NCBI GenBank assembly: GCA_947462725.1
Contig: CANHPZ010000006.1
Location: 1-39,153, forward strand
Length of the DNA: 39,153 nucleotides
Direction of reading: 5' to 3'
Source of the DNA: Flavobacteriales bacterium
GTDB taxonomy: Bacteria > Bacteroidota > Bacteroidia > Flavobacteriales_D > Sanyastnellaceae
Shown here: positions 1 through 39,153 of the stretch, one piece after another
Layout of the letters: each line of letters begins with the position of its first letter
How positions within the stretch are numbered: the stretch's first letter is position 1
The notes under the pieces: model-generated
Told to the model about the DNA's origin: nothing
What the model saw: only the letters and a program-made list of their open reading frames with translations
Databases searched by the model: none
Made by a program: the position numbers and the translations under genes

Positions 1-92
1 GGGACAGAGACGCGCAGCAGCGCATCCCGACCAATCGAATTTCAGCAGAGGCGAACCTAACCAAAAGCGAAGGCCTAGCCTGAAAGCGGAGA

Positions 93-611
93 TTAATCCA
101 ACAAAAACGACAACCCGACCTTACCACCTGAAAAGGCATTGCCACCGCCAAGCTCCAGGTTCACGGCCATATTCTTTTTGAAATAATAACGACCACCGAT
201 TTGAGCACCAATACCCAAGCCGCTGGAGCCATTGCCACTGTAATCGGCAGCGGATGACCAGATATAAAAACCGACATTCAATCCGGCATATACATCAATG
301 ATGTCTTCAAGACCAGCCATATTGCCGAAGTGGTAATTGGCATTGCCGGAAATACCGATGATGCTGTGTCTGTAACTCACTCCAAGAATACGGTCGCTGA
401 ATGCTCGGTAGGAAATTTCTCCTCCGGCAGAAATATTCTTATTGTAACCATAATCGACGCCAACATAAAGAGGCAATCCCCAGGTAGAAAGTCCAATGCC
501 CGTATTCGCCTGCATCTTGCCTGTTTGCAATTTATACTGCGCAAAAGATATTGAGCTAAACAAAACAGCCGTGAGGCAAAGTATTACGCGTAGTGATTTC
601 ATAGTCTTCAT
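93..611 (-). CDS. Outer-membrane beta-barrel-like protein with signal peptide
   Basis: ORF 93..677; likely start is the internal Met (MKTMKSLRVILCLTAVLFSSISFAQ signal peptide). Gly/aromatic-rich alternating strands typical of small beta-barrels. Confidence 0.6.
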   Translation of the reverse strand: MKTMKSLRVILCLTAVLFSSISFAQYKLQTGKMQANTGIGLSTWGLPLYVGVDYGYNKNISAGGEISYRAFSDRILGVSYRHSIIGISGNANYHFGNMAGLEDIIDVYAGLNVGFYIWSSAADYSGNGSSGLGIGAQIGGRYYFKKNMAVNLELGGGNAFSGGKVGLSFLLD

Positions 612-715
612 TTTTAAGTGTTCAATGTTAGCTCCCAACAAAAGTGTTTGACCATTTATTATTTGTGGAATTTCCAATGCACCTTGTTAGTAATGTGAAA
701 CGTACTTTCGTGCAC

Positions 716-1198
716 ATGGAAGAAGCTCAATTCACGCACATCAACCACAATGGACAGTCATCCATGGTTGATGTGACACCAAAAGCTATTACACGCCGTT
801 TGGCGCGCGCGCGAGCATTGGTCACATTGCCCGAATCAGTTACTCAACAAATGCGCGATAACGAATTGCATTTGTCCAAAGGTCCTGTATTCCAAACGGC
901 AATCCTCGCAGGCATCATGGCTGCCAAAAAAACCGGCGAACTCATCCCTCTTTGCCACCCGCTTCCACTCGACCATGTGACGATTGAAATCCATCTCGAA
1001 GGCCATATTGCAACCATCATTTCGGAAGCGCGCACCGAAGGCAAAACAGGTGTGGAAATGGAAGCCCTAACAGCAGCGAGTGTTGCAGCCCTCACTATTT
1101 ACGACATGTGCAAGTCACTTTCACACGACATCGTCATCAGTCAAATTCAACTTCTGGAAAAATCAGGAGGCAAACGCGATTTCAAACGCCATGCATAA
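716..1198 (+). CDS. moaC: Cyclic pyranopterin monophosphate synthase MoaC
   Basis: [16 protein letters not shown]..., [31 protein letters not shown] are MoaC signatures; probable start [10 protein letters not shown] at 716. Confidence 0.93.
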
Positions 1199-2309
1199 GA
1201 AACACGCCGACCTGCAACGACCAGCGCTCGGACACTTCGGGCGCAATGAAGCAGCCTTGCTGGGCACCACCTGCGAACTGATTGGCCACTGGGCATCGCT
1301 GCTCGCAAAATCACTCGCACCCGCCACCGTTATTTACGCCGATGCCAACCACAACCCGGCACCGGAAAGCGAATTCCTTCCTACATGGAAAGACAATCAA
1401 CACGCTACCATTTTCAGTATGCCTGCGCATTCCGCAATGGTTGATCGTCACATTGCACTTTCACAATCCGATCTTGTGCTCGTCAACGGCAATCATTTCG
1501 AAGCCACTCATCAAATCATCATTTGCGACAGCGACAAAGAAGCGTCATTAAGAAAAAGAGCAAGCCAACTCACCAACGTTATTGCCATTATCACAACCGA
1601 TCACTGCGTATCGGTGCCCGATTTTGTGAAAGAACTCGTGCCGCGCTGGAGCAATATTCCTCTTTTCAATGAACAGAATATTGCGCAATTGATTCCTCTA
1701 TTGCAAGAGAAACTATTGAAACCCGCTCCCATCAAGGCGCTCATTATGGCTGGTGGAAAAAGTGTGCGCATGGGCAAAGACAAAACGCACATAGCCTACC
1801 ATGGCAAACCGCAATTTGCACATGTCTACGAACTCTGCAACTCCCTGGGCATAGAAGCTCACGTTTCATGCAGGGCCGAACAACGCGACTATTACCACGA
1901 CAATGGATATCGCACCATCAGCGATCGACTGCTCGATATGGGGCCACTCGCGGGCATTGCTTCTGCCTTCATGAGCGACCCCAATAGTGCATGGCTAGTG
2001 TTGGCTTGTGATGTGCCTTTTATCGATCGCGCGACAATAGAAGAGCTGCTGGCACAGCGCGCTCCCACACACACGGCCACAGCTTTTCAAAGTCCGTTCG
2101 ACCGCTTCCCGGAGCCGCTCATTGCACTATGGGAGCCCAAAGCTTTTCCGATGATCATGTCGTTCATCGCACTCGGACATTCATGTCCACGGAAGGTACT
2201 CATCAACACCGCAGCGCACATCATACTCGCTTCGCATCCAGAAAAATTAGAAAACATCAATACGCCTGATGACCTAGCGGATGCTATGCAACAACTGTCA
2301 GGGAGTTAA
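1191..2309 (+). CDS. mobA: Molybdenum cofactor guanylyltransferase (MobA-like) with N-terminal extension
   Basis: [28 protein letters not shown] (NTP-transferase motif), LACDVPF; start ATG overlaps the moaC stop (ATGCATAA). Confidence 0.82.
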
Positions 2310-2369
2310 ATCACACGCAGCAGCGAACATTCCCCATGCAATTCGGTTATTGGTTGTAAATCTGCTCGC

Positions 2370-2831
2370 ATGAAAGTGTATACACTCGAAAGTCAAACGG
2401 TACTCAACACCTCCATTGACAAAGCATGGGAATATTTCTCACGCCCTGAAAACCTCAATGAGATTACTCCTCCCGACATGCAGTTTCGCATCCTCACCGA
2501 TGTATCGGGTAAGAAAATGCACGCCGGCATGATCATTCATTATCGCATACAACCTGCACCATTCATGAGTTTTGGCTGGACCACTGAAATTTCACACAGT
2601 GTCGATAAGCAGTATTTTGTTGATGAGCAACGGTTCGGTCCATATGCCTTTTGGCATCATCAACACATCTTCGAAGACAAAGGAACACATGTGCTGATGA
2701 CCGACATCGTAAACTATGCATTGCCCATGGGATTTTTAGGCCGTATCGCCCATGCCATTTGGGTGAAAAATAAATTAAGCGGGATATTCGACTACCGCAC
2801 CCAGGTTATCAATCGCGTTTTTCCAAAGTAG
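2370..2831 (+). CDS. SRPBCC family (START-like/polyketide cyclase-type) protein
   Basis: SIDKAWEYFSRPENLNEITPPDMQFRI... pattern of SRPBCC family proteins. Confidence 0.75.
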   Translation: MKVYTLESQTVLNTSIDKAWEYFSRPENLNEITPPDMQFRILTDVSGKKMHAGMIIHYRIQPAPFMSFGWTTEISHSVDKQYFVDEQRFGPYAFWHHQHIFEDKGTHVLMTDIVNYALPMGFLGRIAHAIWVKNKLSGIFDYRTQVINRVFPK

Positions 2832-2968
2832 CCGCTGGAACATCTGTTAATACGCTGTGTGCATTTTACACTCTGTGTCAAGTAAACAACACACAGCACA
2901 GAGTGCATGGAGAATTTGCTCCTATAAAATTGGTCACGAATAACACACTACCGTGGTAATTTCGCGCT

Positions 2969-3556
2969 ATGAAATCGCTTCCTGAAAAAGTCAATGCTGT
3001 GAAGAGGGTTTATGCCCAACTCGACAAAGACATCGAGAGTATGCAGCAATCTTCCGGCTTGCATTGCCTTTCCGGTTGCGGTGAGTGTTGCAAGAAGCCC
3101 GATATCGAATGCACACCCATCGAGTTTTTACCACTGGCCCTAGAAATTTTTGATGCAGGAAAAGCTGACGAAGTTTGGCAAGAATTACATGACAAACAGG
3201 ACTCGCTTTGCTATGTATTTCGTCCGCATGTTACACACTTCGGTGGCATGTGCAACGCATACCCCAACCGAGGATTAATCTGCAGACTCTTTGGCTTTAC
3301 GGCGCGCATCAACAAAGAAAGTCAACCCGAATTGGTGACCTGCAAATTCATCAAACAAGAACAAGCGAAAGAAATCGAAGTCTTAACTTCTGCGATGAAG
3401 GCCGGAAAGAAAATCCCGGTGATGGGCAATTACTACACCCGTCTTACCAGCATCGACCCTACCCTCGCTGAATTTTACCCCATCAATAAAGCCATGCTTA
3501 AAGCGCTCGAAGTGGTCATGCACTATTACGCCTACCGCAAGCGCCGCAAATCCTGA
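2969..3556 (+). CDS. YkgJ-family Cys-cluster protein
   Basis: GLHCLSGCGECCKKPDIECTPIEF ... Cys cluster; GMCNAYPNRGLICRLFGF. Confidence 0.8.
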   Translation: MKSLPEKVNAVKRVYAQLDKDIESMQQSSGLHCLSGCGECCKKPDIECTPIEFLPLALEIFDAGKADEVWQELHDKQDSLCYVFRPHVTHFGGMCNAYPNRGLICRLFGFTARINKESQPELVTCKFIKQEQAKEIEVLTSAMKAGKKIPVMGNYYTRLTSIDPTLAEFYPINKAMLKALEVVMHYYAYRKRRKS

Positions 3557-3596
3557 TCACCTTCGGACCTCGCCCTTCGCACCTCGCCCTTCGCCA

Positions 3597-4502
3597 CTAC
3601 TTCTTATATCTCGGGTGAAACGCAACTACCTCCTCACGCAATCGATGTCGATCCAAGTGCGTATAGATTTCGGTTGTCGTAATGCTGGCATGTCCTAACA
3701 TCTCTTGCACAGCTCGCAGGTCTGCGCCGGCTTCCACGAGGTGGGTCGCAAATGAATGTCGAAATGTATGCGGTGAAATTTGTTTTTGAATACCCAATTT
3801 CACTACCAGCTCTTTGATGATGTTGAACACCATCATGCGCGACAACTTCGAACCGCGTCGGTTCAAAAACAAATAATCTTCCTGACCTGATTTGATGATC
3901 TGATGATTTCTCATTTGCTCACGGTAATATCCAATCCATTGGATGGCGGTTGTGCCCATTGGAACTAATCGCTCCTTATTGCCTTTGCCGATTACGCGTA
4001 AAAAACCTTCGCTCTCATAGAAGCCCGATACGCGCACGTCTATCAACTCAGATACGCGCAGACCACAACTGTAAAGAAGTTCGAGCATGGCACGATTGCG
4101 TGTGCCTTCCGGCTTGCTCAAATCTATTGCGCCGAGAATAGCATCCATTTCATCTACGCTCAACACATCAGGCAACTTCCTTCCGATACGAGGTGTATCG
4201 ATCAATTCAATGGGATCAATCTTGATTTCCTTTTCGAGAAGCAGGTAGCCATAGAAAGACTTTAATCCTGAAATGATACGTGCCTGAGAGGTGGCGGAAA
4301 TACCCAATTCATGAAGCATGGATAAGAATCCGCGCAGATCGTCCAAGGTAATTTGATTCGGGCCCTTTATCACTGACATGCCTTCAGCAAAGCGCTGCAA
4401 CTTCATCACATCGGCCAAATAGGCTTCTATAGAATTCGCAGATAGCGATTTCTCTAATCGCAAATAATTCCGAAATCCACGTTGCGCTATCTGCCAGTTC
4501 AT
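3597..4502 (-). CDS. xerD: Tyrosine recombinase XerD
   Basis: LLYSCGLRVSEL, SPHTFRHSFATHLVEAGADLRAVQEMLGHASITTTEIYTHL; full R..HxxR..H..Y catalytic set. Confidence 0.9.
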   Translation of the reverse strand: MNWQIAQRGFRNYLRLEKSLSANSIEAYLADVMKLQRFAEGMSVIKGPNQITLDDLRGFLSMLHELGISATSQARIISGLKSFYGYLLLEKEIKIDPIELIDTPRIGRKLPDVLSVDEMDAILGAIDLSKPEGTRNRAMLELLYSCGLRVSELIDVRVSGFYESEGFLRVIGKGNKERLVPMGTTAIQWIGYYREQMRNHQIIKSGQEDYLFLNRRGSKLSRMMVFNIIKELVVKLGIQKQISPHTFRHSFATHLVEAGADLRAVQEMLGHASITTTEIYTHLDRHRLREEVVAFHPRYKK

Positions 4503-4552
4503 TATTTTCTTCTATCTAAATTTAATCACTTCTTTCACTAGTCACTACAATG

Positions 4553-4582
4553 AAAAACCCCCGGCCGTTGCCAGGGGATTTT
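4553..4582 (-). terminator. Rho-independent terminator candidate downstream of the 4671..6191 gene
   Basis: Minus strand: AAAATCCCCTGGCAACGGCCGGGGGTTTTT; stem CCCC/GGGG + GGC/GCC with T-run. Confidence 0.65.
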
Positions 4583-4670
4583 CAAACTAAATTACCTAAA
4601 CAAATTCTATATTAATTAACCAAATACTACTATAAATGCCGTTGCATTTTGCCGTAGTAACTCTTGAGTC

Positions 4671-6191
4671 TTACTTATACCACAGTTGTTTGCTGATCAA
4701 CAACGCTTCTTGAACCGTAATGCGTTCGCCGTCGTTGTATGCAGTAACAAAAGGGCCAGGCAGCTTATTGCTTTCACTTGTAATTTTCACTCTGGCGTCT
4801 CGAGCATCTTTATACTGAGCGTAACTTCCAGTGGTGTACTTTACCCATCCGTTGTGGTGTTCAATATTATAGTCCTCTTCAAAGGAGAAAGTCTTCTTCA
4901 AATAGCTTTTATCAACAACACGATGTGCAGCCAAAATCTGCACTTTATAACTCACACCCTTCTCTGCTGAAGGCACTGATTTTACTGCCACTTTAGAACT
5001 ATTTGACTCTGCTGTCAAAGACGAAGACGTTCCAATATTCGAATCACTTTTCGTTGCATTTGCATCATTTTGTGATTGACCATCATGCGTGTTTTGCGCA
5101 ACATTCGTCGCCTGAGATGACACGCTGTTATTATTTCCTTCTTGCTGATTTGAATTCGACGAACCAGTGTTCTCCGAATTGTTTTCTCCGGTTTGATCAC
5201 CGGTGTTGGCAGCAATATTACCAGAATTCACAGCGGAGCCACTTGTGGTGTCAATGCCTGCAGCGGCCACCGGATTGGTATTAGTCGCGTTACCTGCAGT
5301 AGTATCGACAGCTGTGCTTCCCGCAACCGCTGTATTGGATGCGCTTAAATCAGCAGGCGCAGATATTTGAACTACGTCCACAGTAAACGGATTTCCATTT
5401 TCTGTAAACGAAACCTGGCCGCGAATCACGGGCACGGTTCCATCACTGATGCACATTACACGATACGACACCTCAAACGAGGGTGCAATGGGCACCTCAA
5501 ACCACACAAATTTGATTGAGTTGGCATCTTGCGTTATTACCGCGCCTCCATCATTCTCACGATTGGTGCTACAGTTGTCTGGTAAAATTTCGAGAATTTT
5601 TCCGAAGCCAACAATTTTATTATTGTTCACTGTGAGCTTCACCAAGTATTCATTGTCGGCCAAACGCTCAATGCGTCGCTCACAGCTCATCTCCAAAACC
5701 ATATCCTCAACACGAACCGCCGATGCAGAAGCTTTTATGGCTTGCTCCAATGACTCAATTGACTCTTTTACTACAACAGTGCGGGTGGGCACGTATATAT
5801 CTTCACGCTTGTTTTCCTTCACATAGGAGAATGTCCCTTGGATTTCATAAGCACCCTGAACACCTGGCTCACTTTCGATATAATAGGTAATTGTGAATGC
5901 CTGCTCCTCCGGTAAATTCATCCAAACAAACTTGGCTTTATCGCCGCTGAATGTGAAGGAGGCTCCTTTTATTTCCCCTGGTGTTGCAATGAAGCCATCA
6001 GGCAAGGTGAGTTCAAGTTTAGAAAACCCTTGCACATCGCCTTTGCGCACATTGAGCTCAACCATAGAACGCACGCCGGCTGCAATCATAGAGGGCGTGT
6101 TATTTTCAACAAGTACAGTTGTATCGGAAGTGAATAAGCCCAAAAGCAAAAACGCCAGATAGCTAAAAAGTATAGAGATAGTCTTGATCAT
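4671..6191 (-). CDS. Secreted/periplasmic protein: two tandem beta-rich repeats, Ser/Asn/Thr-rich linker, SPOR-like C-terminus
   Basis: N-terminal hydrophobic signal; two ~110-aa repeats sharing GF.K(I/L)LE..LPD...KFVW..(V/L)P; C-terminal SYKVQILAAH...WVKYTTGSYAQYKDARDAR resembles SPOR domain. Confidence 0.6.
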   Translation of the reverse strand: MIKTISILFSYLAFLLLGLFTSDTTVLVENNTPSMIAAGVRSMVELNVRKGDVQGFSKLELTLPDGFIATPGEIKGASFTFSGDKAKFVWMNLPEEQAFTITYYIESEPGVQGAYEIQGTFSYVKENKREDIYVPTRTVVVKESIESLEQAIKASASAVRVEDMVLEMSCERRIERLADNEYLVKLTVNNNKIVGFGKILEILPDNCSTNRENDGGAVITQDANSIKFVWFEVPIAPSFEVSYRVMCISDGTVPVIRGQVSFTENGNPFTVDVVQISAPADLSASNTAVAGSTAVDTTAGNATNTNPVAAAGIDTTSGSAVNSGNIAANTGDQTGENNSENTGSSNSNQQEGNNNSVSSQATNVAQNTHDGQSQNDANATKSDSNIGTSSSLTAESNSSKVAVKSVPSAEKGVSYKVQILAAHRVVDKSYLKKTFSFEEDYNIEHHNGWVKYTTGSYAQYKDARDARVKITSESNKLPGPFVTAYNDGERITVQEALLISKQLWYK

Positions 6192-6295
6192 ATTGGAAGG
6201 CTAGATTCGTCAGTTTCTAGTTTCCAAAAATGCTAGCTTCTACCACGTGCAAAGGCGCATGCGCTGCGGAATTGCAAACATCTTCATGTGAATTC

Positions 6296-6323
6296 AAAAA
6301 AAAAGGCCGCCAATCGGCAGCCT
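6296..6323 (-). terminator. Rho-independent terminator candidate for rpmE2
   Basis: Minus strand AAGGCTGCCGATTGGCGGCCTTTTTTTTTG: imperfect stem plus T-run, just after the rpmE2 stop. Confidence 0.75.
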
Positions 6324-6344
6324 TCATCAGTATATAAATCTGAA

Positions 6345-6605
6345 TTACTTGTTCTTGTCAAATTTGGCGTAGCGCGTTTTGAACTTGTCGATACGACCTG
6401 CGGTATCCACCAACTGCATCTTACCTGTAAAGAACGGATGCGATGTGTGAGAAATCTCGAGCTTTATCACTGGATAATCGTTACCATCTTCCCACTTTAT
6501 AGTCTCTTTTGAATTCGTGGTGGATTTGCCTAAGAAGGCATACTCGTTCGACATATCCTTGAATACAACGAAGCGGTAGTTATCTGGGTGAATTCCTTTT
6601 TTCAT
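6345..6605 (-). CDS. rpmE2: 50S ribosomal protein L31 type B
   Basis: [29 protein letters not shown]... [21 protein letters not shown]; typical L31 type B. Confidence 0.95.
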
Positions 6606-6731
6606 ATCAATTATCTTTTATTCGGGCGGCAAATATACGTAACCCGATGATTTGTACAAGGGAAATGGAAAAAAAAGTATCGGCGATTTCTGATAGTACC
6701 GCACTAGCGCACTTTTCCAAGCTAACTGTCA

Positions 6732-7232
6732 TTAATTGAAGTCCTTTAAGTCTTCCATCAAGCGCTTGCGCGCATTGAAAATACGACTTTTAATAGTGCC
6801 TGTGGGAACTCCCATATCGCTGGCAATTTCTTCGTACTGGTAACCTTCATAAGCCATTTGAAATGGCTTCTTCAAATCCGGGCGAAGCGTTTCGATGGCT
6901 ACGCGAATATCGGTTTCGTTGATGGTGCGGTAAATATTATTCTCCGCGTGTGAACCCAATTCGTACTGGATGCTATCCGCTGAAGGACCAAAAATATTTC
7001 TGCCCAACTGCTGCTTTTTGCAATTGTTCAAGAATATGTTGCGCATGATGGTATACAACCATCCCTTGAAATTGGTCCCGTCTTCAAATCGATCTTTATA
7101 CTTCAGAGCCTTCAGGAAAGTGTCCTGAATTAAATCCTCTGCATCTTCAACATTACGCGTGAAATTGATGGCAAATCCACGCATAATTGGGCGCGTGTTT
7201 ATCAAAAGGTGGTTAAACTCTAGGGTACTCAT
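6732..7232 (-). CDS. ECF-type sigma-70 family RNA polymerase sigma factor
   Basis: FTRNVEDAEDLIQDTFLKALKYKDRF..., NFKGWLYTIMRNIFLNNCKK, YEEIASDMGVPTGTIKSRIFNARKRL. Confidence 0.92.
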   Translation of the reverse strand: MSTLEFNHLLINTRPIMRGFAINFTRNVEDAEDLIQDTFLKALKYKDRFEDGTNFKGWLYTIMRNIFLNNCKKQQLGRNIFGPSADSIQYELGSHAENNIYRTINETDIRVAIETLRPDLKKPFQMAYEGYQYEEIASDMGVPTGTIKSRIFNARKRLMEDLKDFN

Positions 7233-7240
7233 TTTACCGT

Positions 7241-7326
7241 TTGTTTAATTGTTTTCCGCAAAGATTAAACAACATCAACCTTTAACCAAGCATTTTGTTT
7301 AATTTTTTTGTTAAAGCATTAAACAA
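7241..7326. promoter_or_regulatory. Candidate operator array: two inverted-repeat pairs TTGTTTAATT-N12-(G/C)ATTAAACAA
   Basis: Arms at 7241-7250/7263-7272 and 7295-7304/7317-7326; identical 12-nt spacers; pairs offset by exactly 54 bp; directly upstream of the sigma gene start (7232, minus strand). Confidence 0.6.
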
Positions 7327-7450
7327 TCAATCTATTCGATTAATAAACAATTATCTACGCAAGTAATTCCTTTTCGACAAACGAAAAAAAGAATAACAAA
7401 TAGCGCCGATTTCAGCGAAATAATGAAGTACAGAGTAATTTGTGTATGAC

Positions 7451-8338
7451 CTATGACACCAAAGTGTTCAACAAAAGTCCAAGATCAGGGTAGACATTAA
7501 TCAGTCCAAGTTCAGGAGACTTCATACCCCTCACCACTCCACCGGTCAGATGGAATTCGCAGCCGGTGCCAGAGAACTGATCCACCAACTTACGCAAATA
7601 GCCCGGCAACAGAACAGAAACCGGTTGTGTGGTAAACAAGGAAATGAAATGCACATCACCAATGCGCTGATACACCTGATGCAAATCTTCAATTGGCACA
7701 GATTGACCGAGGTAAATGGTGCGATAACCACGCGAGCGCAAAGCAAAGTTGAGCATGATCAGCGAAAGCTCGTGAAACTCCAATTCAGGCAAATAGAGCA
7801 CAAACATGCGGTCTTGGTGGACGGCCAAATCCGGCCCCAACTTATCTATATGAGTGTATAGCTTCTGGCGAATCAAATTCGAAATGAAATGCTCCTGAGC
7901 AGGACAAATAGCATTAGACAACCACATTACACCGAGTTGATGCATGAACGGCGCTAGAACATTCAAGTAGGTATGCTCCAATCCCTGCGATGCTATTCTC
8001 AGGTCAACAATGCTATTGAATAATCCCTCATCAAAATTCAACATGGCCAACTTCAGTGCGCCTATCATAGTGTCGTCGTTATGCAATGAGGTGGCGTAAT
8101 TCTCTACCAACTTAATCATCTCATCTTCCGACATCGAAGCGATTTCCGAAATCTTATGTCCCCGATTATTGAGCATGCTAACATTCAAAAGGACTTTTAG
8201 TTCCTTACCTGAATACTTGCGGATGTTGGAATCCGTGCGCTCCGGCTTCAACAGACCATAACGCTGCTCCCATATACGAATGGTATGCGCCTTAATGCCT
8301 GTGTAGCTTTCTAAATCTTTGATGCTGAATTCCTGCAT
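7451..8338 (-). CDS. MerR-family regulator with C-terminal B12-binding domain (CarH/LitR-like)
   Basis: N-term MerR HTH (SIKDLESYTGIKAHTIRIWEQRYGLLKPERTDSNIRKYS); Wx9EH motif WLSNAICPAQEH; EFHELS at the E/DxHxxG position; GYRTIYLGQSVP; LTGG. Confidence 0.85.
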   Translation of the reverse strand: MQEFSIKDLESYTGIKAHTIRIWEQRYGLLKPERTDSNIRKYSGKELKVLLNVSMLNNRGHKISEIASMSEDEMIKLVENYATSLHNDDTMIGALKLAMLNFDEGLFNSIVDLRIASQGLEHTYLNVLAPFMHQLGVMWLSNAICPAQEHFISNLIRQKLYTHIDKLGPDLAVHQDRMFVLYLPELEFHELSLIMLNFALRSRGYRTIYLGQSVPIEDLHQVYQRIGDVHFISLFTTQPVSVLLPGYLRKLVDQFSGTGCEFHLTGGVVRGMKSPELGLINVYPDLGLLLNTLVS

Positions 8339-8478
8339 GTGAATCGGTTAATAGCTTAGGAACAATGAGAATATTAATTAGTTCACACACCTGCTTAATC
8401 AGCTCAAATGCATATTATGTTTTGACATTTCGTTTCGAAAAAGATTTGATCAACTCTGCAAATTATCTTCGTGCCCTG

Positions 8479-10860
8479 ATGAACTACCTACTTCGCACTC
8501 TAATCCTCGTAACGCTTTGTCTATACTCGTTCTGTTCGACACTGGCGCAAACGGCTTTGGTGCAAATCATTCACAACAGCGCCGACACTTCCATTTCAAC
8601 AGTTGATGTATGGCTCAACGATGAGCGCGTTGCGGAAAATCTGGCCTTCCATTATGCCACGGCATTCCTGACGCTCAATGCTACAGACTCGGCAGATTGG
8701 GCCCTCCGGAATTCGGGCGATTCTTTAGCAATCCCTGCATTAATTACGTGGAATATGCCACTTGCCGCTGCAACTAAGCACATTGTTGTCATCAACGGGG
8801 TTACCGATTCAACCCTTTACCACCCATACATACCCTTGCGTCTCGACCACAGAAGCGAAGCCATGGACTTGAGCGCCTCTTCAGCGAGTATCGACATCAC
8901 CTTTTGTCATGGCATTACCGATATCGATAGCATCAACATTGCCGAAACAGCGCTGTTCCAACTCACCGCATTCGAAGATGTCGCGATTGGTGAATTTACC
9001 GATTACCTCAACGTATTCACGGCCGATTATGCACTGGGAATTACCAACGCATCGGATAGCGCGCTGCTGGGCGACTTCAACGCACCGTTCAGTTCATTGC
9101 TTTGGGCGGGAAAAGCAATCACAGTTGTTTCCGGAGGCTTCTTCAATCAAACACTCAACAATAACGGAAGCGCCATGGGTATGTGGGCCACCACTCGCTC
9201 AGGTGGACCCATGGTATGCCTACAACCCAATGCGCTCAATCTCTCCACGCAAGTGCAACTCATTCATAACTCGCCCAACGGAGCTGCCGCAAGTGTTGAC
9301 ATCACAGTCAATGGTAATCCATGGCTTTCAGATTTGAGTGTTCATAATGCCACACCATTCATACCATTTCCCGCCGGTCAAGATGCCGTAATAACCATTC
9401 ACTCGAACATCACACTAGGACCTATTGACTCCATCTGGACCGACACCTTGCGACTGAATAGCGGGGTTAATTATCAATTGTTTTTCATTGGATCGGGAGA
9501 CATTGCCGCCCCCTTCGATTTGATCGCCAATCCCTATTTACAAGAAGCTCTTTCAAACATCGACTCCCTGAGCGTACAATGTTTCCATGGAGCTGAATGC
9601 TACGACAGCATTGCCATTTCCACCGACACGCTGCTTCAATTGCCGTTGATTTCCACATTAAGCTATGCAGCTATTTCCGCCCCGCAAACTGTGGCCGCAC
9701 TTCGTGAAGAATGGATTTTATTTTCGACAAACGACAGTATCATTACCTATGACGTACCCCTTCAAAACAGCATCTGGCAAGGCCATGCGCTCACCTGCGT
9801 GACCTTTGGAAATGTCTTGAGCAATACCTTCAGCACCTGGCTCACCACAGAGGAAGGCGGTGAAATGTATGCCCTGCAGCCGCTCATCATTCCTCTTCCC
9901 CCGGTATTTGCACAAGCACAGTTCATTCATGCTAGCGCCGACAATTTTCTTCAGGCTGTAGACATTTACATCAACGACTCGCTCTATATCGATGACTTTG
10001 CATTTCAATCAGCAATGCCATACATACAAATACCGGCAGAAACCGCATTGGACATCGCAGTTACACCAGCGAATGCATCTGATACAACTGGAGCGCTGCT
10101 GCATGCATTCGTCCAACCGGAAGCGGACGCAAACTATCAGCTCATTCTTTGGGGCATTGCATCAGCAACAGGATACAATCCTGCGCAACCACTGCAATTG
10201 GCTATTAACGCCAATGTGCCGCAGGCTCCCTCCGGAAATCTATGCGCCATGGAGTTCTTTCACGGTTCCACCGATGCCGGTCAGGTGAGTATCAACGAAA
10301 GCACAACGCCAATCGTTCCCTTCTTCAACGATGTGTATTCGGGCGATTTTTCATTTCAGAATTTCCTAACGGCTGACCAGGATTATGGCTTGGCGATTTA
10401 TAACGCAGGGGCCAATTTCCTTTACGGCAACTACGCACTGCCTTTACAATCCTGGGGCTTGGCAGGAACAAGCTTTACGATTGTCTCTTGCGGATTTCGC
10501 GGGCCGGCCAACAATAGCGGTGGCGCACCGTTTAAATTAATTGCCGTATTCGCGGACGGAACATCCATCGAATTACCAATTTTCGTCATCGTTGAAGAAG
10601 CTGCAATGGAATCAATGAAGTTTTTCCCCAATCCATGCAACGATGAATTGATGCTCAACTTGCATAAAACTATTGCGGGTAAAACAACACTTCGCATCAT
10701 AGACATAAACGGCGCTGTAAAATGGCAGGAAACAATCAATGCGGCAATGCACAATGAAAACATTCATATCTCCACGAGCACATTAACCACTGGCTACTAC
10801 CGGTTAGAAGCCATTGCCGACGGCTATTATGCGTCGAAACCACTCATCATACATCATTAA
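8479..10860 (+). CDS. Secreted DUF4397-like repeat protein with T9SS-type C-terminal sorting domain
   Basis: Signal peptide MNYLLRTLILVTLCLYSFCSTLAQ; repeats VQIIHNSADTSISTVDVWLN, VQLIHNSPNGAAASVDITVN, AQFIHASADNFLQAVDIYIN; C-term FFPNPCNDEL...TTLRIIDINGAVKW...LTTGYYRLEA. Confidence 0.82.
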   Translation: MNYLLRTLILVTLCLYSFCSTLAQTALVQIIHNSADTSISTVDVWLNDERVAENLAFHYATAFLTLNATDSADWALRNSGDSLAIPALITWNMPLAAATKHIVVINGVTDSTLYHPYIPLRLDHRSEAMDLSASSASIDITFCHGITDIDSINIAETALFQLTAFEDVAIGEFTDYLNVFTADYALGITNASDSALLGDFNAPFSSLLWAGKAITVVSGGFFNQTLNNNGSAMGMWATTRSGGPMVCLQPNALNLSTQVQLIHNSPNGAAASVDITVNGNPWLSDLSVHNATPFIPFPAGQDAVITIHSNITLGPIDSIWTDTLRLNSGVNYQLFFIGSGDIAAPFDLIANPYLQEALSNIDSLSVQCFHGAECYDSIAISTDTLLQLPLISTLSYAAISAPQTVAALREEWILFSTNDSIITYDVPLQNSIWQGHALTCVTFGNVLSNTFSTWLTTEEGGEMYALQPLIIPLPPVFAQAQFIHASADNFLQAVDIYINDSLYIDDFAFQSAMPYIQIPAETALDIAVTPANASDTTGALLHAFVQPEADANYQLILWGIASATGYNPAQPLQLAINANVPQAPSGNLCAMEFFHGSTDAGQVSINESTTPIVPFFNDVYSGDFSFQNFLTADQDYGLAIYNAGANFLYGNYALPLQSWGLAGTSFTIVSCGFRGPANNSGGAPFKLIAVFADGTSIELPIFVIVEEAAMESMKFFPNPCNDELMLNLHKTIAGKTTLRIIDINGAVKWQETINAAMHNENIHISTSTLTTGYYRLEAIADGYYASKPLIIHH

Positions 10861-10864
10861 GTAA

Positions 10865-11992
10865 TTATTGCAGCGGCTTGCAATCGATGATCTCCAAACC
10901 ATAAGCATCGAGACCCGCTCTTCGCATCTCAGGATGATTGGTAATCAAGTGCATTTTTTTCACACCTACGGCACGCAAGATTTGTGCACCAATCCCAAAA
11001 TCGCGACTATCCATTACCGCAGGCCTATGTTCTGACTGAGAGACTAAGGCTTGAATCTCTTCCAACAAGCCCGACTCTGGCTGTAAACGATTGATGTAAA
11101 CCAGCACCCCTTTGCCTTCATGCGCAATCAAGCGCAGCGCAGCATCGAGCTGCGAACTATGCGGATCCTTCAGCGTATTGAAAATGTCACTCAACATATT
11201 CGAAGAATGAACGCGCACAGATACAACTTCGTCCTCACTCCAATTGCCCATGACCAAGGCAAGGTATTCCTTGTGTTCTATAGTCTGCCTGAATCCATGA
11301 ATCATAAAATCACCATACGTCGTAGAAATGGGTGACTCGGCAACCTTTTCAATCAACGTTTCTTGACTAAGTCTATAAGCTATCAAATCGCGAATGGAAA
11401 TCAACTTCAACCCAAACTGATCTGCAATCTCCATCAACTGCGGAAGTCGAGCCATGGTTCCATCATCGTTCATTATTTCTACGATGGCACCAGCGGGATG
11501 CAGTCCGGCTAGACGAGCCAAATCGACTGCAGCTTCTGTGTGCCCCGTTCGACGAAGAACTCCGCCGCCTTTGGCTTTCAATGGAAAAATATGTCCGGGA
11601 CGTGCAAAATCAGCAGATACAAACGACGCATTGACTAATGCCTGAACAGTCTTAGAACGGTCATGTGCGCTGATACCCGTTGTGCATCCATGACCCAATA
11701 AATCGACTGAAACCGTAAATGCCGTTTTGTGCGGATCCGTATTGTTTGTGACCATAAGATCCAAATCCAATCGTCGGCAAATATCCTCTGTAACCGCAAC
11801 ACAAATAAGACCGCGGCCGTGCTTCGACATGAAGTTGATGACCTCAGGAGTTACATGTTCAGCAGCAACTATAAAGTCACCTTCGTTCTCTCTATCCTCG
11901 TCATCCACAACAATCACGAGCTTACCCATGCGAATGTCTTCCAAAGCACTGGCAATGCTATCGAGCTTGCGTTCGTTGGTCACTTTTTCCAT
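10865..11992 (-). CDS. ribBA: 3,4-dihydroxy-2-butanone-4-phosphate synthase with GTP cyclohydrolase II-like C-terminal domain (RibBA type)
   Basis: [57 protein letters not shown]-term GCHII-like domain without zinc-ligand cysteines. Confidence 0.88.
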
Positions 11993-12036
11993 GACGCAAA
12001 ATTAACTCTTCATTTTCCAACCCGGGACCAAAAAAG

Positions 12037-12732
12037 TCAGGCTGATTCAAATGCGCGCAGATATTTCTGAATGTAAACTTCCACATCGCGCGATTTATAC
12101 TGCATGATGTAGCGTGGATGCTCGAGGGGAACAATTTGTTTGAACCATCCATGCTCGCTGTTCAATCCCTCGAGGTAGTGAAAGTTCTTACCGGTTCCAA
12201 GGCAAAAAACCACATCACAATCGATTGGCAGCTGCAGCTGGCGCTCCATCATTGCTAAAACAAATGGCTCAACCGCATCCATCAATGCCGGGCTATCATA
12301 GTAGTTGTAATTGACCCTCTTGCCATTTTTATCCATGAGAAAACCCAGCGGGCAAATGGATGATATCAGAAACTGATTATAAAACGAATCAACCCCACCA
12401 TAGGCTTCAATCATGCGATATACGAAAGCACTACTTGGCTCGTGGGTCAGTTGCTGACCACTGCCGATGCGCGCACACTCCCACAAACGTTTGGTGTCGG
12501 TAAAGGGGATGCCCGTTTCGCCGGCCCCCAAGCGACCGGGGTTGATGCCGAGAATTAATCTACGTTCAACTTTATCGGAGTAAAATCGATTATAGAATGC
12601 ATCTGCCCGTGGCAAGGCCAACGGATTTTCCTTGAAAGGATTCATGGCCACAATTTTCGAAGGCAACTCAACCGTAATATCTAGTTCACGATTAAATTGC
12701 CTCATCCAAGCAGCGATGGTCTTGTGTCTCAC
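12037..12732 (-). CDS. SMUG2/DUF4918-like uracil-DNA glycosylase family protein
   Basis: LILGINPGRLGAGETGIPFTDTKRL and HPRYIMQYKSRDVEVYIQKYL typical of the SMUG2 group. Confidence 0.78.
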   Translation of the reverse strand: MRHKTIAAWMRQFNRELDITVELPSKIVAMNPFKENPLALPRADAFYNRFYSDKVERRLILGINPGRLGAGETGIPFTDTKRLWECARIGSGQQLTHEPSSAFVYRMIEAYGGVDSFYNQFLISSICPLGFLMDKNGKRVNYNYYDSPALMDAVEPFVLAMMERQLQLPIDCDVVFCLGTGKNFHYLEGLNSEHGWFKQIVPLEHPRYIMQYKSRDVEVYIQKYLRAFESA

Positions 12733-12785
12733 GTCTCAAGTTCTTTCGCCAAGATTAAACCAAAAGAAGATTGAATCCATCCGAA

Positions 12786-15700
12786 TTATAGTTTAGGCCT
12801 TCCGTGCAACTGGCGATTCACCCAGCGGTCATTTGAATTACCCTTGCGATTCAATGATGGATGCGATGGCCCGTCAGTCACTCTAGGGTCAGGCAAAAGT
12901 GTCAATCGCTTTATGCGTTTCACTTCAATGATTACTGCGCCAAACTCCTCTGTGACTTTTCCATGAATGTGAAACAATCCCCAACCGGAAACGGGAAACG
13001 CTTTCGCCACAGGAGGAAAGTGAACTGTATCTACAAATTGCCCTGCATGATCCAAGAAAGTTCCAAAGAACATTCCCTCCCCTTTGGAAGTTCCCGTGGG
13101 CTTCAATGTCACTTTATACCCGATGATATCCACCATTTGGTTGATGCTACCTGCCAAATCATGAGCTTCTACGAATGCGATAGAAGGCAAACATAAAGGG
13201 TCAATCAAATCAAATGGATTGCATAATGGAAAGCCTATCAACTCAAGCTCATCGTAGGCGTCTTCCAACCAATGATGTTCAAGCGCGGGCAATGTTGCAT
13301 CACTCCGTTGCGAAGTAAACAACACCTGATCAACCTGGGTTGTTTTCACTCTGCCTAACCGAAAATGCAGCTGCCACATGAGCTCCTTCTTGCTCTTACC
13401 GGTAAAACGCAAAGCCCCCATGCGAGCCAGCAAAACAGATTGTTCCAGCGAAATCGCTACACGATCCAAAAAATCGTCGAGCGAAATAAACTCACCGTGC
13501 CAGCGCGCTTGCAACACATGTTCAAGAACACCGCTCTCCAAGCCCTTGATCATACTCAAACCCAGTGTGATATTGACTCCCCGAATCACTGCATCTGCGG
13601 CGGAAGTGTTTACACAAGGAGCCTCAATCGCGGCGCCATGCATGCGAGCTTCATGCACATAAATTTCCGTTTTGAAAAAACCACCAAAATTGTTGATGGT
13701 AGCCGTCATGTATTCCCGCGGATAATACGCTTTCAAAAACAAACACTGATAGCTCTCAACCGCATAGCTTGCGCTGTGGCCTTTAGCGAATGCGTATCCG
13801 GCAAAGCTCTCTACTTGACGCCACACTTCTTTTACCAAAGCTTCACTGTGGCCTCGCTCCAAACCTCCCTTCAAAAACTGATTCCGCGCTCGTTCAAATT
13901 CTTCACGACCGCGAAACTTTCCACTCATACCGCGCCGCAACACATCAGCTTCCGCCAATGTCAATCCGGCAAACTCGTGCGCAACTTTGATCACATCTTC
14001 TTGATACACCATGACTCCATACGTTTCCGGCATCAGCTTGAGCAAAGGTGCTGGCGCATCAGCTCTTCGTTCCGGCATGCGCTCACGCATAATATACGCG
14101 CGCATCATCCCCGATGATGACACGCCCGGGCGTATCACTGAACTAGCTGCAACAAGTCCAATATAATTGTGCGTTTGAAGCTTGGTGAGCAACATCCGCA
14201 TGGCAGGTGATTCCACATAAAAACAACCCAGCGCAGCACCACGACGCAACAAATCATTGCACTGATCGTCTTGTTTGAAACGCTTGATGTCATGAATATC
14301 GATATCGCCCTCTTCGGGTCGGTTATAACTGATAATGGCAAGCGTGTCTTTGATTTTACCTAGCCCACGCTGCGATAGAATGTCGAGCTTGTTGATGCCA
14401 ATATCTTCTGCCTGATGCATATCAAACATTGCGGTTGGGAAACCCTTGGGCGGAAGAAATGTAGCACCATAATAATAAATAGGCTGCTCGGTAATGAGTA
14501 TACCGGCAGAATGGATGCTGATGTAATTCGGAAAGTCTTTGAGATATGAAGCATAGCGTAGCACTTGTTGGTGCATGCTATCCAAAGCATCATAACTGAA
14601 CTTACCATCGCTCAGCATATCAATATCGGCCTTGGGCAAACCAAACACTTTACCGAGCTCGCGCACTACGGCCGAATATTGAAACGTATTGAAAGCCCCG
14701 AGTAACGTGGCATTCCTGAACTTTTCAAAAATGTAGCGCGTAATGTCCTCGCGATCTTTCCATGAAAAATCAATATCAAAATCAGGTGGCGATTGCCGAA
14801 ACAAATTGATGAATCGTTCAAAATACAAATCCAACTCCAGCGGATCAACATCAGTAATGCGAAGCAGATAAGCGACTATGCTATTGGCTCCGCTTCCCCT
14901 TCCCACGTAATAGTAATCCTTGCTTCGCGCATAATTCACAATATCCCAATTGATGAGGAAGTACGAAACAAACTTCTTCTCCTGAATGAGCCCCATCTCC
15001 TTTTCCAATCGCTGCATTACGACTTCATCGGCATTGGGATATCGATAAGCCAACCCGGTGCGACATAGCGACATAAGCAGCGCAGCATCCTCTTCTTCAC
15101 TGGCACTATAATTACGCAAATTCTTATGTGATTCCGATTGAAATCCGAAGTCAATAGTGCACGATGCAAGCAGTTGCTCCGAGCGTTCAAGCGCAAACGC
15201 GTATTCATCGAGAACTTCAACAATATGCTCACGTGTGAATAATTGATCATCAGGCAGCGCTTGTTCTTCTGGGGAAAGTTTACTAAGCAGCGTGTTGTTA
15301 TCAATCGCGCGCAACAATCGATGCGCGTTAAAATCGCGCTTGCAATCAAAGGTGGCCGGATGCATATACACCAGCTTCTCTGCAGGTATTTCTTTTTTGG
15401 AAAAGCGCAACTTACCCACATCGCGCAAACTGATACCGATGTATTCATGGTCGAGCAGATCATCGAGTACTACAGTACCCTGCAGCACATTCTTCAAGGG
15501 ATATACGACCGTTACATCGGCCCATGCAGGTGCCCGAGAATCAATTGCAGTTGCCGTATGCAAATGTTGCGACAGGTATTCGTTGATAGCCGCAAATCCA
15601 TCGTTGTTTTTGGCCAGAGCGACAAAACATTGGTCAATACCATTTCTGAAATCAATACCTACAACGGCGTGCATGCTTCGCTTTGTGGCAAGGCGCACAA

Positions 15701-15836
15701 ATTCAATTATACCTGCAGTGCAATTGATGTCGGTTAGCGCCAGCTGCGTATAACCCAAATCAAAAGCCTTATCGATAAGCACCGATGGTTCCCATGTGCC
15801 ATAACGAAGCGAGTAATACGAGTGATTGTTGAGCAC
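12786..15836 (-). CDS. DNA polymerase III alpha subunit-like (DnaE2-type, 1016 aa)
   Basis: PPDFDIDFSWKDREDITRYIFEKF, GRGSGANSIVAYLL, INKLDILSQRGLGKI, VYQEDVIKVAHEFAGLTLAEADVLRRGMSGK; degenerate PHP N-terminus; C-terminal OB fold. Confidence 0.88.
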   Translation of the reverse strand: MLNNHSYYSLRYGTWEPSVLIDKAFDLGYTQLALTDINCTAGIIEFVRLATKRSMHAVVGIDFRNGIDQCFVALAKNNDGFAAINEYLSQHLHTATAIDSRAPAWADVTVVYPLKNVLQGTVVLDDLLDHEYIGISLRDVGKLRFSKKEIPAEKLVYMHPATFDCKRDFNAHRLLRAIDNNTLLSKLSPEEQALPDDQLFTREHIVEVLDEYAFALERSEQLLASCTIDFGFQSESHKNLRNYSASEEEDAALLMSLCRTGLAYRYPNADEVVMQRLEKEMGLIQEKKFVSYFLINWDIVNYARSKDYYYVGRGSGANSIVAYLLRITDVDPLELDLYFERFINLFRQSPPDFDIDFSWKDREDITRYIFEKFRNATLLGAFNTFQYSAVVRELGKVFGLPKADIDMLSDGKFSYDALDSMHQQVLRYASYLKDFPNYISIHSAGILITEQPIYYYGATFLPPKGFPTAMFDMHQAEDIGINKLDILSQRGLGKIKDTLAIISYNRPEEGDIDIHDIKRFKQDDQCNDLLRRGAALGCFYVESPAMRMLLTKLQTHNYIGLVAASSVIRPGVSSSGMMRAYIMRERMPERRADAPAPLLKLMPETYGVMVYQEDVIKVAHEFAGLTLAEADVLRRGMSGKFRGREEFERARNQFLKGGLERGHSEALVKEVWRQVESFAGYAFAKGHSASYAVESYQCLFLKAYYPREYMTATINNFGGFFKTEIYVHEARMHGAAIEAPCVNTSAADAVIRGVNITLGLSMIKGLESGVLEHVLQARWHGEFISLDDFLDRVAISLEQSVLLARMGALRFTGKSKKELMWQLHFRLGRVKTTQVDQVLFTSQRSDATLPALEHHWLEDAYDELELIGFPLCNPFDLIDPLCLPSIAFVEAHDLAGSINQMVDIIGYKVTLKPTGTSKGEGMFFGTFLDHAGQFVDTVHFPPVAKAFPVSGWGLFHIHGKVTEEFGAVIIEVKRIKRLTLLPDPRVTDGPSHPSLNRKGNSNDRWVNRQLHGRPKL

Positions 15837-15850
15837 AGCGAAGGGTTTGC

Positions 15851-17065
15851 TTATTGACGACGATTAGCGAGTAAAGGCGGAGCATCGCCATTGAATGGAT
15901 TCCATCGACCAATCGATTTTGCGGCCATGCCCGCAGCACTCACCACGGCGCGATCACCAAACTTCTCCCGCATCTTATCCATGGCCTGATAAAGATTGAT
16001 ACGCTCTTCACTATCATCGAACAAATTAATCTGATAACCGCCGCCCACAAGATGACTAAACTTCACACCTATGAGCCGCACCAACATGCGCCGATTGTAC
16101 ATTTTATCAAACAACTCAAGTACTCGTGGCACAATGAGATGATCGGCAGAAGTAAATGGGATACGGCACTGTTGGGTCTGCGTTTGAAAATCGGAGTAGC
16201 GGAGCTTCACTGTGATGCATGACGTGAGCTTATCGCCACGTCGCAGCTGAAACGCCAAATTTTCTGACATGGCCAACAGTATGCCCCGCAGTTTAACAAT
16301 ATCGATAGTGTCGCGATCAAATGTGCGCTCGGTTGAAATGGATTTGCGCTCCTGGTAGGGAATCACCGGCGACGGATCAATGCCATTGGCCTTGCGCCAT
16401 ATCATGACGCCGTTATCTCCAAAGGCATTTTCCATTAAATCAACGGCCATCTCCTGCACAGTTTGAATGCGGCTCACTCCCATGTTGCGCAACGTTTGGT
16501 ATGTCTTATCGCCAACCATAGGAATCTTCTTAATGGAGAGCGGTGCCAGAAAAGGCTTCTCATCACCCAATAGAATTCGACGCTGATTATTGGGCTTAGC
16601 CTCTCCGGTAGCCACCTTCGACACCGTTTTATTTTCTGACAAGCCAAACGAAATCGGCAATCCTGTTTCGCGAATCACCCGCTCGCGCAGCTCCGTGCCG
16701 TATTGATAGCACCCGAAGAACTTGTCCATGCCTGATAAATCGCAGTAAAACTCGTCCACCGAAGTCTTTTCAAACAACGGCACCGACTCGCGCACAATCT
16801 CACTCACCATGTCGGAATACTTCATGTAGTTGGAAGTATTACCGCGAATCACAACGGCCTCCGGACACAATTGCCTCGCGAGCGCCATAGGCATAGCACT
16901 ATGCACCCCAAAGGTACGCGCCTCATAACTGCACGAAGCCACAACGCCACGATCGGTGGTGCCGCCAATGAGCACAGGCTTACCATTGAGCCTACTGTCA
17001 AGCAAGCGCTCTACCGACACAAAAAAAGTGTCGAGATCCATATGCATGATTGCGCGTTCAGTCAT
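15851..17065 (-). CDS. dinB: Y-family DNA polymerase (DNA polymerase IV, DinB)
   Basis: MHMDLDTFFVSVERL, SCSYEARTFGVHSAMPM, KTSVDEFYCDLSG; C-terminal clamp-binding-like QINLF. Confidence 0.92.
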   Translation of the reverse strand: MTERAIMHMDLDTFFVSVERLLDSRLNGKPVLIGGTTDRGVVASCSYEARTFGVHSAMPMALARQLCPEAVVIRGNTSNYMKYSDMVSEIVRESVPLFEKTSVDEFYCDLSGMDKFFGCYQYGTELRERVIRETGLPISFGLSENKTVSKVATGEAKPNNQRRILLGDEKPFLAPLSIKKIPMVGDKTYQTLRNMGVSRIQTVQEMAVDLMENAFGDNGVMIWRKANGIDPSPVIPYQERKSISTERTFDRDTIDIVKLRGILLAMSENLAFQLRRGDKLTSCITVKLRYSDFQTQTQQCRIPFTSADHLIVPRVLELFDKMYNRRMLVRLIGVKFSHLVGGGYQINLFDDSEERINLYQAMDKMREKFGDRAVVSAAGMAAKSIGRWNPFNGDAPPLLANRRQ

Positions 17066-17135
17066 GGTTTAAAGGTAGGGCAAGGTTCACATTGCAACGG
17101 CTAATGATTTTCACATGTCAAACAAAGTGAAGACG

Positions 17136-17154
17136 ATTGTAATGGAATTACAAT
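17136..17154. promoter_or_regulatory. Perfect 8-bp inverted repeat ATTGTAAT-GGA-ATTACAAT upstream of dinB
   Basis: Read directly; 71 bp upstream of the dinB start codon. Confidence 0.4.
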
Positions 17155-17179
17155 GACATAAATTGATTAGACCACCTTC

Positions 17180-17300
17180 AGCCCACCATTGAAATGGTGG
17201 GCTACATAGCGCATTCCTCAACTGCATAACCAATCATTTCAATGATGGGCCGTCCACCCCTCTTCACTTCATAGCCCACCATTTCAATGGTGGGCTGACG
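17180..17300. repeat. REP/BIME-like multi-hairpin cassette, copy 1 (121 bp)
   Basis: Contains AGCCCACCATTGAAATGGTGGGCT (17180-17203) and AGCCCACCATTTCAATGGTGGGCT (17273-17296), each with 11-bp arms; 118/121 identical to copy 2. Confidence 0.88.
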
Positions 17301-17308
17301 TAGCAGCC

Positions 17309-17773
17309 CTAATCTTCATCCTTCGACACATGCTCATCCAAATCAAACGCTCCACCATGAAGACGTATCAAAGTCGCACTTTCCCTAATTGATGATTGAT
17401 TTTTATGGTGCGCTTTCTGATTTTTGATATACCGAAATACATGATTTTGCATGGACTCACTCACCGAAAAAACGGAATACCCCACCTGCCATGAAAACTT
17501 CTCGCTCAACCAATCACTTTGATTAATCAAATGAGAAGACCCACCCTTAACCTGCTTTAATACGGAGGCAATAGAAAGAGTAGGATTCATCAAAAAAAGA
17601 CAATGAACATGATCAGGCATGCCATTAATTATAGCCACAGAGCAGCCCAATTGTTGAAACTCATCAGCAATCAATTTATAAACTCGAGATTCAATCTCAG
17701 AGTCTATGAATGGCTGACGCTGTTTTGTGGACCAAACTGTATGATGCCAAATTTTCGAAAAGGAGTGTGACAT
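17309..17773 (-). CDS. IS200-like / REP-associated tyrosine transposase (RAYT), Y1 transposase family
   Basis: KIWHHTVWSTKQRQPFI, GMPDHVHCLF (HUH), FRYIKNQKAHH (catalytic Tyr context). Confidence 0.88.
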   Translation of the reverse strand: MSHSFSKIWHHTVWSTKQRQPFIDSEIESRVYKLIADEFQQLGCSVAIINGMPDHVHCLFLMNPTLSIASVLKQVKGGSSHLINQSDWLSEKFSWQVGYSVFSVSESMQNHVFRYIKNQKAHHKNQSSIRESATLIRLHGGAFDLDEHVSKDED

Positions 17774-17804
17774 AGTATTTATGATTTTGATTTTCTCTTA
17801 ACTG

Positions 17805-17925
17805 AGCCCACCATTGAAATGGTGGGCTACATAGCGCATTCCTCAACTGCATAACCAATCCTTTCAATGGTGGGCCGTCCACCCCTCTTCACTTCATAGC
17901 CCACCATTTAAATGGTGGGCTGACG
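17805..17925. repeat. REP/BIME-like multi-hairpin cassette, copy 2 (121 bp, direct orientation)
   Basis: AGCCCACCATTGAAATGGTGGGCT (17805-17828) and fully palindromic AGCCCACCATTTAAATGGTGGGCT (17898-17921). Confidence 0.88.
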
Positions 17926-18081
17926 AGTCACAAAAAAACTAACTCTAGAAAAAAACCATATTCCAATTTGTAATATCCTATGCCACATCGGCAAGACTGC
18001 GATGCTCAATGGCACAACATCCTAAGGAATAAGATTCATCTGACTCAAAAACCGCAATGCGCTAACTTTACGGCAACGCTT

Positions 18082-19737
18082 ATGAAAAACATCCTCCTTG
18101 CATTCGCATTGCTTACAACAGCAGATGTTGCACTATCTCAAAACATCAATCTGCGCATCAATGAAATCGTGACTAAAAACAGCACGATTGCCATGGATGA
18201 TTTCTTCGAATTCGACGACTGGATTGAAATCTACAATCCGCCTGGAAGCCCCATCACCAACCTCGCAGGCTACTACCTCAGCGACAATCCCGACAGCCTC
18301 ACTAAATGGCAAATACCTGCTGATGACGCAGGCATCACAACCGTGCTTCCCAACAATTTCATCATACTCTGGATCGACAACGACTATGACAATCTCACCT
18401 CACAGGGACCAGCGCATAATGCAGGTTTTACACTGAATAGCGACGGCGAGATGATTCTATTAACGGCGCCTGACGGCACCACTATCATCGATAGCACATC
18501 GTTCCCTGAAATGGCAACCGACATCAGCTGGGGACGTTCATGCGATGGGTGCGCGCAATGGCAATACTTCAACAACGTGACATTCGAAGACAACAACTTC
18601 GAAACACAAGCCAACGAACTGCTGTTCGTCAATGAGGTGCAACCGCTCAACACGTCCACATACCGAGATTTACAAGGGGAATACGATCCGTGGATAGAAA
18701 TTTACAACCCCAACAACCATCAAGTCAATTTGGCGAATTACCGCATTTCCATTGATGGCCAAACTGCCTGGCAAATACCCAACACGCGCCCCGCCCGCAC
18801 AGTTCTTCCCGCGCAAAGCTTCATGCTCATTTGGTGCGACAACGACCTTGCTGACGATGTCAACCACAGTCCACTTTCGCTTCCGGCAGCTGGTGGCGTA
18901 ATTCAGATGACATCGCCTGATGGAACAATCACAACCGACACATACACCTATCCTTCAGTTGCAGTTAATGTTAGCTGGGGGCGCGCAACCGATGGCGCAT
19001 CCAACAGCATCGAGTTCGGCACACCAACACCCACTGTAACCAATCAACTCGTAGTCATTCAACCGGAAAACATAGTCATCAACGAACTCCTTTCCGCCAA
19101 TCAAACCGGCATCATCGATAATATGGGCGAACTTGAAGATTGGTTTGAAATCTACAACCCAAACTCATATGCCATTGACTTGAGCGGCTACTACTGCAGC
19201 GATGATCCAGAGGTGCGTAACAAATGGGTGATACCCTCTACATTCCCCGATAGCGTTACCGTACCCGCAAATGGATGGCTACTGTTTTGGGCCGATTCCG
19301 ATCAGCAACAGGGCGTGCGCCACGCAGATTTTCGACTATCCAACAACGGCGAATACCTCAGTATCGCTAGTCCCGATGGCTACACACTCGCCGATGAAAT
19401 CCAATGGAACTACATCGCGCCTGACACATCCTTTGGACGCCTTACCGACGGTGCAAATGATTGGGTGCTTTTCGTTGTTTCAACACCAGAAACATCCAAC
19501 AACCAAGGAACGATAAGCGTTCTTGAAAACAACTCAACAACAGTATTTGCATACCCAAATCCAGCAGACGAAATCATCAATTTCAGTTCAGCCATATGCG
19601 CAACGGTGAATGATGCATGCGGTCAGGTAATTGCTACCATTAACAACCAGCGCTATTTCGAAATGAGCACATTGAAATCTGGCATATATGTGATCCGCAC
19701 CTCTGATGCCAAAACGCTGCGCATCATAAAGCACTAA
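18082..19737 (+). CDS. Secreted lamin-tail-domain repeat protein with T9SS-type C-terminal sorting domain
   Basis: Signal peptide MKNILLAFALLTTADVALSQ; three LTD-like repeats (WIEIYNPPGS..., WIEIYNPNNH..., WFEIYNPNSY...); C-term AYPNPADEIINFS...LKSGIYVIRT. Confidence 0.85.
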   Translation: MKNILLAFALLTTADVALSQNINLRINEIVTKNSTIAMDDFFEFDDWIEIYNPPGSPITNLAGYYLSDNPDSLTKWQIPADDAGITTVLPNNFIILWIDNDYDNLTSQGPAHNAGFTLNSDGEMILLTAPDGTTIIDSTSFPEMATDISWGRSCDGCAQWQYFNNVTFEDNNFETQANELLFVNEVQPLNTSTYRDLQGEYDPWIEIYNPNNHQVNLANYRISIDGQTAWQIPNTRPARTVLPAQSFMLIWCDNDLADDVNHSPLSLPAAGGVIQMTSPDGTITTDTYTYPSVAVNVSWGRATDGASNSIEFGTPTPTVTNQLVVIQPENIVINELLSANQTGIIDNMGELEDWFEIYNPNSYAIDLSGYYCSDDPEVRNKWVIPSTFPDSVTVPANGWLLFWADSDQQQGVRHADFRLSNNGEYLSIASPDGYTLADEIQWNYIAPDTSFGRLTDGANDWVLFVVSTPETSNNQGTISVLENNSTTVFAYPNPADEIINFSSAICATVNDACGQVIATINNQRYFEMSTLKSGIYVIRTSDAKTLRIIKH

Positions 19738-19767
19738 GCAATCTTGCCGCGTGCGTATCTTGCACGC

Positions 19768-20349
19768 ATGAAAAGCATCACGGTGTTTTGCGGAGCCAGT
19801 GAAGGCAACAATCCGCTTTATCGCGAAATCGGATACAAAACAGGTCAACTGCTCGCTTCAAAACAAATAGAAGTTGTTTTTGGAGGAGGAAAAATCGGCA
19901 TCATGGGCGCTGTAGCCGATGGATGTCTCAATGGCGGTGGAATTGTCACTGGTGTCATTCCTAAATTCCTTCGCACCAAGGAAGTTACCCATTACGATGT
20001 AACTAACCTGCACGTTGTCGACACTATGCATCAGCGCAAAATGCTCATGCATCAACTTAGCCAAGGCATTATGGCACTTCCGGGCGGATACGGAACACTG
20101 GATGAACTCTTCGAAATTCTAACCTGGGCGCAGCTGGGCATGCACGAATACCCCATCGGACTGCTCAACGTGAATGGATACTTCGACCACCTCGTTGCAT
20201 TCGTGCATCACATGTGCAACGAAGGATTCCTCAACACAACCGTGCGCGATTTAATTCTGGTGGATAGCGATGCAGTAAACCTCATACACAAAATGTCCAC
20301 GTATGAGGCCCCAGAAATTTACAAGTGGATTACAGAAGACGAAGTTTAA
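19768..20349 (+). CDS. LOG family protein (TIGR00730-type Rossmann fold)
   Basis: ITVFCGASEGNNPLYRE, VFGGGKIGIMGAVADG, LPGGYGTLDELFEILTWAQLG. Confidence 0.9.
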   Translation: MKSITVFCGASEGNNPLYREIGYKTGQLLASKQIEVVFGGGKIGIMGAVADGCLNGGGIVTGVIPKFLRTKEVTHYDVTNLHVVDTMHQRKMLMHQLSQGIMALPGGYGTLDELFEILTWAQLGMHEYPIGLLNVNGYFDHLVAFVHHMCNEGFLNTTVRDLILVDSDAVNLIHKMSTYEAPEIYKWITEDEV

Positions 20350-20363
20350 TCCACCCACAAGAC

Positions 20364-21716
20364 ATGACAGCATTCGAAGAACTTAAAATAACGCGTCAAT
20401 TTCTCAACGCAATTGAAGATGCCGGATATACCACACCAACGGAAATCCAGCAAAAGGCTATTCCGCCCATCATGGCCGGGCAAGACGTAATTGGCATCGC
20501 GCAAACCGGTACTGGCAAGACAGCGGCATACCTCCTTCCACTGCTGCAGCATTTGAAGTACGCTCAAGGCGATTCATCGCGTTGCCTTATTCTCGTTCCT
20601 ACAAAGGAACTTGTTGTGCAGGTTGAACGCACACTGGCCGAACTCGCGAAGTACACCGACATGCGATGGGTTGCTTTGTATGGAGGAATTGGCCCCAAAG
20701 CACAAATTGAAAAATTAAAACTCGGTGTCGACCTTATTGTAGCCACGCCAGGACGATTCCTTGAACTTTATGCGAAAGGAGAAATCAATGTAAAGAAAAT
20801 CAAACATGTGGTTCTCGATGAATGTGACCGCATGATGGACATGGGCTTTTGGCCTCAGTTGCGCGACGTCCAGGAAAAATTACCGCAGAAAAAACAACAA
20901 CTGCTTTTCTCTGCCACTTTCCCTGAAAAGGTTGAGCGCATGGCCGACAACTTCATGCTATTCCCCACGCGCCTTGAAGTTACACCGCAGGCAACACCGG
21001 CATCCACGGTGAAGCAATTGCTATATGAAGCACCAAATTTCCGATCCAAACTATCACTGCTCGAGGCACTAATGCATGACCCTGCCTTCAATCGTGTTAT
21101 GGTTTTCGTAAAAACGAAAGAAGAAGCATCAAACATCTTCAAATACTTTGAGCGCAAACCCGTGGGTGAAATGCGCCTGCTGCATTCAAACAAAGCCCAA
21201 AACGCGCGCATGAATGCCATTGATGATTTCAAAAGTGGGGAAGTTCGTTTGTTGATCAGCACAGATGTGAGCGCTCGTGGCATTGACGTTTTTGAAGTAT
21301 CGCACGTTATCAACTTCAACATACCAACACACTATGAAGACTATGTGCATCGCATCGGACGCACAGGCAGAGCCTTTAAAACAGGTGTTGCTATCAGTTT
21401 CATGGACCAATCAGAGGCTTACCACGTTCGCAAGATTCAGCAACTCATCAAGCAAACGATAACTCGTCTTGCGCTACCCGATGGCGTGGATGTTTTTGAA
21501 ACTCCGAAACCCGAGTTCCAAGAACAGATGCGTGAAATCGATCGTCAGAAGAAACTAGAAAACCCCGACTTCAAAGGCGCATTTCACGAGAAGAAATTCA
21601 AACCTGCAGACCCTAAGAAGCCGAAAAAATCTACCGACAAAAAGCCAAGCGCATCCAATAGCCGACCTGGCAAAAAAGGAAAAACATTCAAGAAAACGTA
21701 CACGAAGAAATCATAA
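20364..21716 (+). CDS. DEAD/DEAH-box RNA helicase (RhlE-like), basic C-terminal tail
   Basis: AQTGTGKTAAYLLPLLQ, PTKELV, DECDRM (DECD variant), SATF, STDVSARGIDV, HRIGRTGR. Confidence 0.9.
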   Translation: MTAFEELKITRQFLNAIEDAGYTTPTEIQQKAIPPIMAGQDVIGIAQTGTGKTAAYLLPLLQHLKYAQGDSSRCLILVPTKELVVQVERTLAELAKYTDMRWVALYGGIGPKAQIEKLKLGVDLIVATPGRFLELYAKGEINVKKIKHVVLDECDRMMDMGFWPQLRDVQEKLPQKKQQLLFSATFPEKVERMADNFMLFPTRLEVTPQATPASTVKQLLYEAPNFRSKLSLLEALMHDPAFNRVMVFVKTKEEASNIFKYFERKPVGEMRLLHSNKAQNARMNAIDDFKSGEVRLLISTDVSARGIDVFEVSHVINFNIPTHYEDYVHRIGRTGRAFKTGVAISFMDQSEAYHVRKIQQLIKQTITRLALPDGVDVFETPKPEFQEQMREIDRQKKLENPDFKGAFHEKKFKPADPKKPKKSTDKKPSASNSRPGKKGKTFKKTYTKKS

Positions 21717-22015
21717 TGTCGACGACCACGAATCACAAAATCCGCCTATGGGCGCATCGCATTGGGATATGGGAAGGCTTTTCGTATCTCATTCTATTGT
21801 TCATAGCGATGCCACTCAAGTACAAGCTTGACAAACCGGAGGCAGTGCGCTGGATGGGCAGTGTACACGGCTTCCTCTTTGTGCTGTTCGCTGTGGTATT
21901 ACTCTATGCCTGGAAAGAAAAAGCACTTAGTCTTCGCACAATTCTCAAAGCATTTATTCTATCCCTCATTCCATTCGGCACATTCTTCTTGGCGTTTGAT
22001 AAATCTGTTGATTGA
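21716..22015 (+). CDS. DUF3817-family small membrane protein
   Basis: WEGFSYLILLFIAMPLKY...WMGSVHGFLFVLF; start overlaps helicase stop (TAATG). Confidence 0.8.
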   Translation: MSTTTNHKIRLWAHRIGIWEGFSYLILLFIAMPLKYKLDKPEAVRWMGSVHGFLFVLFAVVLLYAWKEKALSLRTILKAFILSLIPFGTFFLAFDKSVD

Positions 22016-22106
22016 TCAACCATTACGAATCGATTTCACAGCAACTACATCGTATTTTGCACGTTGGCTCGTGCAATGAATCACAAGCAGATTAAATACG
22101 ATTTAC

Positions 22107-22814
22107 ATGGAAAAAGACAGCAGAATATCCAGCAAGTTCAAGCAACGCAACTGGAATGAAATACGATCGAACGACTCCTGGTCGATCTTCAAAATCATGG
22201 GTGAATTTGTAGAGGGTTACGAACGCATGGGACAAATTGGACCGTGTGTTTCCATCTTCGGATCGGCACGCACAAAGCCCGACAATCCACACTATCAGAC
22301 CGCTCGCGACATCGCTTATAAGCTCACTCAAAAAGGATATGGCGTTATAACCGGTGGTGGCCCTGGCATCATGGAAGCCGCCAACAAAGGCGCCAAAGAA
22401 GGCGATGGCACTAGCGTAGGACTCAATATCGTTCTGCCGTTCGAACAGCACGGCAATCAATACGTGGATCACGACAAAAGCATCAACTTCGATTACTTCT
22501 TCGTGCGCAAAGTGATGTTTGTGAAGTACAGCCAAGGATTCATTGTAATGCCTGGCGGTTTCGGAACTCTCGATGAATTCTTTGAAGCGATAACACTCAT
22601 CCAAACCGATAAAATCGGACGATTCCCAATTATCCTTGTGGGTAAATCATTTTGGGGCGGTTTGGTGGAATGGATAAAAGCAACCCTGCTCGAAAGCGGA
22701 AAGAACATTTCACCCGATGACATGTTCCTCTTCAGCCTCGTCGACACTGCGCAAGAGGCGGTTGATGAAATCGATAAGTTCTACTCTGAATATCTCTTGA
22801 AACCAAATTTCTAG
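22107..22814 (+). CDS. LOG family protein (second paralogue)
   Basis: VSIFGSARTKPDNPHYQ, GVITGGGPGIMEAANKGAKEG, MPGGFGTLDEFFEAITLIQT. Confidence 0.9.
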   Translation: MEKDSRISSKFKQRNWNEIRSNDSWSIFKIMGEFVEGYERMGQIGPCVSIFGSARTKPDNPHYQTARDIAYKLTQKGYGVITGGGPGIMEAANKGAKEGDGTSVGLNIVLPFEQHGNQYVDHDKSINFDYFFVRKVMFVKYSQGFIVMPGGFGTLDEFFEAITLIQTDKIGRFPIILVGKSFWGGLVEWIKATLLESGKNISPDDMFLFSLVDTAQEAVDEIDKFYSEYLLKPNF

Positions 22815-22864
22815 GCATACAACTTTTTCAATATGTCGGCGTATATATTGAAATAGAATTCTCG

Positions 22865-24145
22865 ATGCGTTACTTCCTGAACATAGTCATAACGGCCGCT
22901 GCAATTGCGATATGTAGCAGTTGGGTTTTTCTGAAAGAAGAAGCCGCTCCTTCAACGCGCCTGGCCAATATGCAAGTTGCAAATGCATATGATTTCATTC
23001 AATATGACAAGAACATCCTGCACATCTCAAATCCTGAGAATCGCTGGAACAATTTGTTCGATCGCTTCGAAGAACTTGCATTCCAAGGTGATGGCAAAAT
23101 TTCTATCGTACACATCGGTGGCTCGCACGTACAAGGAGGATTTCTTACGGACCGCTTGCGCATAAATTTCTCATCCATCGTATTCAATGCCGCCGGTGAA
23201 CGTGGTTTCGTTTTCCCCTATGAAATCGCAAAAACCAATAGTCCTAAAACAATCCAATGCTCATGGTCGGGCACTTGGTCGGGCTGCCGCAACAGCGTGA
23301 GCGGAGACGATTGCCTGTGGGGACTTTCAGGCATCAACGCTACGTGTTACGACAGAAAAGCATCGGTCAGCATTTCATCAAAACAAGCAGACAGCAGCTT
23401 ATACGCATTCAGCACCGTGCGCATCTATCACCACAACAGCAAGAACATCGTAATCGACACTGACACCAATGTGCATGTGCTACACGCCTTTACTGACACG
23501 CTCTGCGGCTACACGGAATACACATTCACCCCAGCAGTAAAGACATTAAAATTCGGATACCACACCACCGATTCACTACCCGGATATTTCACCTTGCAAG
23601 GAGTTTATTTGGGAGAATCCTCAAGCGGAATTACCTACAACGCCATTGGCGTGAATGGCGCGAGCACACGCAGTTATCTGAAGTGTGAACGATTTGGTCA
23701 ACAGTTGCAAACCTTGCATCCCGACTTGGCAATTTTTGGAATCGGCATCAACGACGCCAATGTTCCCGAAGGCGATTTCAATGCGAGTCTATACGAAGCT
23801 CGTTACGACACACTTGTTCAAATATTCCGCAATGCCAATCCGGAAGCATGCATTCTCTTTGTCACCAACAACGATACCTACTATCAAAAGCGACATCCGA
23901 ATAAAAACGCCATCGCTGTTCAACACGTGATGCACAACCTAGCCAAAAAATATGATGGCGCTGTTTTCGATTTGTTCGAAATCATGGGGGGACTTGGATC
24001 TATCAACGATTGGCAACAAGCGCAGTTGGCCGCGTCCGATCGCATTCACTTGAGCAAAAAAGGATATGAACTGCAGGCTGACTTAATGGCCTTCGCCTTC
24101 CAAAAAGCATTGGGAGATTATCTCGACCAGAAATACCGACATTAA
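22865..24145 (+). CDS. SGNH/GDSL-type hydrolase-like protein
   Basis: SIVHIGGSHVQGGFLTDRLR (block I variant), FGIGINDAN (GxND), SDRIHLSKKGYELQA (DxxH). Confidence 0.7.
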   Translation: MRYFLNIVITAAAIAICSSWVFLKEEAAPSTRLANMQVANAYDFIQYDKNILHISNPENRWNNLFDRFEELAFQGDGKISIVHIGGSHVQGGFLTDRLRINFSSIVFNAAGERGFVFPYEIAKTNSPKTIQCSWSGTWSGCRNSVSGDDCLWGLSGINATCYDRKASVSISSKQADSSLYAFSTVRIYHHNSKNIVIDTDTNVHVLHAFTDTLCGYTEYTFTPAVKTLKFGYHTTDSLPGYFTLQGVYLGESSSGITYNAIGVNGASTRSYLKCERFGQQLQTLHPDLAIFGIGINDANVPEGDFNASLYEARYDTLVQIFRNANPEACILFVTNNDTYYQKRHPNKNAIAVQHVMHNLAKKYDGAVFDLFEIMGGLGSINDWQQAQLAASDRIHLSKKGYELQADLMAFAFQKALGDYLDQKYRH

Positions 24146-24149
24146 CTTT

Positions 24150-24920
24150 ATGAGTAAACTCATTGCCTTGTTATCGCCAGCCAAACTGCTCGACGATCAA
24201 TCGCATTATCCAAATTTACCATGCACTGAAGCTGAATTCACTGAAGAAGCCCGGCAATTGGTTACTAAACTAAAAAAGCAAAAGCCCGCTGAATTGGCGT
24301 CCCTCATGTCCATGAGTGATGCACTTGCTGCCGAGACGAAACATCGCTTCCAATCGTGGCACCTGCCTTTCACACACCAGAATGCACACCCCGCATTACT
24401 GATGTTCAAAGGCGAAGTATATCGCGGGTTACAAGCACACGAACTCAACATCAAACAACTTGAATTCGCCCAAGATCATGTGCGAATTCTGAGCGGATTG
24501 TATGGTATACTGAGGCCACTCGACCTCATTATGCCTTACCGCCTCATAATGGGAACTCCGTTTAGTTTCGATAAAAAACACGCGAACCTGTATAGCTTTT
24601 GGAAAGAAAAAATCACCGACCATCTCGACCGACAGCTTGATAAAAACGGCGTGCTCGTAGACATTGCTTCCCAAGAATATTTCAAGAGCATTGATACCGG
24701 CAAACTCAATCGCCGTGTCATTGCGTGCGAGTTCCGAGAGAATAAAGGAGGCAAATATGTTGTTGTAAACACCTATGCGAAATCCGCACGAGGAAAGATG
24801 GCACGCTTCATTATTGACGCAGGCATTAAGCACCCCAACGATTTGCGCGCTTTCAATTACGACAATTACAAATTCATGCCTGCCTTGTCTGAAGAAAACA
24901 AACTGGTCTTTGTGCGCTAA
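24150..24920 (+). CDS. yaaA: Peroxide stress protein YaaA
   Basis: MSKLIALLSPAKLLD..., LSGLYGILRPLDLIMPYRLIMGT, FRENKGGKYVVVNTYAKSARGKMARF. Confidence 0.92.
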   Translation: MSKLIALLSPAKLLDDQSHYPNLPCTEAEFTEEARQLVTKLKKQKPAELASLMSMSDALAAETKHRFQSWHLPFTHQNAHPALLMFKGEVYRGLQAHELNIKQLEFAQDHVRILSGLYGILRPLDLIMPYRLIMGTPFSFDKKHANLYSFWKEKITDHLDRQLDKNGVLVDIASQEYFKSIDTGKLNRRVIACEFRENKGGKYVVVNTYAKSARGKMARFIIDAGIKHPNDLRAFNYDNYKFMPALSEENKLVFVR

Positions 24921-24991
24921 GGATGATTAACAATTCGTTTAATTCTAATTTTGTTTCTTTACCACTGAATTTTAATACAACATCCATCTCT

Positions 24992-25708
24992 ATGAAAAAA
25001 CTCATCATCATTACTGCTGTAGCAGCAAGTTCAATAAGCTTGCAGGCACAGTCTTTCAAAACACGCCAAGACAGCGTTTCCTACGCCCTAGGAGTTACTA
25101 TGGCTGAAACTTTAAAGAAAAGCGGAATCAGCAATTACAATGAGGATTTAGTTAAGAAAGCTATCAGCGAACACCTCGCAGGCAAAGGTGCTTTCGACGC
25201 AACCACAGCCGATAAAATCTATAAAGAAGAATCCAAGAAAATTGCTGATCAAAAAGCAATGGCTAACAAAAAAGCTGGCGAAGATTTCCTAGCTGCCAAT
25301 AAGAAAAACAAAGGAGTTGAAGTGACGGCAAGCGGACTGCAATACAAGCACACGCAAGTCGGTACTGGCTTGCAACCCGATGGCAACGACAAAGTAACCG
25401 TGCACTATCACGGCACATTAATCGACGGCACCATTTTCGACAGCTCCGTGCAGCGCGGAACACCTGCTACATTTGGTTTAAACCAGGTTATTCCAGGCTG
25501 GACTGAAGGCTTGCAATACATGAAAGAAGGCGGCAAAACAACGTTCTACATTCCTTCAGAATTAGCATACGGCAGCAGAAGTCAAAATAAAATCCCAGGA
25601 AACTCAGCTTTGATATTCGAAGTTGAACTCATCAAAGTTGAACCGGTAGAAGGCACAGCAACAGCTAAACCGGCTGCTCCTGCCCCTGGATCACCTATTA
25701 AGAAATAA
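24992..25708 (+). CDS. FKBP-type peptidyl-prolyl cis-trans isomerase, exported
   Basis: Signal peptide MKKLIIITAVAASSISLQAQ; DKVTVHYHGTLIDGTIFDSSVQRGTPATFGLNQVIPGWTEGLQYMKEGGKTTFYIPSELAYG. Confidence 0.92.
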   Translation: MKKLIIITAVAASSISLQAQSFKTRQDSVSYALGVTMAETLKKSGISNYNEDLVKKAISEHLAGKGAFDATTADKIYKEESKKIADQKAMANKKAGEDFLAANKKNKGVEVTASGLQYKHTQVGTGLQPDGNDKVTVHYHGTLIDGTIFDSSVQRGTPATFGLNQVIPGWTEGLQYMKEGGKTTFYIPSELAYGSRSQNKIPGNSALIFEVELIKVEPVEGTATAKPAAPAPGSPIKK

Positions 25709-25725
25709 TGCAACCACACACCAGT

Positions 25726-25752
25726 AAAACGGCCGCACGATGCGGCCGTTTT
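25726..25752 (+). terminator. Rho-independent terminator
   Basis: AAAACGGCCGCA-CGA-TGCGGCCGTTTT, 12-bp perfect stem after the PPIase stop. Confidence 0.85.
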
Positions 25753-25873
25753 GCTTTGTAACAATTATTGCTTTCCGATAACCCATGAGAGCCGTCCTTT
25801 GCCGTGGTTTCTGACAATTGTCAAACACAAGACCTTCTGCTCACACATTACATTTGCATCACATACACTGACT

Positions 25874-27274
25874 ATGAAAATCGAACAAATCTATACCGGT
25901 TGCTTGGCACAAGGCGCCTACTACATCACTAGTAACGGCGAGGCCGCAATCGTTGACCCTTTGCGTGAAATCCAACCATACCTCGATCGTGCTGAAAAGG
26001 ACGGTGTCAAAATCAAGTATATTTTCGAAACACATTTTCACGCCGACTTCGTTTCAGGTCACCTCGATCTGAGTAGAGCTACCGGAGCACCTATTATCTA
26101 CGGTCCAACAGCATCTCCGGAGTTTGATGCTATTATCGCACAAGACAACCAAGAGTTCCATGTCGGAAAGCTCACGATAAAAGCCCTGCACACTCCAGGT
26201 CACACCATGGAAAGCACCGTGTATTTGCTTCGCGATGAAGCGGGCAAGGATTACTGCATGTTCTCCGGCGACACACTCTTTCTTGGTGACGTTGGTCGAC
26301 CTGACCTTGCGCAAAAAGCCGCGCACATGACACAGGAAGAGCTAGCGGGATTACTCTACGACAGCTTAATAAATAAAATAGTACCGCTTGCAGATGACAT
26401 TATCGTTTATCCTGCCCATGGCGCAGGCAGCGCATGTGGAAAGAACATGATGAAGGAAACGGTTGATACCCTTGGCAACCAAAAGAAAATCAACTACGCC
26501 CTCAATCAACCAGACAAGAAAAGCTTCATTCACGCGGTTACTGAGGGATTAAACGCCCCCCCGGCCTATTTCCCCATGAATGTAGCGATGAATAAAAAAG
26601 GATACACAAGTTTCAGTGATGTCATGAGTAATGGATTGAAAGCTCTTACCCCTGATGAATTTGAAACGGCTGCAGAGGCAACAGACGCGCTCATACTCGA
26701 CACACGATCTGCCGCTGATTTTCACAACGGATTCGTGCCACAGTCAATCAACATTGGACTTAATGGTGACTTCGCTCCATGGGTAGGTGCACTTATTGGC
26801 AACGTTGAGCAGAAAATTCTACTCATTACAGATCATGGTAAAGAACAGGAAACAGTAACACGAATGAGCCGAGTAGGCTTTGACCAAATCCTTGGTCATT
26901 TGGCCGGTGGTTTCGAAAATTGGAAAAATGCCGGCAAAGAGATCGACACCATTGTGCGCATCAATGCCACAGAAATGGAAGGCGAGTATGTTGCCGGAAA
27001 AACAAAAATCATCGATGTCCGCAAGTGCAGCGAATTCGACAATGGCCATATTCCGGAAGCGGAAAATTTGACACTTTCTGAAATCAACGACTGGATCAAT
27101 TCAATCGATACTAAGGAGCATTTTTACTTGCATTGCCAGGGCGGATATCGAAGCATGATTGCTGCTTCAATATTGCAGGCGCGCGGATATCGCAACTTCT
27201 CCGAAATCGAAGGCGGCTATGCTGCTATTGGCAAAACAAACATCCCCTCCGAAAAAGGAAAAGTGAATGCATAA
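25874..27274 (+). CDS. MBL-fold hydrolase with two rhodanese-like domains (persulfide dioxygenase/CstB-like)
   Basis: ETHFHADFVSGH, HTPGHTMESTVYLL, SGDTLFLGDVGRPDL; first rhodanese domain lacks the Cys loop; second has HCQGGYRS. Confidence 0.85.
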   Translation: MKIEQIYTGCLAQGAYYITSNGEAAIVDPLREIQPYLDRAEKDGVKIKYIFETHFHADFVSGHLDLSRATGAPIIYGPTASPEFDAIIAQDNQEFHVGKLTIKALHTPGHTMESTVYLLRDEAGKDYCMFSGDTLFLGDVGRPDLAQKAAHMTQEELAGLLYDSLINKIVPLADDIIVYPAHGAGSACGKNMMKETVDTLGNQKKINYALNQPDKKSFIHAVTEGLNAPPAYFPMNVAMNKKGYTSFSDVMSNGLKALTPDEFETAAEATDALILDTRSAADFHNGFVPQSINIGLNGDFAPWVGALIGNVEQKILLITDHGKEQETVTRMSRVGFDQILGHLAGGFENWKNAGKEIDTIVRINATEMEGEYVAGKTKIIDVRKCSEFDNGHIPEAENLTLSEINDWINSIDTKEHFYLHCQGGYRSMIAASILQARGYRNFSEIEGGYAAIGKTNIPSEKGKVNA

Positions 27275-27277
27275 AAC

Positions 27278-27308
27278 AAAAAAATCCCGCTAGATGCGGG
27301 ATTTTTTT
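27278..27308. terminator. Bidirectional terminator between convergent genes
   Basis: AAAAAAATCCCGC-TAGAT-GCGGGATTTTTTT; A- and T-runs flank the stem. Confidence 0.88.
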
Positions 27309-27326
27309 ATCTCTACTATTTGCTGA

Positions 27327-29075
27327 TTAGCGCTTCTTCTTTCCTTTCTTGAAACCGCCATCACGATCGCCGTACGATTTCTTGCGATCATAACCGCCGC
27401 CACCGCCGCCACCTTTGTTGTAGCGATCTCCACCACCGCGGTTTTCGCCGCGAAAGCGAGTGCGTGGAATTCCCGCATCACGGTTGCCGCGCGATTCTAC
27501 GCGCACAGTGCGACCGCGATACTGAGCACCATGAATAGACTCCATAATTTTATCTACGGCCTCATTCTTCACTTCAATCAACGAGAATGTATTCTTGATA
27601 TCCGTCCAAGTGATGTCGGCAATATTCACTTCCGCATTTTCGGAAACGAACTCCTTAATCGTGTTGAAATCAAATCCATCAATTCCACCGATATTCATAT
27701 ACAATTTCACCACGCCAGGCGCCAATGCTCTGCGATCATCGCGTTGTGCATTGTGATTCAAATCCGGTGCATTGCGGTAATACTCTGCAAAGCGGTTGAA
27801 TTCTATAGAAACAAATCGCTTAATGATATCCTCTCGTGACAATTCTTCAAGCTCTTGAAACACTTGTGGCAAATAGCGCTCAACTGTCTTTTCATCCACC
27901 TCAACGTTGTGGATTCGCTTAACCAAAGCCATCAACTGTTGCTCACACACATCAAATCCGGTTGGAATTTGTGCTTGCGTGAACTTACGCTTGATGATCT
28001 TTTCAATCTCGCGAATCTTGTGCAATTCCTTGCTGTGAACGATGGCAATACTCACTCCAGTCTTTCCTGCACGAGCCGTTCTACCACTGCGGTGAGTGTA
28101 GCTTTCAATTTCATCAGGCAAGTTGTAATTGATCACGTGGGTAACATCATTCACATCAATACCACGAGCTGCAACGTCGGTAGCGACAAGCATTTGCAAA
28201 GAACGACTGCGATAGCGCTTCATAACGAAGTCGCGCTGTGCTTGCGACAAATCGCCATGCAATGCATCGGCATTGTAACCATCCTTGATTAACTGATCTG
28301 CCACTTGCTGAGTTTCAGCCTTCGTTCTGCAAAAAACAATTGCGAAAATATCCGGATTGTAATCGGCGATGCGCTTCAGTGCGAGGTAACGATCCTTCGC
28401 ATGCACCACATAATACAAGTGTTCGATGTTCTCGTTGCCCGAATTGCGCTGACCCACCGTAACCTCAAATGGCTCACTCATGTAATTCTTAGCAATACGC
28501 TGCACTTCATGAGGCATCGTTGCTGAGAATAACCAGGTATTCTTCTCGTCAGGAGTTTGCGACAAAATCAAATCAAGATCATCCTTGAAGCCCATGGTCA
28601 ACATTTCGTCGGCTTCATCCAAAACCACAAACTCAATGCGCGTAAGATCTACTACACCGCGCTCAATCATGTCGACCAATCGTCCTGGCGTTGCGGCCAC
28701 AATCTGTGGACCCTTTCGCATCTCGCGGATTTGACCTTCGATGCTTGCACCACCATAAATAGCGACAACATGAGAGCCACTTACGTGCTTCAAAAAGTTT
28801 TGCAGGTCACGCGTAATCTGCATGCAGAGTTCACGAGTTGGAGCAAGAATAAGAGCCTGTGTGTGGCGCTGGCTGTAGTCAAGAAGATCAGCCAGTGGCA
28901 AGCCAAATGCTGCCGTTTTACCTGTGCCTGTTTGGGCTAGGGCTACCACATCTTGATTACCCCCGAGCATTACGGGGATAGCCTGTTCCTGGATAGGGGT
29001 CGGGTTTTCAAACCCAAGCTCGGAGATCGCGCGTAGAACGGGCTTACTCAATCCGAGCAATTCAAAATTCATCAT
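27327..29075 (-). CDS. DEAD-box RNA helicase with RNA-binding C-terminal domain (DeaD/CsdA-like)
   Basis: LAQTGTGKTAAFGLPL, VLDEADEML, SATMPHEVQ, ATDVAARGIDV, HRSGRTARAG; C-terminal DbpA-like RBD and RGG/Gly-rich tail. Confidence 0.92.
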   Translation of the reverse strand: MMNFELLGLSKPVLRAISELGFENPTPIQEQAIPVMLGGNQDVVALAQTGTGKTAAFGLPLADLLDYSQRHTQALILAPTRELCMQITRDLQNFLKHVSGSHVVAIYGGASIEGQIREMRKGPQIVAATPGRLVDMIERGVVDLTRIEFVVLDEADEMLTMGFKDDLDLILSQTPDEKNTWLFSATMPHEVQRIAKNYMSEPFEVTVGQRNSGNENIEHLYYVVHAKDRYLALKRIADYNPDIFAIVFCRTKAETQQVADQLIKDGYNADALHGDLSQAQRDFVMKRYRSRSLQMLVATDVAARGIDVNDVTHVINYNLPDEIESYTHRSGRTARAGKTGVSIAIVHSKELHKIREIEKIIKRKFTQAQIPTGFDVCEQQLMALVKRIHNVEVDEKTVERYLPQVFQELEELSREDIIKRFVSIEFNRFAEYYRNAPDLNHNAQRDDRRALAPGVVKLYMNIGGIDGFDFNTIKEFVSENAEVNIADITWTDIKNTFSLIEVKNEAVDKIMESIHGAQYRGRTVRVESRGNRDAGIPRTRFRGENRGGGDRYNKGGGGGGGYDRKKSYGDRDGGFKKGKKKR

Positions 29076-29308
29076 AAAAATTAATATTGGTTGTTAAGCC
29101 TACGCCAATTGAATTGAACAACCATTTTCAGAAAAACTGCGCTACGCCGCGCGACCTGATGAAGATGTGAAGTAAAACCCGCCTGGAAAAGGCGCGCAAA
29201 TATACGACGGCAGTTTCAAAACGTAAGTTATTAAAATGTAATTTGGAGTTATGCACAAAAAAGACACTCCATAAGCCGGTAACTCAAGCTACAAAAAACG
29301 CAGAATAA

Positions 29309-30127
29309 TCAAAGGCTTTCAATCAACGCTTTGTACAGCACATTGAGTTTGGTTTCAGCTTGTCGAGCCGTAGCAATAATCTCCTCTACACTCAGCTTAC
29401 TCAAATTGTTGGGATCGCATGTGTCCGTAATTACAGACACACAACAACAAGGAAGCGACATGTGATTGCAGGCTATTACCTCCGGAACGGTGCTCATACC
29501 CACTGCATCTGCCCCCAACATTTTAAGCATACGATACTCTGAGCGCGTTTCCAGATTTGGACCGGGCACAGATACATAAACACCCTCGTGCATGGGAATG
29601 TTGTTTGACTTTGCAATAGCGCGAAGCTTACTATTGAGCTCTCGAGAATACGGCTCCGACATATCCGGAAAGCGTGGTCCTAATTCATCAATGTTTGGCC
29701 CGCGAAGCGGATTATCCGGCTGAAGGTTGATATGATCTTCGATCATCATCAAATCACCTTTTTGAAATGACAGATTTATTGCACCTGCTGCGTTCGAAAG
29801 CAAAACGTGCTTCACGCCAAGCATCTTCATGATGCGCACAGGCATCACAACTTCATCCATGCTATGCCCCTCATAGTAATGAAAGCGCCCTTGAAATGCC
29901 ATCACCTTCTTGCCACCAAGATTGCCATAGATAAGTTTACCAAAATGAAACTCTACCGTAGCGATTGGGAAATTGGGAATGACATTGTAGCTGAATTGCT
30001 TTTCACACTCAATGGCGTTGGCTAATTCACCCAAGCCTGTACCTAGAATAACTCCTACTTCAGGCTCTTTCATGCCTTTGCTGCGAAGCCATTCTACGGT
30101 GTGCTCTAACTGTTCTAGATTCGTCAT
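29309..30127 (-). CDS. Purine nucleoside phosphorylase
   Basis: VGVILGTGLGELANAI, QGRFHYYEGH, LSNAAGAINLSFQKGDLMMIEDHINL, GVYVSVPGPNLETRSEYRMLKMLGADAVGMSTVPEVI. Confidence 0.94.
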   Translation of the reverse strand: MTNLEQLEHTVEWLRSKGMKEPEVGVILGTGLGELANAIECEKQFSYNVIPNFPIATVEFHFGKLIYGNLGGKKVMAFQGRFHYYEGHSMDEVVMPVRIMKMLGVKHVLLSNAAGAINLSFQKGDLMMIEDHINLQPDNPLRGPNIDELGPRFPDMSEPYSRELNSKLRAIAKSNNIPMHEGVYVSVPGPNLETRSEYRMLKMLGADAVGMSTVPEVIACNHMSLPCCCVSVITDTCDPNNLSKLSVEEIIATARQAETKLNVLYKALIESL

Positions 30128-30210
30128 GTGATTAAAAAAAAGGACGACAAATGTACATCACTTGCAAAGTGCTGTGCTGCTTCGAATTTTCACTGATTGA
30201 TAAATATCAT

Positions 30211-30936
30211 TCACTGCAAACGCTTCACTATGCGCAACTGATGCGAATAGCTTCCTGTATCACGATTATAGATCCCTTGGTGATCGATGGGGTCGATTCG
30301 AACTTTTCCTGATGCATGAATGATGTTGCTGCGCCCGTTTTCGTCCTTGAGCACTATGCCCACATGTATTATTCTACCATCAGCGTTGTCAAAAAAAGCC
30401 AAATCACCTGTTGTTGTTTCTTCAAGAAATGAAACTGTTTCGCCATGCTCCGCCTGCTGGTGCGCATCTCGCGGAAGCGACACACCATTCAGACGCATGA
30501 CAAGCTGTGTAAAGCCCGAACAATCCATACCCATTAGCGTTCTTCCTCCCCACAAATAAGGTGCATGAAGAAAAGCCTTTGCGCAAGCGGTGATATCATT
30601 TTCACTACCACTCCAAATGGGCAAAGATTCAAGTAGATCTATTGATTCATCCACATATGCTCCGGCGGGCAGTGTGATAGATGTCCCATCAGGCATAACA
30701 GCATGCACCAGCGGTTGTGTGATGAGTTGAAGATTTGAATCAGATGAATACGGTTCTATTTGCTTGCGATCTATCCATCCTTCGTAGTGATCTATTTCCA
30801 TGCGAACCATCGCCCATTTTTCATTCTGATCCAACATCACCATTGCCTCTCCAAACAAGGCCTGGCTTACCATTTCACTTCGGTCTGAAGGCTCTTTGCG
30901 CAATGGCGCTATTGCTGCTGAGGTGCGTAATTTCAT
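30211..30936 (-). CDS. NlpC/P60 (C40) family peptidase with SH3-like N-terminus
   Basis: APYLWGGRTLMGMDCSGFTQLVMRLNGVSLPRDAHQQAEHG, FFDNADGRIIHVGIVL. Confidence 0.9.
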   Translation of the reverse strand: MKLRTSAAIAPLRKEPSDRSEMVSQALFGEAMVMLDQNEKWAMVRMEIDHYEGWIDRKQIEPYSSDSNLQLITQPLVHAVMPDGTSITLPAGAYVDESIDLLESLPIWSGSENDITACAKAFLHAPYLWGGRTLMGMDCSGFTQLVMRLNGVSLPRDAHQQAEHGETVSFLEETTTGDLAFFDNADGRIIHVGIVLKDENGRSNIIHASGKVRIDPIDHQGIYNRDTGSYSHQLRIVKRLQ

Positions 30937-31125
30937 CAGTCAAAAATAAGGGTTTGAATCAGCTAGAATTAGCGAATCTCATTCTGCTCAAAACTGAAAA
31001 TCGACAAATTCATCGATTTTCCAGCTCGCCATACAACGTATTCACACAACAACTCCACAACAAACCGCTTCAGAAGCAACCCTAACTTGCTCATTGTCAA
31101 TATTGAAAAAATTTTATCGAAATTA

Positions 31126-31158
31126 TTTGGTTTTTCATCTAAAGCATTAATATCTTTG
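31126..31158 (+). promoter_or_regulatory. Bacteroidota-type promoter for the giant surface protein
   Basis: TTTG (31126-31129) - N21 - TATCTTTG (31151-31158) matches TTTG-N19-21-TAnnTTTG; ~77 nt before ATG 31236. Confidence 0.6.
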
Positions 31159-31235
31159 TCGAGCTAAAACTGAATTACGTCTTTCCCCTATTGAGACAGA
31201 TTCTTAAACATTTGTCAAACTAAAAACTAAACAAG

Positions 31236-34200
31236 ATGAATTTCTTTACGAATTCGTGCTCAGCAATTGTTGGTGGCGTTGAGGTCTTCAATGCCCGCTT
31301 CCTGAATGCCTCCAAGGCATTGTTTTTCTGTTGTATGGTTATGCTATGGGGTGGCTCTTTTGCTACGGCCCAATCTGACAGTACTGCTTCCTTATCTACC
31401 GAACTACGCGATAGCGAAAACTCGGACAACAACGACGGCGACAACAACGATGGTGACGGTGGCGACGACAACGACGGTGGCGACAACGGCGATGGCAACA
31501 ACGACGGTGACGACAACGGCAATAATTCAGTGGCAATCTGCCACCAGCTCGGCAACGGTGGCTCCATCACGATTTATGTGAATGAGTCGGCAGTGCCTGC
31601 CCACCTCAATCACGGTGATGCGCTGGGTGCTTGTGACGGCGGCGAAAACTCTGAGACGCCATGCACAATCTCATTGAATGTAGTATGTCCGGAAGATGTA
31701 ACTGTAGAATGCGGCCAAGAAGCCAATTTCGAATTTACAGGTACGCCAGGTATAAGCGGTGAGTTTTGCTCTTACCGCCTAAACATGACACACAGCGATC
31801 AAATCCTCTCATGCTCACCATGCGGAAAAGTAATTTCCCGCACATGGGTTATTTGGCTTTCTAGATCAAATAATGATGGCGGTGGAGATGATTCAGATGG
31901 TTCAGATGATTCAGATGGCGGAGAAGGAGATAGAACTTCTGAAGTTATTCAACTTCCTTCCTACACCTGCACACAAATCATCACTTCTATTGACACTCAG
32001 GGACCATCAATTTACGGCCTTGACGGTGACCTTTCTGTGCAATGTATCGATGAAATTTACTACCAAGATGCGACTGCAGCTGATGGTTGCAGCGGTGAAA
32101 CAACAGTAGCCAATTGGAGAAGCCAAACCGGCGAGCCAACAAATCGTTGCGTTGCCTCAACTGCATTCGGTCCAGGCGCTGATTGGGCAATCTGGTTGCC
32201 AACACTTTCTTCTGCATCAGGAGCTAATTTCGTATTTGATGCCAATGGCGGTCACTTCGACCAATTCGCCGATGGCACTGCCCATTTCTATGGCACTGTG
32301 GTAAATACAGTAAACGCCGATGAGCAATTCATCGTTGACCTGTGGTTTGAAAATAAATCAGGCTGGGATGCTTGGTCTGCTCAAGAACGCAACTACAAGA
32401 ATGACTTGATGCTTGCTTGCGCTACCAATGGTCACGTAAATTGGAATTTCTACGAATTGGTTGGTGGTTTCTCAACGATGACAGGTGCTGGCGCTTTGGC
32501 CGGTGATGTTCTCTACATGTACCACATGCCAAACAACTACTACTTCGGCTTCCAAATTGGCGAAGGTGCTAACAATAAAAACTGTGCTAACGGCATGTCA
32601 GGCTGGTTTACCTACGAAGGTTTCTCCGGCAATGAGCACGTTAGTGGTCATGGTGACGTAAACGTTGACTTGAACTGTGTGCCTGTAAACAACGCGGATT
32701 GCATTCACCATACATCTTTCACAAACTTCTACCGCGCTATTGATGCTTGTGGCCACGCCACAATCGCTTCTCAGCAAATTAACGTATACGACGAAACAGC
32801 ACCTGTATTCAGCAACTGTCCTGAAAGCTTAACTATCGAATGTTCTGACGCTATTCCTGCAATTGCAGAAGGCGTTGAAGCGACTGATAATTGTTCAGGC
32901 GATGTTAACGTTCAATTCCTCGGCGAAGTTGCTGAGGGCGGCCCTTGCTACTCTACTATTACTCGTACCTGGTCTGCCACAGATCTTTGCGGAAACCGCA
33001 GTAACTGTGTGCAGGTTATCACTATTGTTGATACTACTGCTCCTGTTTTGAACAACCTTCCTGAAGAGGAAATAACTGTAGAATGTGATGCTGTTCCAGC
33101 TGCTGCCGGTGTAACCATCAGCGACAATTGCGATATGTACCCTTCGTTGTACTACAACGAGCAGCGTACCGATGGCGACTGTCCTTCATACTACACGCTA
33201 ACCCGCACTTGGTATGGTTATGATCAATGCGAAAATTATTCAGACACTTACACGCAGACTATCCACGTGCAAGACACAACTGCACCGGAATTCGATGCAT
33301 ACGATTTCTACGCTCACATCGAGTGCACAGAGATTCCTGCATTGCTTACTGCGCATGACAATTGCAGCGAAGTGACTGTTGTTCTTGTTGCAGAAACTTT
33401 GAACTCAGGCGGATGCCTCGGCGTATTGCACCGTATTTACCGTGCAACAGACGAATGCAATAACTCTTCAGAAGTTGAACAGTATATCTCAATCTTGGAT
33501 ACTACTGCCCCTGAATTCGTTGTTCTTCCTAATGACACTACCTTAGAGTGTTCAGACGTTGTTTTGGGTGACAATGCTGGTGTTATCGGTATCGACAACT
33601 GTGGTCATGAAGTAGTTATTACTTATTCTGAGCAAATTGTTGCTACAGATGACAACTGCCCAGAGTCTTATGACATCATTCGCACTTGGGTGGCAACAGA
33701 CTACTGCGACAACCAAGCTACAGCTTCTCGCATTACACACGTGCAAGACACTACACGTCCTGTATTCGTAAGCTTCCCACAAGATATGACTTTGAGCTGC
33801 GACCAAGAGATCCCAGCTCCGGTTTATCCTGTTGCCGTTGATAATTGTGATGAAAACGTAGACGTAGCTCTTGGCGAAGACATTATGCCAGGCTCTTGCC
33901 CTCAGAACTACACTATCTACCGCACTTTCCGTGCTTATGATAACTGCATGAACGAAGTTGTTGAAACACAAACTATCACAGTAGTTGACGAAACTGCTCC
34001 GGTATTTGGAGAACAAAACAGCTCATTCACTTACGAGTGCAACACTGAAATCCCTGTAATTGAACCATCAGCTACTGACAATTGTGGTGAAATAACTTTG
34101 AGCTACCGCGATTCAGAAAGTGAAGGCTCTTCTTGCTACTACACAATCAGCCGAATTTGGACTGCAACCGACGAGTGTGGAAATTCATCTGAATTCACAC

Positions 34201-37200
34201 AGTCGATCAATATCCAGGACACTACTGCACCAGTTATCAGTGGTATACAATACATCTATCGCCCTTGCGATGATTATGCTGGCATTTATGTTCAGGTTGC
34301 CGATAACTGCAATGAATACGATGTAGTTTATACTGACGAAACGGTTTCTGGCTCTTGCGCAGGTAATATTATGCGTCACTATGTTGCTACTGACGTTTGT
34401 GGCAATGCTTCAGCTGAATTCATTCAAATCATCCACTTGAGTGACGAGGTTGCTCCGGTAATTGTGAGCCAAACAGCTGACATGACCGTTGAATGTGGAA
34501 ACGAGTACTCTGTTGAGCCAGCTCAATTCGCTGACAACTGTGATCAAGAATTGGAAATCTCTTCTGATTTCAACAGCGAAAATGATGGTTGCACAACGAC
34601 CAACACGTACACTTGGACTGCTACTGACCATTGCAACAATACAACTACGGCTACTACAGTTGTAACTATCATTGACACTACCAACCCATACTTCACTGCA
34701 TTGCCAGAGAACGTTACCATCAATTGCGATGAAACAATCCCTGGATACGGTGTTTATAGCGCTGCAGACAACTGTGACAGCGAAGTGAGTGTTGCTGTGA
34801 GTGAGTCTAGAGTTGACGGCTCATGCCCACAAAGCTACCGATTGTTGCGTGTTTACCGTGCAACGGATGATTGCGGCAACGAAGCTGTTGAACTACGCTA
34901 TGTTGATGTGGTGGATGCACAAGCTCCATCATTCGGTGAGGAAGCTGCTTTCTACGAATATGAGTGTGGCACTGAAATCCCTGCTATTCAGCCTGAAGCT
35001 ATCGACAACTGTGATCTCGAGCTTTCTTACAGCTACCAAGATGGTGATGTATGGGTTGACGGTTGCACTAGCGGTTTCAACCGTGAGTGGTCTGCTACAG
35101 ATGACTGCGGTAACGTAGGTTACTTCAACCAGGGCATCCGCATCGTTGATACTCATGCTCCTGTTTTGAATGCTTATGACATGCAAATCGAAATGCCTTG
35201 CGACAATGTAAGCAACGAGATTATGATCTCTGCAACAGATTGCAATGACGTAATCATCACTTTCAATGACGAGTATGTAAGCGGTGCTTGCGCCGGCCGT
35301 ATCATACGCACTTACTCTGTAAGCGATGTTTGCGGAAACCGCACTATGGGATTGATTCAACAGTTCATCACTTTGATTGACGTTACTGCTCCTACAGTTG
35401 CTATTGCTCCTGCAGATACAACTATCGAATGTGGTCAAGAAATCCCATCATACTCACCAGTATGGATGGATAACTGTGACGACGAATTGGAGACAAGCGC
35501 TATCTCTGGAATCGCCCAGGACAACTGCACTTCAATCATTTCTCAGTCCTGGACTGCTGTTGACCATTGCGGCAACACGACTACTGTTTCACGTTCAATT
35601 ACTATTGTTGACAGCACTGCTCCAGTGTTCACTTCATTCCCACAAGATGAAAACCGTGAGTGCACGCAGGCTGATGTAGTTGCTATTGCTACTGCTGAAG
35701 ACGCTTGCTCAGAAGCTGTTATTTCACATAGCGATGTAATCCTTGGCGGTAATTGCGCCTCTAGCTACACCATCGTGCGCACCTACCGTGCAACTGATGT
35801 TTGTGGCAACTACTCTGAGTATGTTCAGCACATCAACGTTAGCGACAACTATGGTCCATACTGGGGTGAAAACACAAGCTCATTCGTATACGAATGCGGA
35901 TCTGATGTTCAAGTAATTGCTCCTAACGCTTCTGACCTTTGCAGCGCATTCAGCATGGATTACACTGACGGTGCTTCATGGACAGAAGGTTGCAACAGTG
36001 GCTTTAACCGCACATGGATTGCAGTTGATGCTTGCGGTAACGCTAGCGAGTCATTCGTACAGCACATCAGCTTCGAAGACACTACTGCGCCTTCACTCAG
36101 CGGCTGCGCTCAAGACCTCGTGTTGGGCTGCAACGACGAAGTTCCTGCTCCTGCTGATGTAACCGCATATGACTCTTGCGACGAAGATGTACAGCTCTAC
36201 TTCGAAGAGACAATAAGTGGTGATGTTCCTGCTGAAGGTTCAATTGCTGACTGTGACTTGATCACTCCTGCTCGCGCTGCCGGTAACCCATGCGGATACC
36301 CATACGACTGGTCAATGGCTATGTTCAACATGCCAACTGCTCACCGCTGGTATAAGGTAGTAGGTGGAAACTTGGTACAATACCCAGGCGGTTCATTGCA
36401 CTTGGTTGCTCAACTTGAAAACGTAATGAACCCAGGTACTGGTTGGAACGTTGATGTAAACTTCAGCGGTGGAATGGATTGGGCTGCTTGGTCTACTCAA
36501 GGCTTCCCAACTAGCTTCAAAGCTGACTGCGGTGCTGAAGATGAAAACTTCGCTTCATGGACTTACTTCTTGTTGCAAGCCGGTCCTGGCGCTGAATTGC
36601 AAGGTTACGGTGCTTACCAAGGTTCTATGTTGAACTTGGTTCACGCTCCTGCCAACAACTACTTCGGCTTCCAATTGGGTGATGGCGCTAACAACTACAA
36701 CGGTGCCGACAATGGCTTCGGTGGTTGGTTCAGCTACAGCGGTGTTTTCCGCACTCAATATGAAGATCAACTTCAGAATGTAAGCGGCGCAGGTGACTTG
36801 GCTTTCGAACTTGATTGCTGCCCAGACTACACTATCGAGCGCACTTGGACTGCAATCGATTGCTCAGGCAACATGGCTTCTTGCTCACAAACTATCAGCT
36901 TCGACAGCAGTGTTTCAAGCAGCAACGGTGGCAGCGCTACTATCGCTTCTGAAGCAGTTGTTTCAGGAAAAGTTAGCAGCACTGTAGCTGTTTCTCCAAA
37001 CCCTGCTAACAGCAATGCTGTGTTCACTTTCAAAGCCGCCTATGCCGCTAAGACTTCACTCGAAGTGCTTGACATGACAGGTAAGAAAGTAGCTGACATA
37101 TTCATGGGAACTGTTGAAGCTGGTGCTTCATACAATGTGAACTTCAACGTTGGCGACCTCGCTACCGGTGTTTACACATATCGCTTGATCAATGGCACGG

Positions 37201-37235
37201 ATGTTAAGATCGATCGCTTGATCATTAACAAATAA
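31236..37235 (+). CDS. Giant (1999 aa) secreted four-Cys HYR-like repeat protein with T9SS-type C-terminal sorting domain
   Basis: About 17 modules of the form xxC...IP...ATDNC...GxCxxxYTIxRTWxATDxCGN...xIxVxDTTAPxF; Asp/Gly/Asn-rich linker; C-term VSPNPANSNAVFTFKAAYAAKTSLEVLDMTGKKV...GVYTYRLINGTDVKIDRLIINK. Confidence 0.9.
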   Translation: MNFFTNSCSAIVGGVEVFNARFLNASKALFFCCMVMLWGGSFATAQSDSTASLSTELRDSENSDNNDGDNNDGDGGDDNDGGDNGDGNNDGDDNGNNSVAICHQLGNGGSITIYVNESAVPAHLNHGDALGACDGGENSETPCTISLNVVCPEDVTVECGQEANFEFTGTPGISGEFCSYRLNMTHSDQILSCSPCGKVISRTWVIWLSRSNNDGGGDDSDGSDDSDGGEGDRTSEVIQLPSYTCTQIITSIDTQGPSIYGLDGDLSVQCIDEIYYQDATAADGCSGETTVANWRSQTGEPTNRCVASTAFGPGADWAIWLPTLSSASGANFVFDANGGHFDQFADGTAHFYGTVVNTVNADEQFIVDLWFENKSGWDAWSAQERNYKNDLMLACATNGHVNWNFYELVGGFSTMTGAGALAGDVLYMYHMPNNYYFGFQIGEGANNKNCANGMSGWFTYEGFSGNEHVSGHGDVNVDLNCVPVNNADCIHHTSFTNFYRAIDACGHATIASQQINVYDETAPVFSNCPESLTIECSDAIPAIAEGVEATDNCSGDVNVQFLGEVAEGGPCYSTITRTWSATDLCGNRSNCVQVITIVDTTAPVLNNLPEEEITVECDAVPAAAGVTISDNCDMYPSLYYNEQRTDGDCPSYYTLTRTWYGYDQCENYSDTYTQTIHVQDTTAPEFDAYDFYAHIECTEIPALLTAHDNCSEVTVVLVAETLNSGGCLGVLHRIYRATDECNNSSEVEQYISILDTTAPEFVVLPNDTTLECSDVVLGDNAGVIGIDNCGHEVVITYSEQIVATDDNCPESYDIIRTWVATDYCDNQATASRITHVQDTTRPVFVSFPQDMTLSCDQEIPAPVYPVAVDNCDENVDVALGEDIMPGSCPQNYTIYRTFRAYDNCMNEVVETQTITVVDETAPVFGEQNSSFTYECNTEIPVIEPSATDNCGEITLSYRDSESEGSSCYYTISRIWTATDECGNSSEFTQSINIQDTTAPVISGIQYIYRPCDDYAGIYVQVADNCNEYDVVYTDETVSGSCAGNIMRHYVATDVCGNASAEFIQIIHLSDEVAPVIVSQTADMTVECGNEYSVEPAQFADNCDQELEISSDFNSENDGCTTTNTYTWTATDHCNNTTTATTVVTIIDTTNPYFTALPENVTINCDETIPGYGVYSAADNCDSEVSVAVSESRVDGSCPQSYRLLRVYRATDDCGNEAVELRYVDVVDAQAPSFGEEAAFYEYECGTEIPAIQPEAIDNCDLELSYSYQDGDVWVDGCTSGFNREWSATDDCGNVGYFNQGIRIVDTHAPVLNAYDMQIEMPCDNVSNEIMISATDCNDVIITFNDEYVSGACAGRIIRTYSVSDVCGNRTMGLIQQFITLIDVTAPTVAIAPADTTIECGQEIPSYSPVWMDNCDDELETSAISGIAQDNCTSIISQSWTAVDHCGNTTTVSRSITIVDSTAPVFTSFPQDENRECTQADVVAIATAEDACSEAVISHSDVILGGNCASSYTIVRTYRATDVCGNYSEYVQHINVSDNYGPYWGENTSSFVYECGSDVQVIAPNASDLCSAFSMDYTDGASWTEGCNSGFNRTWIAVDACGNASESFVQHISFEDTTAPSLSGCAQDLVLGCNDEVPAPADVTAYDSCDEDVQLYFEETISGDVPAEGSIADCDLITPARAAGNPCGYPYDWSMAMFNMPTAHRWYKVVGGNLVQYPGGSLHLVAQLENVMNPGTGWNVDVNFSGGMDWAAWSTQGFPTSFKADCGAEDENFASWTYFLLQAGPGAELQGYGAYQGSMLNLVHAPANNYFGFQLGDGANNYNGADNGFGGWFSYSGVFRTQYEDQLQNVSGAGDLAFELDCCPDYTIERTWTAIDCSGNMASCSQTISFDSSVSSSNGGSATIASEAVVSGKVSSTVAVSPNPANSNAVFTFKAAYAAKTSLEVLDMTGKKVADIFMGTVEAGASYNVNFNVGDLATGVYTYRLINGTDVKIDRLIINK
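31417..31532 (+). repeat. Low-complexity Asp/Asn/Gly-coding degenerate repeat
   Basis: Encodes ENSDNNDGDNNDGDGGDDNDGGDNGDGNNDGDDNGNN. Confidence 0.85.
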
Positions 37236-37257
37236 TCCAAGGGTCAAAACCTAACTT

Positions 37258-37294
37258 GAACCCCCCTCGGAATTCCGAGGGGGGTTCTTTTTTT
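37258..37294 (+). terminator. Strong rho-independent terminator after the giant gene
   Basis: GAACCCCCCTCGGAATTCCGAGGGGGGTTC perfect palindrome followed by a T-run. Confidence 0.92.
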
Positions 37295-37487
37295 ACATCC
37301 ATTGTAGTCATCTGAATTACCCTTTCTTATGGCAAAACCAACTTTCGACCAGAGCCAAAAAGCTGCCCACTAATGTGATATTTTGTTGATACATTCATGA
37401 TCAATGTTAATTAATCAGTCGTGGAAATCGGAATGTTCATCCACATCTTTGGTGCATTAATTTTAGTTAACCTAACATCCATTTCTT

Positions 37488-39153
37488 ATGTATCAAAAGT
37501 ACTTTTCTACTACAATGGGATGTGTGAATTTCCTTAGACATTGGAAAGACATATCTCGAAAACTATCGCTGGTAGCGTTTGCTATCATCGCTACTGGGAT
37601 GAGCACTTCAGCTATCGGCCAATTAGCCACGCTGACATGCCCATCTGATGTCGTCCTCGAATGTGGTCAAGACATCAATAATTTTGACCTAACCGGTTAT
37701 CCAAGTTTTACCATTTACGTTGGTGCCGGCCACTCACTCAATTTCAGCGACAATGCAATTGCTAGCGGAGCTTGCTCATCTACTATTGTACGCACCTGGA
37801 CTCTTAGCTTGGAAGAGCTTGGCGGTTTCATAGGATCTTTCCAGTGCACGCAAGTGATTACTGTGAGAGACACCCAAGGACCTGCAATCTCCGGTGTATC
37901 AGACTTGAGCCTCGAGTGCAACCAGGTTGTTCCATTTGCAAATGCTACTGCACTTGACGTGTGTTCTGAAGCTACTGCCACGGTTACAAACTTCGGCAGC
38001 CACTCCGGCCGCGCCGAATCCAAGTGCGTTTCAACAACTGCATTCGGTCCTGGCGCTGATTGGGCAATTTGGTTGCCTGTATTGGCCTCCAATGGAGTTA
38101 CCGCTAGTGCAAACTTCGTGTTTGACGATGAGAACGGCCAATTCGAACAATACGCTGATGGCACTGCTCGTCTGTCTGGACGCATCCTTAACACGGCAAA
38201 CACATCACAGTCTTTCGCTGTTGATTTTTGGTTCAAATCACGCCGCACCTGGAATGAATGGAGCGCACTAGGTCGCAATTTCAAAAACGACTTGAATTTG
38301 GCTTGCGCCGCTAACAATCACGCCGCATGGTCATACTACGAATTGGCTGACGGATTCTCGACCCTTACAGGTCAAGGCGCTCTCAGCGGTGTAACTCTTA
38401 ACCTTTCACATTTGCCTACTAACCACTACTTCGGATTCCAAGTTGGTGAAGGCGCTAACAACAAGAACTGCAGCAATGGTATGTCAGGTTGGTTCAGCTA
38501 TACCGGTATCGTTAACGGAGAAGCTGTAAATGGAAATGGTGACGTTAATATTGACTTGAACTGCACTCCACAGCAATACGAATGCACGAACAATGACCAA
38601 TACACGTATTTGTATCTCGCTCATGATGCTTGCAACAACTACTCTATTGCTAAGCAACTGATCACTATTTTAGATCAAACGGCTCCTACTTTTGACAATT
38701 GCCCTCAAGATTTAAACATTCAGTGCCCTAGCGAAATTGCAAGCCTACCTGTGCCTGCAGTTACTGCTACCGACAATTGCACAGAAGCCGGCTGGCCTGT
38801 GGTGAACTATCTAGGTGAAGCAGTTATCGCAAATGAATATTCAGAGGATGTTAACTGCGAAAAGCACATTACCCGCACTTGGGAAGCTGTTGACTGTATC
38901 GGAAATCGCAGCGTTTGTGTACAGCATATCCATGCAAGAGACACAGAAGCTCCAGTGTTGTACAACCGTCCTGCTGCTGAAATCACAGTTGAGTGCAATG
39001 CTATTCCAGCTGTTCCTACCTTGACTGCTACCGACAATTGCGATCCAAATCCATCAATTTCTTACTACGAACAAATCGAAGAAGGTGATTGCCCAGGTCG
39101 CTACACTATTATCCGCGAATGGGAAGCCGGTGATCGTTGCTACAATTACAGCA
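37488..39153 (+). CDS. Second four-Cys HYR-like repeat surface protein, paralogue of 31236..37235, truncated by the window end
   Basis: Open frame from ATG 37488 to the window end: MYQKYFSTTMGCVNFLRHWKDISRKLSLVAFAIIATGMSTSAIGQLATLTCPSDVVLECGQDINNF...; signal-like N-terminus; shares TAFGPGADWAIWLP and modules with the upstream gene. Absent from the ORF track, presumably because no stop lies in the window. Confidence 0.88.
   Translation, partial: MYQKYFSTTMGCVNFLRHWKDISRKLSLVAFAIIATGMSTSAIGQLATLTCPSDVVLECGQDINNFDLTGYPSFTIYVGAGHSLNFSDNAIASGACSSTIVRTWTLSLEELGGFIGSFQCTQVITVRDTQGPAISGVSDLSLECNQVVPFANATALDVCSEATATVTNFGSHSGRAESKCVSTTAFGPGADWAIWLPVLASNGVTASANFVFDDENGQFEQYADGTARLSGRILNTANTSQSFAVDFWFKSRRTWNEWSALGRNFKNDLNLACAANNHAAWSYYELADGFSTLTGQGALSGVTLNLSHLPTNHYFGFQVGEGANNKNCSNGMSGWFSYTGIVNGEAVNGNGDVNIDLNCTPQQYECTNNDQYTYLYLAHDACNNYSIAKQLITILDQTAPTFDNCPQDLNIQCPSEIASLPVPAVTATDNCTEAGWPVVNYLGEAVIANEYSEDVNCEKHITRTWEAVDCIGNRSVCVQHIHARDTEAPVLYNRPAAEITVECNAIPAVPTLTATDNCDPNPSISYYEQIEEGDCPGRYTIIREWEAGDRCYNYS

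Follow-up and report, generated by a model that had tools for sequence, protein, structure and literature searches.

In the RTX adhesins of gammaproteobacteria, ligand-binding domains bud from split Ig-like domains and binding has been shown for some of them (PMC12077191, PMC10865825). The split-domain units of MpAFP/MpIBP, FrhA and AhLap consist of a compact domain that buds from an Ig-like repeat completed later in the chain, and they are carried on a long repetitive stalk. These adhesins are type I-secreted, and their heads are CBM, PA14, peptide-binding, RTX or vWFA domains. RemA of Flavobacterium johnsoniae, a surface adhesin with type A sorting by the type IX secretion system (T9SS), has a lectin domain and a putative binding module (PMC12618676). 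For giant Bacteroidota adhesins, annotation mostly goes no further than the stalk repeats and so does not reveal their targets.

The DNA described here (the window) is a stretch of 39,153 nucleotides from a Flavobacteriales bacterium (assembly GCA_947462725.1, contig CANHPZ010000006.1) which encodes adhesin-like proteins with an unnamed domain inserted in a stalk repeat. Like the RTX split-domain units, the insert is a compact domain within an Ig-like repeat of a long repetitive stalk; unlike RTX adhesins, the proteins described here have T9SS signals, an unnamed head domain and two subfamilies of it at opposite ends, with a T9SS type A tail instead and no RTX family in the Pfam scan. The likeness to RemA lies in the T9SS type A signal and the putative binding module, although the insert gave no lectin-domain match. 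HYR_4C (PF23237) accounts for the host repeat and for most of the stalk, whereas the insert lies outside this family and is predicted to fold alone. Inserts of this kind also occur in SprB repeat proteins (PF13573) of Aureispira and further Bacteroidota, the window protein having HYR_4C repeats instead. A literature search, thin on subscription journals, found no paper on this nested arrangement in Bacteroidota.

The host adhesin and its interrupted repeat

The host genome comprises 238 contigs (2.5 Mb) and its closest relatives among the genome contigs searched are mostly labelled as Flavobacteriales MAGs, including one of pond origin. The adhesin-like host gene (31236–37235, forward strand, as are all features given below; ORF, Pfam and NCBIfam) encodes 1999 residues with a signal-peptide-like start, acidic linkers, a stalk of 11 HYR_4C stretches in the Pfam scan, and a Por_Secre_tail, the T9SS type A C-terminal sorting domain (36993–37226). 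The latter scored above cut-off both as PF18962 (33.3 bits) and as TIGR04183 (31.5 bits), and the genome also encodes the secretion machinery (SprA_N, 519 bits; T9SS sortase, 1082 bits), which are the features expected of T9SS type A cargo. The protein is a giant and probably secreted adhesin, and its stalk is predicted to be disulfide-stabilised on account of the HYR_4C cysteines. Two other proteins in the window have Por_Secre_tail matches: a DUF4397-repeat protein (8365–10860) with a Por_Secre_tail score above cut-off and a Lamin Tail Domain protein (17980–19737) with a score slightly below it.

Further elements are visible at the N-terminal side of the adhesin. Behind an Asp/Asn/Gly-rich linker, the sequence VAICHQLGNGGSITIYVNESAVPAHLNHGDALGAC (around 31527–31650) resembles a separate small Cys/His module N-terminal to the stalk, and an acidic low-complexity run (NNDGGGDDSDGSDDSDGGEGD, around 31866–31940) lies within the repeat preceding the one that hosts the first insert. 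Downstream of the gene, a tandem paralogous adhesin gene (37488–39152; ORF and Pfam) runs off the contig end. A contig of a congener (CALQJP020000002.1) likewise carries at least three insert-bearing adhesin genes in tandem.

Insert copy 1 spans 178 residues (304–481; 32145–32678) and was delimited by the ORF, genome search, alignment and the AlphaFold model. Its sequence runs RCVASTAFGPGADW...GDVNVDLNC, between the flanks LDGDLSVQCIDEI...TGEPTN before and VPVNNADCIHHTSFTNFYRAIDACGHATIASQQINVYDETAPVF after; the position, sequence and flanks that a first-pass annotation, made from the letters alone, had given for a segment of about 178 residues breaking into an HYR-like module match the ORF. 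The first half of the interrupted HYR-type repeat (31992–32144) holds five predicted host strands and the second half (32679–32837) the last two, as determined from the ORF, the AlphaFold prediction and the joined-flank test described below. Copy 2 (36249–36818; genome search and tree) splits the final HYR-type repeat ahead of the sorting signal, a repeat whose two halves were read from the ORF (36090–36248 and 36819–36902), and copy 3 (38022–38564; genome search) is in the tandem paralogous gene. The three copies counted in the window by the first-pass annotation are all present, but they fall into two position-specific subfamilies, which it had missed: copies 1 and 3 (N-terminal subfamily) share 61% identity and copy 2, for which the search recorded position 36306, shows only 35% and belongs to a second, C-terminal subfamily. 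The host genome contains six copies (E 1.7e-124 to 1.3e-18), these three included, and 163 relatives were found in other genomes, by which a chance resemblance is ruled out.

An HYR repeat that is otherwise complete holds the insert in one of its loops. Using an HYR model built from 15 intact repeats of the host genome, the flanks joined after excision of the insert scored a median of 31.9 bits, vs. 14.4 and 19.7 bits for the separate halves. Among the 116 non-Roseivirga copies, the joined flanks exceeded 15 bits in 98, and in 91 of the 116 they outscored the better half by a margin above 3 bits. Together with the host strands predicted on both sides, these scores describe a split domain, i.e., an Ig-like repeat that takes up an insert and is completed behind it, and they agree with the earlier placement of the unit in one loop of the stalk.

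Predicted fold and relation to named families

The domain alone, modeled with AlphaFold2 from 69 aligned homologs, reached a mean pLDDT of 97.7 and a pTM of 0.91, and the host repeat with the insert (52 homologs) a pLDDT of 94.0 and a pTM of 0.89. The insert is thereby predicted with high confidence to be an independent domain, as foreseen in the first-pass annotation, with an all-beta fold comprising a run of long beta-strands and two short helices. The insertion point falls between host strands five and six; strands are predicted at both ends of the insert, and its placement in one loop would imply adjacent termini. That the insert forms part of the HYR fold is ruled out by the domain-only model and by occurrences outside HYR repeats, and in Pfam it does not score as HYR_4C.

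Searches of Pfam, NCBIfam and PHROGs with copy 1 on its own came up empty, and its matches to PDB sequences were at chance level only. When 69 family members were scanned singly against Pfam and NCBIfam merely scattered weak matches appeared, the commonest being DUF6294 (PF19811; six of the 69 members, best E 0.015, not significant), which did not reach its curated cut-off and had no match in the host genome. Profiles built from these 69 and from nine diverse members retrieved nothing credible from PDB sequences. Membership in a known family therefore finds no support in Pfam, NCBIfam, PHROGs or PDB, with single sequences as well as profiles, and the earlier remark that the insert resembles no domain that could be named holds, no Pfam or CBM family having matched it. 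A viral origin was also rejected: the 29 pattern matches in viral contigs included no relative, and phage matches were at chance level. No viral structure model matched. A possible likeness to PEP-CTERM proteins of other phyla found no support in plasmids, where neither a composed probe nor a remote homolog had a match.

Foldseek comparison of the domain with PDB gave nothing significant, the lowest E being 0.38. Avidin, streptavidin and designed beta-barrels formed a weak cluster among the matches (with probabilities of up to 0.33 and TM values, by target, of up to 0.50), in which avidin-type structures had a best E of 0.50 and a probability of at most 0.23, i.e., no significant match to an avidin-like barrel. 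This cluster hints at a barrel in preference to a sandwich. The first-pass annotation had envisaged a beta-sandwich or lectin-like unit and had proposed a search for carbohydrate-binding modules; no positive evidence for such a unit emerged, and no CBM occurred among the best 50 Foldseek matches or among those to Pfam, NCBIfam and PDB sequences. On these data it is possible, if on balance doubtful, that the insert belongs to a known fold family (e.g., an avidin-like barrel or a known CBM) but has diverged too far for sequence tools to show it. Such an ancestry, which would be compatible with a ligand-binding role, is what the barrel cluster and the weak DUF6294 matches (six of 69 members, not significant) would favour, while the lack of any PDB match below E 0.38 in Foldseek and of anything significant in Pfam, NCBIfam or PDB sequences argues against it. 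Additional helices and about 50 more residues set the insert apart from avidin/streptavidin-type barrels. For the host repeat plus insert, Foldseek ranked two split-domain adhesins, MpAFP and FrhA, first, though not significantly (E 0.011, probability 0.14, TM 0.15); no other split-domain structures were among the matches. This is a ranking that points to analogy and is no evidence of homology.

Positional subfamilies and a candidate binding head

In two-copy Flavobacteriales proteins the first copy lies towards the N-terminus and the second close to the C-terminus, the latter (C-type) being defined by a distance of under 170 residues from the end of the ORF. On a maximum-likelihood tree of 134 copies, the labels N, C and Roseivirga required three changes vs. 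a minimum of two and a shuffled mean of 55, and FastTree returned the same N/C split with a single exception (locus L112). Because the tree separates the copies by position, the split probably predates the diversification of this Flavobacteriales group. No single residue position separates N- from C-type copies at a 70% threshold.

Conservation is higher in the inserts than in the stalk. Between the window protein and its congeners both inserts are 79–82% identical, compared with 67–73% for the stalk and 46–56% for the half of the host repeat before copy 1. Eight columns are invariant in the 69 copies (W77, G114, G120, P129, Q137, G139, W154, and D171) and ten more are conserved in over 90% of them (K85, W100, H127, A142, N143, N146, G150, G153, F155, and G170). 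The core of these columns, GxGANNxN...GxSGWF, is the signature that the first-pass annotation had picked out.

The insert is best explained, at a probability of about 60%, as an uncharacterised mobile ligand-binding head of about 170–180 residues found in large secreted surface proteins of Bacteroidota. This reading is put forward because of the independent fold, the nesting, the recurrence of the domain in different repeats and as free-standing copies, the positional subfamilies, the conservation of the insert above that of the stalk and the presence of T9SS genes, and because of the precedent of RTX adhesins (PMC12077191, PMC10865825), by analogy with which a binding role would be assigned. 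The chain would leave the Ig-like stalk repeat between predicted strands five and six, fold into a self-contained all-beta domain with both ends together and then finish the repeat; being split, the repeat would hold the head sideways off the fibre. In Flavobacteriales the N-type copy would presumably be distal, and the C-type copy, housed in the final repeat ahead of the T9SS signal, would presumably be close to the cell surface; many fibres would be two-headed once the adhesin is displayed. A putative binding site may involve W77, K85, W100, H127, Q137, N143, N144, N146, and W154, and the ligand may be a glycan or other surface polymer. Against a binding head count the failure of structure and sequence searches to link the insert to a known binding domain, the lack of significance of the MpAFP and FrhA matches, the several most-conserved positions that are glycines and may be structural, and the C-type copy, which may sit so near the sorting signal that a distant target is out of reach.

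C-type copies end at a median of 141.5 residues (IQR 137–145) before the ORF end, and this near-constant distance, with the many glycine and aromatic residues among the conserved positions, would suit a ligand-free domain that stiffens, caps or spaces the stalk or helps T9SS cargo to fold or anchor. Such a service to structure or secretion is improbable given that the N-type copy is far from the signal, that the domain occurs in proteins with no detected T9SS type A tail (e.g., loci L173 and L175) and free-standing at N-termini, and that strongly conserved polar residues (N143, N144, N146, K85, and H127) are unexpected for a mere spacer. Little weight is likewise given to the idea that N- and C-type copies bind each other or themselves, crosslinking fibres or the fibres of neighbouring cells with no foreign ligand: the retention of two distinct subfamilies at opposite ends of the same proteins, the up to 12 copies per genome and the tandem adhesin genes would fit it, but a 1629-residue protein (contig C25) has an N-type copy only, solitary copies are found in unrelated proteins and nothing speaks positively for self-binding.

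If the insert is a ligand-binding head, it is one recognisable from sequence, with residue-defined boundaries and occurring in many genomes, which makes the question of adhesin targets testable with an expressible 20-kDa protein. The split-domain rule for finding the binding domains of RTX adhesins may extend to T9SS adhesins as well.

Occurrence of the domain in other hosts

Domain-bearing genomes numbered 104 of 299 in a sample of the order and 7 of 396 in one of the phylum; in a class sample, searched with a more diverse profile, they numbered 22 of 395. These counts come from samples with differing profiles and are not directly comparable. The hosts include at least three kinds of stalk repeat, i.e., HYR_4C, another HYR type (Roseivirga) and SprB repeats (an Aureispira plasmid and several Bacteroidota genomes), and on this distribution of sequences the domain is judged to be mobile across Bacteroidota. 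The spread of relatives across these repeat kinds and as free-standing copies suggests a widespread but unstudied sticky 'head'. A bolder proposal, and a tentative one that is rather unlikely as a whole, is that the inserts form a new family of binding domains, have a fold variant of their own and entered at least three types of stalk repeat independently, providing Flavobacteriales with distal and cell-proximal heads for different targets; T9SS adhesins would then be bivalent linkers.

The search for standalone or nested occurrences proposed in the first-pass annotation yielded both, including a nesting in SprB repeats which that annotation had missed. Nine copies, from the Aureispira plasmid and several other Bacteroidota genomes, sit just behind the first cysteine of an SprB-type repeat. 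Joined flanks outscored both halves in four of the nine, in a test weaker than that for HYR because most of the SprB unit lies downstream; the placement of the other five is based on reading the flanks. In Aureispira anguillae the insert is borne by a 2529-residue SprB-repeat protein (WP_264793653.1; locus L119, 1851–9440) of plasmid pAUEa, and therefore the domain can be plasmid-borne. In Roseivirga some copies lie in a different Ig/HYR-type repeat and in a different loop, others directly behind a signal peptide or beside DUF7467-like sequence.

Free-standing homologs either follow a signal peptide or share their protein with SdrD_B, choice-of-anchor A, PKD or dockerin domains; another free-standing copy (G160) is preceded by a lipoprotein-like start and followed by DUF7467 repeats. 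The domain also stands immediately after a complete DUF4331 domain and ahead of a dockerin-like C-terminus (locus L173, 759–3875), and in Roseivirga and two more distant Bacteroidota genomes (loci L049, L123, and L124) it occurs with DUF7467, matched in Pfam for L124, or with DUF7467-like sequence.
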